Of a stretch of 64,000 bases of DNA, positions 1-64,000 are shown piece by piece. Both the position numbers and the translations under genes were made by a program. The notes beneath the pieces were generated by a model that saw nothing but the letters and a program-made list of their open reading frames with translations, searched no databases and had not been told where the DNA came from. Origin of the DNA: Lachnospiraceae bacterium (lineage in GTDB: Bacteria; Bacillota; Clostridia; Lachnospirales; Lachnospiraceae); contig JAFRIW010000042.1 of the NCBI GenBank assembly GCA_017432565.1, forward strand, positions 1-64,000. Direction: 5' to 3'. Each line of letters starts with the position of its first letter. Position 1 is the first letter of the stretch.

Positions 1-17
1 CAACAAAGTAGCAGGAG

Positions 18-124
18 GCTGTGGTCAGACCCTTTCTGAAACCATCACGTGGTAGGAGAGAAACACTGATCCACAGCATCCATAACAGCATAGCCATTTA
101 CCAAGAACAGGTAAAGATTGGCTA
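18..124 (+). other. structured leader upstream of leuB
   Basis: The first 152 bases hold no convincing gene. A long-range stem pairs 18-28 (GCTGTGGTCAG) with 66-77 (CTGATCCACAGC, one bulged T). Two small hairpins lie inside it: CAGA/TCTG near 26-38 and ACCA/TGGT near 41-53, which gives a three-way-junction shape. A second hairpin at 91-124 pairs TAGCCA-TTTACC with GGTAAA-gat-TGGCTA around a 7-base loop. It has no U-run, so it is not a simple terminator. No T-box sequence or riboswitch core that I know was recognised. The molecule may begin outside the window. One frame is open to a TAG at 53-55 and could instead be the tail of an upstream gene. Confidence 0.4.
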
Positions 125-152
125 CACATAATAATACGAGGTGAGAAAGTCT

Positions 153-1253
153 ATGGCAGAGAAGAAAACGCTGAACATTGCAGTGATCGCCGGAGACGGA
201 ATCGGCCCCGAAATCGTGCGGGAAGCGCGCAAAGTCCTGGATCACACCGCGGCAAAATATGATTTTGCCCTGCAATACACCGACCTTCTGATGGGCGGCG
301 CCTCGATTGATGTGCACGGTGTGCCGCTGACTGACGAGACAATTGAGAAGGCGCGGGAAAACGGCGCCGTGCTGATGGGCTCCATCGGCGGTGATGCGGC
401 GACATCTCCCTGGTACAGACTTGCCCCGAATCTGCGCCCCGAGGCGGGCCTTCTGAAAATCCGCAAGGAGCTCGGACTGTTTGCCAACCTGCGCCCCGCA
501 TATCTGTATCCGGAGCTCTCCGGGGCGTGCCCGCTGTCGAATAAGGACGGGAGCAGAAGCTTCGATCTGCTGATTGTGCGGGAGCTGACGGGCGGCCTGT
601 ATTTCGGTGCGCGCCATACGGAAACCGTAAACGGCCTTCGCACGGCAACGGATACCATGACCTACAACGAGGAGGAGATCCGGCGGATCGCCCGGACGGC
701 TTTTGAAACCGCAAGAAAGCGCAGAAAGAAGGTCACCAGTGTCGACAAGGCGAACGTGCTGGACACCTCAAGACTGTGGCGCGCTGTCGTGGAGGAAACT
801 GCCGCGGATTATCCCGATGTGGAACTCTCGCACATGCTGGTGGACAACTGCGCCATGCAGCTGGTCCGCAATCCCGAGCAGTTTGACGTGATCGTGACCG
901 AGAATATGTTCGGAGACATTCTCTCGGATGAGGCGAGTATGATTACCGGCTCTATCGGCATGCTGTCCTCCGCATCCTTAAACGAGACCAGCTTCGGTCT
1001 GTATGAGCCCAGCCACGGCTCCGCACCGGACATCGCGGGAAAGAATCTCGCGAATCCGATCGCGACCATTCTCTCCGCCGCCATGATGCTTCGTTACTCC
1101 TTCGACATGGAAGAGGCGGCGGACTGCATCGAAAAGGCGGTTCAGAAAGCGCTCCGGGACGGCTACAGAACAGCGGACCTGATGGGAGCGGGAGAGAATC
1201 TGAAGCGCTGCAGCTGCAGTGAGATGGGAGGCGTGATCTGTAACTATATCTGA
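153..1253 (+). CDS. leuB: 3-isopropylmalate dehydrogenase
   Basis: Catalyses the NAD-dependent oxidation and decarboxylation of 3-isopropylmalate in leucine synthesis, in the cytoplasm. The 366-residue product has the family's usual length. It opens with the [13 protein letters not shown] nucleotide-binding segment and carries [19 protein letters not shown], the [14 protein letters not shown] substrate/Mg segment, [15 protein letters not shown] and the C-terminal [13 protein letters not shown] motif. ATG 153 is chosen over GTG 141 because AGGTGAG just upstream sits at good spacing and the family usually starts close to its first beta strand. It is followed at 39 bases by ilvD and ilvB, so it heads a branched-chain amino-acid operon. 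leuA, leuC and leuD are not in the window. Confidence 0.96.
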
Positions 1254-1292
1254 TTCTAAAAGTGAAAAGATTTTTTCAGGGAGGTAGAAGAG

Positions 1293-2963
1293 ATGATCAG
1301 TGACAGCGTCAAAACCGGAATCCAGCAGGCTCCGCACCGGAGTCTGTTCAACGCGCTGGGCTTTACGGAGGAGGAGCGCAGAAGGCCGATGATCGGTATT
1401 GTCAGCTCCTTTAACGAAATTGTTCCGGGCCATATGAATATCGACAAGCTCACCGAGGCGGTCAAGCTCGGCGTCGCGGAAGCCGGCGGCATGCCGGTGG
1501 TATTCCCCGCCATCGCGGTCTGTGACGGCATTGCCATGGGACATGTCGGCATGAAGTATTCCCTGGTGACACGTGATCTGATTGCGGATTCCACCGAATG
1601 TATGACACGGGCGCACGGATTCGACGGCCTGGTGATGATCCCGAACTGTGACAAAAATGTTCCCGGCCTGTTAATGGCTGCCGCCCGGCTCAATATTCCG
1701 ACGATCTTTGTCTCCGGCGGTCCGATGCTGGCCGGAAAAGTGAACGGTATGAAGCGCTCCCTTTCCTCCATGTTTGAGGCGGTCGGGTCCGTTGCGGCGG
1801 GCACGATGAGTCTGGAGGAGCTGGCAGTCTATGAAGAAAACACCTGCCCGACCTGCGGATCCTGCTCCGGCATGTATACGGCCAATTCCATGAACTGCCT
1901 GACCGAGGCGATCGGCATGGGCCTTCCCGGAAACGGAACCATTCCCGCCGTCTATTCGGCGAGAATCCGTCTGGCCAAGTGTGCAGGCTACCAGATCATG
2001 GAGCTGGTGCGCAGGAACATCTGCCCTCGTGATATTCTCACGAAGGAAGCCTTTGAAAATGCCCTGACAGTCGATATGGCGCTGGGCTGTTCCACCAATA
2101 CCATGCTGCATCTTCCCGCTATCGCGCACGAGGCCGGCATCGAGATCAATATGGAGATCGCCAATGAGATTTCCTCGCGCACGCCGAATCTGTGCCACCT
2201 GGCACCGGCAGGGCCGACCTACATGGAAGATCTGAACGAAGCGGGCGGCGTCTATGCGGTTATGGCGGAGCTTTCGAAGAAGGGACTGCTGCATCTGGAT
2301 CTTCCGACGGTCACCGGAAAGAATGTCGGTGAAAACATCAGCGGCTGCGTCAACCGGAATCCCGAAGTTATCCGTCCGATTGACAATCCGTATATGCAGA
2401 CCGGCGGCATCGCGGTTCTCAAGGGCAATCTTGCGCCGGACACCGGTATTGTCAAGAAATCCGCCGTTGCGCCTGAAATGCTGAAGCACGAAGGCCCCGC
2501 GCGTGTTTTTGACTGCGAAGAGGATGCAATCGACGCCATCAAGGGCGGCCGGATTCATGAGGGCGACGTGGTGGTAATCCGCTATGAAGGCCCCAAGGGC
2601 GGTCCGGGCATGCGCGAGATGCTGAACCCGACCTCCGCCATCGTCGGAATGGGTCTGGGCTCCACCGTCGCGCTGATTACCGACGGCCGGTTCTCGGGTG
2701 CTTCCCGCGGCGCGGCAATCGGACATGTCTCTCCGGAAGCCGCAGTCGGCGGTCCGATTGCACTGGTGAAGGAAGGCGACCGGATTCTCATCGACATTCC
2801 GAACAATGAGCTGACACTCCTTGTGAGCGACGAAGAACTGGCACAGCGCAGATCGGAATGGGTGCCGCGCACGCCGCAGATCACCTCCGGATATCTGGAA
2901 CGCTACTGCGCGCTGGTCACCAGCGGAAACCGCGGAGCTGTTCTGGAGCTTCCGAAGCAGTAA
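1293..2963 (+). CDS. ilvD: dihydroxy-acid dehydratase
   Basis: Dehydrates 2,3-dihydroxy-acids to the 2-keto acid precursors of valine and isoleucine, in the cytoplasm; the family uses an Fe-S cluster. The 556 residues cover the full IlvD/Edd family length. Cluster-ligand cysteines are visible in [10 protein letters not shown] and in [20 protein letters not shown]. The family signatures [16 protein letters not shown] and [21 protein letters not shown] are intact. A GGGAGGTAGAAG ribosome site lies just before the ATG. It sits between leuB and ilvB, which supply the flanking pathway steps. Confidence 0.97.
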
Positions 2964-2996
2964 TGAAAGACTAAGCGATAGAAAGGAAGAAAAAGC

Positions 2997-4700
2997 ATGA
3001 TTCTGACTGGCGCTCAAATACTGATTGAATGTCTGAAGGAACAGGGCGTAGATACCATTTTCGGATATCCGGGCGGAACCATTCTGGATGTCTATGACGA
3101 GCTGTACCGGCATCAGGATGAAATTCATCACTACCTGACTTCCCATGAGCAGGGTGCCGCACACGCGGCGGACGGCTACGCCCGCGCGACCGGAAAGGTC
3201 GGCGTCTGTTTTGCCACCAGCGGCCCCGGCGCCACCAATCTGGTCACCGGTATTGCCACGGCATATATGGACTCCATCCCGATGGTGGCCGTCACCTGCA
3301 ACGTGACGCTGCCGCTGCTCGGAAAGGACACCTTCCAGGAAGTGGATATTGCCGGTATCACCATGCCGATCACCAAACACGGCTATATTGTCAAGGATAT
3401 TTCCATTCTGGCCGAGACGGTGCGCAAGGCTTTCCAGATTGCGCGCTCGGGACGGCCGGGACCGGTCATTGTCGATATTACCAAGAACGTCACCTCCGCA
3501 AAGGCAGAGTTTACGCCGATGACAGAGGAAGAGAAGAAAAAGCGCTGGAAGCTTCCCCGCAAAACGGCGTATACCGAAGAGGATCTCGAAACCGCAGCGG
3601 AGATGATCCGCTCAGCGAAGCGCCCGTTCATCTATGTGGGCGGCGGTGCGGTTTCTTCCGGTGCAGCCGGAAAAGTCCGGGAGCTGGTGGAGAAAATTGA
3701 CGCACCGGTCTGTGACACGCTGATGGGCAAGGGCGTCATCAACGGCTATGACCGGCATTATACCGGAATGATCGGTATGCACGGGACCAAGACGTCCAAT
3801 CTGGGTGTATCCCAGTGTGACCTGCTGGTTGCCCTCGGCGCGCGCTTTTCGGACCGCGTCACCGGCAATGCCAAAAAATTCGCCCCGCATGCGAAGATCC
3901 TGCACATCGATATCGATGCCGCCGAGATCAACAAGAATATGAGAGCCACTTTTTCTCTCGTGGGAGATCTTGGTGAGATTCTGGAAGAACTCAATAAACG
4001 GATCGAGCCCGCAGAGCACGCAGAGTGGATGGCCCATATTGAGGAAATGAAGGAAAAGTTCCCGCTTCTGTATGACGAGAGCGTTCTCACCTGTCCGATG
4101 ATTATCCGGAAGCTGAGCGAACTGACCGGAGAGGACACCATCATCACGACGGATGTCGGCCAGCATCAGATGTGGGCGGCGCAGTTCTATACCTACACGC
4201 AGCCCAGAAGCTTCCTTTCCTCCGGCGGTCTGGGCACCATGGGCTACGGCCTGGGTGCCGCCATCGGCGCCAAGGTTGCCTGCCCGGAGAAGACCGTCAT
4301 CAATATTGCCGGCGACGGGTGTTTCAGAATGAATATGAACGAACTCGCGACGGCCAGCCGCTACGGCATTCCGGTTGTCGAGGTCGTCATCAACAACGAA
4401 GTGCTGGGCATGGTCCGTCAGTGGCAGACCCTTTTCTACGGGAAAAGATACTCACAGACAATATTGACGGATCGCGTCGATTATTGTAAGGTTGCCGAGG
4501 GACTCGGATGCAGGGCCTTCCGGATCACGAAGCCGGAAGAAGCGGAGCAGATTCTCCGGGAAGCACTTTCCTGCGGCGAGCCCGCACTGGTAGAATGTGT
4601 CATTGATCAGGATGACAAAGTATTTCCGATGGTCGCGCCGGGGACTTCGATTGAAGAAGCCTTTGACGAGCGGGATCTGAAGGAGCGGAGTAAAGAATGA
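2997..4700 (+). CDS. ilvB: acetolactate synthase, large catalytic subunit
   Basis: A thiamine-diphosphate enzyme that condenses two pyruvates to acetolactate, or pyruvate with 2-ketobutyrate, as the first common step of branched-chain amino-acid synthesis. The 567 residues show all three domains. The N-terminal PYR domain has GYPGGTILDVYDEL and the catalytic Glu in SHEQGAAHAADGYARATG. The central domain has GVVSSGAAGK-like segments. The C-terminal PP domain has GDGCFRMNMNELATA followed by NNEVLGMVRQWQ. No regulatory subunit gene (ilvN/ilvH) follows. Instead the stop codon overlaps the start of an L,D-transpeptidase in an ATGA arrangement, so the small subunit must lie elsewhere or be absent. 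Confidence 0.95.
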   Translation: MILTGAQILIECLKEQGVDTIFGYPGGTILDVYDELYRHQDEIHHYLTSHEQGAAHAADGYARATGKVGVCFATSGPGATNLVTGIATAYMDSIPMVAVTCNVTLPLLGKDTFQEVDIAGITMPITKHGYIVKDISILAETVRKAFQIARSGRPGPVIVDITKNVTSAKAEFTPMTEEEKKKRWKLPRKTAYTEEDLETAAEMIRSAKRPFIYVGGGAVSSGAAGKVRELVEKIDAPVCDTLMGKGVINGYDRHYTGMIGMHGTKTSNLGVSQCDLLVALGARFSDRVTGNAKKFAPHAKILHIDIDAAEINKNMRATFSLVGDLGEILEELNKRIEPAEHAEWMAHIEEMKEKFPLLYDESVLTCPMIIRKLSELTGEDTIITTDVGQHQMWAAQFYTYTQPRSFLSSGGLGTMGYGLGAAIGAKVACPEKTVINIAGDGCFRMNMNELATASRYGIPVVEVVINNEVLGMVRQWQTLFYGKRYSQTILTDRVDYCKVAEGLGCRAFRITKPEEAEQILREALSCGEPALVECVIDQDDKVFPMVAPGTSIEEAFDERDLKERSKE

Positions 4701-5530
4701 AAAAAATCAGAAAAGCAGTATATGCAGTGACAGCCCTTCTGCTTACCGTCGCATGCCTTGTCGGGGCTTTTGCCCTGAATACGCGCGCGGATTCTCCGAG
4801 AGTGCCGGACTGCGATATCATCTATGATTTCGGAAACGGCCAGGCTTATGAAATCAAGTCCGGTCTCGCGATGAGTATGATGCGCACCAATCCGGACGGC
4901 AGCTACTACATCAATCCCGAATCCGGCAGCTACGAACTGGATCCGGCCAAAATGAACGGCTTTTTCTATGCGCTGTCCATGATGTATCCGATGCAGAGCA
5001 ACGATCTGCTGTTCCGCGCGACCCGCGGCGATGTGGTACAGATCAGCGGCGGCAGCCAGAAGCAGCGCTTCCTCGATACCGGCGTGGAAATTCCCTACCT
5101 TGCGAACGCCATCATGACCGGCAAAAAAGAAGTCCACACACCTGTCTGGGGCATCGGCGGAACCTATATCGAAGTCGATATGACCAATCAGCATCTGTAT
5201 TATTATCTGAATAATGCGCTGGTCACGGAGACACCGATCGTGACCGGAAATGTGCGTGCAGGTCATAAGACGCCGACCGGCGTCTACTATGTCAACAGCA
5301 AGCTGCGCAACATCAACCTGGTCGGACCGGGCTATGTTTCCTTTGTCAATTACTGGATGGCCGTGATCGGAAGCAGTATCGGCATTCACGACGCCACCTG
5401 GCGCAGCAGCTTCGGCGGAGATATTTATCTGACGAACGGTTCGCACGGCTGCATCAACGTGCCGCTGACCGTCATCAAGGATCTGTACCCGCTGGTGGAA
5501 AAAGGAACCATTGTTGTGATGTTCTACTGA
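4697..5530 (+). CDS. L,D-transpeptidase (YkuD family), membrane-anchored
   Basis: Probable peptidoglycan cross-linking enzyme acting outside the membrane. The 277-residue product opens with MKKIRKAVYAVTALLLTVAC, a typical signal anchor, and has no lipobox. The middle section (about 30-150) is not recognised. The C-terminal YkuD domain (about 155-277) starts at YIEVDMTNQHLYYY and contains TPTGVYYV, the conserved histidine in GIHDATW and the catalytic cysteine in GSHGCINVP. Its ATG overlaps the ilvB TGA by four bases, so translation is probably coupled to a biosynthetic gene. The cross-link type (3-3 or other) cannot be read from sequence. Confidence 0.88.
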   Translation: MKKIRKAVYAVTALLLTVACLVGAFALNTRADSPRVPDCDIIYDFGNGQAYEIKSGLAMSMMRTNPDGSYYINPESGSYELDPAKMNGFFYALSMMYPMQSNDLLFRATRGDVVQISGGSQKQRFLDTGVEIPYLANAIMTGKKEVHTPVWGIGGTYIEVDMTNQHLYYYLNNALVTETPIVTGNVRAGHKTPTGVYYVNSKLRNINLVGPGYVSFVNYWMAVIGSSIGIHDATWRSSFGGDIYLTNGSHGCINVPLTVIKDLYPLVEKGTIVVMFY

Positions 5531-5590
5531 TCTTCAGTCAGAAAGTGCATCCCGGCATCGGAATAAAGCATCATTGTGAGGAGAGAGGTT

Positions 5591-6679
5591 ATGAGAAAAG
5601 TCTACAATTTTTCAGCCGGACCGGCCATGCTGCCGGAGGAAGTACTGCGGGAAGCCGCGGAGGAGATGCTCGACTATCAGGGCAGCGGCATGTCTGTCAT
5701 GGAAATGAGCCACCGCGGAAAAATCTTTGACGGGATCATCAAGGATGCGGAGCAGGACCTGCGGGATCTGCTTTCCGTTCCGGACAATTACAAAGTCCTG
5801 TTCATGCAGGGCGGCGCCTGGACGCAGTTTGCCGCAGTCCCCATGAACCTGATGGTGAACCGCAAGGCAGTCTATATCGTGACCGGCCAGTGGGCGAAAA
5901 AGGCTTCCCAGGAAGCGGCAAAATACGGAGAAGTCATTATTGCCGCGTCCTCCGAGGATCAGACTTTCTCCTATATTCCGGACTGCAGTGATCTGGAGAT
6001 CCCGGAAGATACCGATTACGTCTATATCTGTGAAAACAACACTATTTACGGAACCAAATACCACACGCTGCCGGACACCAAAGGTCACACACTGGTGGCG
6101 GACGTCTCGTCCTGCTTCCTGTCGGAGCCCATGGATATCACAAAATACGGCGTCATCTACGGCGGTGCGCAGAAAAATATCGGACCTGCCGGTGTGGTGA
6201 TCGCGATTGTCCGTGAAGACCTGATCCGGGACGACGTGCTCGAGGGCACGCCGACCATGCTGAAGTGGAAGACCCACGCGGACAACGGTTCCCTGTTCAA
6301 CACGCCGCCCGCCTACGGCATCTATATCTGCGGCAAAGTCTTCAAATGGCTGAAGGCGCAGGGCGGCCTTGAGGCAGTCCGCGACAACAATGTGAAAAAG
6401 GCAGCCATCCTGTATGATTTCCTGGATGAGAGCAGTCTCTTTAAAGGAACTGTGCGCAGAGAGGACCGGTCCCTGATGAACGTTCCCTTCGTAACGGGAA
6501 ACAAGGACCTCGACGCGGAATTCGTGAAAGCGGCCGAAGCCCAGGGGCTCGTCAGTCTGAAGGGCCATCGCAGCGTCGGCGGCATGCGCGCTTCGATCTA
6601 CAATGCCATGCCCATCGAGGGTGTCGAGAAGCTGGTCTCCTTTATGAAGGATTTCGAGAGCAGCCATAAGAACGGCTGA
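5591..6679 (+). CDS. serC: phosphoserine aminotransferase
   Basis: A PLP enzyme that converts 3-phosphohydroxypyruvate and glutamate to O-phosphoserine, the second step of serine synthesis. The product is 362 residues, the usual family length. It begins RKVYNFSAGPAMLPEEVL and carries the GGAWTQFAAVPMNL and CENNTIYGT segments, the aspartate in VADVSSCFLS and the PLP lysine in YGGAQKNIGPAGV. The C-terminus has GHRSVGGMRASIYNAMP. ATG 5591 is preferred over GTG 5576 because GAGGAGAGAGG lies immediately before it. It is followed by serA and a DUF1015 gene in the same direction with short gaps. Confidence 0.96.
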   Translation: MRKVYNFSAGPAMLPEEVLREAAEEMLDYQGSGMSVMEMSHRGKIFDGIIKDAEQDLRDLLSVPDNYKVLFMQGGAWTQFAAVPMNLMVNRKAVYIVTGQWAKKASQEAAKYGEVIIAASSEDQTFSYIPDCSDLEIPEDTDYVYICENNTIYGTKYHTLPDTKGHTLVADVSSCFLSEPMDITKYGVIYGGAQKNIGPAGVVIAIVREDLIRDDVLEGTPTMLKWKTHADNGSLFNTPPAYGIYICGKVFKWLKAQGGLEAVRDNNVKKAAILYDFLDESSLFKGTVRREDRSLMNVPFVTGNKDLDAEFVKAAEAQGLVSLKGHRSVGGMRASIYNAMPIEGVEKLVSFMKDFESSHKNG

Positions 6680-6727
6680 GCGCAGAAATTTCACGAATAA
6701 AAAAGGAATTCAGAAAGGACAATCATC

Positions 6728-7891
6728 ATGTACAAATACGCCTGCTTAAACAACATCGCCGAAGTCGGTCTGGAGCATTTCCCGGAGGGCTTTGAGCGCA
6801 CCGAAAATATAGAAGAAGCGAACGGAATTCTGGTCAGAAGCGCCTCCATGCACGACATGGATTTCAGCGACAACCTCTATGCCATCGCCAGAGCCGGTGC
6901 GGGCGTCAACAATATTCCGCTTGAGGAGTGCGCAAAGAGAGGCATCGTGGTCTTCAATACGCCCGGTGCCAATGCAAACGGCGTGCGCGAGCTGGTTTTT
7001 GCCGGCATGCTGCTTGCCTGCCGCGATATCGTGGAAGGCGTGGACTGGGTCCGCGCCAACTGGGATAATCCGGACATTGCCCAGAGCGTGGAAAAGGAGA
7101 AGAAAAAGTTTGCCGGCATCGAGATCCAGGGCAAAAAGCTCGGCATCATCGGCCTGGGCGCCATCGGCGTGCGTGTCGCGAACGCTGCTTCCAGCCTCGG
7201 CATGGATGTCTACGGCTACGATCCTTATGTGACCGTCGATTCCGCCTGGAACCTCTCCCGCAAAATCACGCACGTCCTGAACGTCAACGACATTTACGAG
7301 AACTGCGATGTCATCACGGTTCACGTGCCGCTGCTGGAATCCACCCGCGAGATGATCAATGAGGAAGCCATCTCCAGGATGAAGAAGGGCGTTATTCTGA
7401 TCAACATGGCCCGGGATCTGCTGGTAGACGAGAAGGCTGTGATCAAAGCCATTGATGAGGGCAAAATCCGGCGCTACGTCTCGGATTTCCCGAATCCGAC
7501 TGTCGCCGGCCACCGCGGCTGCATCACCACGCCGCATCTGGGCGCATCCACGGAAGAGTCCGAGGACAACTGTGCGGTCATGGCCGTCCGGGAGCTGAGA
7601 GATTTCCTGCGCTACGGCAATATTTCCAACAGTGTCAACTACCCGAACTGCTCGATGGGTGTGTGCGAGCAGGCCGGCCGGATCGCGATTTTCCACCAGA
7701 ATAAAGCCAATATGATCACGCAGTTCACTACGCTGATCGGCAGCTCCAACACCAATATTCACGCGATGGCAAACAAGTCCAGAGGTGAGCACGCCTATAC
7801 GCTGATCGATCTGGACACGCCCGCGGACGACGCTCTGATCAGCGGTCTTTCCGCCATTGACGGCGTCTACCGCGTCAGAGTCATCAAGTAA
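6728..7891 (+). CDS. serA: D-3-phosphoglycerate dehydrogenase (ACT-domain type)
   Basis: Oxidises 3-phosphoglycerate to 3-phosphohydroxypyruvate, the first committed step of serine synthesis. The 387-residue protein has substrate and NAD-binding domains (about 1-315, with GIIGLGAIGVRVANAA) and a C-terminal ACT-like domain (about 320-387) that may sense serine. The catalytic Arg is in NMARDLLVDE and the His in TPHLGASTEES. The segment that usually carries the catalytic Glu reads VSDFPNPTVAG and has no Glu. I believe, from memory, that related clostridial SerA proteins share this. Direct neighbours serC and the DUF1015 gene support a serine operon. Confidence 0.93.
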   Translation: MYKYACLNNIAEVGLEHFPEGFERTENIEEANGILVRSASMHDMDFSDNLYAIARAGAGVNNIPLEECAKRGIVVFNTPGANANGVRELVFAGMLLACRDIVEGVDWVRANWDNPDIAQSVEKEKKKFAGIEIQGKKLGIIGLGAIGVRVANAASSLGMDVYGYDPYVTVDSAWNLSRKITHVLNVNDIYENCDVITVHVPLLESTREMINEEAISRMKKGVILINMARDLLVDEKAVIKAIDEGKIRRYVSDFPNPTVAGHRGCITTPHLGASTEESEDNCAVMAVRELRDFLRYGNISNSVNYPNCSMGVCEQAGRIAIFHQNKANMITQFTTLIGSSNTNIHAMANKSRGEHAYTLIDLDTPADDALISGLSAIDGVYRVRVIK

Positions 7892-7906
7892 GCAGAGGAT
7901 TACGCT

Positions 7907-9154
7907 ATGGCAGTGGTTCGTCCCTTCCGGGCCTTCCGGCCCGCTAAAGGAAAGGAGGCGGCGATCGCCGCGCTTCCCTATGATGTCATGAACCGACGGG
8001 AGGCTGCGGAGATGGTCCGCAGCAATCCGGACTCGTTCCTGTGCATCGACCGGGCCGAGACGCAGTTCCCGGACGATGTGGATACCTATGCGGACTGTGT
8101 GTATGAAAAGGCTGCGTCCCTTCTTCGGGAGAAGATGGCGGACGGCACTTTTGTGCAGGATCCGGCGCCCTGCTATTATCTCTATGAGCAGACGCTGAAC
8201 GGACGGGTTCAGACCGGCATCGTCGGCTGTGCCGCCATTGACGATTACTTGAACGGTATTATTCTGCGCCATGAGAACACCCGGGAAGAAAAGGAACTGG
8301 ACCGCATCCGCCATGTGGACACCTGCGGCGCCCAGACCGGCCCTATTTTCCTGACTTACCGGAGCCGTGCGGATCTGGACGCGCTCACTGCGCGCATCCG
8401 CGCAGGCGAGCCGGAGTGCGATTTTGTCTCCGCCGGCGATGTGCGCAACCGGGTCTTTGTGATCGACGCACCGGATGATATTGAGATCATCCGGAAAGCC
8501 TTTGAAGAAACACAGCATCTGTATATCGCCGACGGTCATCACCGCTGTGCGTCGGCGGTGAAGGTCGGCTTAAAGCGCAGACAGACAAATCCGGACTATA
8601 CCGGCGAAGAGGAATTCAACTATTTTCTTTCCGTGCTGTTTCCGGAAAAGGATCTGATGATTCTCGATTATAACCGCGTGCTGAAAAGTCTCGCAGGACA
8701 GACCCCCGGGGAGATCCTTTCCCGCATCCGTGAAGCGGGTTTTGACATTTCGGAAGAGGATTCCGGGGAGCCGGCAAAGCCTTCCTGTAAAGGAGAATTC
8801 GGACTTTATCTGTCTGAAAAGTGGTACCGGCTGCGCGCAGATGCCGGGCTCTATCCGGGGGATCCGGTGGGCGATCTGGACGTCTCCGTTCTGCAGAAGA
8901 ATATACTGGAACCGGTCTTCGGAATCCTTGATCCCCGGACCGATCCGAAAATTGATTTTGTCGGCGGAATCCGCGGGCTTCACGAGCTGGAGCTTCGCTG
9001 CCATACTGATGCGGTCTGTGCTTTTGCAATGTACCCGACCTCCATCGAAGAATTATTCGCGGTTGCGGACACCGGCGCGCTGATGCCGCCCAAGTCCACC
9101 TGGTTTGAGCCGAAGCTCCTTTCGGGGCTCTTCATCCACGAAATTAACGCTTGA
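7907..9154 (+). CDS. DUF1015 family protein, serine-operon associated
   Basis: Function unknown. The 415-residue protein has the hallmarks I associate with DUF1015: the N-terminal VRPFRAFRP, ALPYDVMN, RHENTREEKELDRIRH, TGPIFLTYR, and the central YIADGHHRCASAVKVG. The DGHHR signature resembles that of ParB/sulfiredoxin-fold proteins, a fold that includes free-serine kinases. It starts 15 bases after serA, so it is very probably co-transcribed with serC and serA. No serB phosphatase is in the window. A role in phosphoserine handling is therefore a reasonable inference but is not shown by sequence. Its TGA lies inside the -35 box of the tRNA promoter. Confidence 0.85.
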   Translation: MAVVRPFRAFRPAKGKEAAIAALPYDVMNRREAAEMVRSNPDSFLCIDRAETQFPDDVDTYADCVYEKAASLLREKMADGTFVQDPAPCYYLYEQTLNGRVQTGIVGCAAIDDYLNGIILRHENTREEKELDRIRHVDTCGAQTGPIFLTYRSRADLDALTARIRAGEPECDFVSAGDVRNRVFVIDAPDDIEIIRKAFEETQHLYIADGHHRCASAVKVGLKRRQTNPDYTGEEEFNYFLSVLFPEKDLMILDYNRVLKSLAGQTPGEILSRIREAGFDISEEDSGEPAKPSCKGEFGLYLSEKWYRLRADAGLYPGDPVGDLDVSVLQKNILEPVFGILDPRTDPKIDFVGGIRGLHELELRCHTDAVCAFAMYPTSIEELFAVADTGALMPPKSTWFEPKLLSGLFIHEINA

Positions 9155-9179
9155 AATATGCGGGGAGAGTCAGTATAAT
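9151..9179 (+). promoter_or_regulatory. sigma-A-type promoter of tRNA-Thr
   Basis: TTGAAA at 9151-9156, a 17-base spacer and a perfect TATAAT at 9174-9179. The tRNA starts 36 bases after the -10. The -35 overlaps the stop codon of the preceding gene. Confidence 0.85.
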
Positions 9180-9215
9180 AGCTCTTGCGTCCGACGGATG
9201 ATAAGGCGGACGTAC

Positions 9216-9288
9216 GCCAACGTAGCGCAGTCGGTAGCGCAACTGATTCGTAATCAGTAGGTCACGAGTTCGAGTCTCGTCGTTGGCT
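9216..9288 (+). tRNA. tRNA-Thr (anticodon CGT)
   Basis: A complete 73-base cloverleaf. The acceptor arms GCCAACG and CGTTGGC pair fully with discriminator T. The anticodon stem ACTGA/TCAGT encloses the loop TTCGTAA, giving anticodon CGT, which reads ACG (threonine). The T arm contains GTTCGAGTC. CCA is not encoded. It has its own promoter and terminator and so appears to be monocistronic. Confidence 0.95.
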
Positions 9289-9293
9289 TCGGA

Positions 9294-9323
9294 AAGCGGA
9301 ATTCCTGTGGAGTTCTGCTTTTT
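9294..9323 (+). terminator. rho-independent terminator after tRNA-Thr
   Basis: Arm AAGCGGAATTCC (9294-9305), loop TGT, arm GGAGTTCTGCTT (9309-9320), continuing into a run of five T. It separates the tRNA from argH. Confidence 0.8.
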
Positions 9324-9357
9324 GTGTATATAACAGACAGAAAGGATGGGTACGACC

Positions 9358-10806
9358 ATGGCACAGCTCTGGGGCGGCCGATTTACCAAGGAAACCGATC
9401 AGCGCGTGAAGGACTTCAACGATTCCCTGCGCTTTGATATCCGCCTTCTGCAGGAGGATATCCTGGGGAGCATGGTCCACGCGGGGATGCTCGCGAGAGT
9501 CGGTGTGCTGACCGGCGAAGAAGCGGATGCGATCATAGAAGGCCTGTGTCAGATCGGCGAGGACGCGGAGAATGGTAAGCTGGATACATCGGAAGGCTTT
9601 GAGGATGTACACAGCCTGGTCGAGGCGAATCTGATCCGCCGGATCGGCGAGACCGGAAAGAAGCTTCACACCGGAAGAAGCCGCAATGATCAGGTGGCAC
9701 TGGACATGCGCCTGTACACACGGCGCCGCATGACCGAGACCGGACAGCTGGTCGTACGTCTTCTGGAGACACTGCTTTCACTGATGAAGGAGCATACAGA
9801 CACTGTTATGCCCGGCTTTACACATCTGCAGAAAGCGCAGCCGGTGACCCTGGCACATCATCTGGGCGCCTATTTTGAAATGTTTCGCAGAGATGCGGAC
9901 CGGCTGACGGACGGTCTCGCCCGCATGAACGAATGTCCTCTCGGAGCCGGTGCGCTGGCCGGGACGACTTATCCGCTCGACCGGGAATACACGGCAGAGC
10001 AGCTCGGCTTCTTCGGACCGACCGCGAACAGCATGGACTCCGTGTCGGACCGGGACTATCTGCTGGAATATCTGTTTGATCTCTCCGTGATCATGATGCA
10101 CCTGTCCAGATTCTCGGAAGAGATTATCCTCTGGAATTCCGACGAGTACCGGTTTATCGAGCTGGATGATGCTTTTTCCACCGGGAGCAGCATCATGCCG
10201 CAGAAGAAAAACCCGGACATCGCGGAACTGGTCCGCGGCAAGACAGGGCGGGTCTACGGCGAGCTGATGGCGCTGCTGACCGTCATGAAGGGGCTCCCGC
10301 TCGCGTACAACAAGGACCTGCAGGAGGACAAGGAAGGCGCCTTCGACGCCATGGACACCGCGAACACGTGTCTGGAGCTGTTCACAGACATGCTCGATAC
10401 CGCTTCTTTCCGGAAGGACGTGATGGAGAGAAGTGCGAAAAGAGGCTTCACCAATGCCACTGACGCGGCGGATTACCTGGTCCGCAAGGGCGTGCCCTTC
10501 CGGGATGCGCACGGTATCATCGGCAGAATGGTCGTCGAGTGCATCGGACGGGGAATCGGCCTGGAGGAAATGACGCTGGAGGAAATGCAGGCCTTTTCGC
10601 CGGATTTTGACCGGGATATCTATAAGGCCCTTTCCATGAAAGTCTGTGTGGACCGCCGCGCCACGACCGGTGCGCCGGGAAAAGCGGCCATGGAAGAAGA
10701 AATAAAGCACGCCGAAGAAGTCCTGGCGGAGCTGACGGATCTGTACGATTTTGAAGATTCTGATGACGAGGATTCCGACGAGGAGGATCCGGAGATCATC
10801 TTTTAA
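9358..10806 (+). CDS. argH: argininosuccinate lyase
   Basis: Cleaves argininosuccinate to arginine and fumarate, in the cytoplasm. The product is 482 residues, starting at the family-typical MAQLWGGRF. ATG 9346 is in frame but lies directly against the AAAGG ribosome site, so 9358 is chosen. Family motifs are HTGRSRNDQVALD, GFTHLQKAQPVTLAHH and the signature SSIMPQKKNPD with its mobile catalytic Ser. The fold ends near LAELTDLYDF. After it comes a highly acidic tail of about 20 residues (DSDDEDSDEEDPEIIF) that standard ArgH proteins lack. argG is not adjacent, so this is an isolated arginine gene. Confidence 0.95.
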   Translation: MAQLWGGRFTKETDQRVKDFNDSLRFDIRLLQEDILGSMVHAGMLARVGVLTGEEADAIIEGLCQIGEDAENGKLDTSEGFEDVHSLVEANLIRRIGETGKKLHTGRSRNDQVALDMRLYTRRRMTETGQLVVRLLETLLSLMKEHTDTVMPGFTHLQKAQPVTLAHHLGAYFEMFRRDADRLTDGLARMNECPLGAGALAGTTYPLDREYTAEQLGFFGPTANSMDSVSDRDYLLEYLFDLSVIMMHLSRFSEEIILWNSDEYRFIELDDAFSTGSSIMPQKKNPDIAELVRGKTGRVYGELMALLTVMKGLPLAYNKDLQEDKEGAFDAMDTANTCLELFTDMLDTASFRKDVMERSAKRGFTNATDAADYLVRKGVPFRDAHGIIGRMVVECIGRGIGLEEMTLEEMQAFSPDFDRDIYKALSMKVCVDRRATTGAPGKAAMEEEIKHAEEVLAELTDLYDFEDSDDEDSDEEDPEIIF

Positions 10807-10839
10807 AGTTTTTTACAGCTGAAAGAGGAGGAGAAAGTC

Positions 10840-11925
10840 ATGGAAAAATTACGTGTCGGTATCTTAGGCGGAACGGGTATGGTCGGACAGCGTTTCATCT
10901 CGCTGCTCGAGAATCATCCCTGGTTTGAGGTGACGGAGATCGCCGCCAGCCCCAGATCCGCGGGCAAGACCTACGAGGAGTGTGTGGACGGACGCTGGAA
11001 GCTGGACGACCGGGCGATTCCGGAAGCAGCGAAGAAAATCGTCGTCAAAAGTGTGGAAGACGTCGAGGCGGTGGCCGGGAATGTCGATTTCTGCTTCAGC
11101 GCAGTCGATATGAGCAAGGATGAGATCCGCCGGATCGAAGAAGAATATGCGAAAACCGAGACACCTGTCGTTTCCAACAACAGCGCTCACCGCTGGACGC
11201 CGGATGTTCCGATGATTATTCCGGAAATCAACCCTTCCCATGCGGATGTCATTGCGTACCAGAAGAAGAGACTGGGCACAGAGCGCGGATTTATCGCCGT
11301 CAAGCCCAACTGCTCCATCCAGAGCTATACACCTGTTCTGGCAGCCTGGGCGGAATATGAGCCTTACGAAGTGGTCGCCACGACGTATCAGGCGATCTCG
11401 GGAGCCGGCAAGAATTTTGCCTCCTGGCCGGAGATGGAGCACAATATCATTCCGTTTATCAGCGGCGAAGAGGAAAAGAGTGAACTGGAGCCGCTCCGGA
11501 TTTTCGGACATATCGAAGACGGCCGGATCGTGCCCGCGAAGAGCCCGCTGATTACCTGCCAGTGCATCCGTGTGCCGGTTCTCTACGGCCACACTGCCGC
11601 AGTTTTCGTACGGATGAAGAAGCGTCCTTCGAAGGAAGAGCTGATTGAGAAGATGACCGGATTCGCCGGCCTTCCGCAGCAGCTCGGTCTGCCGAGCGCA
11701 CCCTCGCAGTTCATCCGCTATATGGAAGAGGAAAACCGTCCGCAGGTTCTCTCCGATGTCAACTATGAGAACGGCATGGGCGTCTCCATCGGACGTCTCC
11801 GCGAGGATACTATGTTCGACTGGAAGTTCGTGGGACTTTCTCACAACACGATCCGCGGCGCGGCCGGCGGCGCGGTCGAGTGTGCCGAGCTCCTAAAGGC
11901 ACTTGGATATATCGCGGCAAAATAA
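10840..11925 (+). CDS. asd: aspartate-semialdehyde dehydrogenase (fungal/archaeal type)
   Basis: Reduces aspartyl phosphate to aspartate semialdehyde, the branch point to lysine, diaminopimelate, threonine and methionine. The 361-residue protein starts LRVGILGGTGMVGQRFISLL (NADP-binding) and has the catalytic Cys in AVKPNCSIQSY. Length and motifs such as QAISGAGKNFASWPEMEHN fit the Asd branch known from archaea, fungi and many Clostridia rather than the enterobacterial branch. GAGGAGGAGAAAG precedes the ATG. Confidence 0.93.
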   Translation: MEKLRVGILGGTGMVGQRFISLLENHPWFEVTEIAASPRSAGKTYEECVDGRWKLDDRAIPEAAKKIVVKSVEDVEAVAGNVDFCFSAVDMSKDEIRRIEEEYAKTETPVVSNNSAHRWTPDVPMIIPEINPSHADVIAYQKKRLGTERGFIAVKPNCSIQSYTPVLAAWAEYEPYEVVATTYQAISGAGKNFASWPEMEHNIIPFISGEEEKSELEPLRIFGHIEDGRIVPAKSPLITCQCIRVPVLYGHTAAVFVRMKKRPSKEELIEKMTGFAGLPQQLGLPSAPSQFIRYMEEENRPQVLSDVNYENGMGVSIGRLREDTMFDWKFVGLSHNTIRGAAGGAVECAELLKALGYIAAK

Positions 11926-11968
11926 TTCCGAAGCCGTATAAAACCGGCTCAGGGAAAGTCAGGTTTAT

Positions 11969-14047
11969 TTGAGCAAAGTTGTATTTATCGCCGAAAAGCC
12001 GAGCGTTGCGCAGCAGTTTGCGCAGGCTCTGGATCTGAATTTTTCAAGAAGAGACGGCTATCTTGAAGCCGAAAACACAATTGTGACCTGGTGCGTCGGG
12101 CACCTGGTCACAATGTGTTACCCGGAGAGCTACGACGAAAAGCTCCGCCGCTGGTCTCTGTCTTCACTTCCGTTTATCCCGGAAACCTACAAATACGAAG
12201 TCATCCCGGATGTAAAAAAACAGTTCGGGATCGTGAAAAAGCTTCTGACCGATCCGGATGTCGGGACGATTTATGTCTGCACCGACTCCGGGCGCGAGGG
12301 CGAGTATATCTACCGTCTGGTCGCCATGCAGGCCGGCGTGACCGGCAAGCAGGAAAAGCGCGTGTGGATCGATTCCCAGACACGGGATGAAATCCGCAGG
12401 GGCATCCGTGAGGCGAAGGATGAAAAGGAATATGATGCCTTAAGCGCCGCAGCTTTTCTGCGCGCGAAGGAAGATTATCTGATGGGCATCAATTTCAGCC
12501 GCGCGCTCACGTTAAAGTATGCGGACGGTATTAAAAATGCGCTTCAGACAGACCGGTGCGTCATTGCGGTCGGGCGCGTCATGACCTGTGTGCTCGGCAT
12601 TATCGTGCGGAGAGAGCGCGAAATCCGGGCTTTTGTCAAGACGCCGTTCTACAAGGTGCAGGGCCTGTTCGGACCGGAGGGCGTCCTTTCAGCCGAGTGG
12701 CAGGTCTGCCCCGAAAGCCGCTATAACGGACATCCGCATCTGTACAAGGACAGCGGCTTCCTGAAGCGGGAGACCGCCGAAGAACTGGTCCGGGATGTGA
12801 AGGAAATCTGCAGCCGGACCGATCCGGTGATCCGCACGCTGACCCACAAAAAGGAGACGAAAAATCCGCCGCTGCTTTACAATCTGGCCGAGCTGCAGAA
12901 TGACTGCTCCAGATTCTTCAAAATCAGCCCGGACGAGACACTGCAGGCAGCGCAGGAGCTCTACGAAAAGAAGCTGACCACCTATCCGAGAACGGACGCG
13001 CGCGTTCTTTCTTCCGCTGTGGCAAAAGAAATCACGAAGAACCTGGGGGGCCTCGGACAGCTGGAGGAATACCGCGGTTTTGTCCGCGCCATCGAACAGA
13101 GCGGCAGCTACAAGACCATCGGCCGCACCAGATATACGAACGACAAGGCAATTACGGATCACTATGCCATCATTCCGACCGGACAGGGACTGAGTGCATT
13201 AAACAGCTGTTCCCCGACAATCCGGAAAGTCTATGAGCTGATCGCAAGACGCTTCCTGGCTGTCTTTTATCCGGCGGCTGTATTTGATAAAATGCAGTTG
13301 GTGATCGACATCCGTTCTTCGGACCGGACGGAAGCTTTCCAGGCCGCTTCCAGAAGGCTTCTGGAAAAAGGCTATCTGGAGGTCATGGATTATTCCTTCC
13401 ACGCAGCCGGTCCGGACGAGGAAGCCGGCGCGGGAAAAAATGACAATGCGGCGCAGGAAGCTTATCTGAAGACGCTGAAGAAGGGAATGACGCTTCCGCT
13501 CTCGGATCTGCAGATCCGTGAGGGCGAGACCACACCGCCCAAGCGATACAACTCCGGAAGCATCATTCTGACCATGGAAAATGCAGGTCAGTTTATCGAA
13601 GAAGAAGAGCTTCGCGAACAGATCCGCGGAAGCGGCATCGGGACCAGCGCGACACGCGCGGAGATTCTGAAAAAGCTGATCCGCAACCGCTATCTGGATC
13701 TGAATAAAAAGACGCAGATTCTGACGCCGACCCTGCTCGGCGAAATGATTTACGACACAGTGGACTGCAGTGTGCGCCCGCTGCTGGATCCGAAGCTCAC
13801 CGCCAGCTGGGAGATGGGGCTGACCCGCGTGGCAGGGGGCGAAGTGACCGAAGAAGAGTATCAGGCAAAGCTGAATGACTTTGTCTCCCGCAGGGTCGTC
13901 CAGATCAAGGACGCGGATTATAAGGCGTATCTCCAGACCCGTTACCGGGAGGTACAGACCTGCTACCCGAAGCCGTTCCGGTACGAGCTGTCCGCGCCCG
14001 GCACAAGAAAAAAGACAGCCCGGAAAAAGACAGCAGAGAAGAAGTAA
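11969..14047 (+). CDS. topB: DNA topoisomerase III
   Basis: A type IA topoisomerase that passes single strands to decatenate DNA. The 692-residue protein starts at a TTG codon with SKVVFIAEKPSVAQQFAQAL, where EKPS is the Toprim acidic motif. CTDSGREGEYIYR supplies the second Toprim motif and the active-site Tyr lies in KKLTTYPRTDARVLS. GIGTSATRAEILKKL and ASWEMGLTRVAGGE complete the core. It ends in a short Lys/Arg-rich tail (TRKKTARKKTAEKK) that probably binds nucleic acid; no zinc ribbon is seen. No ATG lies near the conserved N-terminus, which supports the TTG start. Confidence 0.94.
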   Translation: MSKVVFIAEKPSVAQQFAQALDLNFSRRDGYLEAENTIVTWCVGHLVTMCYPESYDEKLRRWSLSSLPFIPETYKYEVIPDVKKQFGIVKKLLTDPDVGTIYVCTDSGREGEYIYRLVAMQAGVTGKQEKRVWIDSQTRDEIRRGIREAKDEKEYDALSAAAFLRAKEDYLMGINFSRALTLKYADGIKNALQTDRCVIAVGRVMTCVLGIIVRREREIRAFVKTPFYKVQGLFGPEGVLSAEWQVCPESRYNGHPHLYKDSGFLKRETAEELVRDVKEICSRTDPVIRTLTHKKETKNPPLLYNLAELQNDCSRFFKISPDETLQAAQELYEKKLTTYPRTDARVLSSAVAKEITKNLGGLGQLEEYRGFVRAIEQSGSYKTIGRTRYTNDKAITDHYAIIPTGQGLSALNSCSPTIRKVYELIARRFLAVFYPAAVFDKMQLVIDIRSSDRTEAFQAASRRLLEKGYLEVMDYSFHAAGPDEEAGAGKNDNAAQEAYLKTLKKGMTLPLSDLQIREGETTPPKRYNSGSIILTMENAGQFIEEEELREQIRGSGIGTSATRAEILKKLIRNRYLDLNKKTQILTPTLLGEMIYDTVDCSVRPLLDPKLTASWEMGLTRVAGGEVTEEEYQAKLNDFVSRRVVQIKDADYKAYLQTRYREVQTCYPKPFRYELSAPGTRKKTARKKTAEKK

Positions 14048-14073
14048 GACAGTGAACAGGAAAGGATGAATTC

Positions 14074-16044
14074 ATGGATCTGACAAGAAATGTCGCCTTT
14101 CTGGAATTGTTCCTGGATATCATAAGCAGACGGACAGGAGACATCGGAAAGGTCAGCTACAGGCCGCAGAAGCCGGCTTTTGACTTCTCCGTGCAGGATG
14201 ATACGGCGCTGGAGCGCTCCACACCCGAGCGGGAGGGCGTTCCCTCAGGGTGGGTCGCCGGCCTCGTACGGGATCTCGGGGAGGCAGACCCGGTCCATAT
14301 TCACCAGCTGATGATCCTCCGGCACGGAAAGGTGATCTACGAAGGCGCTTATGCCCCGTACCGCACCGGGATCTGGCACACGACCTATTCCATGTGCAAG
14401 AGTTTTGCCGGCATGGCCGTGGGGATTCTGTGCGACGAAGGAAAAATCCGGCTGTCGGACCCGGTCATGGATTATTTTCCGGAGAAGTGGAATCCGATTC
14501 ACGCGGTCCGCTTCCGGGATCTGACCATCCGGCATCTTCTGAATATGTCCTCCGGTGCCTCTTTCAACGAAATGGGCGCCATCGCGGGCGATGACTGGAC
14601 ATCCGGCTTCTTTTCTTCTTCACTGAAATGGCCGCCGGGCTCCGGATTCCATTACAACAGCATGAATACCTACCTGTTGTCCGCGATTGTGACGAAAGTA
14701 ACCGGAAAAACCCTTTTCGCGTTCCTGCAGGAGCGGCTTTTTGAACCCATGGGGATCCGGCAGGCTTTCTGGGAATCGACACCGATGGGCATTACAAAGG
14801 GCGGCTGGGGCATGTATCTGCGCCCGGAGGACGCTGCAAAGCTCGGTCTGCTGTATCTGCATAAAGGACAGTGGATGGGCCGGCAGCTGATCTCCGAAGA
14901 GTGGGTGACGGAGGCAGTCCGCCTTCAGATCTCCACCGGCCGCGAAGTAAATCCCGGCTACGGCTACCAGGTCTGGATGGACATGCTGCCGGAAAGCTTT
15001 GTTTTCAACGGTATGCTGGGACAGAACGTCCACGTTTTTCCGACACTGGACCTGATACTGGTTACCAACGCCGGAAACGCGGAAATATTCGCAGACCGGA
15101 ACGGCATGATGAACCGGATTCTGGCAAAATATGTCCTCGGGGAAAACCCGTTCAGGGAGGAACCGCTTGAAGATGATCCGAAGGCATACGGGCAGCTGAT
15201 GATGCTGAAGGCACATTATGCGGGCGAGGATGCGCAGGAGACGCCTTTTGCCCCGGAGCAGCCGGAGAAACAAAGCAGAACGGCGCCTGCCCGTTCCGCG
15301 GTGAGAGGCGGCTGGAAGAAGCGCCGCAGCGGCGCGAGGCTTTCAAGGATTCCGTCTTCCGCTTTATCCGTAAAGCAGCCGGAGCCGGCTCCGGATCTCC
15401 GCACTCTGCGCACGGAGGCGGAGCGGATCGCTCTGCAGGCGTTCTGCAGTCTTGACGGCAGAACCTATCTGCTTCAGACGGGCGGAGTCGGACTTCTCCC
15501 GCTGATTGCACAGGTTGTGCACAATAATTATACGAGAGGAATCACCGCGGTGCGGCTGTGTACGGATGAAAACGGCCTCATGCTGCAGCTGACGGAAGGC
15601 GCACAGGTACTGACGCTTCCCATCGGATTCGGCCGCGGGAGGATTACACAGATTGAGGAAAACGGAGAACCTTACCTGATCGGAACGACCGGAACAGCCG
15701 GCCTGGATGAGACGGGTGCACCGGTTCTGACACTCAGAATCTCCATGCTGGAGGAGGCAAATGAGCGTGATCTGAAAATCCGGCTGCTTTCACCGGAGAA
15801 GATCGAGCTGAGCTTTTCCGAGACGCCGGGGAACGCGATCGCGGAAAACCTGCTTCTTCGTGTTGCGGAGAACGGAGATTCCAGATCGCTGAAGAGCCAG
15901 CTTCTGTCCAGACTTTCGCCGGAAGCGATCAGCGCTCTGGTCAGAAGTGCCGTCGAACCGGTTGTGACAGCTGTTGCGGAAGAAAAAGGATTATTGGAAG
16001 AAAAAGGAGATTATCATGAATCAGCAATTACAGACAGCATTTGA
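14074..16044 (+). CDS. beta-lactamase/esterase-fold serine hydrolase with extra C-terminal domain
   Basis: A class C beta-lactamase-related serine hydrolase (Pfam Beta-lactamase type). The 656 residues begin with a hydrolase domain (about 40-350). It contains the nucleophile tetrad S106-M-C-K109 in TYSMCKSFAG and a YNS motif in GSGFHYNSMNTYLLS. No signal peptide is seen, so it is probably cytoplasmic. A low-complexity basic linker (about 385-440) leads to a C-terminal region (about 445-656) of mainly beta-type sequence that I do not recognise. Substrate is unknown; esterase, amidase or peptidase activity are all possible. The last 29 bases overlap the purine nucleoside phosphorylase gene in another frame. 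Confidence 0.85.
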   Translation: MDLTRNVAFLELFLDIISRRTGDIGKVSYRPQKPAFDFSVQDDTALERSTPEREGVPSGWVAGLVRDLGEADPVHIHQLMILRHGKVIYEGAYAPYRTGIWHTTYSMCKSFAGMAVGILCDEGKIRLSDPVMDYFPEKWNPIHAVRFRDLTIRHLLNMSSGASFNEMGAIAGDDWTSGFFSSSLKWPPGSGFHYNSMNTYLLSAIVTKVTGKTLFAFLQERLFEPMGIRQAFWESTPMGITKGGWGMYLRPEDAAKLGLLYLHKGQWMGRQLISEEWVTEAVRLQISTGREVNPGYGYQVWMDMLPESFVFNGMLGQNVHVFPTLDLILVTNAGNAEIFADRNGMMNRILAKYVLGENPFREEPLEDDPKAYGQLMMLKAHYAGEDAQETPFAPEQPEKQSRTAPARSAVRGGWKKRRSGARLSRIPSSALSVKQPEPAPDLRTLRTEAERIALQAFCSLDGRTYLLQTGGVGLLPLIAQVVHNNYTRGITAVRLCTDENGLMLQLTEGAQVLTLPIGFGRGRITQIEENGEPYLIGTTGTAGLDETGAPVLTLRISMLEEANERDLKIRLLSPEKIELSFSETPGNAIAENLLLRVAENGDSRSLKSQLLSRLSPEAISALVRSAVEPVVTAVAEEKGLLEEKGDYHESAITDSI

Positions 16045-16828
16045 GTACATTCGCTCCCGGACCGATTTTGTTCCCAGAGTCGGCATGACGCTCGGCTCAG
16101 GACTTGGCAATTTTGCCGACCGTCTGGACAAAGTATGTGAAATTCCTTTCGAGGATATTCCGGGATTTCCCATTTCCACGGTGCCGGGGCATGACGGAAA
16201 GTTTGTGTTCGGCATGATCGGAAAAACGCCTGTTGTCTGCATGAAAGGCAGAGTGCATTATTACGAAGGCTACGATATGAATCAGGTCGTCCTTCCCGCG
16301 CGGCTTATGCATGCATGCGGTGCACAGATGATGCTGCTGACGAATGCGGCAGGCGGAATCAAAGACGATTATTATCCCGGCGCGCTGGCGCTGATCACGG
16401 ATCACGTCTCCCTGTTTGTAAAGAATCCGCTGATCGGTCCCAACGATGCGGACGAAGGGGTGCGTTTCCAGGATATGAGCTGTCCTTATGACAAGGAGCT
16501 CGGCAAGTGCGTCCGTCTGGCTGCGGAGGAGGAAGGCATCGACCTGAAGGAAGGCGTGTACGCGCAGCTCACAGGTCCTTCCTTCGAGACACCGGCCGAA
16601 ATCCGGTTTCTCAGGGCAGTCGGCGTCGATCTGGTCGGCATGAGCACCGTCGTCGAGACCATTATTGCCCGGCATATGGGAATGCGGGTCTGCGGTATCT
16701 CGCTCGTTTCCAACCTGGCTTCGGGCCTTTCCCACAACGCACTTTCCCATGAGGAAGTGCAGATTTCGGGCAAAGCGGCGGAAGAGAAATTCAGCCGTCT
16801 CGTATACAACGCGATCCAGCGGTTCTGA
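16016..16828 (+). CDS. purine nucleoside phosphorylase (trimeric, 6-oxopurine type)
   Basis: Phosphorolyses inosine- and guanosine-type nucleosides to free base and (deoxy)ribose-1-phosphate. The product is 270 residues, the normal length for the trimeric PNP class. GSGLGN near the N-terminus, VPGHDGKFVFG, GRVHYYEGYD, TNAAGGI (phosphate and sugar pocket), SFETPAEIRFLR with the base-binding Glu, and the Asn in SLVSNLASGL are present. The Glu/Asn pair marks 6-oxopurine specificity. ATG 16016 is chosen because AAAGGAG precedes it at good spacing and an upstream TTG has no such site. It is followed at 21 bases by an adenosine-type deaminase, which suggests that the two act in sequence. Confidence 0.93.
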   Translation: MNQQLQTAFEYIRSRTDFVPRVGMTLGSGLGNFADRLDKVCEIPFEDIPGFPISTVPGHDGKFVFGMIGKTPVVCMKGRVHYYEGYDMNQVVLPARLMHACGAQMMLLTNAAGGIKDDYYPGALALITDHVSLFVKNPLIGPNDADEGVRFQDMSCPYDKELGKCVRLAAEEEGIDLKEGVYAQLTGPSFETPAEIRFLRAVGVDLVGMSTVVETIIARHMGMRVCGISLVSNLASGLSHNALSHEEVQISGKAAEEKFSRLVYNAIQRF

Positions 16829-16849
16829 TACCGGAAAAGGAGGATACAG

Positions 16850-18133
16850 ATGAAAACCAGAATCATCAATGCGCGGATCCTGACCATGGAGGAGGGATCG
16901 GAAATTTTTGAAGGCGAAATCCGGATTGACGGAAGCCGCATTACCTATGTCGGCGCGCCGGCGGAAACAGACGAGGTCTTTGACAGCGTCATTGATGCAA
17001 AGCGGAATCTGGTCCTGCCCGGTTTTAAAAATGCGCACACGCATTCGGCGATGACCTTTCTGCGCTCGTCCGCGGATGATCTGCCGCTGCTGCAGTGGCT
17101 GAATGAGCAGGTCTTTCCCTTTGAGGCGAAGCTGACGGCCGACGATATCTATTCGCTGTCAAAACTTGCAATTCTCGAATACGTGACCAGCGGCATCACC
17201 TCAGTCATGGAGATGTATATGCAGCCCGAGGCGATCGCACAGGCTTTCGACGAGATGGGCATGCGCGTCGTTCAGGTGGGTGCGGCCAATAATTTTTCGC
17301 AGTCTACCGAGCTGGTGGAGCACTGGTACAAAACGCTCAACGGAAAAAGCGAGCTGACCGGCTTCCGGATCGGCTTCCACGCCGAGTATACCTGCTCGGA
17401 GGACTTTATCGAGCGGATCGCGGATATCGCTGAGCGGAACCGGCAGCCGGTCTTCACCCATATTTCGGAGGGACAGCCTGAGGTCGATGAGTGCATCGGC
17501 CGCTACGGGATGACACCGGTCGCTTTTCTTGCCAAAAAGGGTGTGTTCCGCTACGGCGGAGCCGGTTATCATCTGGTGCACACGACACCCGAAGACATCG
17601 AAATCCTGAAAGAAAACAGGATTGCGGTCGTGACCAATTCCGGCTCCAATATGAAGCTGGCCAGCGGAATTGCGCCGATTGAGGATTATCTGCGCGCCGG
17701 CATCCCGGTCGCCATCGGCACAGACGGACCTGCCAGCAACAACTGCCTGGATATCTTCCGCGAAATGTTCCTGACGACCGGTATGGCGAAGCTCCGGGCC
17801 GGCAGCGCCGCTGCGGTTCCCGCCCGTGAAGTTCTGAAGATGGTCACCTGCAATGCCGCAAAAATCATGACTATTCCGGACGCCGATGTCCTCGCGCCCG
17901 GCAAGCTGGCGGACCTCGTGATGATCGACCTGAATCAGCCGAACATGCAACCCATCAACAAGATCGACTGCAACCTGGTCTACAGCGGCAGCAAGCAGAA
18001 TGTGATGATGACCATGGTGCACGGACGGATTCTGTATGACCAGTTCGACGGCCGGCAGAATTATCATTTTGACCGGGAACCGGAAGAAATCTATGAAGTC
18101 TGTCAGAAGATCCGCGACCGCATCCTCGGATAA
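16850..18133 (+). CDS. amidohydrolase, methylthioadenosine/S-adenosylhomocysteine deaminase type
   Basis: A metal-dependent deaminase of the amidohydrolase superfamily (MtaD/SsnA-like). Likely substrates are S-adenosylhomocysteine, methylthioadenosine or adenosine. The 427 residues show the first metal site in GFKNAHTHSAMTFLR, the FTHISEGQPEV and GYHLVHTTPED His segments, and the metal Asp in AIGTDGPASNNCLDIFREM. The C-terminus returns to the small beta domain (APGKLADLVMIDLNQPNM). An AAAGGAGG site precedes the ATG. The upstream nucleoside phosphorylase could use its 6-oxo product. Exact substrate is not determined by sequence. Confidence 0.85.
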   Translation: MKTRIINARILTMEEGSEIFEGEIRIDGSRITYVGAPAETDEVFDSVIDAKRNLVLPGFKNAHTHSAMTFLRSSADDLPLLQWLNEQVFPFEAKLTADDIYSLSKLAILEYVTSGITSVMEMYMQPEAIAQAFDEMGMRVVQVGAANNFSQSTELVEHWYKTLNGKSELTGFRIGFHAEYTCSEDFIERIADIAERNRQPVFTHISEGQPEVDECIGRYGMTPVAFLAKKGVFRYGGAGYHLVHTTPEDIEILKENRIAVVTNSGSNMKLASGIAPIEDYLRAGIPVAIGTDGPASNNCLDIFREMFLTTGMAKLRAGSAAAVPAREVLKMVTCNAAKIMTIPDADVLAPGKLADLVMIDLNQPNMQPINKIDCNLVYSGSKQNVMMTMVHGRILYDQFDGRQNYHFDREPEEIYEVCQKIRDRILG

Positions 18134-18181
18134 GGCGGTCTGAGAAAACCGCAGTAAAGCAATTTCAGGAGAAAACACGTC

Positions 18182-19918
18182 ATGCAGAGCGGCTCCTTAA
18201 CTTTTCCCATATTGTTTGCAGCCGTTATCGCGCTGCTTGCTCTGATCGGCCTGCGTCAGCGAAAAGAAGCGGATGCAAAGCTGACAAAAGCACTGACGGA
18301 TTCCTTCGGCAGGAATCCGGATGAGCCGGGTTATGCCCTGAAAAGCATGACTGCGGAGCGCTATGCGCAGGTTCCGGCTTATTATCTGCATCACCCGGCA
18401 GCTTTTCAGATTGACGATATCACCTGGAACGATCTGGAGATGGACCGGATCTATCAGCGGATCAACCAGTGTATGTGCGCCGCGGGCGAAGAGTACCTTT
18501 ACTATCTGCTCCGCACGCCGGCAGGCCGCAGCACTGACCTGGCCTATACGGAAAAACAGCTGTCTTTTGCCTCGGAAGATGCGGATTCCCGCTTAAAGCT
18601 TCAGAAGCTTCTGCATGGCATTTCCACGCCCGGAAAATACTCTCTGTACCAGTATCTGGATCTGCTGGACGCTCTGCCGGAGCAGTCGGCGCTCATCCAT
18701 ATTGTGCTGGATGTGCTGCTGATCCTGTCATTTATTGTCATGATTACGGCCGGCGGCTTCGGTGTCCTGTTTTTCATCGCGATGCTGGCGGTCAATGTCG
18801 TGACTTATTTCCGGCAGAAGGCAGCCGTCGAGCCATATCTGGTTTCGTTTTCCTATCTGCTGCGCATGGTCCGGGCCGCCGGGCCTGTCTCGGAAGTGCC
18901 GGTACAGGCTTTTTCCGATGAACTGAGCCGCCTTTCACAGCTGCACAGGAGCTTCGGCGGTTTCACGAGGGGCGCGTGGCTTCTGGTCCGGAGCGGGGAA
19001 GGGAGCGGGAATCCGCTGGATATTCTGCTCGACTACGTCCGGATTGTGTTTCATCTGGACCTGATCAAATATGCCCGGATGCTGCGGGAGGTAAAAAACC
19101 GCGGCAGAGATTTCGATGAAATGGTGACTATTCTCGGCCGGCTGGATGCCGCCATCAGTATTGCTTCTTTCCGGAGCAGCCTGAAAAACGGCTTCTGTAT
19201 CCCCGAGACCGCCGAGTATGCGGAAGGGAAGGCACCGATGCGGTTTGAGGCAGACGGACTGTATCATCCGCTGATTCCGGAGCCCGTGAAGAATTCCATC
19301 CGGGCGGACCGCTGTGTGCTGCTGACCGGCTCCAACGCTTCCGGCAAATCGACCTTCCTGAAGGCGTCCGCACTGGCCGTGCTGCTCGGAGAGACCATCG
19401 GGACAGTCTGTGCCGGTTCCTGCCGGTTCACCTTCTTCCGGGTCTGTTCCTCCATGGCCCTGCGCGACAATCTGCAGGGGAGCGAGAGTTATTTCATCGT
19501 GGAAATCAAATCGCTGAAACGGATTCTGGACGCGTCCGGAGAAGAAAATGCCGCCCCGGTGCTGGCCTTCGTGGACGAAGTGCTGCGGGGCACCAATACG
19601 GTCGAGCGGATTTCCGCGGGCGCGGAAGTGCTGCGGGGCTTTTCGGAAAACGGCATTCTGTGCTTTGCGGCTACACATGATCTGGAGCTGACTGAGCTGC
19701 TTGCGGACTGCTATGACAATTATCACTTCCGTGAGGAAGTCCGGGGAGAGGACATTTTCTTCCCGTATCTGCTGATGCCCGGAAAGGCCACGACACGCAA
19801 TGCCATTCTGCTTCTTAAGACCATCGGCTATGACGACGGAATCGTAAACCGGGCCGCCGAAAGAGCCGCAGGATTTATCGAAACCGGCAAATGGAGTACA
19901 ATCGATGCTGAAAAATGA
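18182..19918 (+). CDS. membrane-anchored MutS-like ATPase
   Basis: A 578-residue protein with a MutS-type ATPase domain but no mismatch-recognition domain. One membrane segment lies at about 5-25 ([19 protein letters not shown]) and a hydrophobic pair at about 170-210. The ATPase domain (about 380-560) has Walker [11 protein letters not shown], the MutS-type [20 protein letters not shown], Walker [18 protein letters not shown] and the histidine switch [10 protein letters not shown]. Clostridia carry such proteins beside true MutS; this window also encodes a full-length mutS. Function is unknown. The 3' end overlaps rnhA by 14 bases. Confidence 0.85.
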
Positions 19919-20414
19919 CAGGCCGTATGTAAAGATTTTTTCGGACGGGTCCGCCCGGGGCAATCCGGAGGGGCCGGGCGGTTACGGCGCCATTCTCCAG
20001 TACACGGACTCCGCCGGAAATCTTCATGAGCGGGAGTATTCGGAAGGTTTTGCCGTCACCTCCAACAACCGGATGGAGCTCTTGGGTGCCATCGTCGCAC
20101 TCGAGGCGCTGAACCGTCCGTGCCGTGTGGATCTTTATTCGGACTCCCAGTATCTGGTCCGGGCGTTCAATGACCACTGGATCGATCACTGGCAGGCAAA
20201 CGGCTGGAAGACCAGCGGAAAGGATCCGGTGAAGAACCGCGATCTGTGGGAGAGGCTTCTTGAGGCTCTCGCACCGCACGAGGTGACCTTCCACTGGGTG
20301 AAGGGCCACAACGGCCACCCGGAGAACGAGCGCTGCGACAGGCTTGCAACACAGGCGGCCGATGCGCTAAAATCCGTTCAGACACAGAACAGAGCAGGAG
20401 TCAGCAATGAATAA
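19905..20414 (+). CDS. rnhA: ribonuclease HI
   Basis: Degrades RNA in RNA-DNA hybrids. The 169 residues carry the four acidic active-site residues: Asp in [17 protein letters not shown], Glu in [13 protein letters not shown], Asp in LYSDSQYLV and Asp in [12 protein letters not shown], with the catalytic His in GHNGHPENE. It overlaps the MutS-like gene upstream and dut downstream (8 bases), so the three are probably one transcript. Confidence 0.95.
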
Positions 20415-20856
20415 AACTCAGGCACAGGAAATCCTGATTCACTATTTCTCGGATGAGGCTGAGCGCCTGCATCCGATCGCGGGAAAATCCGACTGGATTG
20501 ATCTGCGCGCGGCGCAGGATGTCACACTGAAGCAGGGTGATTTTGCCATGATTCCCCTCGGCGTCGCAATGAAACTCCCGGACGGCTATGAGGCACATCT
20601 GGTTCCGCGCAGTTCGACTTTTAAAAACTTCGGGATCATTCAGACCAATCATATGGGCGTGATTGATCAGTCTTACTGCGGCGACCACGATGAATGGAAA
20701 ATGCCTGTCCTGGCCATGCGCGACACGGTGATCCGGAAAGGAGACCGGATCTGTCAGTTCCGGATCATGGAAAAGCAGCCGGAGCTGATCTTTACGGAGG
20801 TTGAGCACCTGACGGCGCCGGACCGCGGCGGGTTCGGCAGCACCGGCAAACAATAA
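20407..20856 (+). CDS. dut: dUTP diphosphatase
   Basis: Hydrolyses dUTP to dUMP, keeping uracil out of DNA. The 149 residues contain the five trimeric dUTPase motifs in order: [36 protein letters not shown] (catalytic Asp), [10 protein letters not shown] and the C-terminal DRGGFGSTG arm. Motif III has a longer insert (CGDHDEWK) than the compact bacterial form. The gene overlaps rnhA. Confidence 0.94.
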
Positions 20857-20891
20857 TCAGTAAATTTTAAGAGTCAAAGGAGATCTATATC

Positions 20892-22367
20892 ATGAAAATT
20901 CGTACACGCTACGCACCTTCCCCGACCGGAAGAATGCATGTGGGCAATCTGCGGACAGCCCTCTATGCTTATCTGATCGCCAAGCACGAGGACGGCGATT
21001 TCCTGCTTCGGATCGAGGATACCGATCAGGAGCGTTATGTGGAAGGCGCCGTCGAGATCATCAACCGGACGTTGGAGCAGACCGGCCTGATTCCGGATGA
21101 GAGCCCGGACAAGCCCGGCAGCGTCGGCCCTTATGTGCAGAGTGAGCGCCAGGCGTGCGGCATCTATATGGAGTACGCCAGACAGCTCATCGAGCGGCAT
21201 GAGGCGTATTACTGCTTCTGCACACCGGAGCGGCTGGCCGGCCTGAAGCAGACCATCACCGTGGACGGCGAGACCAAGGAGATCAGTGTCTATGACAAGC
21301 ACTGCCTGCACCTGTCTCAGGAAGAGATCGACGAGAAGCTCGCCTCCGGCATCCCCTATGTCATCCGCCAGAACAATCCGACCGAGGGCACGACGACGTT
21401 TCATGATGAGCTGTACGGGGATGTGACCGTCGAGAACCGTGAGCTGGATGATATGATCCTGATCAAATCGGACGGTTACCCGACTTATAATTTTGCCAAC
21501 GTCGTGGATGATCACCTGATGGGCATTACGCACGTGGTCCGCGGAAATGAGTACATTTCCTCCTCGCCCAAGTACAACCGGCTGTATGAGGCATTCGGAT
21601 GGGAAATTCCGGCTTATATCCACTGCCCGCTGATCACGGACGAGGAGCATCACAAGCTCAGCAAGCGGAGCGGCCATTCCTCCTATGAGGATCTGATCGA
21701 GCAGGGCTTCCTTCCGGAAGCTGTGGTCAACTTCATCGCGCTGCTCGGCTGGTCGCCGAAGAGCGACAACGAGATTTTCTCACTGGAAGAGCTGGTCCGC
21801 GAATTTGACTACACACGAATCGGAAAATCGCCGGCGGTCTTTGACTACACGAAGCTGCGCTGGATGAACGGAGAGTATCTAAAGGCCATGGATCCGGAGA
21901 AGTTCTATGAGCTGGCGAAGCCTTATCTTCAGGATGTGATTCACCGGGATCTTGACCTGAAGCGGATCGCCGAGATGGTCCGGACCCGTATCGAGATCTT
22001 CCCGGATATCGCCGGTATGGTGGATTTCTTCGAACAACTGCCGGACTATGATATCAGCCTATACACGCACAAGAAGATGAAGACCGACGCGGCTTCCTCC
22101 CTGAAGGTGCTGAAGGAGCTTGAGCCGCTTCTGCAGGCACAGGAAGATTATTCAAACGATGCACTGTTTTCGGCGCTGAGTGCTTTTGCACAGGAGAAGG
22201 GGTATAAGAACGGCTATGTTCTGTGGCCGCTGAGAACAGCTGCGTCCGGAAAGAGCGTCACGCCCGCCGGCGCGACGGAAATCATGGAGATTCTCGGGAA
22301 AGAAGAGACCCTGAGAAGAATCCGTACCGGCATCGAAAAGCTGGAGGCTGCTTCTGCAGACGCCTGA
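20892..22367 (+). CDS. gltX: glutamyl-tRNA synthetase
   Basis: Charges tRNA-Glu (and possibly tRNA-Gln) with glutamate. The 491 residues have the class I signatures: [19 protein letters not shown] (HIGH-type HVGN) near the N-terminus and [10 protein letters not shown] (KMSKS-type) near residue 255. The catalytic body continues to about 330 and the anticodon-binding helices follow. An AAAGGAG site precedes the ATG. The 3' end is overlapped by the helicase gene. No gatCAB is visible, so discrimination between Glu and Gln tRNA cannot be judged. Confidence 0.95.
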
Positions 22368-24198
22368 GCAGGCCTCCTTTCAGGCTGATTCCGCTCAGCT
22401 TGAGGCAATCTGTCATGTAACCGGGCCGTGCCGCGTGCTGGCCGGCCCGGGAAGCGGAAAAACCCACGTCATGATCCGCCGCATTCTGAATCTGATCCGG
22501 AATGCGGATGTTCCCCCTTCTCAGATCCTCTCAGTTACCTTTTCAAGAGCCGCCGCGCTGCAGATGCAGCAGCGGTTTTATTCGCTGTGCCGCAGTCCGG
22601 TCACGTTCAGCACACTGCACGCGCTCTGCTATCAGATTCTCCGGGAAGAATCGGGCTTTCGCCGCAGTGTCATCGGCAGTGCGGAAAAAAGTGCGCTTCT
22701 CAGACACCTCGCCGCGGACTGCTGTTCACCGGAGGAACTAAATGCCCCCGATCTGATCCAGGATCTTTCCTTTTATCTGGGAAGGCAGAAGGAGAGCGGG
22801 CAGATCCCGCCGTTTCTTCCGGTCTCGGAGAAGTCCTTTCAGGGCGTGCGGGAAGGCTATGAGCGGTGGATGCGCGAAAACGGGAAAATCGACTTTTCGG
22901 ATATGATCACGGACGCGGCCGGACTTCTGAAGGATCACCCCGGAATCCTCCTGAAATGGCAGAAGCGCTTTTCTTATTTTCTGGTCGATGAATTCCAGGA
23001 TCTCTCGGATCTACAGTATGAACTGATCCGCCGTCTTTCGCGGCACACAGACAATCTCTTTGTCGTCGGGGACGACGACCAGTCCATCTATGCCTTCCGC
23101 GGCGCATCGCCTTCCGTCCTGCAGCGTTTTGCGCAGGATTATCCGGGGTGCAGAGATGTGCATCTGATTATCAATTACCGCTGTGCGGAGCAGATCCGGA
23201 AAGCGGCCGACCGGGTGATCCGGGAAAATAAAATGAGGATTCCCAAGAAAAGCAGGGCTTACCGCGGGGGAGGCCGGACGCAGCTGCAGGGCTTCGTCTC
23301 CGAGAAGGAGGAGCTTGCCTTTCTTGCGGCACAGCTGAAAAAGCTCAGCCCGGCGCAGCTGGATCAGACTGCCGTCATTGTCCGCACGCGGGTGCTGAGA
23401 GAATACTTCCAGCGAAGTCTTGGTGAAAAAGGCATCGCCTGCCGCGGCGCATCCTGGGAGAGAAGCAGTGCGGGAGCCGAAGTGCTCGGGGATATCAAAG
23501 CCTATTTCCGGTTCGCCGCAGCGTGCGGACAGGGCGGAGCAAGACAGGACTTTTACCGGATCATGAACCGGCCGGAGCGCTATCTGACAAGAGACCTGGC
23601 ACCTGAGCCGGCGGTCACCGAAGCATCTGTGCTGCGGCACGCGGGCAGACGGAGCGAAACCGTGCGGACGGCGCGGGAGCTGTTCGGGGATCTGAAAGCG
23701 CTGCGGCAGATGAAGCCCGAAAGCGGGCTGAAGTACCTGATGAACACCATGGGGTACCGGGAATACCTGCAGGAAGCCGGCGGAAAGGACTCCCGGGAGC
23801 CTCTGAGCGGGCAGCTGTATGAGGAACTGATGCGGGCGGCGGCTGCCTGTCCGCGTCCGGATCAGTTTGTCCGCTATCTGGAAGGGGCGGAAAACCTGCC
23901 GCAGAAGACGCGGCAGCCGGAGCAGGAGAAGACGCAGGACCACGGCGTTCATGTTCTGACGATGCACGCCTCCAAAGGACTTGAGTATGACCGGGTCTTT
24001 CTGCCGGAGCTGAATGAGGGAATCATTCCCGGCCGCAGAACCGCTTCTTCGCAGGAAGGAGAAGAGGAAGAGCGCCGTCTTTTCTATGTCGCCATGACAA
24101 GGGCGCGGAAGGAACTGAAGCTGTATTATATTTCCGGAACGCCGCAGAATACGCGCGCCGTCAGCCGGTTCCTTCTTCCGCTGATGCCCATGAAATAA
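22354..24198 (+). CDS. UvrD/PcrA-type superfamily 1 helicase, probable CTG start
   Basis: A 3'-5' DNA helicase of the UvrD/Rep family, here about 614 residues, shorter than PcrA. Motifs are the Q-motif segment [19 protein letters not shown], Walker [19 protein letters not shown] (Walker B), [34 protein letters not shown] and [12 protein letters not shown]. The Q motif lies upstream of the first ATG/GTG/TTG (GTG 22435, which falls inside the Walker A strand). The frame is open back to a stop at 22312-22314 and contains no standard start. CTG 22354 lies 6 bases after GGAGG (22343-22347), so it is the best start. It overlaps gltX by 14 bases. Confidence 0.85.
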
Positions 24199-24325
24199 GG
24201 CACCGGACCACCTGACAAAATGCGGGTCCGACCCCCTTCGTTCGTTTGTATCTTTGACGTCATTGTGATAAAATTTCTTATATATGCGCAAAAACAAAAA
24301 CATGTAAGAACAGGGGTGAAAATAT
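24199..24325 (+). promoter_or_regulatory. intergenic region with probable promoter for the GH13-like gene
   Basis: After the helicase stop there is an imperfect inverted repeat, CGGACC (near 24204) with GGTCCG (near 24226), which may weakly terminate. An AT-rich segment follows with TTGACG near 24255 and TTATAT/TATATA about 18-19 bases on. A GGGGTG ribosome site precedes the ATG at 24326. The exact -35/-10 pairing is ambiguous. Confidence 0.35.
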
Positions 24326-26323
24326 ATGTCTGAAAAATTTATTGCACAGATCTCACCTGCATATGATCTGCAGCCCGGAACACGGGTCCTGCCTGAAGGC
24401 GTCGTCTTCAGCGTGGTCCTCAGAGACTGCAGTGAGTGCGGCCTGATTCTTTATCATCTGCCTGAATTAAAGCCGGTCCGGATCCCCTTTGAGGACGAAT
24501 ACCGCATCGGCAGTCTGTACTCGGTGCTGGTCCGTGATATTAATCCGAGAGAGTGGGCTTACCGCTATTATCGCGATGATTACGAGTTTGTCGACTCCTG
24601 TGCGCGGGAGCTGATGCGCGTGAAAACCGGCGATACACAGGCCCTCTACGGCAAGCTTTTCCCCATTCCGGAGTGCAGTGCACTTCCGGCGCCCGCTCTG
24701 CCGGAAATGCTCTGGCAGGACGAAGTTCTTTACTGCCTGCATGTCAAAGGCTTTACCGCCTCCAGGACATCCCGCGTAAAGAAGAAGGGAACCTTTGCAG
24801 GTCTGACGGAAAAGATCCCGCATCTGGTCCGTCTGGGCGTGACAGCGGTTGAGCTGCTTCCTCTCTATGAACTGCGGCCTGAAAGCTGCACCACCGGAAA
24901 GGTGAAGTCCCGCCGGCTGAAGCCCGAGACAGAGACAGAGCGCCCCAACTACTGGAACTTCGGCGAAGGGTGCTATTTTGCCCCCAAGGCCTCTTATTCA
25001 GACGGAACATCCCCGTCCGATGAGCTGTACCGCATGATTGAGAAGCTTCACGAAGCCGGCATCCGCGTCTATATGCAGCTTTATTTCCCGGGGACTGTCT
25101 CCATCCAGACTGCGCTGGAAGCGGCCCGGTTCTATAAGCTGAACTATCACGTGGACGGCTTCCACCTGAAGGGAGACGACGCATCCCTCAAGCTGATCGC
25201 CTCGGATCCCATCCTGTCTGATTCCGCACTGTTTTACTACAGCTTCCCGTACGCGGAGCTGCAGGAAGTGGACCGCGAGAATCCGGAGAGCGGCATTCCG
25301 TCGGTTTATCACCTCGCGGAGTACAATGACCGGTTCAGCACGCTGCTGCGCCGTTTCGTGAAAAGCGATGATCTGGTGCTGCGGGAATTCATCCAGGAAT
25401 TTGTCCGCGTCGTCCCGGATCACGGCAATGTCCATTACGTGACCAATTACGAGGGCTTCACACTGATGGACCTGGTTTCCTACAACCGAAAGCACAACGA
25501 AGAAAACGGTGAGGACAACCGCGACGGAAATGATTACAACGAGAGCTGGAACTGCGGCGTGGAAGGAAAGAGCAGACGGGGTGTTGTCCGCCAGCTGCGG
25601 CTTCGCCAGATCAAAAACTTCCTCGCGCTCCTGTTTCTGTCACAGGGAACGCCGCTTCTGTACGCCGGCGACGAGATGTGCAATTCCCAGGACGGCAACA
25701 ACAACGCCTATTGTCAGGACAATGAGCTGGGCTGGACCTGCTGGCGCGACACGGCGGACAGCCGCATGATTCTTTCCTTCACGGAACAGATCAGCGCCTT
25801 CAGAGCTTCCCACGGCGTCTTCCGGGCGAAGAAGCCTTTTACCATGACCGATACGCTGGTCTGCGGCTACCCGGACCTTTCCTTCCACGGCAAAGAAGCC
25901 TGGAAGCCGGATTTTGGCGGCTACAATCACACGATCGGACTGCTGCTGTGCGAAAATTACGCGCCTGCCGAAGAGACCTTCGGGGACGATGAGGCAGAGG
26001 AGCAGGAGGGCGTCAGACTCCTGTATCTCGCCGTCAATATGCACTGGCATCCCCAGGAGCTGGGCGTGCCGACACCGCCCGCCGGGACGAAGTGGTATAA
26101 GGTGATGGATACCTTCGAGGAGGAATCCTTCCCCGGAACGCCCGTTCCGATCCGCGATGCGCAGCAGATTCTGGTGCCGGGCAGAACCATTCAGATTCTG
26201 TGCAATCTTCCGGACAAAGGCGGCAGGACAGTGCCGGAGACCGTGAAGAACTCTGCGGCGGAACCCGAAGCGAAGTCCGGAACAGAATCCGATAAAGAGG
26301 ACACAGATGCAGGAAAGAAATAA
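24326..26323 (+). CDS. GH13-fold protein (GlgX/isoamylase-like) lacking catalytic residues
   Basis: A 665-residue homologue of glycogen-debranching or isoamylase-type glycosidases. An N-terminal CBM48-like beta domain (about 10-110), a barrel (about 130-500) and a C-terminal beta domain (about 505-630) are seen. Structural landmarks are intact: LVSYNRKHNEENGEDNRDG (384-401) and GTPLLYAGDEMCNSQDGNNN (441-460). The catalytic positions are not. Region I, normally DVVYNH, reads QLYFPG (251-256). Region II, normally GFRFD, reads GFHLK (278-282), losing the invariant Arg and the nucleophile Asp. Region IV, normally SHDGFTL, reads NYEGFTL (374-380). No region III Glu is apparent. It may be a glucan-binding or regulatory pseudoenzyme. 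It is preceded by its own intergenic region and overlaps the next gene by 17 bases. Confidence 0.8.
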   Translation: MSEKFIAQISPAYDLQPGTRVLPEGVVFSVVLRDCSECGLILYHLPELKPVRIPFEDEYRIGSLYSVLVRDINPREWAYRYYRDDYEFVDSCARELMRVKTGDTQALYGKLFPIPECSALPAPALPEMLWQDEVLYCLHVKGFTASRTSRVKKKGTFAGLTEKIPHLVRLGVTAVELLPLYELRPESCTTGKVKSRRLKPETETERPNYWNFGEGCYFAPKASYSDGTSPSDELYRMIEKLHEAGIRVYMQLYFPGTVSIQTALEAARFYKLNYHVDGFHLKGDDASLKLIASDPILSDSALFYYSFPYAELQEVDRENPESGIPSVYHLAEYNDRFSTLLRRFVKSDDLVLREFIQEFVRVVPDHGNVHYVTNYEGFTLMDLVSYNRKHNEENGEDNRDGNDYNESWNCGVEGKSRRGVVRQLRLRQIKNFLALLFLSQGTPLLYAGDEMCNSQDGNNNAYCQDNELGWTCWRDTADSRMILSFTEQISAFRASHGVFRAKKPFTMTDTLVCGYPDLSFHGKEAWKPDFGGYNHTIGLLLCENYAPAEETFGDDEAEEQEGVRLLYLAVNMHWHPQELGVPTPPAGTKWYKVMDTFEEESFPGTPVPIRDAQQILVPGRTIQILCNLPDKGGRTVPETVKNSAAEPEAKSGTESDKEDTDAGKK

Positions 26324-26897
26324 AACAAGGGCACCTCTGACGGCGGAGAAGACCCTGGCCCATTTTAAGACCATCACGCGCCACAGAATGCTGGTCGCAA
26401 AAGGCTGTTTTGCCGTTGGACTGTATTATCAGGGTCTAACGCATGATTTATCCAAGTATGCGCCGACTGAGTTTCTCGTCGGCGCGCGCTACTATCAGGG
26501 AAACCGCAGCCCGAACAATGCCGAGCGGGAGGCGGAGGGGCTTTCGCGCGCCTGGATTCATCATAAGGGACGCAATCGTCATCACTATGAATACTGGTAC
26601 GATTATCCGACAGACTGGACTTTCATCGATCAGGAGGCCAATCCCTCCGGCACGATCCCGGTCAAGATGCCGGGACGCTATGTCGTGGAGATGTTCATGG
26701 ACCGCATTGCCGCCTGCAAGGTATACCGCGGGAAAGATTACACCGATGCGGATCCGCTTGCGTATTTTTCCAGGAACGCGTCGCACAACAAAATGCATCC
26801 GGAGACAGCTGCTCTGCTGAAAAAGCTTCTTGTCATGCTCGCCGAGGAGGGCGAGGAAAAGACATTCGCTTACATCAGAAGACATCTGGTCCGGTAA
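26307..26897 (+). CDS. DUF5662 family protein
   Basis: Function unknown. The 196-residue protein has the conserved histidine-rich motifs that I associate with DUF5662: YYQGLTHDLSKYAPTEF near residue 45 and WIHHKGRNRHHYEYWYDYP near residue 90. The HD and HHxxxxxHH patterns suggest a metal-binding helical protein, possibly HD-like. That is inference. There is no signal peptide or membrane segment. The start overlaps the GH13-like gene. Confidence 0.75.
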   Translation: MQERNKTRAPLTAEKTLAHFKTITRHRMLVAKGCFAVGLYYQGLTHDLSKYAPTEFLVGARYYQGNRSPNNAEREAEGLSRAWIHHKGRNRHHYEYWYDYPTDWTFIDQEANPSGTIPVKMPGRYVVEMFMDRIAACKVYRGKDYTDADPLAYFSRNASHNKMHPETAALLKKLLVMLAEEGEEKTFAYIRRHLVR

Positions 26898-26915
26898 AAA
26901 GGAGAAGAAAGCAGC

Positions 26916-28250
26916 ATGGTTTTTACAGACAGAAAAGAAACGGCAGAGCGGTTTATCCGCTATGCCTCCATCTGTACACAGTCGGAAGAAAATGTGCCGG
27001 ATACCCCCTCGACAGCCATTCAGCGGGATCTGGCCATACTCTTGTATAGGGAACTGAAGGAGATGGGCGCTTCCGATGTCGTCTACGACGAGGAGAAGTG
27101 CTACGTCTACGCGGAGCTTCCTGCCAACCTGCCGGCGGATGAGGAAACTGCGGCAGCACTTTCCCGCCGCTCAGACACCGCGGGCAAAAGAAGGACGTGC
27201 CTCGCGCCTGTCATCGGTTTTGCCGCGCATATGGATACGTCCAACGCCGTGTCCGCATCGGAGATTCATCCGCGTCTGATTGAAAGCTATGACGGCGGAG
27301 TGATTACCCTGAATGAGCAGGAAGGGATCTGCCTCTCACCGGAAGAATTTCCGGATCTGAAGGATCAGACCGGCGCCATGCTGGTTGTCACGGACGGAAC
27401 CTCGGTCCTCGGAGGCGATGACAAGGCCGGCGTCACGCAGATCATGGAACTGATGCGCTTCTACCTCGCCCACCCCGAATATCCGCACGGGACGGTCCGG
27501 ATCATGTTCACACCGGACGAGGAAGTAGGCAACGGCACACTGAATGCGGACCTGAAGCAGTTTGCCGCCGATTATGCCTACACAGTGGACGGCAGCACGG
27601 TCGGAGAGCTGGAATATGAGAATTTCAATGCGGCCGGCGCCAGACTGATTCTGCACGGTCTCTCCACACATCCCGGGGATGCGAAGGACAAAATGCGCAA
27701 TGCCCTGCAGATGGCCATGGATCTCCACGCACTTCTGCCCGAGGCGGAGCGTCCGGAGCACACGGAAGGCTACGAGGGCTTCTTCCATCTGATCAGCCTG
27801 GAAGGGACCTGCGATGAAGCCCGTATGGAATATATCATCCGGGATCATGACCGGGGCCGTTTTGAGCAGCGCAAGGAGCTGATGCGGGAGGCCGCTCACA
27901 CGATTGAAGCGCGCTGCGGGGAGGGCACTGTCGATCTCATTCTGGAGGACAGCTATTACAATATGGCGGAAAAGATTCTGCCGCACCCCGAACTGATTGA
28001 CATCGCCTCGAAGGCGATCCGGGACGCGGGGCTGACCGTCCGGACACAGCCGATCCGCGGCGGGACGGACGGATGCCGTCTGTCCTTTTCAGGCATTCCG
28101 TGCCCGAATCTGGGCACCGGCGCCTACCATTATCATTCACGCTATGAGTATGTCAGCGTGGACGAGATGGTCCGGGGCGTCGAGGTCCTTGTGCGCATCG
28201 TCGGCACGTTTGCCGGATACCGGCTGAATGATGAGACTGCAGGCGAATAA
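26916..28250 (+). CDS. pepT: peptidase T (tripeptide aminopeptidase)
   Basis: A zinc metallopeptidase (M20 family) that removes N-terminal residues from tripeptides in the cytoplasm. The 444 residues carry the metal-site and catalytic motifs FAAHMDTSNAV, VLGGDDKAGVTQIMEL, FTPDEEVGNGTLNADL, the lid-domain LILHGLSTHPGDAKDKMRN, and GGTDGCRLSFSGIPCPNLGTG near the end. Length is slightly above the usual 410 because of an insert at about 75-100 (EETAAALSRRSDTAGKRR). An AAAAGGAG site lies upstream. Confidence 0.93.
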   Translation: MVFTDRKETAERFIRYASICTQSEENVPDTPSTAIQRDLAILLYRELKEMGASDVVYDEEKCYVYAELPANLPADEETAAALSRRSDTAGKRRTCLAPVIGFAAHMDTSNAVSASEIHPRLIESYDGGVITLNEQEGICLSPEEFPDLKDQTGAMLVVTDGTSVLGGDDKAGVTQIMELMRFYLAHPEYPHGTVRIMFTPDEEVGNGTLNADLKQFAADYAYTVDGSTVGELEYENFNAAGARLILHGLSTHPGDAKDKMRNALQMAMDLHALLPEAERPEHTEGYEGFFHLISLEGTCDEARMEYIIRDHDRGRFEQRKELMREAAHTIEARCGEGTVDLILEDSYYNMAEKILPHPELIDIASKAIRDAGLTVRTQPIRGGTDGCRLSFSGIPCPNLGTGAYHYHSRYEYVSVDEMVRGVEVLVRIVGTFAGYRLNDETAGE

Positions 28251-28280
28251 GCGTCTGCGGCGCCTGAATGAAAGGGTATT

Positions 28281-29717
28281 ATGAATTCCAATGTTAAATT
28301 TGACCGGGAAGCCTCCGCGCAGGAGGCAGAGCGGCAGGCTGCATTTATAGAGCGGGGAAAACTTCTGGTATCGGCGCTGTCCCGGGAACTCGGACGAAAG
28401 CCGAGAGCCTGCACCGTGACCTTCGGCTGCCAGATGAATGCCAAGGATTCCGAGAAAATCGCCGGCATTCTGCGGGAAACCGGCTATGAGCTGACCCAGG
28501 ACGAAGATGCGGATTTTGTCATCTATAACACCTGTACCGTGCGGGACAACGCAGATCAGCGGGTGTTCGGAAGGCTGGGGCGCATCAGCCACTATAAAAA
28601 GAAAAATCCGAAGATGAAAATTGCGCTGTGCGGCTGCATGATGCAGGAGGCACAGAATGTGGAGAAAATCCGTACCAGCTATCGCTATGTGGACCTGGTG
28701 TTCGGCACACACAATCTCTACCGCTTTCCGGAATATCTGTGCGGGCTGCTCGAGGAGGATCACAGGATCTTTGAAATCTGGAACAGCACGGACCGGATTG
28801 TCGAGACACTGCCCTCCGAGCGCAAATACAGCTATAAGTCCGGCGTCAATATCATGTTCGGCTGCGATAATTTCTGCACCTACTGTATTGTTCCCTATGT
28901 CCGCGGCCGGGAGAGAAGCCGGGAGCCGGCCGATATTCTGAGAGAAGTTGAGAGACTCGCCGGCGAGGGCGTGACCGAGATTATGCTGCTCGGTCAGAAC
29001 GTGAACTCCTACGGCAAGGACCTTGCGGTGCCGTGTACCTTCGCGGAGCTTCTTGCGGAAGTTGCCCGCACGCCGGGCATCCGCCGCGTACGCTTCATGA
29101 CGCCGCACCCGAAGGATTTTTCCGACGAACTGATCGAGACGATCCGGGACTATCCGAATATTGCAAGACATGTCCATCTTCCGCTGCAGTCCGGCAACAC
29201 CGGAACGCTGAAGCGGATGAACCGGCACTATACCAAAGAGCAGTATATCCGGCTGGCGGAGAAAATCCGGCGGGAGATTCCGGACGTCTCCATCACCGCC
29301 GATATTATCGTCGGCTTCCCGGGTGAGACGAAGGAAGAGGCGATGGACACAGTGGACGTAGTAAGAACGCTGTGTCTGGACAATGCCTACACCTTTGTCT
29401 ATTCAAAAAGGCAGGGGACGCCGGCCGCATCCATGCCGGATCCCGTCTCCGAGGCTGAGAAAAAAGAGACCTTTGATCTGGTGCTCAGTGCTGTTCAGGA
29501 ATGTGCCAGGATCCGGTCCGAGGCGCTGACCGGACGCATTATGGAAGGTCTCGTGGAAGAAATCAACGGACAGAACGAGCGCTATGTGACCGCAAGACTG
29601 TCCAACAACATGCTGGTTCACGTCCCGGGCGACGCATCGATGATCGGACAGTATTACAATATCCGTCTCACCGAGTGCAGAGGATTCTATTTCTTCGGGG
29701 AAATTGTTGCGGCTTAA
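28281..29717 (+). CDS. miaB: tRNA-2-methylthio-N6-dimethylallyladenosine synthase
   Basis: A radical-SAM enzyme that adds the 2-methylthio group to i6A at tRNA position 37. The 478 residues show the UPF0004 domain cysteines in TFGCQMNAKDSEK, YNTCTVRDNAD and ALCGCMMQEA. The radical-SAM CxxxCxxC motif is in GCDNFCTYCIVPYVRGRE. A C-terminal TRAM domain runs over about 405-475. miaA, which makes the substrate i6A, lies about 4.7 kb downstream beyond mutS and mutL. That arrangement is common in Clostridia. Confidence 0.96.
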   Translation: MNSNVKFDREASAQEAERQAAFIERGKLLVSALSRELGRKPRACTVTFGCQMNAKDSEKIAGILRETGYELTQDEDADFVIYNTCTVRDNADQRVFGRLGRISHYKKKNPKMKIALCGCMMQEAQNVEKIRTSYRYVDLVFGTHNLYRFPEYLCGLLEEDHRIFEIWNSTDRIVETLPSERKYSYKSGVNIMFGCDNFCTYCIVPYVRGRERSREPADILREVERLAGEGVTEIMLLGQNVNSYGKDLAVPCTFAELLAEVARTPGIRRVRFMTPHPKDFSDELIETIRDYPNIARHVHLPLQSGNTGTLKRMNRHYTKEQYIRLAEKIRREIPDVSITADIIVGFPGETKEEAMDTVDVVRTLCLDNAYTFVYSKRQGTPAASMPDPVSEAEKKETFDLVLSAVQECARIRSEALTGRIMEGLVEEINGQNERYVTARLSNNMLVHVPGDASMIGQYYNIRLTECRGFYFFGEIVAA

Positions 29718-29737
29718 AGCCTGAAGTGAGGAGAGAA

Positions 29738-32437
29738 GTGCCGAATATCAGTGAAGTTTCACCCATGATGCAGCATTATCTGCAGACAAAAGAGGCTTAT
29801 CCGGACTGTATCCTGTTCTACCGCCTCGGCGACTTCTATGAAATGTTTTTCGAGGACGCCGAGACCGCCTCAAAAGAACTGGAGCTGACGCTGACCGGGA
29901 AAGCGTGCGGCCTGGAGGAGCGCGCGCCTATGTGCGGCGTCCCTTATCACGCCGTGGACACCTATATCTCCAGGCTGGTGGAAAAAGGCTACCGGGTCGC
30001 CGTCTGTGAACAGGTGGAGGACCCGCGTCTCGCCAAAGGAATGGTGAAGCGGGAGGTGACAAGAATTGTCACGCCCGGCACCAACATCGACATGGAGTCC
30101 CTGAAGGAGGGACAGAATAATTATATTTTCTGCATCGCATACGGGCCGGGCATGTCCGGCATCGCTGTCAGCGACGTCTCCACCGGCGAGTTTTATCTGA
30201 CACAGATCGGAGACCGCCGCAAAATCTATGATGAGATCATTCGCTACGCACCCTCCGAGATTCTCTGCAACGAAGCCTTTCTGATGAGCGGCATCAGCTT
30301 CGACGAGCTGAAGGAGCGCCTCGGCATTACTGTCACGACGCTGGATGTGCACTATTTTGACGAGGCTTCCTGCATCAGTCTGCTGAAGGATCATTTCCGC
30401 GTTTCTTCGCTGATTGCGCTCGGCATTGATGATTTTAAGAGCGGCATTCCGGCAGCCGGCGCGCTGCTTCGCTATCTCTATGACACCCAGATGAATGATC
30501 TGGGCAATATTACGGGCATCACGGCTTATCTGACCGGCAAATACATGCTGCTGGACAGCGCGACCCGCAGTAATCTGGAACTGACGAAGACACTTCGCCA
30601 GAAAAACAAATACGGATCGCTTCTCTGGGTCCTGGACCACACGAAAACCGCCATGGGCGCCCGCCTTCTGAACCGTTTTCTCGAACAGCCTCTGATTGAC
30701 CGGAGTGCGATCGAGAAGCGGCTTGACGCGGTGGAAGCGCTCTGCAGCTTCAGCGTGGACCGCGATGAGCTCCGCGAATATCTGGCACCGATTTATGATC
30801 TGGAGCGGCTTCTGACGAAGATGTCCTATCAGACGGCCAATCCCAGAGATCTGATTGCCTTCCGCAATTCCATCCGCATGTTCGCGCCGATCCGCCAGGT
30901 TCTCGCCTCTCTGACGCAGGAGACGGCAAAAGCCGGCGAGGGTTCCGCCATCCGCGGCATCCTCGACGATCTGCAGGATTTCCGGGATCTGGTGGATCTG
31001 CTGGACCGTTCCATTGAGGAAGAGCCCCCGCTGGCCATGAAGGAGGGCGGCATTATCCGGGACGGCTTTGACCCGGACATCGATCATCTGCGCCTCGCCA
31101 GAACGCAGGGACGGCAGTGGCTGATGGACCTGGAAGAGTCAGACCGGGAGCGGACCGGAATCAAAAACCTGAAGATCAAGTACAACAAGGTCTTCGGCTA
31201 TTATTTTGACGTGACGAACTCCTTTAAGGACCTCGTGCCGGACGATTACATCCGCAAACAGACGCTGGTCGGCTCCGAGCGCTATACGACACCGCGCCTG
31301 AAGGAACTGGAGGACACCATTCTCAATGCGGAGGAGAAGCTGAGCGACCTGGAATATGACCGCTTCTGTGAGATCCGGAATACCATTACACAGCAGATCG
31401 CGGAGATTCAGAAGGCCGCGCGCGCCGTGGCGCTGCTGGATGTGCTCTGCAGCCTCTCCCTGACCTCGGAGCGCAATCGCTATGTCCGCCCTTCCTTCAA
31501 CGAAAAAGGCGCTATAGACATTAAAAACGGCCGCCATCCCGTTGTCGAGAAGATGCTGTCGGGTGATTTTGTCCAGAATGACACCCACCTGGATCAGAAA
31601 AAGAACTGTATCGCGATTATCACCGGGCCGAACATGGCCGGAAAATCAACCTACATGCGTCAGGTGGCGCTGATCTGCCTGATGGCCCAGACCGGATGCT
31701 TTGTCCCCGCCGACTCCGCGAATCTGTGCGTCGTCGACCGGATTTTCACGCGCGTCGGCGCCTCCGACGATCTTGGAAGCGGCCAGAGTACCTTCATGGT
31801 GGAAATGAATGAAGTCGCCAATATTCTGCGCAATGCGACAAAGGACAGCCTTCTGATCCTGGACGAAATCGGCCGCGGAACCTCCACCTTTGACGGACTC
31901 TCGATCGCCTGGGCAGTGATCGAGCACATCAGCAACAAGAAAATCCTCGGCGCGAAGACACTTTTTGCCACACATTATCACGAGCTCACCGAGCTGGAAG
32001 GCAAAATGGACAACGTGACCAATTACTGCATCGCCGTCAAGGAGAACGGTGACGACATCGTCTTCCTGCGCAAAATTATCCGGGGCGGCGCGGACAGAAG
32101 CTACGGCATACAGGTGGCGAAGCTCGCCGGCCTTCCGGAAATGGTGATCGGACGGGCAAAGGAGATTGCCGAACAGCTTCAGGAAAATGATATCACGGAG
32201 AAAATTCATTCCATTGAGGCAAAATCCGGCGACGGCCGCGCTGCGAAGGTTCATCATTATGACGAAGTGGAACTGACGCAGATGTCGCTCTTTGAGACCT
32301 CCAAAGATGAAGATGTGCTGGAGGAGCTGAGAAAGGTTGATATTTCCAACCTGACGCCGCTGGACGCGCTGAATACACTTTACAGACTGCAGAACCAGCT
32401 GAACAACCGGTGGGATGCCGGAAAACAGACACAGTAA
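29738..32437 (+). CDS. mutS: DNA mismatch repair protein MutS
   Basis: Recognises mismatches and starts repair. From GTG 29738 the product is 899 residues, close to the usual 850-900. The mismatch-binding Phe-x-Glu is in LFYRLGDFYEMFFEDA. The clamp and lever domains follow. The ATPase has Walker A ITGPNMAGKSTYMRQVAL, SDDLGSGQSTFMVEMNE, Walker B LILDEIGRGTSTFDG and ATHYHELTEL. GTG 29738 has AGGAG just upstream. ATG 29765 is an in-frame alternative, while longer upstream extensions would run into miaB in another frame. The C-terminal segment LNTLYRLQNQLNN resembles the oligomerisation tail. mutL follows directly. Confidence 0.96.
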   Translation: MPNISEVSPMMQHYLQTKEAYPDCILFYRLGDFYEMFFEDAETASKELELTLTGKACGLEERAPMCGVPYHAVDTYISRLVEKGYRVAVCEQVEDPRLAKGMVKREVTRIVTPGTNIDMESLKEGQNNYIFCIAYGPGMSGIAVSDVSTGEFYLTQIGDRRKIYDEIIRYAPSEILCNEAFLMSGISFDELKERLGITVTTLDVHYFDEASCISLLKDHFRVSSLIALGIDDFKSGIPAAGALLRYLYDTQMNDLGNITGITAYLTGKYMLLDSATRSNLELTKTLRQKNKYGSLLWVLDHTKTAMGARLLNRFLEQPLIDRSAIEKRLDAVEALCSFSVDRDELREYLAPIYDLERLLTKMSYQTANPRDLIAFRNSIRMFAPIRQVLASLTQETAKAGEGSAIRGILDDLQDFRDLVDLLDRSIEEEPPLAMKEGGIIRDGFDPDIDHLRLARTQGRQWLMDLEESDRERTGIKNLKIKYNKVFGYYFDVTNSFKDLVPDDYIRKQTLVGSERYTTPRLKELEDTILNAEEKLSDLEYDRFCEIRNTITQQIAEIQKAARAVALLDVLCSLSLTSERNRYVRPSFNEKGAIDIKNGRHPVVEKMLSGDFVQNDTHLDQKKNCIAIITGPNMAGKSTYMRQVALICLMAQTGCFVPADSANLCVVDRIFTRVGASDDLGSGQSTFMVEMNEVANILRNATKDSLLILDEIGRGTSTFDGLSIAWAVIEHISNKKILGAKTLFATHYHELTELEGKMDNVTNYCIAVKENGDDIVFLRKIIRGGADRSYGIQVAKLAGLPEMVIGRAKEIAEQLQENDITEKIHSIEAKSGDGRAAKVHHYDEVELTQMSLFETSKDEDVLEELRKVDISNLTPLDALNTLYRLQNQLNNRWDAGKQTQ

Positions 32438-32453
32438 GTGACAGGAAAAGCTT

Positions 32454-34442
32454 ATGCCGATACACATTCTGAGTGACGAAACCATCAACCGGATCGCGGC
32501 GGGAGAAGTCGTCGAGCGGCCGGTCAATGTCGCCAAGGAGCTGATCGAAAATTCGATCGACGCCGGGGCGAACGCAATTACCATCGAAATCCGGGACGGC
32601 GGGATCAGTCTTCTGCGCGTGACAGACAACGGCTGCGGCATTCCGCAGGAGGATGTGACAAGAGCCTTCTGCCGGCATGCGACCAGCAAAATAGAAGACG
32701 ACCGCGACCTCTCCAATCTGACCACACTCGGCTTCCGCGGAGAAGCACTCTCGAGTATTGCGGCGGTCGCACAGGTGGAAATGATCACCCGAACGCCGGG
32801 TGCCTTAAACGGCGTGCGGGCTGTCAATGACAATCTGCCGGCATCCGCTTCCTCGGACGATGTGGCCGGACACCTCTATGTACAGGAAATCGGCGCACCG
32901 GACGGAACCAGCGTCATCGTCCGCAATCTGTTTTACAATGTGCCGGTCCGCCGGAAATTCCTGAAGACTGCCCAGACCGAAGCGGGATATATCACGGATC
33001 TGGTCGAAAAGCTGGCGCTGTCTCACCCGGATATTTCCTTCCATTACCGGGCAAACGGCACAGAAAAGCTCCACACGACCGGAAACGGAAGCCTGAAGGA
33101 AGTGATCTACCGGATTTACGGGCGCGAAATTTCCTCGTCCCTTCTGCCCGTGCAGGCACAGGAAGGTGACTATACGCTCACCGGCTTTATCGGACGGCCG
33201 GAGATCAGCCGCTCCACCAGAGGCTCGGAGGTTTTCTTCGTGAACGGCAGATATCTGAATTCCGACGTTCTCTCCAAAGCGCTGGAGGCCGGCTATCGGA
33301 CTGATCTGATGCAGCACCGCTTTCCTTTTGCCGTGCTGCGTCTCGATCTGCCGCCTTCCCAGGCGGATGTCAATGTACATCCGGGCAAGATGGAAATCCG
33401 TTTCTCCGACCAGAACAGCATTTACACTTTTATTGATGAGTCTGTCCACGCCGTGCTGCATCAGACCGAACTGATTCCGAAGGCGACGCTGGACACTGCG
33501 AAGGAAGAGCTGGCGAAACAGCGCGAGGAGACGGCTGCCGCGGCGGCAGCGCTGCAGGACGAAGCGTCCCCGGAGCCGTTTGAACATGAGCGCGCGCCTT
33601 ATTTTGCCCAGCCCGCTCCGGTCTACGAAACAGAAAGGCCTTCCTTCCGTGAAGAACCGGCAGAAGCATCTGCGGAAGTCTCTTCGGATGTGTTTGTATT
33701 TGATGACCGCCGGCCCGCCGCAGAGGAGCACCGGCCTGTTGAAGAAGACCGCCGGTCCGTCGAAGAGGAGCGCCTTCCCGAAGCACAGATCCGGGAGAAA
33801 CCGGAGCAGATGAGTTTTGCGGATCTGCAGGATAAAATTCTGACGCCGAAGAACGCCCGGGAGTATATCATCGTCGGGCAGGTCTTCGAAACGTACTGGA
33901 TTCTGCAGTTCCGGGACCGGCTCGTCCTGATGGATCAGCACGCCGCCCACGAAAAGGTGAATTTCGAGCGGATCATGAACCGGCTGTCCGTCAAGAATCC
34001 GGAGGGAATTCCTTCCCAGCAGCTCATGCCGCCTCTCGTCGTTCATCTGACCGGCAGGGAAGAAGGCATGTTCCTGCAGTACCGGGATGTTTTCACCCGT
34101 ATGGGCTATGAGATCGAAGAGTTCGGCAGCGGCGCCTACGCGATCCGCTCCGTGCCGCTGGAGCTGTACGGAAACGAGCCGGAAGCACTTTTCAGAGAGA
34201 CGCTGGAGGAGATGCTTGAAGAGAAAATCGGCGGAACACCGGACGCGGTCCTCTATAAAATCGCCTCCATGTCCTGCAAAGCGGCGGTAAAAGGCAATAT
34301 GGCCATGTCCCGCGAGGAACTCATGGCACTGATCGATGAACTGCTTTCGCTGGACAATCCGTATCACTGTCCGCATGGGCGGCCGACCATGATTACCCTG
34401 ACGCAGAAGGAAATTGAGAGGAAATTCAAGAGAATTGTCTGA
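32454..34442 (+). CDS. mutL: DNA mismatch repair protein MutL
   Basis: Couples MutS to downstream repair. The 662-residue protein has the GHKL ATPase (about 1-330: IAAGEVVERPVNVAKELIEN, DNGCGIPQED, TLGFRGEALSSI). A long acidic/proline-rich linker follows (about 345-450, with repeated VEEDRR/VEEERL). The C-terminal dimerisation and endonuclease domain (about 460-662) has QHAAHEKVNFER, matching the DQHA(x)2E metal-dependent nicking motif. CxxHGRPT appears as CPHGRPTM at the end. This suggests that it is an endonuclease-type MutL, fitting an organism without MutH. It overlaps miaA by 8 bases. Confidence 0.95.
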   Translation: MPIHILSDETINRIAAGEVVERPVNVAKELIENSIDAGANAITIEIRDGGISLLRVTDNGCGIPQEDVTRAFCRHATSKIEDDRDLSNLTTLGFRGEALSSIAAVAQVEMITRTPGALNGVRAVNDNLPASASSDDVAGHLYVQEIGAPDGTSVIVRNLFYNVPVRRKFLKTAQTEAGYITDLVEKLALSHPDISFHYRANGTEKLHTTGNGSLKEVIYRIYGREISSSLLPVQAQEGDYTLTGFIGRPEISRSTRGSEVFFVNGRYLNSDVLSKALEAGYRTDLMQHRFPFAVLRLDLPPSQADVNVHPGKMEIRFSDQNSIYTFIDESVHAVLHQTELIPKATLDTAKEELAKQREETAAAAAALQDEASPEPFEHERAPYFAQPAPVYETERPSFREEPAEASAEVSSDVFVFDDRRPAAEEHRPVEEDRRSVEEERLPEAQIREKPEQMSFADLQDKILTPKNAREYIIVGQVFETYWILQFRDRLVLMDQHAAHEKVNFERIMNRLSVKNPEGIPSQQLMPPLVVHLTGREEGMFLQYRDVFTRMGYEIEEFGSGAYAIRSVPLELYGNEPEALFRETLEEMLEEKIGGTPDAVLYKIASMSCKAAVKGNMAMSREELMALIDELLSLDNPYHCPHGRPTMITLTQKEIERKFKRIV

Positions 34443-35409
34443 GAAGCCTTTAACTGAAAAGCCTTTGATCATTCTTGCCGGTCCCACGGCGACCGGCAAG
34501 AGCAAAACCTCCGTTGCGCTGTGCAGGAAGCTCTCCGGCAGTGTGATTTCCGCTGACTCCATGCAGGTTTATCATGATATGCCGATCGGCTCCGCGCGTA
34601 TTCTTCCGGAGGAGATGGGCGGTATCCCGCACTATCTGGTAGATCTGATTGATCCGGCAGAGGAGTGGAACGTGGTCCGCTTTCAGAAAGAGGCTTCCGC
34701 CGCAGTGGAGGAGATTCTGGATCAGGGCAGACTGCCTTTTGTCGTCGGCGGAACGGGTTTTTATATCCAGGCGCTGCTCTATGATATCGATTTTACTTCC
34801 CAGGAGCAGGATCCGGAATTCCGTGTGTATCTGGAAAAGCTCTCGAAAGAAGATCCGGAGACTCTGTGTCAGATGCTGATCGCGGCCGATCCGGAGGCCG
34901 CCGCGGAGATTGGTCCGTATAACTTCAAACGGATGATCCGGGCGCTGGAATATGTGCATCTGTCCGGTGAAAAGATCTCCGATCACAACCGCAGAGAGCG
35001 GGAAAAGCAGAGTGCGTATGATGCGCTTTATTTTGTCCTGACGATGGACCGGGCGCTTTTATACCGGCGGATTGACGAGCGGGTCGATCAGATGATCCGG
35101 GACGGACTGGTGGACGAAGTGCGCGCACTCAGAGAGCGCGGACTGAAAGCCACGGATCAGTCCATGCAGGGGCTGGGCTACCGGCAGCTGTTTCCTTACC
35201 TGGAGGGAAGCTGCAGTCTGGAGGAAGCCGTCAGCCGCATCAAACAGGAGACCCGGCATTTTGCCAAGCGTCAGCTGACCTGGTTCAGACGGGAGGAGAA
35301 AAGAAGCCGGATCCGCTGGGTTTACGCGGACCGTTACAGCTCGCACGAGGAGATGGTGCAGGATCTGTATGAAACCATATGCGGGCATTATAACCTGAAA
35401 ACAGAATAA
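34435..35409 (+). CDS. miaA: tRNA dimethylallyltransferase
   Basis: Transfers a dimethylallyl group to A37 of tRNAs reading U-initial codons; MiaB then modifies the product. The product is 324 residues from TTG 34435. The P-loop ILAGPTATGKSKTSVAL is at the N-terminus, with SADSMQVYHDMPIGSA, the HYLVDLIDP and FVVGGTGFYIQALL segments and the C-terminal GLGYRQLFPYLEG. A GAGAGGAA element lies 12 bases upstream. TTG 34414 is an in-frame alternative. The N-terminus repeats EKPL twice (SEKPLTEKPL), from an imperfect 15-base duplication. The gene overlaps mutL. Confidence 0.93.
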   Translation: MSEKPLTEKPLIILAGPTATGKSKTSVALCRKLSGSVISADSMQVYHDMPIGSARILPEEMGGIPHYLVDLIDPAEEWNVVRFQKEASAAVEEILDQGRLPFVVGGTGFYIQALLYDIDFTSQEQDPEFRVYLEKLSKEDPETLCQMLIAADPEAAAEIGPYNFKRMIRALEYVHLSGEKISDHNRREREKQSAYDALYFVLTMDRALLYRRIDERVDQMIRDGLVDEVRALRERGLKATDQSMQGLGYRQLFPYLEGSCSLEEAVSRIKQETRHFAKRQLTWFRREEKRSRIRWVYADRYSSHEEMVQDLYETICGHYNLKTE

Positions 35410-35461
35410 AACCGGTTTTGGATTCCGAAAGCCGGATTCAGAAGGGAAATCAGCAGCAGAA

Positions 35462-36760
35462 ATGACAGACAACAGTGAAACCATGAATGCACTTTATTTA
35501 TCGCTCGGCATTTCCGGGAAGGTACTTTCCTTCGCGGAGCCGGTTCTGCAGTCTCTGAGCGGACGCTTTGAAGAGATCGACCGGACCGCCGAATACAATC
35601 AGCTCCGGATCATCCGCGCCATGCAGGAAGCCCACATCGGAGAAGCCAGCCTGAAGGGAACCACCGGCTACGGCTATGACGACATCGGACGGGACGGACT
35701 TGAGGAGGTCTATGCCCGCTATTTTCACACGGAAGATGCGCTGGTCCGTCCGCAGATCACCTGCGGAACCCACGCGCTTGCCCTCGCACTGATGAGCAAT
35801 CTGCGCCCGGGAGACATTCTGCTGTCCGCGGCCGGGAAACCCTATGACACGCTGGAAGAGGTGATCGGCATCCGTCCTTCGCGGGGGTCTCTTTCGGAGT
35901 ACGGCATCGGCTACCGGCAGGTGGACCTGCTTGGTGACAGCAGTTTTGACCTGGACGGGATCCGCGAGGCTGTCCGGGAACCGGCGGTCCGTCTCGTCAC
36001 CATTCAGCGCTCCAAGGGCTATCAGTCCAGGAAATCCCTGTCCGTCGGGCAGATCGGAGAGGCCATTGCCGCAGTGAAGGAAGTCCGGCCGGATGTGATC
36101 TGTATGGTGGACAACTGTTACGGAGAGTTCACGGAACGCATCGAGCCGAGTGACGTCGGAGCCGATATGGTTGTCGGGTCTCTCATAAAGAATCCGGGCG
36201 GCGGACTGGCCCCGATCGGCGGATATATCGCCGGCACAAAAGAATGTGTCGAAAACGCGGCCTGCCGCCTGACTTCGCCGGGACTGGGCAAGGAAGTCGG
36301 CGCTTCACTGGATGTTCTGCCTTCGCTGTTCCAGGGCTTTTTCCTGGGACCCACCGTGACGGCATCGGCTCTGAAGGGGGCGGTTTTTGCCGCAGTCTGC
36401 TACGAGAAACTCGGCTTTACGGTGCTGCCGGGCGGAAGTGAGACACGCCATGATATCATTCAGGCCATAACCTTCGGAACGCCGGAGGGCGTGATTGCTT
36501 TCTGTCAGGGCATCCAGGCCGCTTCGCCGGTCGACAGCTTCGTTTCCAGCGAGCCCGCTCCGATGCCCGGCTATGACTCGGATGTCATTATGGCCGCCGG
36601 TGCTTTTGTGTCCGGATCCTCCATCGAGCTCTCAGCGGACGGCCCCATCAAACCGCCGTACAATGTGTATTTTCAGGGCGGTCTGACCTGGCCGCACGCC
36701 AAGCTGGGGATTCTGAAGACGCTGCAGAATATGCTTGACCGCGGTGTTGTCACCTTCTAA
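35462..36760 (+). CDS. PLP-dependent methionine gamma-lyase-like protein (YnbB/aluminium-resistance family)
   Basis: A fold-type I PLP enzyme of the family annotated as aluminium resistance protein or YnbB. The true reaction is uncertain. The 432 residues show the N-terminal HIGEASLKGTTGYGYDDIGRD typical of this family, RPQITCGTHALALALMSNL, VDNCYGEFTE (cofactor Asp-type segment) and GSLIKNPGGGLAPIGGYIAG, where Lys would bind PLP. In many Firmicutes it follows miaA or hfq, as here. An AGAAGGG element lies about 15 bases before ATG 35462; ATG 35483 is a possible alternative. Confidence 0.88.
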   Translation: MTDNSETMNALYLSLGISGKVLSFAEPVLQSLSGRFEEIDRTAEYNQLRIIRAMQEAHIGEASLKGTTGYGYDDIGRDGLEEVYARYFHTEDALVRPQITCGTHALALALMSNLRPGDILLSAAGKPYDTLEEVIGIRPSRGSLSEYGIGYRQVDLLGDSSFDLDGIREAVREPAVRLVTIQRSKGYQSRKSLSVGQIGEAIAAVKEVRPDVICMVDNCYGEFTERIEPSDVGADMVVGSLIKNPGGGLAPIGGYIAGTKECVENAACRLTSPGLGKEVGASLDVLPSLFQGFFLGPTVTASALKGAVFAAVCYEKLGFTVLPGGSETRHDIIQAITFGTPEGVIAFCQGIQAASPVDSFVSSEPAPMPGYDSDVIMAAGAFVSGSSIELSADGPIKPPYNVYFQGGLTWPHAKLGILKTLQNMLDRGVVTF

Positions 36761-36813
36761 AATGGTAATCACCTCATTTCCGGTGCCCGGAGAGGCCGGG
36801 AAGAGAGGTTATT

Positions 36814-37488
36814 ATGAAGCACCCTGAAATGCCCTATGAACGTTTTCTTGCGTACGGCGCGAAGAGCCTCACCGACGCGGAACTGCTCGCAGTGATTCTG
36901 CGGACAGGGACGGCGCAGATGAGCGCAACCGAGCTGGCCGGACAGGTTCTGTCCCTGCGCGAGAGCACAAATCAGTCGCTGTCCGTCCTGTACGATCTGA
37001 CGATGGCGGACCTGAAAGGGATCCGCGGGATCGGCGAGGTAAAAGCTGTCAAGATCCTGTGTCTGTCAGAGCTGGCGGGCCGTATGCAGCAGGGCCTGAA
37101 GGAGCGCAGTCTGCAGTTTTCCAGACCGCAGACCGTCGCGGATTATTATATGGAAACCATGCGTCACCTGGAGCAGGAGCAGGTTCTGCTTCTGCTTCTT
37201 GACAGCAGGCTGGCCCTGATCAGGGAACAGATTCTGTCGATCGGGACCGCAAACATGGCAGTGCTTTCCCCCAGAGATGTTTTTCGGAACGCTCTGAAGG
37301 ACAGCGCGGTTTTTGTCATGCTGCTGCATAACCATCCGAGCGGAAATCCCGCTCCGAGTGACGAAGATATTGAACTGACGAAGCGGATCGCTTCCGCCGG
37401 CCGCATGCTGGAGCTGGAGCTGATCGACCACATCATTATCGGGAACAGGCGCTTTGTCAGCATGAAGGAAGCAGGATACCTGAAATGA
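36814..37488 (+). CDS. radC: RadC family protein (JAMM/MPN domain)
   Basis: The 224-residue protein has an N-terminal helix-hairpin-helix region (DLKGIRGIGEVKAVKI, about 65-80). Its C-terminal JAB1/MPN metal-binding domain has the His motif LLHNHPSGNPAPSDEDIELT. RadC was linked to DNA repair, but its biochemical role is unsettled. Length is normal. A small GC-rich hairpin (CCCGG/CCGGG near 36786-36800) lies in the leader, followed by an AGAGAGG ribosome site. Its TGA overlaps the mreB start by four bases. A radC-mreB junction is common in Firmicutes. Confidence 0.92.
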   Translation: MKHPEMPYERFLAYGAKSLTDAELLAVILRTGTAQMSATELAGQVLSLRESTNQSLSVLYDLTMADLKGIRGIGEVKAVKILCLSELAGRMQQGLKERSLQFSRPQTVADYYMETMRHLEQEQVLLLLLDSRLALIREQILSIGTANMAVLSPRDVFRNALKDSAVFVMLLHNHPSGNPAPSDEDIELTKRIASAGRMLELELIDHIIIGNRRFVSMKEAGYLK

Positions 37489-38573
37489 AATCGATTTTCC
37501 GGAAGAAGACAAGAACACAGAGTGAGGTCCGTGAGGACATACAGCGCGGAGATGTCAGTGTCGGCAATGTCAGCAACACCTTCGGCATTGACCTCGGCAC
37601 TTATAACATCAAGCTGTATTCCTCCTCGTCGGATAAAATATCCGTGCAGAAGAACATGGTCGCCATCGCGGACCGGAAGCGCATGATCGCTTACGGCAAC
37701 GAGGCGTACGAGATGTTTGAAAAAGCTCCCGCCAACATCCGGGTCTCGGGGCCGATCAACAACGGTGTGATCGCGGATATCAACAATATGGAGCTGATGA
37801 TCCGCTCCCTGATCCGCGACGAGCAGGGCGGCATCCGGCCGGGTGATTACTATATCGCCATTCCGACTGATGTGACCGAAGTGGAGCGGCGCGCGTTCTA
37901 TGATCTGATCAAGGACGCCGGCGTCAAGGCCCGTCGGATCATGGGCGTGGAGAAGGCCATTGCCGACGGCCTGGGCATGGGCATCGACGTCAAGAACTCC
38001 CAGGGCGTGCTGGTGGTGGATGTCGGCTATGATACGACCGAAATATCCGTGCTCTCGCTGGGCGGCATCGTTCTGTCCCGCATGATCAAAGTCGGCGGGC
38101 GGGTTTTTGACACTTCCATTGTTAACGGCGTCCGCAGAGAGTTTAATCTGGTCATCGGCATGAAGACCGCCGAAGCGGTCCGCCTCTCCATCGGAGATCT
38201 GAACGAAAACGGCGGGAGAGTCGTCGTTTTCGGCCGGGACATTGTGACCGGTCTGCCGATGGAGCGCACACTGACCAGTGAATTTGTCGAAGCGACCCTG
38301 GAGGAAAACTTCCACACAATCGTCGACAGTGTCCGGGTGATTCTGGAGCGGACGCCGCCGGAGCTTTCCGCCGATATTTACCGGCACGGCCTGTTCATGA
38401 CCGGCGGGGCTTCTCAGCAGAAAGGCCTTGCACAGGATATCAGCAATGACATCCGGCTGAACGTCAACCTGGCGGACTATCCCGTCAACAGCTGTGCGCT
38501 GGGGCTGGCGCAGGTCATCAAGCGCGGCAATTACCGCTCGCTGGCTTATACCATTGAGGGACTGAACGCGTAA
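37485..38573 (+). CDS. mreB: rod-shape-determining protein MreB
   Basis: An actin-like ATPase that organises lateral wall synthesis. The 362 residues comprise about 30 extra N-terminal residues and then the fold: NTFGIDLGTYNIKLY (phosphate 1), ISGPINNGVIAD-type segment, YYIAIPTDVTEVERRAFYD, VLVVDVGYDTTEISVLS (phosphate 2) and FMTGGASQQKGLAQDIS (adenosine). The usual RVRPLKDGVIAD is replaced by RVSGPINNGVIAD, so it is a fairly divergent MreB. It starts a cell-shape cluster with mreC, mreD, pbp2, minC and rodA. Confidence 0.92.
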   Translation: MKSIFRKKTRTQSEVREDIQRGDVSVGNVSNTFGIDLGTYNIKLYSSSSDKISVQKNMVAIADRKRMIAYGNEAYEMFEKAPANIRVSGPINNGVIADINNMELMIRSLIRDEQGGIRPGDYYIAIPTDVTEVERRAFYDLIKDAGVKARRIMGVEKAIADGLGMGIDVKNSQGVLVVDVGYDTTEISVLSLGGIVLSRMIKVGGRVFDTSIVNGVRREFNLVIGMKTAEAVRLSIGDLNENGGRVVVFGRDIVTGLPMERTLTSEFVEATLEENFHTIVDSVRVILERTPPELSADIYRHGLFMTGGASQQKGLAQDISNDIRLNVNLADYPVNSCALGLAQVIKRGNYRSLAYTIEGLNA

Positions 38574-39445
38574 TGGATTCTGCAAAGCGGAAAAAAAAGA
38601 TTGAACTGAATCTTCATATTCCGGACAGGTACCTGCTTCTTCTGGTCACTGTCTTATGCATTGTCATGATCCTGCTCACTTACGCGACGAACCTGTTTGC
38701 CGGACCGCTGAATCTGATCTCCAATTATCTGGTGGTTCCGTTTCAGGACGGGGTCAGCGCCGTCGGCTCCTGGATGGTGAGTGAGACGGAGATGATGAAG
38801 CAGATCAGTGAGCTTCTGGAAGAGAATGAACAGCTTCGGGCACAGAACGCGGAGCTGATTGCCGAGAATACGCGCATTCAGCAGGACAAATATGAGCTGG
38901 ATGAGCTGCGTGCTCTGTATCAGCTCGATGCTGACTACGCAGAATATGAGAAGACCGGCGCCCGGGTCATCGCGCGCGACGCGGGGAACTGGTATCACTC
39001 CTTTGTCATTGATAAAGGCGCCGATGACGGTATAGAAACTGATATGAATGTGCTTGCGGGAAGCGGTCTGGTCGGACGCATCACTGCCGTAGGTCCGGAC
39101 TGGGCCAGAGTGGAGAGCATCATTGACGACGGCTCCAACGTCACGGCAAATGTGCTTTCCACCTCGGATCAGCTGATTGTCTCCGGCGACCTGACCCTCT
39201 ATGAAAAGGGCCTGATCCGCTTCAGCCGGCTGACAGACTCGGAAGGAAAGGTTTCGGTCGGAGACAAGGTGGTCACCTCCAACATCAGCGACAAATACCT
39301 TCCCGGCATTCTGATCGGCTATATCAGCGAGATCAATAAAGATGCCAACCGGCTGACTTCCTCCGGAACGCTGACGCCCGCCGTCAGCTTTGACCGGCTG
39401 AATAATGTGCTGGTCATTCTAGAGCGCAAGCAGACAGTCGAATGA
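38573..39445 (+). CDS. mreC: rod-shape-determining protein MreC
   Basis: A bitopic membrane protein linking MreB to penicillin-binding proteins. The 290 residues have a short basic N-terminus, a membrane segment (about 20-42, LLLLVTVLCIVMILLTYAT), a coiled coil (about 70-112, rich in EENEQLRAQNAEL-type heptads) and the extracellular MreC beta domain with GLVGRITAVGPDWARVESII and KVVTSNISDKYLPGILIGYI. The ATG shares a base with the mreB stop. Its end lies in an 11-base tandem duplication with the mreD start. Confidence 0.95.
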   Translation: MDSAKRKKKIELNLHIPDRYLLLLVTVLCIVMILLTYATNLFAGPLNLISNYLVVPFQDGVSAVGSWMVSETEMMKQISELLEENEQLRAQNAELIAENTRIQQDKYELDELRALYQLDADYAEYEKTGARVIARDAGNWYHSFVIDKGADDGIETDMNVLAGSGLVGRITAVGPDWARVESIIDDGSNVTANVLSTSDQLIVSGDLTLYEKGLIRFSRLTDSEGKVSVGDKVVTSNISDKYLPGILIGYISEINKDANRLTSSGTLTPAVSFDRLNNVLVILERKQTVE

Positions 39446-39457
39446 GAGTCGAATGAG
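39436..39457 (+). repeat. perfect 11-base tandem duplication at the mreC/mreD junction
   Basis: AGTCGAATGAG occurs twice back to back (39436-39446 and 39447-39457). The first copy gives the mreC stop (TGA 39443) and the second the mreD start (ATG 39453). A single copy would have given a 4-base ATGA overlap, as at other junctions in this cluster. Confidence 0.95.
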
Positions 39458-39980
39458 AAAAATCAGAAACGCGTTCATCATCTTCATAACGGTGATTGCG
39501 GCTTTTGTCCTTCAGAGTTCCGTATTTCCGATGCTGCCGGTCTCAATCATCACGCCGAACTTCCTGCTGGCGCTGACCAGTGCGTACGCACTTCTTTTAG
39601 GCTCCCGCAAAGGTCTGGCCATCGGTTTTCTGTGCGGACTTCTGTACGATATTTTCTTCGGAAGCGTCATCGGATTTCACACACTTGTCTATGCCGTCAT
39701 CGGCTTCGGCTGCGGGCGTTTTGAACATCTGATGTTTGTGGAGGATCTGAAATTTCCGGCACTGCTTGCCGCGGGAAGTGATTTCGTGTACGGGTTCCTC
39801 TGTTTTGTTTTCCAGTTTCTGGTGCAGAACCGGCTGATTTTCAGCTATTTCCTGACACACATGATTCTTCCGGAAATGCTTTACACCGCGCTCGTTTCCT
39901 TTATCATTTACCCGATCGTACTGTGGCTGCACGGAAAGTATCTGCGCGATATCAGAGAGAGCGAGAAAAATTTTGTTTAA
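39453..39980 (+). CDS. mreD: rod-shape-determining protein MreD
   Basis: An integral membrane partner of MreC in the elongasome. The 175-residue, strongly hydrophobic product has about five or six membrane segments. The first is IRNAFIIFITVIAAFVLQSSVFPML and a central one is AIGFLCGLLYDIFFGSVIGFHTLVYAVIGF, with the typical GLLYDIFFG. Identification rests on these features and on position after mreC. The end overlaps pbp2 by 8 bases. Confidence 0.9.
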   Translation: MRKIRNAFIIFITVIAAFVLQSSVFPMLPVSIITPNFLLALTSAYALLLGSRKGLAIGFLCGLLYDIFFGSVIGFHTLVYAVIGFGCGRFEHLMFVEDLKFPALLAAGSDFVYGFLCFVFQFLVQNRLIFSYFLTHMILPEMLYTALVSFIIYPIVLWLHGKYLRDIRESEKNFV

Positions 39981-42798
39981 CGGCATTCACATCCGCAAGG
40001 ATGTAAAAGAATTTATCGAAAAACTGAATCCGCGTGTCATGCTTCTGCTTCTGGTTACGGTCGTCATGTCGGCCGTCCTGATTCAGAGGCTGTTTGATCT
40101 GCAGATCATCAACGGCGAAACCTATCAGTCCAGCTTCAAGCTGCGCATCCGCCGGGAGGTGACTGTGGCGCCGACCCGCGGGAATATCTATGACCGCAAC
40201 GGCAATCTGCTCGCCTACAATGAGCTTTCTTATTCCGTGACCATCCGGGATCAGTTCGATAATGTCACCGGCCGGAACGAGATGCTCAACGACATCATCG
40301 ACCAAACCATCACCATCATCGAGCGCGGCGGAGACGAAGTGAGCGGAGATTTCTCCATCACGCTCAGCCGCTCCGGAAATTATGAATACACCGTTTCCGG
40401 ACAGACACTCCTGCGGTTTCTCGCGGATATTTACGGTCAGGCCGACACCTCCAAGCTTTCCTACACGGAGCGCACCGGCACGGCTGCCGATGCGATGCAT
40501 TACCTGTGTAAACGCTATGAGGTGGATGAGGCAAAATATGACGCGCGCAGGGCGCTCCAGATCGTCACGATCCGCTATCAGCTGAGCCTGAACAATTATC
40601 AGAAATACATCCCCACCACCATCGCACAGAATATCAGCGAGCGCACGGCATCCATTCTTCTGGAAAATGCCGATACGCTGCAGGGTGTGGATATCCAGGA
40701 CGACACGGTCCGCAAATATGCCGACAGCAAATACTTCTCACACATTCTGGGCTATACGGGCAAAATCTCCCAGCCTGAGCTGGAGGATCTGCAGGGACAG
40801 GGACTGGATTATTCCGCGACTGATATTGTGGGCAAAAGCGGCATCGAAAAATCCATGGAGACCTATCTGCAGGGACAGAAGGGAAAGAGAACGGTTTTCG
40901 TCGACAATCTCGGCCGGATCATCGAGACCACCAGTCAGATCGATCCGGTGTCGGGAGATGATATCTATCTGACCATCGACCGTGACCTGCAGATCGCAGC
41001 CTATGACATTCTCGAAAAGAAACTGGCTGAAATCTTGATTTCGAAGATCCGGCCGATCAAAGAATATGTACCGGACGCGACGCCTTCCGCATCGGAGGTC
41101 GTGACGCCGATTTATGATGTGTATTACGCGCCGATCAACAACAACCTGATCGATATCAATCATTTTGACGCGCCCGACGCAACGCAGACCGAGAGAGAAG
41201 TCGGCACTGCCTTCCGGACGTATCTGTCCGAGACCCTGGATCATCTGGATCAGGAGCTGCACAGCAGCGGAACCCCTTATGCCGAGCTGCCGAAAGAGTA
41301 CCGCTACTACGAGAGTTACTATGTCAATCTTCTGTACAGCGACGGCGTGCTGATGCGCGAAGTCATCGATACGGAAGATGAGTATTACCAGAACTGGCAT
41401 AAAAACGAGACCATTTCCATCTCCGCCTTCCTGCAGCACGCAATCTCACAGGGATGGGTCGACGTGACCCGGCTGAATACCGGAAACAAGTATTCGGATA
41501 CCGCCCAGCTGTTCGAGGCACTCTGCGATTATACGAGAGAGCGTCTTCTGGAAGATCAGGATTTTGCCAGACTGGTCTATAAATACGTACTGCAGGCAGA
41601 CCGGATCACCGGCCGGCAGATCTGTCAGCTGCTTCTTGACCAGGAGCTGATCAGTATTCCTGCCGCCGAGCGGGCTGCCTTTGAAGCGGGGACAAGAGAC
41701 TCCTTCGATTTCATGATCGACCGGATCCGACAGCTGGATCTGACGCCGGCACAGCTTGCCCTGGATCCTTTTTCCGGCTCCATGGTCATTACGGACGTCA
41801 ACAACGGCGACGTCCTCGCACTGGTTTCTTATCCGAGCTATGACAACAACCGGATGAGCAACGGTGTGGATGCGGAGTATTTCTCCAGGCTGCGGCACGA
41901 TCTTTCCAGCCCGCTGCTCAATTACGCGACGCAGCAGAGCACGGCGCCCGGTTCCACGTTCAAGCCTGTCACGGCGACTGCCGGACTCATGGAAGGCGTT
42001 ATTGATCTGTCTTCCATCATCCAGTGTACCGGTGTTTACCGGAAGGATTCCGCCGAACCCCGCTGCTGGGTCTATCCCGGCGGACACGGAGAGCTGACGG
42101 TTTCCGGCGGTGTCCGGAATTCCTGCAACGTCTTCTTTTATGAGGTCGGCTGGCGCCTGAGTCAGGTCGATGAAACCTATCGCTCCGATACCGGTGTGGA
42201 GAAGCTGGCAAAATATGCTTCCATGTATGGCCTGGACGCCCTCTCCGGAATCGAGATCGAAGAGGCGATGCCGCAGGTTTCCTCCGAGGACGCCATCCGT
42301 TCTTCCATCGGACAGGGAAACAGCAACTATACGACTGTCGGCCTTGCCAGATATGTGACAACCGTCGCCAACGGCGGTACCTGCTATGACCTGACGCTGA
42401 TTGACAAGACGGTGGATCCCTCCGGAAGCTTTTCACAGACCCAGGAGCCGAAGATTCACGGCATCATCCGGATGGAGCAGGCTTACTGGGATGCCATTCA
42501 CGAAGGTATGCGGGGCGTCGTGGAAGACATGAGCTTCTATAAAGACATGCCGATTGAAGTCGCCGGCAAGACCGGTACCGCCCAGCAGGATGTCAACCGC
42601 CCGAACCACGCACTGTTTATCTGCTATGCGCCTTACAGAAATCCGCAGATTGCGATGGCGACACGCGTGGCCAACGGCTACACCTCCAGTTATGCGGCAC
42701 AGATCACGCAGGAGGTACTGAAATACTACTTCGATGTCGCGGATAAGGAACAGCTGATTCATACCGACTCCATTGTAGAGACGACAGTCGGTGACTGA
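39973..42798 (+). CDS. penicillin-binding protein 2, class B transpeptidase
   Basis: A D,D-transpeptidase of the elongation machinery, MrdA/PbpA-like. The 941 residues start at TTG with a cytoplasmic tail, then one membrane anchor (about 18-37, VMLLLLVTVVMSAVLIQRLF) and the PBP dimerisation domain (APTRGNIYDRNGNLLAYNE, about 68-85). Transpeptidase motifs are SxxK in TAPGSTFKPVTATAG (Ser near 661), SxN in RNSCNVFFYEVG, and KTG in VAGKTGTAQQDVN (near 865). The protein is about 250-300 residues longer than proteobacterial PBP2. The extra length sits between about 345 and 600 and is rich in Tyr, Asp and Gln. I recall that long PBP2s also occur in other Clostridia. Confidence 0.94.
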   Translation: MFNGIHIRKDVKEFIEKLNPRVMLLLLVTVVMSAVLIQRLFDLQIINGETYQSSFKLRIRREVTVAPTRGNIYDRNGNLLAYNELSYSVTIRDQFDNVTGRNEMLNDIIDQTITIIERGGDEVSGDFSITLSRSGNYEYTVSGQTLLRFLADIYGQADTSKLSYTERTGTAADAMHYLCKRYEVDEAKYDARRALQIVTIRYQLSLNNYQKYIPTTIAQNISERTASILLENADTLQGVDIQDDTVRKYADSKYFSHILGYTGKISQPELEDLQGQGLDYSATDIVGKSGIEKSMETYLQGQKGKRTVFVDNLGRIIETTSQIDPVSGDDIYLTIDRDLQIAAYDILEKKLAEILISKIRPIKEYVPDATPSASEVVTPIYDVYYAPINNNLIDINHFDAPDATQTEREVGTAFRTYLSETLDHLDQELHSSGTPYAELPKEYRYYESYYVNLLYSDGVLMREVIDTEDEYYQNWHKNETISISAFLQHAISQGWVDVTRLNTGNKYSDTAQLFEALCDYTRERLLEDQDFARLVYKYVLQADRITGRQICQLLLDQELISIPAAERAAFEAGTRDSFDFMIDRIRQLDLTPAQLALDPFSGSMVITDVNNGDVLALVSYPSYDNNRMSNGVDAEYFSRLRHDLSSPLLNYATQQSTAPGSTFKPVTATAGLMEGVIDLSSIIQCTGVYRKDSAEPRCWVYPGGHGELTVSGGVRNSCNVFFYEVGWRLSQVDETYRSDTGVEKLAKYASMYGLDALSGIEIEEAMPQVSSEDAIRSSIGQGNSNYTTVGLARYVTTVANGGTCYDLTLIDKTVDPSGSFSQTQEPKIHGIIRMEQAYWDAIHEGMRGVVEDMSFYKDMPIEVAGKTGTAQQDVNRPNHALFICYAPYRNPQIAMATRVANGYTSSYAAQITQEVLKYYFDVADKEQLIHTDSIVETTVGD

Positions 42799-42826
42799 TC
42801 AGGCAGTAGTACAGGAGAAAATAAAA

Positions 42827-43588
42827 ATGAGTGATGCAGTCAGAATAAAGAGCTATCCGAACGGACTGAGGCTTCAGATGGACCCGGAGGCTTCTTTTGA
42901 AGATATCTACGCAAGAGCGGAGGAACTGTTTTCCTCCAGCAGAAGTTTTTTCAAAGAAGCGGCTATCGCACTGAGCTTTTCGGGAAAGAAGCTCTCGGAA
43001 CAGGAAGAGGAGCTTCTGGTCAGTCTGATTGAGGAGCAGACCGAACTGCATGTCCTGGTCATCTATGACGAGGATCCGGAGCGCGAACAGCTGAATGTGC
43101 GCGCCATGTCCATGTTCTATCTGAATGCGCTCTCGTCCAGGGAAAAACCCGAGGATCCGGGGACGACGCAGTTTCATACGCTGTACCGGAGTCTGCATGC
43201 GGGAGAGAGTGTCAGCGTCAGGAAAAACATCCTGATTCTGGGGGATCTTCCCGCCGGTGCAAGTGTCGAGACACCGTACAACCTGATCGTGACAGGGAGC
43301 CTTCTGGGCAGTGCGGAGGTCGGCAGCCGCGGAAAGGGAACGCACATGATTCTGGCATCCCGGGTGGAGCCGGAGAAGCTGATTCTTGACGGAAAACGGC
43401 TGATGAGCGTCGCCCGCGAACCGGAACAGAAGACCTCTCTTTTCCGCAGAAAGAACAGGGAGGAAACACCGGACAGCGGCATGAAAATCGTACTGGCCGG
43501 GGAGGATGGCCTTGCGGTCCGGCCGGCGGAAGAGGTGCTGGCGGATCCGCAGACTCTGACGGCTTTTGATGGGATTAATTATGTTTAA
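42827..43588 (+). CDS. minC: septum-site-determining protein MinC, without MinD/MinE neighbours
   Basis: An inhibitor of FtsZ assembly. The 253 residues have an N-terminal domain (about 1-90: IKSYPNGLRLQMDPEASFED and FFKEAAIALSFSGKKLSEQE) and a C-terminal beta-helix domain (about 120-200: ILILGDLPAGASVETPYNLI, VTGSLLGSAEVGSRG). The RSGQ motif at the domain junction, used for MinD binding in other MinC proteins, reads HAGE. The usual GxxRGxAxAG reads GSLLGSAEVG. A polar tail of about 60 residues follows. ATG 42827 is preferred over GTG 42791 because AGGAG (42813-42817) precedes it. The stop overlaps rodA by 8 bases, leaving no room for minD or minE. Confidence 0.85.
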   Translation: MSDAVRIKSYPNGLRLQMDPEASFEDIYARAEELFSSSRSFFKEAAIALSFSGKKLSEQEEELLVSLIEEQTELHVLVIYDEDPEREQLNVRAMSMFYLNALSSREKPEDPGTTQFHTLYRSLHAGESVSVRKNILILGDLPAGASVETPYNLIVTGSLLGSAEVGSRGKGTHMILASRVEPEKLILDGKRLMSVAREPEQKTSLFRRKNREETPDSGMKIVLAGEDGLAVRPAEEVLADPQTLTAFDGINYV

Positions 43589-44687
43589 AACCTTTTCAAT
43601 CAAGCGGTTTGACTTTCTGCTGGTCTTAACCGTTGTGCTTTTGAATTTCATCGGCATCATGGCGATCGGTTCTGCCAAACCGACACTTCAGGTCCGTCAG
43701 ATTCAGGGCCTTGTGATCGGTCTGGTCGTCATGGCCCTGGTCAGCACGCTGGACTATACCCGGCTTCTCAAGCTGAGCTGGGTCTACTATGCCGTCAACC
43801 TGGTCCTGCTGTTTCTGGTGCTGTATTTCGGTGAAAGCAGGGATGAAGCGCAGCGCTGGCTCACCATCGCCGGCATCCGTTTTCAGCCCGCTGAGGCGAC
43901 CAAATTATTATTGATTTTATTCTATGCGCAGTTTATCATGAAGCTTAAGGATAAGATGAAAACACTGCCTGCTGTCCTGGGCTGTCTTCTGTTCATTATT
44001 CCGCCGCTGTATCTGGTTTATTCACAGCCGGATCTGTCTACAGCTATCATGATTTTCATTATTTTTTCCGTGATGCTGTTTGTCGGAGGTCTGAGTTTCA
44101 AACTGGTTGCGGCTATTCTGGCAGTAACAGTCCCGGCATTTATTGTGTTTCTGACACTGGTGATTCAGGAAAACTCAAGTATTGCAGGTCTGCTGGATCC
44201 ATATCAGAGGAACCGGATTCTGGCATGGCTGTATCCGGAGGATTATCCGGACATCGCGTATCAGACCATCAATTCCATGCAGGCGGTCGGCTCCGGGCAG
44301 CTGACGGGAAAAGGATATAACACCAATGAGATCGGGTCCTTTCTGAACAGTGGTTATATATCCGAATCCCAGACCGACTTTATCTTTACGGTTATCGGAG
44401 AGGAATTCGGTTTTGTCGGCGGCTGCACGGTGGTCATCCTGGTGGCGCTGACAGCCATTCAGTGTTTTCTGATTGCCCGGGCTTCAAAGAACATAGCAGG
44501 ATCTGTCATCGCGGCAGGAATCGGTGCATGGATCGGTTTTCAGGGATTCATGAACATAGGGGTAGTGACGGGGGTGCTCCCCAACACCGGCATTCCGCTT
44601 CCGTTTGTCAGCTACGGTCTGACCAGTCTTGTTGTGCTGTATGCAGGAATCGGATTTGTACTCAATGTGCGAATGCAGAACAAATAA
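43581..44687 (+). CDS. rodA: SEDS glycosyltransferase RodA (FtsW/RodA/SpoVE family)
   Basis: Polymerises lipid II into glycan strands and pairs with PBP2 in the elongasome. The 368-residue protein has about 10 membrane segments. Family motifs are QRWLTIAGIRFQPAEATKLLLILFYA (first part), YSQPDLSTA with the conserved acidic residue, TGKGYNTNEIGSFL, and PNTGIPLPFVSYGLTSLV near the C-terminus. Starts at 43569 and 43581 are both possible. The shorter begins MFKTFSIKRFDF, like other RodA proteins. mgsA follows at 17 bases. Confidence 0.93.
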   Translation: MFKTFSIKRFDFLLVLTVVLLNFIGIMAIGSAKPTLQVRQIQGLVIGLVVMALVSTLDYTRLLKLSWVYYAVNLVLLFLVLYFGESRDEAQRWLTIAGIRFQPAEATKLLLILFYAQFIMKLKDKMKTLPAVLGCLLFIIPPLYLVYSQPDLSTAIMIFIIFSVMLFVGGLSFKLVAAILAVTVPAFIVFLTLVIQENSSIAGLLDPYQRNRILAWLYPEDYPDIAYQTINSMQAVGSGQLTGKGYNTNEIGSFLNSGYISESQTDFIFTVIGEEFGFVGGCTVVILVALTAIQCFLIARASKNIAGSVIAAGIGAWIGFQGFMNIGVVTGVLPNTGIPLPFVSYGLTSLVVLYAGIGFVLNVRMQNK

Positions 44688-44704
44688 CTGAAATGGGGTA
44701 AGGC

Positions 44705-45100
44705 ATGAATATCGCGTTGATAGCACATGATGCGAAGAAGAAGCTGATGCAGAATTTCTGCATCGCCTACCGCGGGATCCTGAGCCGCCACACACTCTAT
44801 GCGACCGGCACAACGGGCCGTCTGATTGAAGAAGTAACCAATCTGAATATCCATAAGCACCTGGCCGGACATCTGGGCGGGGAGCAGCAGATCGGCGCAC
44901 AGATCGAGCAGAATGAGATTGATCTGGTTATCTTCCTGCGGGACCCGCTGACACCCAAACCGCATGAACCGGATGTGGGAAATGTCATCCGCCGGTGTGA
45001 TACGCATAACATACCGCTCGCGACCAACCTGGCTACGGCCGAGCTTCTGATCAAGTCCCTTGACAGAGGTGATCTGGAATGGCGCGAGATGTACAAATAA
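44705..45100 (+). CDS. mgsA: methylglyoxal synthase
   Basis: Converts dihydroxyacetone phosphate to methylglyoxal and phosphate, a bypass of lower glycolysis. The 131 residues show [11 protein letters not shown] (first catalytic-type Asp), [12 protein letters not shown] (phosphate site), [11 protein letters not shown] and [15 protein letters not shown]. In the E. coli enzyme the catalytic base is Asp71 in GGDQQ; here that position is Glu. The second Asp, in FLRDPL, is kept. An mgsA after rodA is common in Clostridia. Confidence 0.9.
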
Positions 45101-45108
45101 CGGAACAC

Positions 45109-46080
45109 ATGAAAAAAGCTTTATTGATTTTGCTGATAATGACACTGGTACTGACCGGCTGTGCCGGGACTGTGCCGGTGTCATTTGAAAGTAATATGGC
45201 AAACAGCAACTATAATTTCATGGTTGCCGAATCGGGTGATGCCGCTGTTGCGGATGCTTTTGCATCCGGCCTGGCTGTCATGGACGGGGATGTCTCCCCG
45301 GAAGCGGCAGGAGAGATCGGCGATGTCACGGCGATCGGCCTTTTTGATGTCCGCGGCGGGAATGTCATCTGTTCCAAAAGCGCTTTTACCAAGCTTTATC
45401 CCGCTTCGCTGACCAAGGTCATGACTGCGCTGGTTGCCCTGAAATATTCTTCTCCCGACACCATTCTGACAGCAACCTCCAGTGTCAACATAACGGAAGC
45501 AGGCGCACAGCTGTGCGGTCTGAAGGAAGGCGACACCATGACGCTGGATCAGGCACTTCATATCATGCTGATCTATTCCGCCAATGATGCGGCCGTGCTG
45601 ATCGCGGAGGGCGTCGGCGGAAGCGTGGAAGGCTTCATCGACATGATGAACCGGGAAGCGAAGGCCATCGGTGCCACGAACACCAATTTCATCAACTCCA
45701 ACGGCCTTTCCGATGAAAACCACTACACGACGCTCTATGACATGTATCTGATTTTCAATGCAGCCATTCAGTATAACGAATTCAACGAAATCATCAGCAT
45801 GCCGGAGTATTCCACGATCTATCACAGCGCGGACGGCAGCGAGCGGAGTCTGAAGGTCAGCACCACCAATCTGTTCCTCAACGGGCGCTATAACGCACCG
45901 GGAAGCGTAACGGTCATCGGAGGCAAGACCGGCACGACCAACGCCGCAGGCCACTGTCTGGTTCTTTTATCCCGTGACATCAGCGGAAATCCGTACATCT
46001 CCATTGTCATGAAAGCACTGGATCAGCAGACACTTTATGCCGTGATGTCCGGTGTCCTGGGACTGATTCCGCAAAGTTGA
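45109..46080 (+). CDS. lipoprotein D-alanyl-D-alanine carboxypeptidase (DacA/PBP5-like)
   Basis: Trims the terminal D-Ala from peptidoglycan stem peptides at the outer membrane face. From ATG 45109 it is 323 residues with a lipoprotein signal ending LVLTGC. Peptidase S11 motifs are SxxK in YPASLTKVMTALVAL, SxN in LIYSANDAAVLIAE and KTG in VIGGKTGTTNAAGHC. It stops soon after the catalytic domain and lacks the C-terminal PBP5 beta domain and amphipathic anchor, so the lipid would be the anchor. ATG 45079 is an alternative with a better GAGGTG site and 10 more residues. It closes the cell-shape cluster. Confidence 0.9.
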   Translation: MKKALLILLIMTLVLTGCAGTVPVSFESNMANSNYNFMVAESGDAAVADAFASGLAVMDGDVSPEAAGEIGDVTAIGLFDVRGGNVICSKSAFTKLYPASLTKVMTALVALKYSSPDTILTATSSVNITEAGAQLCGLKEGDTMTLDQALHIMLIYSANDAAVLIAEGVGGSVEGFIDMMNREAKAIGATNTNFINSNGLSDENHYTTLYDMYLIFNAAIQYNEFNEIISMPEYSTIYHSADGSERSLKVSTTNLFLNGRYNAPGSVTVIGGKTGTTNAAGHCLVLLSRDISGNPYISIVMKALDQQTLYAVMSGVLGLIPQS

Positions 46081-46087
46081 GTTTAAG

Positions 46088-46116
46088 TTGTTTTTTTATA
46101 CTGAATCCCGTATAAT
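46088..46116 (+). promoter_or_regulatory. sigma-A-type promoter
   Basis: TTGTTT at 46088-46093, 17-base spacer, perfect TATAAT at 46111-46116. It drives the small P-loop gene at 46168. Confidence 0.75.
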
Positions 46117-46167
46117 GAGTTATGCGGACGAGGGCCGCTAAATATAGTGTATCAGGAGGGCAGACCA

Positions 46168-46587
46168 ATGGTTCAGCTTATTGTTGGCAACAAAGGAAAG
46201 GGCAAGACAAGATGTCTTCTCGACAAGGTCAACTCTGACGTCAAGAGCATTCTCGGCAGTATCTGTTATCTCGATAAAAGCACCAAGCACATGTTTGAAC
46301 TGAATAACCGGGTACGGCTGATCTGTGTACCGGATTACAAAATCGCGAACACAGATATGTTTCTTGGATTTGTAGCAGGAATCATTTCGCAGGACCGCGA
46401 TCTGGAGCAGATGTATTTTGACAGCTTCTTAAAGATTGCGTGCCTGGAAGACAAGGACATCACAGACGCTGTAAAGAAACTTCAGGAACTGAGCGAGCTT
46501 TTCCACATTGACTTTTTCATCAGTATCGCGCTGGATGAAGCGGAGATTCCGGAAGAGCTGAGGCAGTATATCACAATTTCTCTTTAA
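46168..46587 (+). CDS. small P-loop ATP-binding protein, function unknown
   Basis: The 139-residue protein starts MVQLIVGNKGKGKTRCLLDK, with a clear Walker A (GNKGKGKT). A Walker B-like strand IDFFISIALDEAE lies near residues 115-127. I recognise no other domain. It is sometimes labelled as PilT-like in related genomes, but nothing here supports pilus motility. ATG 46168 has GGAGGG at good spacing and is preferred over GTG 46147. It has its own promoter and terminator, so it is probably transcribed alone. It precedes a HlyD-like gene and sepF. Confidence 0.8.
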   Translation: MVQLIVGNKGKGKTRCLLDKVNSDVKSILGSICYLDKSTKHMFELNNRVRLICVPDYKIANTDMFLGFVAGIISQDRDLEQMYFDSFLKIACLEDKDITDAVKKLQELSELFHIDFFISIALDEAEIPEELRQYITISL

Positions 46588-46606
46588 TCAGACTTACGTG
46601 AATGGG

Positions 46607-46636
46607 AAGCCCTGGTTCATCCAGGGCTTTCTTTCT
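46607..46636 (+). terminator. rho-independent terminator
   Basis: Perfect 9-base arms AAGCCCTGG (46607-46615) and CCAGGGCTT (46621-46629) around TTCAT, followed by TCTTTCT. It ends the P-loop gene transcript. Confidence 0.85.
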
Positions 46637-46664
46637 GAGACGGCCGGACGGGCCGGGCAGGTTA

Positions 46665-48050
46665 TTGGCTAAAAAACAATCAAAGGTAATTCAATATCCC
46701 AGGCGGGGCGGATTAAGCATCGGAGCGATCATTTTTGTGGCAATTATGCTCTATGTGCTGATCGGTCTGATTCGCTATGCCGCGACAGATCACGTGGCGG
46801 GTTATGAAGTGCGGACGGGTTCACTGTCCGCCAATACCGTCTACAAGGGAATCGCGCTTCGAAAAGAGCAGATCGTGGAAAGCCCCTACAGCGGCTATGT
46901 CAATTACTTTACCCGTGAGTCGGATCGTCTGGGCGCGGGCAAGCTGGCCTGTACCGTCGATGAATCCGGAACCGTCAGCGACCGTCTGGGGGCGGAGGCC
47001 GCGGGAGAGAGCATTTTCTCCGACCAGGACTACCGCCAGATGGAATCCGATATTATCGGTTTTACGTCCGAATTCAGCGAGCAGAACTTTTCTCCCGTCT
47101 ATGATTTCAAGAGTTCCTACTCCAGTACGGTACAGAGTCTGACCAGCAACAGTATCCTGATGGATATCACTTCCATCGGAGACGGCGGTGCGATTCATTA
47201 CTGCAATACGCCTGTGAGCGGATATATCACTTATTCGACGGACGGCTACGAAGACAAGACCTTCGAAACCCTGACGCTGGCGGATTTTGACTACGCAGGC
47301 TATCAGAAAAAACCGCTCTCGAACAATGAGCTGGTCACATCGGGCAGCCCGGTTTACAAGCTGGCTACAGACGAGCACTGGTCCATCGCCATTCAGGTGG
47401 ATTCGGAGGAAACCGCACAGGAGCTGCTGGAAATGGAAGTTGTCCGCGTCCGCTTCCTGAAGAACCAGCTGGAGAGCAACGCAGCGATTACCGGCCGGGT
47501 AGATCAGGACGGGCATCATTACATCAATCTGGCGTTTACCAATTCCATGATGACCTTCTGCACGGACCGTTTTATTGACATCGAACTGATCACATCGGCC
47601 AGGAAAGGGCTCAAGCTCCCGCTGTCCGCTCTGATTAACGGAAGCTTCTTCATTGTTCCGGAGGAATATGTCACGATCGGAACGGGATCACAACAGGGCG
47701 TTCTGCGCAGAACCATGGACAAGGACGGAAATCTTTCTTCAGAGTTTGTGGCTATTACGCCTTACAGCCTGAAGGACGGGTACTATTATGTGGACATGAC
47801 GGTCCTCGGACAGGGTGATGTCCTCTTAAAGCCGGATTCCAATGAGACCATGCAGGTCAGCGCCACGGATCAGCTGACAGGCGTCTATAATATCAATGCC
47901 GGCTATGCGGATTTCCGCGAAGTGACGATTGAAGCGCAGAACGAAGAATACGCAATCGTCCAGCCGAACAGCACTTATGCGCTCAGGGAATTTGACTTCA
48001 TCGCGCTGGATGCGGGGAGTGTGCGCCCCGGCGAGTTTATTTATGAATAA
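46665..48050 (+). CDS. HlyD-like membrane adaptor protein beside sepF
   Basis: A 461-residue bitopic membrane protein. A basic N-terminus (AKKQSKVIQYPRRGG) leads to one membrane segment (about 18-40, IGAIIFVAIMLYVLIGLIRY). The long extracellular part begins with a barrel-sandwich-like strand set (YKGIALRKEQIVESPYSGYV), as in HlyD/membrane-fusion proteins. No transporter gene is adjacent. TTG 46665 is chosen because upstream in-frame ATG 46602 would place the terminator inside the coding region. The final residues (DFIALDAGSVRPGEFIYE) are folded-looking. The gene precedes sepF, suggesting an envelope or division role by position only. Confidence 0.75.
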   Translation: MAKKQSKVIQYPRRGGLSIGAIIFVAIMLYVLIGLIRYAATDHVAGYEVRTGSLSANTVYKGIALRKEQIVESPYSGYVNYFTRESDRLGAGKLACTVDESGTVSDRLGAEAAGESIFSDQDYRQMESDIIGFTSEFSEQNFSPVYDFKSSYSSTVQSLTSNSILMDITSIGDGGAIHYCNTPVSGYITYSTDGYEDKTFETLTLADFDYAGYQKKPLSNNELVTSGSPVYKLATDEHWSIAIQVDSEETAQELLEMEVVRVRFLKNQLESNAAITGRVDQDGHHYINLAFTNSMMTFCTDRFIDIELITSARKGLKLPLSALINGSFFIVPEEYVTIGTGSQQGVLRRTMDKDGNLSSEFVAITPYSLKDGYYYVDMTVLGQGDVLLKPDSNETMQVSATDQLTGVYNINAGYADFREVTIEAQNEEYAIVQPNSTYALREFDFIALDAGSVRPGEFIYE

Positions 48051-48080
48051 GGCGCCTTTGTAATTGCGCTCCGTTTTTTA

Positions 48081-48109
48081 TTGACAATATGAGCAAAAGA
48101 AAAGATAAT
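48081..48109 (+). promoter_or_regulatory. sigma-A-type promoter of sepF
   Basis: Perfect TTGACA at 48081-48086, 17-base spacer, GATAAT at 48104-48109. sepF starts 46 bases downstream. Confidence 0.85.
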
Positions 48110-48154
48110 TAAATAGTGTATGAGCATTTCATTTTTTGACAGGGAGTTATTGGA

Positions 48155-48733
48155 ATGGGCTTTTTAGACAGTATTATGGATATTGCTAAAGCTCGTCCTG
48201 ATCGCGATGATGATTTTGTCGACGATTACGACGAGGAATATGATGACGCGGAAGAGCCTGCAAGAAAGCGCTCTTTTTTCGGAAGCAAGTCTTCTTCGGA
48301 TGAAGATTCTTACGCAGAAGAAGCTGCACCTCAGAGAAAGTTCCGCGCACCGGCGATCCGGACGCCCGGTTCCGGACGTGGGGTATCTCAGCAGCAGTTC
48401 GAGCGGGCCGGTAACATGGAAGTCCGCGTCGTAAAGCCGCAGACCATGAGTGATGCGCAGGAGATTACGGAGATCCTGCTTTCCAACCGCACCGTTCTGA
48501 TGAACATTGAAGGATTGAATCCGGACATTGCACAGAGAATCGTGGATTTCACTTCCGGTGCCTGCTATGCGCTGAACGGCAAATATGAGAAAATCTCCGA
48601 GTATGTCCATGTCATCACACCGAGCGGAGTCGGGATCAGCGGCGACTTCCACAATCCTGCCGCAGCAGCAGCCGGTTACGGCGGCTACAATCCGAATCCT
48701 GCTCCCTATTCGGATCTTCCGTTCGGCAGCTGA
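48155..48733 (+). CDS. sepF: cell division protein SepF
   Basis: Tethers and bundles FtsZ at the septum in Gram-positive bacteria. The 192 residues begin MGFLDSIMDIAKA, the amphipathic membrane-binding helix. A disordered acidic/basic linker follows (about 15-85). The conserved SepF domain (about 88-170) has VRVVKPQTMSDAQEITEIL, VLMNIEGLNPDIAQRIVDFTSGACYAL and VHVITPSGVGISG. A short Gly/Pro/Tyr-rich tail ends the protein. A GGGAG site precedes the ATG, and aroB follows after 5 bases. Confidence 0.95.
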   Translation: MGFLDSIMDIAKARPDRDDDFVDDYDEEYDDAEEPARKRSFFGSKSSSDEDSYAEEAAPQRKFRAPAIRTPGSGRGVSQQQFERAGNMEVRVVKPQTMSDAQEITEILLSNRTVLMNIEGLNPDIAQRIVDFTSGACYALNGKYEKISEYVHVITPSGVGISGDFHNPAAAAAGYGGYNPNPAPYSDLPFGS

Positions 48734-48738
48734 TTCGT

Positions 48739-49878
48739 ATGCATATGAATGACAGATTAGTGCGCGAGAACCGTCTGACTGTAAAGAAAGACGGTTTTCG
48801 CTGTTATGATATACTTTATTCCACCCGTCCGGGCGATCTGGCAGAAGAGCTGCGGTCGCTTGGACTTTCTTCTGCACGGGCAGTTCTTGTCACCGATTCA
48901 AACGTAGCTCCGCTTTACGCCGAAACCTTCCGTGAGGTGCTGCGGGACGCATCCGATTCACATGAGCTTCCGCCGGTCTATGTGCTGCCGGCGGGGGAAG
49001 AACATAAAAACCTGGATGAAATTGCGGCATTGTACCGCTTTCTGATTGAGAACCACTGTGACCGTTCTTCTTTCCTTGTCGCTCTCGGCGGGGGTGTCGT
49101 CGGGGATATGACAGGTTTTGCCGCAGCCACTTATCTGCGCGGAATCGATTTTATTCAGATTCCGACCACACTGCTCGCACAGGCGGATTCCAGTATCGGC
49201 GGGAAGACCGGCGTGGACTGCTCCGGCTATAAAAACATGGTCGGTGCCTTTAAAATGCCGCGGCTGGTTTTTGCGGACGTCGCTCTGTTAAAAACACTGG
49301 ACGGAAGGCAGTTCTCGAGCGGCTTTGCCGAGGTCATGAAACACGGACTGATCAAAGACCAGGCTTATTATCTCTGGCTGGTCGATCATCTCTATGAGAT
49401 TCTTGAGAGAGATGAGGAGACGCTGTCGCAGATGCTTTACCGCAGCAACGAGATCAAGCGGGATGTGGTTGAGCGCGATCCCTATGAAAAAGGTGAGCGC
49501 ATGCTGCTGAATTTCGGGCATACAATCGGACATGCCATCGAAAAATATCTTGATTTTCAGATGACACACGGCGAATGCGTCGCCCTCGGCTGTGTCGCGG
49601 CAGCTTACCTTTCCTGGCAGCGCGGTCTGATTCCGATGGAAGAGTACTATGAAATCCGGGATATGTTTGTTCCGTTCGGGCTTCCGATTACGGTGACGGA
49701 TATCGACCCGGAGGAAATTGTGGAACTGACAAAATCCGATAAGAAAATGCGCGGCGGACAGATCCGTTTTGTCCTTCTGAACGGGATCGGAGATGCTTTT
49801 ACAGACTGCACAGTCCGTCCGGAGGAAATTCTCGCGGCAGTAAAGGAAATCATGTGGGTTGAGGAGGAGAACGCTTAA
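48739..49878 (+). CDS. aroB: 3-dehydroquinate synthase
   Basis: Cyclises DAHP to 3-dehydroquinate, the second step of the shikimate pathway. The 379 residues show PAGEEHKNLDEI, ALGGGVVGDMTGFAAATYLRG (NAD/glycine-rich), PTTLLAQADSSIGGKTGVD, the zinc-site Glu in GFAEVMKHGLI, and LNFGHTIGHAIEK with DFQMTHGECVALG for the zinc His. ATG 48745 is an alternative start. No other shikimate gene is nearby. It lies between sepF and lspA and is very likely co-transcribed with them. Confidence 0.95.
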   Translation: MHMNDRLVRENRLTVKKDGFRCYDILYSTRPGDLAEELRSLGLSSARAVLVTDSNVAPLYAETFREVLRDASDSHELPPVYVLPAGEEHKNLDEIAALYRFLIENHCDRSSFLVALGGGVVGDMTGFAAATYLRGIDFIQIPTTLLAQADSSIGGKTGVDCSGYKNMVGAFKMPRLVFADVALLKTLDGRQFSSGFAEVMKHGLIKDQAYYLWLVDHLYEILERDEETLSQMLYRSNEIKRDVVERDPYEKGERMLLNFGHTIGHAIEKYLDFQMTHGECVALGCVAAAYLSWQRGLIPMEEYYEIRDMFVPFGLPITVTDIDPEEIVELTKSDKKMRGGQIRFVLLNGIGDAFTDCTVRPEEILAAVKEIMWVEEENA

Positions 49879-50378
49879 TGCAGGAATACAGTAAGAAAAG
49901 CCTTCTGATTATGGATATCCTTCTCAGCGCTTTTCTGGTCGCGCTGGACCAGCTGACCAAAATGCAGGCCGTGCGCCTTCTGATGGGAAAGCCGGCAATT
50001 CAGCTGATTCCCGGTGTGCTGGAGTTCTGTTATCTTGAAAATACGGGCGCGGCGTTCAGCATTCTGCGGAATGCGCGGTGGTTCTTTGTCATTGTTGCGG
50101 TGATTGCCTGCATCGTCATCGCCGCATTACTGCTTCGGATTCCCCGCACTGTGCGCATGATGCCTTTTCACCTGTGTCTCGTCTTTATCTTAAGCGGTGC
50201 TCTCGGCAATCTGATTGACCGGCTGACGCTGGGGATCGTGCGCGATTTTATCTATTTTTCCCTGATCAATTTTCCGGTCTTCAATGTCGCTGATATCTAC
50301 GTCACCTGCGCGACCTTTGTGCTGATTATCCTGATTCTGTTCCGGTATCAGGAGGAGGATTTTCATCTTGGGAAGTGA
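49878..50378 (+). CDS. lspA: lipoprotein signal peptidase II
   Basis: Cleaves the signal peptide of prolipoproteins in the membrane. The 166 residues have four membrane segments and the conserved LDQLTKMQ, ENTGAAFSIL and GALGNLIDRLTLGIVRDF (first catalytic Asp). VFNVADIYVT carries the second catalytic Asp. It shares a base with the aroB stop and overlaps the next gene by 11 bases. A likely client, the D,D-carboxypeptidase lipoprotein, is encoded about 4 kb upstream. Confidence 0.95.
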   Translation: MQEYSKKSLLIMDILLSAFLVALDQLTKMQAVRLLMGKPAIQLIPGVLEFCYLENTGAAFSILRNARWFFVIVAVIACIVIAALLLRIPRTVRMMPFHLCLVFILSGALGNLIDRLTLGIVRDFIYFSLINFPVFNVADIYVTCATFVLIILILFRYQEEDFHLGK

Positions 50379-51327
50379 AATGAGCACATCCGCCGGGAAT
50401 TCCTTTCTCGTCCCGGAAGAACTGGACGGAGAGCGGCTGGACAAAGTGCTGGCTGCCGTGCTTCCGCAGTCCCGCAGCTATCTCCAGAAACTGCTGAAGG
50501 AAGATCACGTTTTCTGTACCGGCAGGAAGGTCAAAGCCGGCACCCGGGTCCGGGAAGGTGAAGAGATCTTCTTTGACATCCCCGAAAAAGTTGTTCCGGA
50601 CATCCTTCCCGAAGACATTCCGCTGGACATTTTATATGAGGACGATGACCTGATGGTCATCAACAAACCGAAGGGTATGGTCGTCCATCCGGCGCCCGGT
50701 CATTACACCGGCACACTGGTCAACGCTGTTCTGTTTCACTGCGGGCAAAATCTGTCAGGCATCAACGGCGTCCTTCGCCCGGGCATTGTTCATCGCATCG
50801 ACAAAGACACCACGGGCTCCCTCCTGGTCTGTAAAAATGACCTGGCACACCGGAGTCTGGCGCAGCAGCTGAAAGACCACAGTATCCGCCGGGAATATCG
50901 GGCAATCTGCCGCGGGGTTCTGAAGCAGGATGAGATGTTCATAGATAAACCCATCGGGAGAGATCCTTCCGACCGGCTGAAAATGGCAGTTGTCCCGGAC
51001 GGCAGATCCGCACAGACGAATGTGCGCGTAATCCGCCGTTTTCCGGCTTATACGGAAGTCCGCTGTATTCTGAATACCGGACGGACGCATCAGATCCGCG
51101 TTCACATGGCTTCCGTCGGTTATCCGCTCCTGGGCGACCCCCTCTACGGTATCTCCGGCAGGGGCGGGCAGCGCGCAGCGAAAGAACAGACCGTAAAGGG
51201 CCAGGTCCTTGAGGGGCAGTGTCTTCACGCGGAAATTCTCGGTTTTACCCACCCGAGGACGGGCGAATATATCGAGACGACCGCCCCGCTCCCTGAGTAT
51301 TACCAAAAACTGCTGGATGTATTATAA
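50368..51327 (+). CDS. RluD-family pseudouridine synthase
   Basis: Isomerises uridine in RNA, probably 23S rRNA. The 319 residues have an N-terminal S4 RNA-binding domain (about 15-75, RLDKVLAAVLPQSRSYLQKL) and a catalytic domain with VINKPKGMVVHPAPGHYTGT and HRIDKDTTGSLLVCKN, where Asp is the nucleophile. RTHQIRVHMASVGYPLLGDPLYG is the C-terminal motif. TTG 50368 is preferred because GGAGGAGG lies 9 bases before it; ATG 50380 is the alternative. lspA followed by an RluD-type gene is a classic Firmicutes pair. Confidence 0.93.
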   Translation: MGSEMSTSAGNSFLVPEELDGERLDKVLAAVLPQSRSYLQKLLKEDHVFCTGRKVKAGTRVREGEEIFFDIPEKVVPDILPEDIPLDILYEDDDLMVINKPKGMVVHPAPGHYTGTLVNAVLFHCGQNLSGINGVLRPGIVHRIDKDTTGSLLVCKNDLAHRSLAQQLKDHSIRREYRAICRGVLKQDEMFIDKPIGRDPSDRLKMAVVPDGRSAQTNVRVIRRFPAYTEVRCILNTGRTHQIRVHMASVGYPLLGDPLYGISGRGGQRAAKEQTVKGQVLEGQCLHAEILGFTHPRTGEYIETTAPLPEYYQKLLDVL

Positions 51328-51385
51328 TAGCCATGTCAGAGCGTTCTCGGACAGTTCTGTATATCAGAATCTTAAGGAGGGTCAG

Positions 51386-52021
51386 ATGAATACATTAATC
51401 ACAATCGGAAGACAGTTCGGGTCAGCCGGAAGAGAAGTCGGAGAGATGGTCGCACAACATTTCGGAATCAGCTGCTATGACAAAAATCTGATTGCCAAGG
51501 TAGCCGGAAACAGTGATTTCTGTCATGAGATGATCGAACATCACGACGAGCGTCCCACCAGCTCCTTCCTTTACAATCTTGTGATGGATACCTATTCCTT
51601 CGGATACAATGCTTCGAGCTTTGTGGATATGCCGATCAGCCAGAAAGTTTTCCTCGCGCAGTTCGATACCATCAAGAAACTCGCCCAGGAAGGTCCCGCG
51701 GTCTTTATCGGCCGCTGCGCCGACAGTGCGCTGCAGGATTTCCCGAACGCCATTCATCTGTTCCTGATGGCCGACGAAGACTTCCGTGTAAAGGATGTCA
51801 TGGCCCGGTTTGATGATATTACAACACCGCAGAAGGCGCTGGACATGATCAATAAGAAGGATAAGCAGCGCCAGAGTTATTATAATTATTATTCCGCCAA
51901 GAAGTGGGGCCGCGCAGACAGCTATGATTTCTGTCTTAATGTCGCGAAGCTCGGGATCGAGGGAACGGCGAAGCTGATTATCCAGATTGTGGAAGATTTT
52001 GAAAAACCCGAAAATTCTTGA
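51386..52021 (+). CDS. cytidylate kinase-like family protein
   Basis: A nucleotide-kinase-fold protein of the cytidylate kinase-like family (PF13189 type), 211 residues. The N-terminus NTLITIGRQFGSAGREVGEMVA has the family's modified P-loop (GRQFGSAGREVG). FGISCYDKNLIAKVA follows, then FIGRCADSALQDF and DKQRQSYYNYYSAKKWG with lid-like basic residues. True substrate is unknown, since main Cmk enzymes have a different P-loop. ATG 51386 has AAGGAGGG just before it. The stop TGA lies inside the -35 of the rplU promoter. Confidence 0.85.
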   Translation: MNTLITIGRQFGSAGREVGEMVAQHFGISCYDKNLIAKVAGNSDFCHEMIEHHDERPTSSFLYNLVMDTYSFGYNASSFVDMPISQKVFLAQFDTIKKLAQEGPAVFIGRCADSALQDFPNAIHLFLMADEDFRVKDVMARFDDITTPQKALDMINKKDKQRQSYYNYYSAKKWGRADSYDFCLNVAKLGIEGTAKLIIQIVEDFEKPENS

Positions 52022-52046
52022 CAAGTATTCCCGTTTTTGGTTTAAT
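52018..52046 (+). promoter_or_regulatory. sigma-A-type promoter of the rplU-prp-rpmA operon
   Basis: Perfect TTGACA at 52018-52023, 17-base spacer, TTTAAT at 52041-52046. The -35 contains the stop codon of the preceding gene. Confidence 0.9.
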
Positions 52047-52051
52047 ACATG

Positions 52052-52215
52052 AGTATGCCGCATGGTGAGGTTTTATAATTCCTTCTGCTGTCAGGTACTG
52101 CAGCAGGGGATGAAAACTGATCTGCAGGCGCGTTCCGACACAGCTTTTTCCTGCGGGATAAGATGTGGGGACAGACCGGAAGACCAGTACCGTAATCAGC
52201 GAGTTTTATAAAGAA
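52052..52215 (+). ncRNA. ribosomal protein L21 leader (autoregulatory RNA, probable)
   Basis: The 180-base untranslated region between the promoter and rplU has structure, including the stem CTGCTG/CAGCAG near 52085-52107 and the tail ACCGTAATCAGCGAG near 52188-52202. This position fits the L21 leader of low-GC Gram-positives (Rfam RF00559 type), which is thought to bind L21 or the L21 operon product. The assignment rests on position and general appearance, not on a covariance search. Confidence 0.65.
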
Positions 52216-52228
52216 GGAGGTACCGAGC

Positions 52229-52534
52229 ATGTACGCAATTATTGCAACCGGCGGAAAGCAGTACAAGGTTTCTGAGGGCGATGTCATTCGTGTCGAGAAG
52301 ATCGAGGCGGAGAAAGACGCCGAGATCACCTTTGACCAGGTTCTTGCTGTCGGCGGAGATGCGCTGAAGGTCGGCGACGACGTTAAGGGCGCTTCCGTCA
52401 AGGCCACTGTACTCGAGCAGGGCAAGGCCGACAAGGTCGTTGTCTATCGCTACAAGAGAAAGTCCGGCTATCACAAGAAGAACGGACACAGGCAGCTCTT
52501 CACCAGCGTCAGAATCGACAAGATCAACGCGTAA
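52229..52534 (+). CDS. rplU: 50S ribosomal protein L21
   Basis: Large-subunit protein that binds 23S rRNA. The 101-residue product begins [20 protein letters not shown] and ends [25 protein letters not shown], both diagnostic of L21. An AAGGAGGT site precedes the ATG. It is first in the conserved rplU-prp-rpmA operon. Confidence 0.98.
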
Positions 52535-52546
52535 TCCGGAGAAGAG

Positions 52547-52873
52547 ATGACAAACGTTCAGATATTCCGTCACGGCGGGGAATACCGTTCCTTCCGGTGC
52601 TGCGGACATACGGGGTTTGCAGAAGCGGGCGAGGATGTCGTCTGCGCAGGCGTCTCGGCGATCGTCATCAACACGATCAACTGTCTACAGGATCTGCTTC
52701 AGGAAAAGGTGGAAGTGCAATATGACGAGGAAGACGGAGACATTGTCTGCAATTTTCTCTCAGCACCCGGTGAACGGGCCGCTTTCCTTCTGGATTGTAT
52801 GATTCACGGGCTGAAATGGATTCAGTCGCAGTACGGGAAACAGTATCTGAACTACGAAATCAGGGAGGTATAG
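52547..52873 (+). CDS. prp: ribosomal-processing cysteine protease Prp
   Basis: Removes the N-terminal extension of L27 before it enters the ribosome. The 108-residue protein (YsxB family) has the catalytic His in [20 protein letters not shown] and the catalytic Cys in [20 protein letters not shown]. It lies between rplU and rpmA. The matching extension is present on the rpmA product, so substrate and protease are adjacent. Confidence 0.94.
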
Positions 52874-52877
52874 AACC

Positions 52878-53165
52878 ATGTTGAATTTAAGCCTTCAGTT
52901 CTTTGCTCATAAAAAGGGAATGGGATCCACCAAGAACGGCCGTGATTCCAATGCCAAGAGACTGGGCGCGAAGCGTGCGGACGGACAGTTCGTCAAGGCC
53001 GGCAACATCATCTACAGACAGCGCGGGACTCACATTCATCCCGGTGTCAATGTAGGGATCGGCGGAGATGACACCCTGTTCGCAACAGCGGACGGCATTC
53101 TGCGTTTTGAGCGTCTCGGAAGAGACAAGACAAGAGCTTCGGTTCATCCGGTAGAGACAAACTGA
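52878..53165 (+). CDS. rpmA: 50S ribosomal protein L27, with cleaved N-terminal extension
   Basis: The L27 tail reaches the peptidyl-transferase centre. The 95-residue precursor starts [20 protein letters not shown]. In Firmicutes Prp cleaves after the FFA segment, leaving the mature N-terminus at HKKG. The body ([40 protein letters not shown]) is standard. A strong terminator follows before obgE. Confidence 0.98.
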
Positions 53166-53200
53166 AAACCGGATTGACTGTATTTGCGCAGCAAGCTGAT

Positions 53201-54560
<1,360 letters not shown>

Positions 54561-54602
54561 AAAACTTCGAAGACAGGGAAATACAAAGGAGAAATAATTA
54601 TT

Positions 54603-54902
54603 ATGTTGGAACTGACCAGCAAACAGAGAGCCTACCTGATCGGTCTGGCCAATCATCTGGATCCGATCGTTCAGATCGGCAAGAACGGCGTCTCGCCGGA
54701 TACGGTCGAGGCAGCTGAGGATGCCTTCCGCAGCCACGAACTCATCAAGGTCGGCGTTCTGAAAACCGCGCCGGATACGCCTTTTGACACGGCGGCCATG
54801 CTCGCGGAGCGCACGCATGCCGTCAATGTGAAGGTCATCGGAAGAAAAGCCATTCTGTATCGGCCTGACAAGGAGAAACCGGTGATTGTACTCCCGAAAT
54901 AA
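54603..54902 (+). CDS. yhbY: YhbY-type RNA-binding protein (CRM domain)
   Basis: A 99-residue single CRM-domain protein associated with pre-50S ribosomes. It begins LTSKQRAYLIGLANHLDPIVQIGKNGVSPDTVEAAEDA, with the GxxG-like IGKNG loop, and ends in IGRKAILYRP. AAAGGAG lies 10 bases before the ATG. It lies between obgE and nadD, a conserved order in Firmicutes. Confidence 0.95.
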   Translation: MLELTSKQRAYLIGLANHLDPIVQIGKNGVSPDTVEAAEDAFRSHELIKVGVLKTAPDTPFDTAAMLAERTHAVNVKVIGRKAILYRPDKEKPVIVLPK

Positions 54903-54917
54903 AGGAGATCTCACAGC

Positions 54918-55559
54918 GTGAAAGAACAGACTGCGAAAGAGAGCCGGAAGCGGATCGGCCTGCTCGGAGGGACTTTTGATCCCATTCATATCGGACATCT
55001 GATTCTGGCACAGGAAGCCTATGAGAATTTTGACCTGGACCGGGTTCTTCTGATGCCCACAGGTCACTCTTACTTCAAGGATACCCGGGAGGAAAAGGTC
55101 TCGGATCCCGCTGTGCGCCTTGAAATGACCCTGGAAGCAGCCGCGGGCGATCCGCGTTTTGCCGTGTCCGATCTCGAGGTTCTGCGGCCCGGCAACAGTT
55201 ATACCGCGGAGACACTCACCGAGCTTCACGCGAAAGACCCGGAGGCATCCTATTTTTACATCGTAGGTGCGGACACTCTCTGCATCATGCGCAAATGGTA
55301 TCAGCCGCAGACGATTTTTGACCTGTGTACGGTCATTGCTGCCGTCCGGGACGATCAGACGGACACGGAGACGTTTTGCCGCGAGGCAGAGGCTCTGCGG
55401 GCCGATTTCGGGGCAAAAATCGAAATGCTGCCTGCCCGGAATATTGATCTCTCTTCAACGGAGATCCGGGCCAGAGTGCGCGCGGGACTTCCCATCCGCT
55501 ATATGGTGAACGCACCTGTTGAGGCATATATAACTTCTCACGGACTTTATACTTCGTGA
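54918..55559 (+). CDS. nadD: nicotinate-nucleotide adenylyltransferase
   Basis: Joins nicotinate mononucleotide to AMP in NAD synthesis. The 213 residues have the nucleotidyltransferase HxGH motif in GGTFDPIHIGHLILAQEA and the C-terminal ISSTEIR-like LSSTEIRARVRAG. It starts at GTG with AGGAG 10 bases upstream. yhbY, nadD, yqeK and rsfS form a typical run. Confidence 0.95.
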   Translation: MKEQTAKESRKRIGLLGGTFDPIHIGHLILAQEAYENFDLDRVLLMPTGHSYFKDTREEKVSDPAVRLEMTLEAAAGDPRFAVSDLEVLRPGNSYTAETLTELHAKDPEASYFYIVGADTLCIMRKWYQPQTIFDLCTVIAAVRDDQTDTETFCREAEALRADFGAKIEMLPARNIDLSSTEIRARVRAGLPIRYMVNAPVEAYITSHGLYTS

Positions 55560-55620
55560 GCGCTGAGCGCAGAAGATGAGAAAGACGAATCAGCCAGAAG
55601 ACAGCAGAGGGACCGACAGC

Positions 55621-56208
55621 ATGAAAAAAGATCAGCCCACCCGCTTACGTCTTGTAAAAGCGATGGAAAAAGAACTGAATTACAAGCGCTTTCTGCACAG
55701 TATGGGCGTGGCGGAAACAGCCGCCGCCCTGGCGATGCGCTATGATGCGGATATTGAGCAGGCGGAGATTGCGGGTATTTTGCATGACTGTGCCAAATAC
55801 ATGGACGACAAGGAACTGATCAGTATCTGTAAGAAACATTCCGTCCCCATCTCCGAGGCGGAATATGATAATCCGGCTCTGCTGCACGCCAAAGCCGGAG
55901 CAATTCTCGCCGAGGAGAAATATGAGATTGACGATCCGGAAATTCTGGAGGCGATCCGCTGTCACACCACCGGAAAGCCGGCAATGAGCCTTCTGGACAA
56001 AATTATCTATGTCGCGGATTATATCGAGCCGGGCCGCTGTCAGGCCCCGAATCTGTCAATTATCAGATCTCTGGCTTTTGAGGATCTTGACCGCACGCTG
56101 TTCAAGATTCTTGAAGATATCCTGCTTTATCTGCAGGCCACCGGTGCGCGGATTGATCCGATGACCGGTAAAACTTATCAATACTATCGTGATGAGCTGG
56201 GTTTTTAG
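55621..56208 (+). CDS. yqeK: HD-domain phosphohydrolase YqeK (Ap4A hydrolase family)
   Basis: An HD-superfamily enzyme; YqeK proteins hydrolyse symmetrical diadenosine tetraphosphate. The 195 residues show HSMGVAETAAALAMRY, the HD motif in IAGILHDCAKYM, LLHAKAGAILAEEK, RCHTTGKPAMSLLDKIIYVADYIEP, all family-typical metal-binding segments. ATG 55621 has AGAGGG 9 bases upstream and gives the usual length. ATG 55576 would add 15 residues. rsfS follows at 21 bases. Confidence 0.92.
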   Translation: MKKDQPTRLRLVKAMEKELNYKRFLHSMGVAETAAALAMRYDADIEQAEIAGILHDCAKYMDDKELISICKKHSVPISEAEYDNPALLHAKAGAILAEEKYEIDDPEILEAIRCHTTGKPAMSLLDKIIYVADYIEPGRCQAPNLSIIRSLAFEDLDRTLFKILEDILLYLQATGARIDPMTGKTYQYYRDELGF

Positions 56209-56229
56209 AAAGTGAAGAGAGGAGCTTAA

Positions 56230-56589
56230 ATGGAAGAGAAAAGAAATGCCGATGCAATGCTGAAGCTTGTACTGAAAGCGCTGGACGACAAGAAAGCCGC
56301 AGACATCCGTGTGATCGATATCAGCGAAGTCTCTGTGCTGGCGGATTACTTCATCATCGCGGGCGGCAGCAACCGGACACAGATCCAGGCTCTTGCCGAT
56401 TCAGTGGAGGAGCTCATGGGCAGAAACGGGTATGTCACAAAGCAGGTGGAAGGGTATCAGAATGCAAACTGGATCCTTCTGGATTTCGGGGATGTCATCG
56501 TGCACATTTTCGATTCGGAGAACCGCCTTTTCTATGATCTGGAGAGGATCTGGAAAGACGGAAAGCCGGTCGATCCCGACACCATCTGA
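56230..56589 (+). CDS. rsfS: ribosome silencing factor RsfS
   Basis: Binds L14 and blocks subunit joining when nutrients run low. The 119-residue DUF143-type protein has ALDDKKAADIRVIDISEVSV, LADYFIIAGGSNRTQIQALAD and the C-terminal WILLDFGDVIVHIFDSENRLFYDLERIW, which is diagnostic. GAGAGGAG precedes the ATG. The hairpin that follows also ends lexA from the other side. Confidence 0.95.
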   Translation: MEEKRNADAMLKLVLKALDDKKAADIRVIDISEVSVLADYFIIAGGSNRTQIQALADSVEELMGRNGYVTKQVEGYQNANWILLDFGDVIVHIFDSENRLFYDLERIWKDGKPVDPDTI

Positions 56590-56593
56590 GCAT

Positions 56594-56622
56594 AAAAAAA
56601 GGTGATCCCTGAAGGAATCACC
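56594..56622 (-). terminator. terminator of lexA, possibly bidirectional
   Basis: Stem GGTGAT (56601-56606) with ATCACC (56617-56622) followed, on the - strand, by seven T (A-run 56594-56600). It contains the lexA stop codon. On the + strand the hairpin is followed by TCATTATT, so it may also end the rsfS transcript, more weakly. Confidence 0.8.
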
Positions 56623-57235
56623 TCATTATTCTGAATACTCCGAACACTTTTCCGAGGATCACACAGCTGTCGACCAGGATCGGTTCCATTGAATCGTTCT
56701 CAGGCTGCAGCCTGATGTGGTCCTTCTCTTTATAAAACCGCTTGACTGTAGCGGAGTCATCTACCAGCGCCACAACAATTTCTCCGTTCTCTGCCGTGCT
56801 GCAGGAGCGGACAAAAATCATATCACCGTCAAGGATGCCGGCATTGATCATCGAATCTCCGTGTACATTCAGAACATAAGATTCTCCGCCGGGAACCATT
56901 TCCGCGGGAACCGGGAAATAGCTCTCAATATTCTGATGAGCAAGAATGGGCTCGCCGGCTGCGACACGGCCGACAACCGGAAGAGAGACCATTTCCGTGC
57001 GCACCATCTGGAAGCTGTCGTCACAGATCTCAATTGCGCGGGGTTTAGTGGGATCTCTGCGGATATATCCGTTCTTCTCCAGTGTTTCCAGATGAGAATG
57101 AACCGAAGAAGTGGACTTGAGATCCACTGCCTCACAGATCTCGCGGACTGCAGGCGGGTAACCCTTCGAGAGAATTTCCTGCTTGATAAAATCCAGGATC
57201 TGCTGCTGCTTTCTGGTGATTCTTCCGTTCGCCAT
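56618..57235 (-). CDS. lexA: SOS repressor LexA
   Basis: Represses DNA-damage genes and self-cleaves with RecA. The 205-residue protein starts [16 protein letters not shown]. The winged helix (about 8-65) has [20 protein letters not shown]. The self-cleavage site is Ala93-Gly94 in [11 protein letters not shown], with Ser128 in [10 protein letters not shown] and Lys165 in [11 protein letters not shown]. Upstream in-frame extension to 57430 is rejected because it would cover the promoter region. It is divergent from yneA. Confidence 0.96.
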
Positions 57236-57311
57236 TCTGATCTCCTCCGTACGTGTACGCTGTCTGCAAAGAACAGTGCCGATGTACATTTTTTTGTATA
57301 TCCTACCTGCT

Positions 57312-57340
57312 ATTATAAGGACACGGACAGGAAAAATCAA
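57312..57340 (-). promoter_or_regulatory. lexA promoter
   Basis: On the - strand, -35 TTGATT (57335-57340), 17-base spacer, perfect -10 TATAAT (57312-57317). Confidence 0.8.
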
Positions 57341-57364
57341 ACATATATTCCAAAAATATGTTCG
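57338..57364. promoter_or_regulatory. LexA boxes near the lexA promoter
   Basis: On the - strand GGAATATATGTTTG (57338-57351) and CGAACATATTTTTG (57351-57364) resemble the Gram-positive box CGAAC-N4-GTTCG with two mismatches each. The first overlaps the lexA -35, which fits autoregulation. They are imperfect, so confidence is moderate. Confidence 0.55.
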
Positions 57365-57384
57365 AAAAAATCCGCCCGGACGCA

Positions 57385-57413
57385 TTGACATTCGAATATC
57401 TGTTCGATATAAT
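57385..57413 (+). promoter_or_regulatory. yneA promoter with LexA box in the spacer
   Basis: Perfect TTGACA (57385-57390) and TATAAT (57408-57413) with a 17-base spacer. The spacer holds the LexA-type box CGAATATCTGTTCG (57393-57406, one mismatch to CGAAC-N4-GTTCG), so LexA would block RNA polymerase directly. Confidence 0.9.
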
Positions 57414-57423
57414 AGCAGAGTAT

Positions 57424-57437
57424 CGAACAAATGTTCC
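57424..57437. promoter_or_regulatory. second LexA box upstream of yneA
   Basis: CGAACAAATGTTCC matches CGAAC-N4-GTTCG with one mismatch. It lies 10 bases past the -10, near the expected transcription start. A further half-site CGAACATTTG begins near 57449. Confidence 0.75.
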
Positions 57438-57473
57438 GAACAAACCGGCGAACATTTGCAAAGGAGGTTTACA

Positions 57474-57878
57474 ATGCTGACTCAGTCCATTCCCGAGAGA
57501 ACCGATCATTTTCTGGTCCGTGTAGCGGAGAGCAGGGCGCGCAGAGCGCGGCAGATCCGCAGAAACTGCATTCTGCTGACCGTTGTTGTGATTATTCTCC
57601 TGGCCGGACTCGGTATGATTCTGTTCGGTATGAAGGCAAATGCCGCGGAAGAACCCGTTATCCCGAAGCAGAAGTGCTTCACCAGCGTCATGATCGGCTG
57701 CGGAGAGAGCCTCTATGACATTGCGGAGCGCTATATGGATGATGCCTATTATGATGATCTGGAGGATTATGTCGACGAGGTCTGCAGCATCAATCACCTT
57801 GACCGCCTCAACTGGGCTTCCAGCAAAGCGCTGAATGCAGGCAACTACATTATTGTCCCGTATTACTCCGAGACTTGA
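57474..57878 (+). CDS. yneA: SOS-induced cell division inhibitor (YneA-like)
   Basis: The 134-residue protein has a basic N-terminus, one membrane segment (about 31-51, [19 protein letters not shown]) and a C-terminal extracellular LysM-like part (about 70-134, with [14 protein letters not shown] and GNYIIVPYY). Divergent location from lexA, LexA boxes and this layout match the SOS division suppressor YneA of Firmicutes. The sequence itself is only weakly conserved, so the name is an inference from context. AAAGGAGG lies upstream of the ATG. Confidence 0.85.
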
Positions 57879-57921
57879 AACTGCCCCCAAATTTGTGTGC
57901 TGTTACACATTTCTTTAAAAG

Positions 57922-57955
57922 CCCTCTGCAGACACTCACTCTGCAGAGGGTTTCG
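57922..57955 (+). terminator. rho-independent terminator after yneA
   Basis: Perfect 10-base arms CCCTCTGCAG (57922-57931) and CTGCAGAGGG (57941-57950), then TTTCGTCT. Confidence 0.8.
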
Positions 57956-57977
57956 TCTGTCAGGAATCAGCATTTAT

Positions 57978-57985
57978 GCTACAAT
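57978..57985 (+). promoter_or_regulatory. probable extended -10 promoter of the MBOAT gene
   Basis: TGCTACAAT gives an extended -10 (TGn-TACAAT, -10 at 57980-57985). The ATG at 57995 starts only 9 bases later, near the expected transcription start, and no Shine-Dalgarno sequence intervenes. The -35 is poor. Confidence 0.5.
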
Positions 57986-57994
57986 AGTAGCATC

Positions 57995-59470
57995 ATGCTG
58001 AAGCCGTTATTTCAATCTTACATTTTCATATTCGCCTTTCTGCCGGTTCTGGTTTTCGGGTTCTTTCTGATCCCGGGCGGAGCCGGCAGGAGCGGACGAA
58101 GCGGGGGCCTGCGGCGCGTCTTCCTGACCGCCATTTCGCTCCTGTTCTTTGCGTGTTTCGGCCTGAAAAACTTCGCGATTTTCCTGGCGAGCGTCGCGGC
58201 AAACACCGTGTTCGCGCTGCTGATCGACCGTGCCGCCGATGCAGAGAAAAGAAGAAAGGCACTGCTGTTTACAGCCATTGCCGCAAATCTTGCGCTTCTC
58301 GGGTTCTATAAATATTCCGGCGCACTGCCGATCGCCATCAGCTTCTATACTTTTCAGCAGATTTCTTTCCTCACAGATCTTTCCCGCGGGGAGATCGAAC
58401 TGGATCTGCCGGATTATCTTTTGTATATCACGTTTTTCCCGAAGATCCTGCAGGGTCCGATCGTCCGGTACCGCGAAATGAAAGAGCAGTTCGACCGGGC
58501 CGGCGAGACGCGGTTTTCCGGCGAACGCTTTCTGCGCGGCCTGTTTCTGTTCACCCTGGGGCTCGCCAAAAAGGTGCTTCTCGCGGATTACCTGTCCGGC
58601 TCCGTCGACTACGGCTATTCCATTCTGCCGCGCCTGACCTGGCTCGACGCCATGATCGTCATGATCGGTTTCTCCCTGCAGCTGTATCTGGATTTCTCCG
58701 GCTACTGTGACATGGGCGAAGGTGTCTGTGAGATGATCGGCATTGAACTGCCTGAAAACTTCCATCTGCCGTACCGCACCGGCAATATCCGCGATTTCTG
58801 GAACTGCTGGCACATTACGCTCAGCCGCTTTTTCCTCAAGTATCTCTACATCCCGCTCGGCGGAAACCGCAAAGGCAAGGCGCGCACTTATCTGAACCTG
58901 ATGATCGTTTTCCTGCTCAGCGGAATCTGGCACGGCGCCGGCCTGACCTTCCTTGTCTGGGGCGGCATGCACGGCGTCATGAGCGTGCTGCACCGGTTTC
59001 TGTGTGACGTCAAAGCATCAAAGCAGGGGAGGAGCCCGAAGGAGATCACACTCCTGCCGGATCATCCGGTGTTCCGGTTCTGCTCGGTTATCCTGAATTT
59101 CCTCTACGTCTCGGTGGCCTGGGTCTTTTTCCGCGCGGATTCCGTGCACCAGGCCCTCCAGCTGTTAAAGATCGTCTTCAGCAAGCCCTGGCTTCGCTGT
59201 TCCATCCGCCTGGCCAAAAGCTGCCAGCTGGACGAGATCTGGTACGCGCTGAAGATCCTGCATCTGGACAGCTGGCAGTACAGCGGCTACGTCAGTATGT
59301 GGATCGTCCTGATCGTTTCGGCCCTGATCGCATTCAACCGCCATACATTCCGCGAGTATGCGCAGCGCCACCGGATCGGCACCTTCACGTACGTCCTGCT
59401 GGCTGTTCTGTTTGCGTGGTGTGTCATCTCCCTCGGAGAAGTCAGCACCTTCCTGTACTTTAAGTTCTGA
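57995..59470 (+). CDS. MBOAT family membrane O-acyltransferase
   Basis: A membrane-bound O-acyltransferase (AlgI/DltB type). It moves an acyl group across the membrane to a sugar or wall polymer outside. The 491-residue polytopic protein has about 10-11 segments and the family motifs FYTFQQISFLTDL, FFPKILQGPIVRYREM, QLYLDFSGYCDMGEG, FWNCWHITLSRFFLKYLYIPLGGNR and the catalytic His in LLSGIWHGAGLTFLVWGGMHG. ATG 57995 lacks a Shine-Dalgarno sequence, though the following SYIFIFAFLPV matches a normal family N-terminus. An SGNH-like protein follows at 23 bases as probable partner. Confidence 0.9.
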   Translation: MLKPLFQSYIFIFAFLPVLVFGFFLIPGGAGRSGRSGGLRRVFLTAISLLFFACFGLKNFAIFLASVAANTVFALLIDRAADAEKRRKALLFTAIAANLALLGFYKYSGALPIAISFYTFQQISFLTDLSRGEIELDLPDYLLYITFFPKILQGPIVRYREMKEQFDRAGETRFSGERFLRGLFLFTLGLAKKVLLADYLSGSVDYGYSILPRLTWLDAMIVMIGFSLQLYLDFSGYCDMGEGVCEMIGIELPENFHLPYRTGNIRDFWNCWHITLSRFFLKYLYIPLGGNRKGKARTYLNLMIVFLLSGIWHGAGLTFLVWGGMHGVMSVLHRFLCDVKASKQGRSPKEITLLPDHPVFRFCSVILNFLYVSVAWVFFRADSVHQALQLLKIVFSKPWLRCSIRLAKSCQLDEIWYALKILHLDSWQYSGYVSMWIVLIVSALIAFNRHTFREYAQRHRIGTFTYVLLAVLFAWCVISLGEVSTFLYFKF

Positions 59471-59493
59471 AAAGAAAGGTTCGTAAGAGAGCA

Positions 59494-60621
59494 TTGAAGA
59501 GACTGTTTGAGGGCAAAATAAAGAATACCCGGGAGGACGGCAGTTTGTCAGTCCGCCGCGCCGGCACTGCTTTTGCGGTGACCGCGGGGTTCCTGTTCGC
59601 CGTCTGCATCCTGCTGACCGTGGTCGTGGACCCGTTTTTCCACTACCACAGGCCGCTGCCGGGCTTTCCGTATGTCGTGGACAACCAGCTCTCGCAGAAC
59701 CCCGGCATGGCGCGGAATTTTGCCTATGACAGCTTCCTGACCGGCTCTTCCATGACGCTGAACTTCGATACCGACGATTTCGCTGAGCTGATGGACCTGC
59801 GCCTGATCAAGCTCTCGAGCAACGGCGCCTACCCGAAGGATCTGTCCAATGTGCTGTCGTTTGTCTACGACAGGCGCTCCTACGCGCGGAAGACGAACGA
59901 CGTAAAGCGCGCCTATATTGCGCTGGATGTCTCGACCTTCACGGCAGATCCGGCCGAGACCAAGTATCCGCAGCCGTCGTACCTATATGACCGGTTTTAC
60001 CTGAACGACATCGCCTATGTCCTGAACAAGGACGTACTCCTGCAGTACATCCTGCGGCCGATTGCGGAGCGCGAGGCAACTGATCTGTCTACCGTCTACA
60101 TGACCGAATGGCAGACCGAGGAGTACTTCGGCGAAGTACCGGTCATGCAGGGCTTTGCGCCGGCACAGGCTGTCCCGGAGCCTCTGCCGGAAGACGCGCT
60201 GCTTCCGCAGAGCCGCATCAATCTGGCGCAGAACCTGTTCCCGTATATCGAGGCACACCCGGAAACCGAATTTGTTTTCTTTTATCCGCCGTACAGCATG
60301 CTGTACTGGTATAATGTCAATCAGGAGAACCGTCTGGACGCAGTCCTTGCGCAGTACCGGGACATCTCGGAGCAGCTGCTCGCTTATCCGAACGTCCGCG
60401 TTTACTTCTTCCCGGACATGAAAGAGATCGTCACGGATCTGGCCAATTACTCAGATTACCAGCACTACAACAAAGAGGTCTGCCGGGAAATGGTCAACTG
60501 TTTCGCGGACGGCTCCCACGAACTCACGCAGGAAAATCTTGAGCCGGCCCTGCACGGCATGCGCGCATTCATCGAAGAACAACTGCCGCATTTTGCATCC
60601 CTTGTTGAAGCTTATCACTGA
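59494..60621 (+). CDS. SGNH-like/AlgX-DltD-type acyltransferase partner of MBOAT
   Basis: A 375-residue membrane-anchored protein. One membrane segment (about 25-47, [20 protein letters not shown]) is followed by a large outer domain. DSFLTGSSMTLNF (about 79-91) has a GxSxx nucleophile-like Ser. SDYQHYNKEVC near 325 gives an Asp-x-x-His pair, as in SGNH hydrolases. These features match the second protein that completes acyl transfer from MBOAT partners. It starts at TTG 59494. Substrate is unknown. Confidence 0.78.
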   Translation: MKRLFEGKIKNTREDGSLSVRRAGTAFAVTAGFLFAVCILLTVVVDPFFHYHRPLPGFPYVVDNQLSQNPGMARNFAYDSFLTGSSMTLNFDTDDFAELMDLRLIKLSSNGAYPKDLSNVLSFVYDRRSYARKTNDVKRAYIALDVSTFTADPAETKYPQPSYLYDRFYLNDIAYVLNKDVLLQYILRPIAEREATDLSTVYMTEWQTEEYFGEVPVMQGFAPAQAVPEPLPEDALLPQSRINLAQNLFPYIEAHPETEFVFFYPPYSMLYWYNVNQENRLDAVLAQYRDISEQLLAYPNVRVYFFPDMKEIVTDLANYSDYQHYNKEVCREMVNCFADGSHELTQENLEPALHGMRAFIEEQLPHFASLVEAYH

Positions 60622-60635
60622 AAGGAGGAATCACT

Positions 60636-61418
60636 ATGCTGCCTGTTTATTCCCCTGAAGAGATCAAATCACTGAATCTCGGACTGAAAGGACGCACTGC
60701 CATCATTACCGGCGCCACGTCCGGAATCGGAAACTGCACCGCCGACTATTTTCTTTCGCAGGGCGCCAATGTCGTGATGAGCGGCCGCAATCCGAAGGTC
60801 GAGGAAATGGCCCGCGAAATGGGCGGGGAAAAGGCCGTCGGCGTGCGCGGAGACGTCTGTGACAGGGAGCACCGCGAAGCGCTGATCCGCACCGCAGAAG
60901 AAGTGTTCGGCGGAGCGGATATCCTGGTCAACTGCGCCGGTATCACACTTCTCGGCAACGCGGAAGAACTGTCGGAAGAGGACTGGAACAAAGTCATCGA
61001 AGTCAACCTGACCGCCAACTTCCTTATGGCGCAGGCGTTTGGCAAATATCTGATCGACCATGAGATCCGCGGCTGTATCGTCAATGTCGCTTCCCAGGGC
61101 GGTGTGATTGCATTAAAGCGCCATGCCGCATACTGCGCGTCCAAGGGAGGCGTCATCATGATGACGAAGGTCCTGGCACTTGAGTGGGGCGATTACGGGA
61201 TCCGGGTCAACGCCGTTTCTCCGACTGTTGTAATGACCGCCATGGGACACCAGGCCTGGGACGGCCCGCACGGAGAAGCGCTGAAAAAGGAGATGCCTTC
61301 CGGGCGCTTTGCGGAGCCCGAGGAAGTCGCGTCTGTTATCGCTTACCTGTGCAGTCCCGGCGCATCGATGATCACCGGACACAACCTGATTATTGACGGC
61401 GGATACACGATTAAATAA
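60636..61418 (+). CDS. short-chain dehydrogenase/reductase
   Basis: A classical SDR of 260 residues. Cofactor site is TAIITGATSGIGN; the rest includes VNCAGITLLG, the catalytic Ser in NVASQGG and YxxxK in HAAYCASKGGVIMMT. GIRVNAVSPTVVMTAMG and the C-terminal IDGGY are typical. Substrate is unknown; it resembles sugar-alcohol or gluconate-type enzymes. AAAGGAGG lies upstream. It is followed by a MATE transporter and an FMN enzyme. Confidence 0.9.
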   Translation: MLPVYSPEEIKSLNLGLKGRTAIITGATSGIGNCTADYFLSQGANVVMSGRNPKVEEMAREMGGEKAVGVRGDVCDREHREALIRTAEEVFGGADILVNCAGITLLGNAEELSEEDWNKVIEVNLTANFLMAQAFGKYLIDHEIRGCIVNVASQGGVIALKRHAAYCASKGGVIMMTKVLALEWGDYGIRVNAVSPTVVMTAMGHQAWDGPHGEALKKEMPSGRFAEPEEVASVIAYLCSPGASMITGHNLIIDGGYTIK

Positions 61419-61447
61419 CAGAGCAGAAAGACATTTACGGAAAGATA

Positions 61448-62818
61448 ATGCAGTTTGAAATGAAATCGGTTGACAACGAAGTTTTTTACGGCAAGCTGAA
61501 ACAGATCTCCCTGCCGATCATCCTGCAGAGCCTGATGCTTTCTCTGGTTGCTGCGGGAGATGCGCTGATGCTGGGCCGGGTTGCGCAGGAGCAGATGACA
61601 GCTGTCTCCCTGGCGACGCAGATCCAGTTTGTGCAGAATATGTTTCTGTTCGCGATTACCGGTGCCGCCTCAATTCTGGGCGCGCAGTACTGGGGAAAAG
61701 GAGATGAGAGCACGCTTCGGAAGCTCTTCAATCTGACACTCCTGTTTACAGGGCTGACCTCCGTTCTCTTTTTCTCAGCCTGCGAACTGGTTCCGGAGCT
61801 CCTGATGCATATTTTTGCCGCGGACGAAGGCCTGATCCGGATCGGCAGCGCCTATCTGCAGATCGCGGGATGGTCTTATCTCATCACCGGTATTTCCCAG
61901 AGTTATCTGGCGCTGATGAAGGTCACGGATCACGTAACCGAAAGTGCCTGGATCAGCTCCAGTGCTGTCATTTTCAACATTCTGCTCAACGCCGTCTTTA
62001 TTTTCGGTCTGCTCGGAGCACCGAGGATGGAAGCCCGGGGCGCCGCGCTGGCGACAACACTGGCCCGCGTGATTGAGCTGGGGCTGTGCCTTGTCCTGTC
62101 AGCCAGGAAAGACTACATTAAGCCGGATCTGCGGCATCTTTTCAGCCTCAACCGGGAGCTGACATCCGATTTTTCCAAACAATGCCTGCCTCTGATGGGC
62201 GGCTCGCTGTTCTGGGGCGTCGGTTTTACTTCCTATACCGCCATCATGGGGCATATGGGCGTGGACGCAGCCGCCGCCAACTCCGTCTCCGCGGTCGTGC
62301 GGGATCTGATCTGCTGCGCCTGCAACGGTGTCGGCAGTGCCGCGGCAATTATGGTCGGCAATGAACTCGGCGCCGGCAATCTCGAGCGCGGCAAGGCGTA
62401 CGGCATTAAACTGAAAAATCTGTCCTATGTCATCGGCTTTGCCTCCATGGCGCTGGTCTTCGCTGTGACGCCTTTTGTTCTGCATTTTGTGATTCTGACC
62501 GATCAGGCACAGAGCTATCTGAAGGGCATGATGCTCATCATGGGCATTTACATGATCGGGCGCTGCGTCAACACCGTGACCATCAACGGCGTCATAGACG
62601 GCGGGGGAGATACACTTTTTGACATGTACAGCCTGGCTGTCTGCATGTGGGGCATTGCCATTCCGCTGGCCTTTCTGGGGGCCTTTGTTTTCCACTGGCC
62701 GGTGCTGCTGGTTTACGCCTGCACCTGCCTGGATGAAGTCGGCAAAATCCCGTGGGTCATGCTGCATTTCCGCAAATACAAATGGGTGCGGAACCTCACA
62801 AAAGATCTGGAGGAGTAG
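61448..62818 (+). CDS. MATE family efflux transporter
   Basis: A 456-residue, 12-segment multidrug and toxic compound extrusion protein in the cytoplasmic membrane. It starts with YGKLKQISLPIILQSLMLSL. Two repeated halves are visible, with GAASILGAQYWGKGDE in the first and GSAAAIMVGNELGAGNLERGK in the second. Substrate is unknown. The SDR and the FMN enzyme beside it may share its transcript. Only GGAAAG lies before the ATG. Confidence 0.92.
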   Translation: MQFEMKSVDNEVFYGKLKQISLPIILQSLMLSLVAAGDALMLGRVAQEQMTAVSLATQIQFVQNMFLFAITGAASILGAQYWGKGDESTLRKLFNLTLLFTGLTSVLFFSACELVPELLMHIFAADEGLIRIGSAYLQIAGWSYLITGISQSYLALMKVTDHVTESAWISSSAVIFNILLNAVFIFGLLGAPRMEARGAALATTLARVIELGLCLVLSARKDYIKPDLRHLFSLNRELTSDFSKQCLPLMGGSLFWGVGFTSYTAIMGHMGVDAAAANSVSAVVRDLICCACNGVGSAAAIMVGNELGAGNLERGKAYGIKLKNLSYVIGFASMALVFAVTPFVLHFVILTDQAQSYLKGMMLIMGIYMIGRCVNTVTINGVIDGGGDTLFDMYSLAVCMWGIAIPLAFLGAFVFHWPVLLVYACTCLDEVGKIPWVMLHFRKYKWVRNLTKDLEE

Positions 62819-62822
62819 GAAT

Positions 62823-63710
62823 ATGTCAAATGAACACGCAGATTCTATTCAGATTGCTCGTAAATACATGGATTCTCTCGTGATCGAGGGCAGAGTGCTC
62901 GGAAGCATTCACCCCTCTGCGAAAGTCCGCATTCTCGGAACGGAATTTGAGACGCCGGTCATGACGGCGGCTCTGAGCCATCTGAAGGACGGCATGAAGA
63001 TTTATGCGGAAGGCGCCGCGATGGCCGGTGCTTTCTGTTCCATCGGCATGGGCAGCGTGGAGGAGATGAAAGAGGTCGCTTCCGCGGGCGGACGGATTAT
63101 GAAAGTCATCAAGCCCTACGCGGACCGGGAAGAAATCTTCCGCAGGATCCGCTGCGCCGAGGAAAACGGCTACTTTGCGGTCGGAATGGACGTGGAACAC
63201 GCGACCAACTCTGACGATGATGAAGACTCTTTTGTAGCCGGTTTTCAGATGAAGCAGCCGACGCTCGAAGAGCTGCGGGAATATGTGTCCTGCACACGGC
63301 TTCCTTTCTTTTTCAAGGGCGCCTTAAGCGTACAGGACGCGCTGACAGCACAGAAGCTCGGCGCGGCCGGCGTGATCCTCGGACATCACAACAGCCTGAT
63401 GAAATGGGCCATTCCGCCCGTAAAGCTCCTTCCCGACATCCGAAAGGCAGTGGGAGAGGATTTCATCCTGATCGCCGACGGCGGCATTGAGGACGGTTTT
63501 GACGCCTTCAAGGCACTTGCCCGCGGGGCGGACCTTGTCAGCGTCGGAAAGCCTCTGATGGCCGCTTATATGCAAAATGGTGCGCAGGGCGTCGCCGATA
63601 CGATCGGAACGTTTACGAAGCAGCTGAAGGCGATGCTGCTCCGTACCGGTTCACCTGACCCTGCGCATATTGATCCGTCAGTTGTGTATGAAGCTTACTG
63701 GTTAAGCTGA
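62823..63710 (+). CDS. short FMN-dependent alpha-hydroxy-acid dehydrogenase homologue
   Basis: A TIM-barrel FMN protein related to lactate/glycolate oxidases, 295 residues against 350 or more in the family. TPVMTAALSHLKDGMKIY (44-61), the FMN-type FFFKGALSVQDA (Lys165), GVILGHHN (His188-189) and IADGGIEDGFDAFKALARGADL with VSVGKP are kept. The GGRQLD segment after the catalytic His is replaced by HNSLMKW, and the QLY segment reads VIK. Substrate is thus uncertain. GGAGGAG lies before ATG 62823. Only four bases separate it from the MATE gene. Confidence 0.82.
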   Translation: MSNEHADSIQIARKYMDSLVIEGRVLGSIHPSAKVRILGTEFETPVMTAALSHLKDGMKIYAEGAAMAGAFCSIGMGSVEEMKEVASAGGRIMKVIKPYADREEIFRRIRCAEENGYFAVGMDVEHATNSDDDEDSFVAGFQMKQPTLEELREYVSCTRLPFFFKGALSVQDALTAQKLGAAGVILGHHNSLMKWAIPPVKLLPDIRKAVGEDFILIADGGIEDGFDAFKALARGADLVSVGKPLMAAYMQNGAQGVADTIGTFTKQLKAMLLRTGSPDPAHIDPSVVYEAYWLS

Positions 63711-64000
63711 TTAAGGTAATGTATCTGTCGGAGGTTCGTGCGGCATTTCTCCTTCGGGCATCTCAGGAGGCGTTCCGCCCGGTCCGCCCGGCATTTCCGG
63801 ACGTTCTCCGCCGTTTTCCGGCATTTCCGGGCGTTCTCCGTCTGCGGGCATTTCAGGCCTTTCTCCGCCGTTTCCCGGCATTTCCGGTCTGTCTCCCATG
63901 CCTGCGGAGCCGGAAGAGAGGACCAGCGCTTCTCCTTCAGAAGCAGTTCCTTCGGTATAAGCCGTACCTTCTATATAAAGCGTAAATCCGTTCAGATCAA
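63711..64000 (-). CDS. partial: C-terminus of a proline-rich repeat protein
   Basis: The reading frame is open from beyond the right edge to TAA at 63711-63713. It starts DLNGFTLYIEGTAYTEG and then runs into a tail of repeated ERPEMP units separated by Gly/Asn/Ala/Asp (about five), ending PPTDTLP. The body of the protein is outside the window. Clostridia have such tails on secreted carbohydrate-binding or CotH-type proteins, but nothing here fixes the family. Its stop abuts the stop of the FMN gene with no gap. Confidence 0.7.
   Translation of the reverse strand, partial: DLNGFTLYIEGTAYTEGTASEGEALVLSSGSAGMGDRPEMPGNGGERPEMPADGERPEMPENGGERPEMPGGPGGTPPEMPEGEMPHEPPTDTLP

Follow-up and report, generated by a model that had tools for sequence, protein, structure and literature searches.

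Whether a protein that keeps the scaffold of a glycogen debranching enzyme while every catalytic region is altered represents a gene in decay, an enzyme of another kind, or a protein retained for a non-catalytic role is the question raised by one gene in the window, a 64,000-nucleotide stretch of a Lachnospiraceae contig (JAFRIW010000042.1). An earlier note on this DNA had favoured a selected, non-catalytic role over decay. We refer to this protein and its degenerate homologues as pseudo-GlgX.

An intact gene with a GlgX-type fold

The gene is an intact open reading frame on the forward strand, running from an ATG at position 24326 to a stop at 26323 and encoding 665 amino acids. It is preceded by a 127-bp intergenic region that contains, by direct reading, the ribosome-binding site AGGGGTGA (24312 to 24319, forward strand) 6 nt ahead of the ATG, in agreement with the earlier description of a gene with its own ribosome site. 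An N-terminal signal peptide was absent on inspection by eye, and the protein is presumed to be cytoplasmic. The TIGR02100 GlgX profile matches it with an E-value of 2e-80 and 270.6 bits, under the equivalog cut-off of 640.9 bits.

The protein is also matched by solved GlgX, TreX and isoamylase (ISA) chains. In an AlphaFold2 model built on an alignment of 69 relatives (pLDDT 87.6, pTM 0.89), residues 4-631 align with Streptomyces venezuelae GlgX (Z 45.1), rice ISA1 (Z 44.7), Chlamydomonas ISA1 (Z 43.3), Escherichia coli GlgX (Z 42.2) and TreX (Z 42.1), so that nearly the whole length shares the fold of the GlgX/TreX/isoamylase group (CAZy GH13_11, TIGR02100) at Z-scores of 42-45. In the model, the GH13_11 architecture is complete in its three domains, namely the N-domain, the (beta/alpha)8 barrel and the C-domain, which argues that the catalytic substitutions described below are not an alignment artefact. 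The landmarks GFTLxDLVSY..KHN..NG..DG..SWNCGxEG and DE..GNNNxYCQDN are also common to GlgX and pseudo-GlgX, and the conservation of scaffold and landmarks claimed from the sequence is thereby upheld. Reading frame, profile, model and structure matches together point to a non-catalytic GlgX/isoamylase-like (GH13_11) protein.

Loss of the catalytic residues and of a loop

Twelve canonical GlgX of the same bacterial family served as the reference for the catalytic positions. Where these carry D, H, R, D, E, H and D at the seven GH13 positions, the window protein has Q251, G256, H280, K282, Y305, Y375 and E376; gone are the nucleophile Asp, the acid Glu, the transition-state Asp and the region I Asp and His. 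Region I (25076 to 25093, forward strand, as are all features of this gene) reads QLYFPG (Q251-G256) for canonical DVVFNH, and region II (25154 to 25171) reads DGFHLK (D277-K282), with Arg replaced by His and the nucleophile Asp by Lys. Tyr305 (25238 to 25240) stands where region III would supply the general-acid Glu, and region IV (25445 to 25453) has N374-Y375-E376 for canonical C-H-D. The alignment, in which Asp/Glu/Asp are absent from the catalytic positions, bears out the replaced motifs of regions I, II and IV and the missing region III Glu that the earlier note had read from the letters.

This degeneracy is common to 145 aligned pseudo-GlgX, taken from a one-genome-per-genus sampling of a family that is most probably Lachnospiraceae together with named genome contigs, nearly all of them Lachnospiraceae, and it lies far beyond chance. 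None of the 145 has an intact Asp/Glu/Asp triad, and the nucleophile Asp is missing in 144; the exception (L071) carries that Asp but neither the Glu nor the second Asp. Residues at the nucleophile and acid positions are freely variable among these proteins, and the region III segment that bears the acid is deleted altogether in 19 of them, a subclade of about 560-600 amino acids. Additionally, the loop between regions I and II (25094 to 25150 in the window, judged by alignment spacing) falls 44 residues short of its canonical counterpart. The spacing between the two regions is 26-27 in 145/145 pseudo-GlgX versus 71 in 12/12 canonical proteins, a fixed deletion present in all of the former and none of the latter. 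We take the deleted segment to be the place where GH13 enzymes bear the domain B loop.

Retained sugar contacts

In the S. venezuelae GlgX-acarbose complex, the sugar in subsite -1 is contacted by Trp222, Tyr224, His271, Asp342, Glu378, Trp380 and His449, and the other sugars by Arg212, Glu470, Asn534 and Tyr536 (PMC9530166). These contacts were mapped through the alignment with solved GlgX (chain index equal to the published numbering plus 3), leaving out Arg212, which sits in a low-confidence modelled loop. The catalytic members of the set are lost in pseudo-GlgX and the Trp380 position is mostly lost. Non-catalytic contacts, in turn, are shared with the GlgX/TreX/isoamylase group. W210 and F212 (24953 to 24961), which correspond to Trp222 and Tyr224, are Trp in 145/145 and Tyr or Phe in 145/145 sequences. 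E396 (25511 to 25513; Glu470) is Glu in 142 of the 144 pseudo-GlgX that cover the position, versus Trp in 10/12 canonical GlgX of the same family, while N460 and Y462 (25703 to 25711; Asn534 and Tyr536) are Asn in 143/143 and Tyr or Trp in 143/143. Among the columns invariant in canonical GlgX, only 69 of 195 are kept at 85% or more in pseudo-GlgX. We infer from the aligned residues that this pattern fits a protein that would hold a glucan chain and no longer cut it; the aromatic and Asn residues that are kept could also be there for folding.

As a separate observation, Trp is the usual residue in the canonical GlgX of this family (L056 and others) at the site that in other GlgX holds the sugar-contacting Glu470.

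Phylogeny, distribution and selection

Pseudo-GlgX was found in 124 of 150 sampled genera, the genus of the window counted. Maximum-likelihood trees of the sampled members place the degenerate proteins in one clade (SH-aLRT 99 and 100), which falls inside the GlgX homologues of several phyla, separate from the other GH13 proteins used as outgroup, and adjoins the GlgX of Streptomyces, Nostoc, Runella, Deinococcus and Bradyrhizobium. The tree check named in the earlier note thus yields one conserved clade inside GH13_11. Pseudo-GlgX belongs to GH13_11 by fold and descent and fails the defining test of active GlgX, from which it differs in lacking the catalytic residues and the 44-residue loop and in a profile score that falls far short of the equivalog cut-off.

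A scan of 196 genomes of the class found, besides members of the family itself, a single canonical GlgX (G338, from another family) and weak generic GH13 matches, with no further pseudo-GlgX, which on this sampling suggests that pseudo-GlgX is confined to Lachnospiraceae. One contig with a pseudo-GlgX (L015) is labelled as an uncultured Bacteroides metagenome-assembled genome, which probably reflects mis-binning of Lachnospiraceae DNA.

For the pair formed with L005, the nearest relative (84% identity, 474 codons), dN/dS is 0.09 (dN 0.098, dS 1.10), below 1 as the proposal of selection had implied. L006 gives 0.23, a value close to saturation (dS 1.8) that was left out of the argument. Similarly, 33 columns of the pseudo-GlgX alignment are invariant across 69 sequences.

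Glycogen metabolism in the same genomes

Glycogen synthase scored above its cut-off in 149 of 150 genera, and GlgD and phosphorylase were present in 48 and 47 of the 50 genera examined; this near-universal distribution indicates that the glycogen pathway is present. Canonical GlgX, by TIGR02100, was found in 44/150 genera. For 83 of the 123 pseudo-GlgX-positive genera (the window's excluded), no canonical GlgX was detectable with that profile, and pseudo-GlgX is often the sole GlgX-type protein of the cell. The window's own genome is an exception, with a second, canonical GlgX on contig C47 whose catalytic residues are intact at 7/7 positions.

A search for GlgX, type I pullulanase and GDE_C found none at true-member level in 25 of 26 pseudo-GlgX-positive genomes, where divergent enzymes under the cut-offs are possible. 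G006, counted among the 25, shows a partial match to pullulanase, and in G025 GDE_C is matched weakly, barely above the low cut-off of that profile. Conversely, 23 sampled genera have glycogen synthase and neither pseudo-GlgX nor canonical GlgX, which implies that pseudo-GlgX is dispensable for glycogen synthesis. No glycogen genes adjoined pseudo-GlgX in the neighbourhoods read.

A wider observation is that most genera carry glycogen synthase and phosphorylase without a recognised GlgX, type I pullulanase or GDE_C.

Gene neighbourhood and DUF5662

The gene directly downstream (26307 to 26897, forward strand) encodes a 196-residue DUF5662 protein (PF18907) and overlaps the end of the pseudo-GlgX gene by 17 nt. 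Its ATG lies inside that end with its own AGAGGA site, an arrangement in which the two genes are likely to be translationally coupled. DUF5662, downstream on the same strand, is the most constant neighbour of pseudo-GlgX (47 of about 77 loci) and is mostly adjacent, close or overlapping; the outer neighbours differ between loci, with a UvrD-like helicase and DUF1292 often upstream.

Foldseek found no significant match for DUF5662 among solved structures. Its model is all-helical, with HD domains of PgpH and HD-GYP proteins as the best structural matches (Z 6.8 or less), and its invariant residues are H26, H46-D47, H85-H86, H92-H93 and D132. On this basis DUF5662 may be a metal-dependent hydrolase of the HD type. 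A functional pseudo-GlgX/DUF5662 pair is possible. DUF5662 as an obligate partner was ruled out, since 18 of the 23 genomes without pseudo-GlgX carry it as well.

Elsewhere in the family, the shorter pseudo-GlgX with a deleted region III (L058-L075, L191) often adjoin luxS and a gene for a periplasmic sugar-binding-type protein.

Proposed role and alternative explanations

We consider it probable, from the conserved residues, that pseudo-GlgX takes part in intracellular glycogen metabolism by binding glucan without catalysis, as a scaffold or regulator. It would have arisen once from an active GlgX, in or near the ancestor of the bacterial family, by loss of the catalytic residues and of the 44-residue region I-II loop, while barrel, N- and C-terminal domains and the residues gripping the remainder of the glucan chain were all kept. 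The protein would then bind glycogen or maltodextrin inside the cell, leave it uncut, and could serve as scaffold or regulator for enzymes that act on glycogen (GlgP, GlgA, GlgB), much as plant ISA2 or BAM4. A bolder and rather speculative version is that pseudo-GlgX, as the sole GlgX type in most Lachnospiraceae, would be a family-defining glycogen sensor or scaffold; with DUF5662, made from an overlapping gene, as an HD-type hydrolase, it might link glycogen status to a small-molecule signal.

Decay, the simplest account of a protein in which every catalytic motif is lost, can practically be dismissed. The frame is open in almost all relatives, dN/dS is 0.09, and the gene, with its 33 invariant columns, forms a single clade maintained across 124 of 150 genera; together with the kept sugar contacts, this sustains the claim of selection for a non-catalytic role. 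Nor do we give much credit to the idea that the protein is still an enzyme, in which other residues would catalyse in a rebuilt site and supply the debranching that most genomes seem to be without. Such an enzyme would account for the 25 of 26 pseudo-GlgX-positive genomes that by gene content make and degrade glycogen, yet in which neither GlgX nor type I pullulanase nor GDE_C scores above cut-off; this reading is very improbable in a family with no conserved Asp/Glu pair at the catalytic positions and the acid deleted in 19 proteins.

Two further alternatives concern partners. Pseudo-GlgX could pair, as a subunit without activity, with an active canonical GlgX of its own cell, on the model of ISA2 and ISA1. 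Beyond this plant precedent, the window's genome does encode a canonical GlgX in which the seven catalytic residues are complete, and the two types show a weak tendency to occur together (odds ratio 3.7, p 0.03, uncorrected for phylogeny). However, the 83 of 123 pseudo-GlgX-positive genera in which TIGR02100 detects no canonical GlgX imply that such a partnership is not the general role of pseudo-GlgX, and we regard this explanation as improbable. Exaptation to a function unrelated to glucan, for instance signalling or protein binding together with DUF5662, draws on the linkage of the two genes on one strand (47 of about 77 loci, for the most part side by side and often overlapping, amid varying outer neighbours) and on the HD-like character of DUF5662, with its His/Asp set and its matches to PgpH and HD-GYP. 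It seems unlikely overall, since the sugar-contact residues are conserved far above what a non-glucan role needs and the occurrence of DUF5662 in 18 of 23 genomes without pseudo-GlgX means that the pairing is not obligate.

Relation to known systems and significance

The closest parallel is plant ISA2. Its substitutions are given as region I Asp to Glu together with changes of the region II Arg/Asp, the region III Glu and the region IV His/Asp (PMC3787081), which are the same catalytic positions as those substituted in pseudo-GlgX, with the GH13_11 fold kept. ISA2 is described as forming complexes with ISA1 and adding non-catalytic functions in starch formation (PMC12510319). Pseudo-GlgX differs in being a bacterial clade with its own region I-II deletion, which the accounts of ISA2 consulted do not mention, and whereas ISA2 has an active partner, pseudo-GlgX usually has no active GlgX in the same genome, although the window's genome does. 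A dead isoamylase-type protein seems to have arisen a second time here, independently and in bacteria. The inactive plant beta-amylases BAM4 and BAM9, which have a role in glucan turnover (PMC12892837), are also catalytically dead relatives of glucan hydrolases, but they belong to the unrelated family GH14 and the likeness is one of principle only.

Searches of the open-access literature on GH13 pseudoenzymes, DUF5662 and inactive GlgX in Lachnospiraceae turned up no earlier account of this protein. A probable member of the clade has been annotated before: in the Butyrivibrio hungatei genome, glgX2 (648 amino acids, without CBM48) is listed as a second glycogen debranching enzyme (PMC5716241), and judged by its size it is probably a pseudo-GlgX. 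Similarly, a count of two glgX homologues for Blautia obeum (PMC10395257) may illustrate how such genes enter gene counts. Gene-content studies may therefore count pseudo-GlgX as a working debranching enzyme, and the debranching capacity of Lachnospiraceae may be overstated. Pseudo-GlgX is kept across about four fifths of the genera of a large gut and rumen family, dominant in the gut, and which enzyme opens the glycogen branches in most Lachnospiraceae becomes a testable question.

STAS-domain genes beside canonical GlgX

Active-looking plasmid GlgX of Streptomyces, Nostoc, Runella and Deinococcus (L195-L198) adjoin or are flanked by genes for STAS-domain proteins or anti-sigma-antagonists. 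A canonical GlgX of the window's family (L077) likewise has a STAS-like neighbour and an RsbW-like open reading frame nearby (locus L077:3314-3616). The STAS-neighboured GlgX group together in the tree, and GlgX is tied in this way to partner-switching regulators across several phyla.
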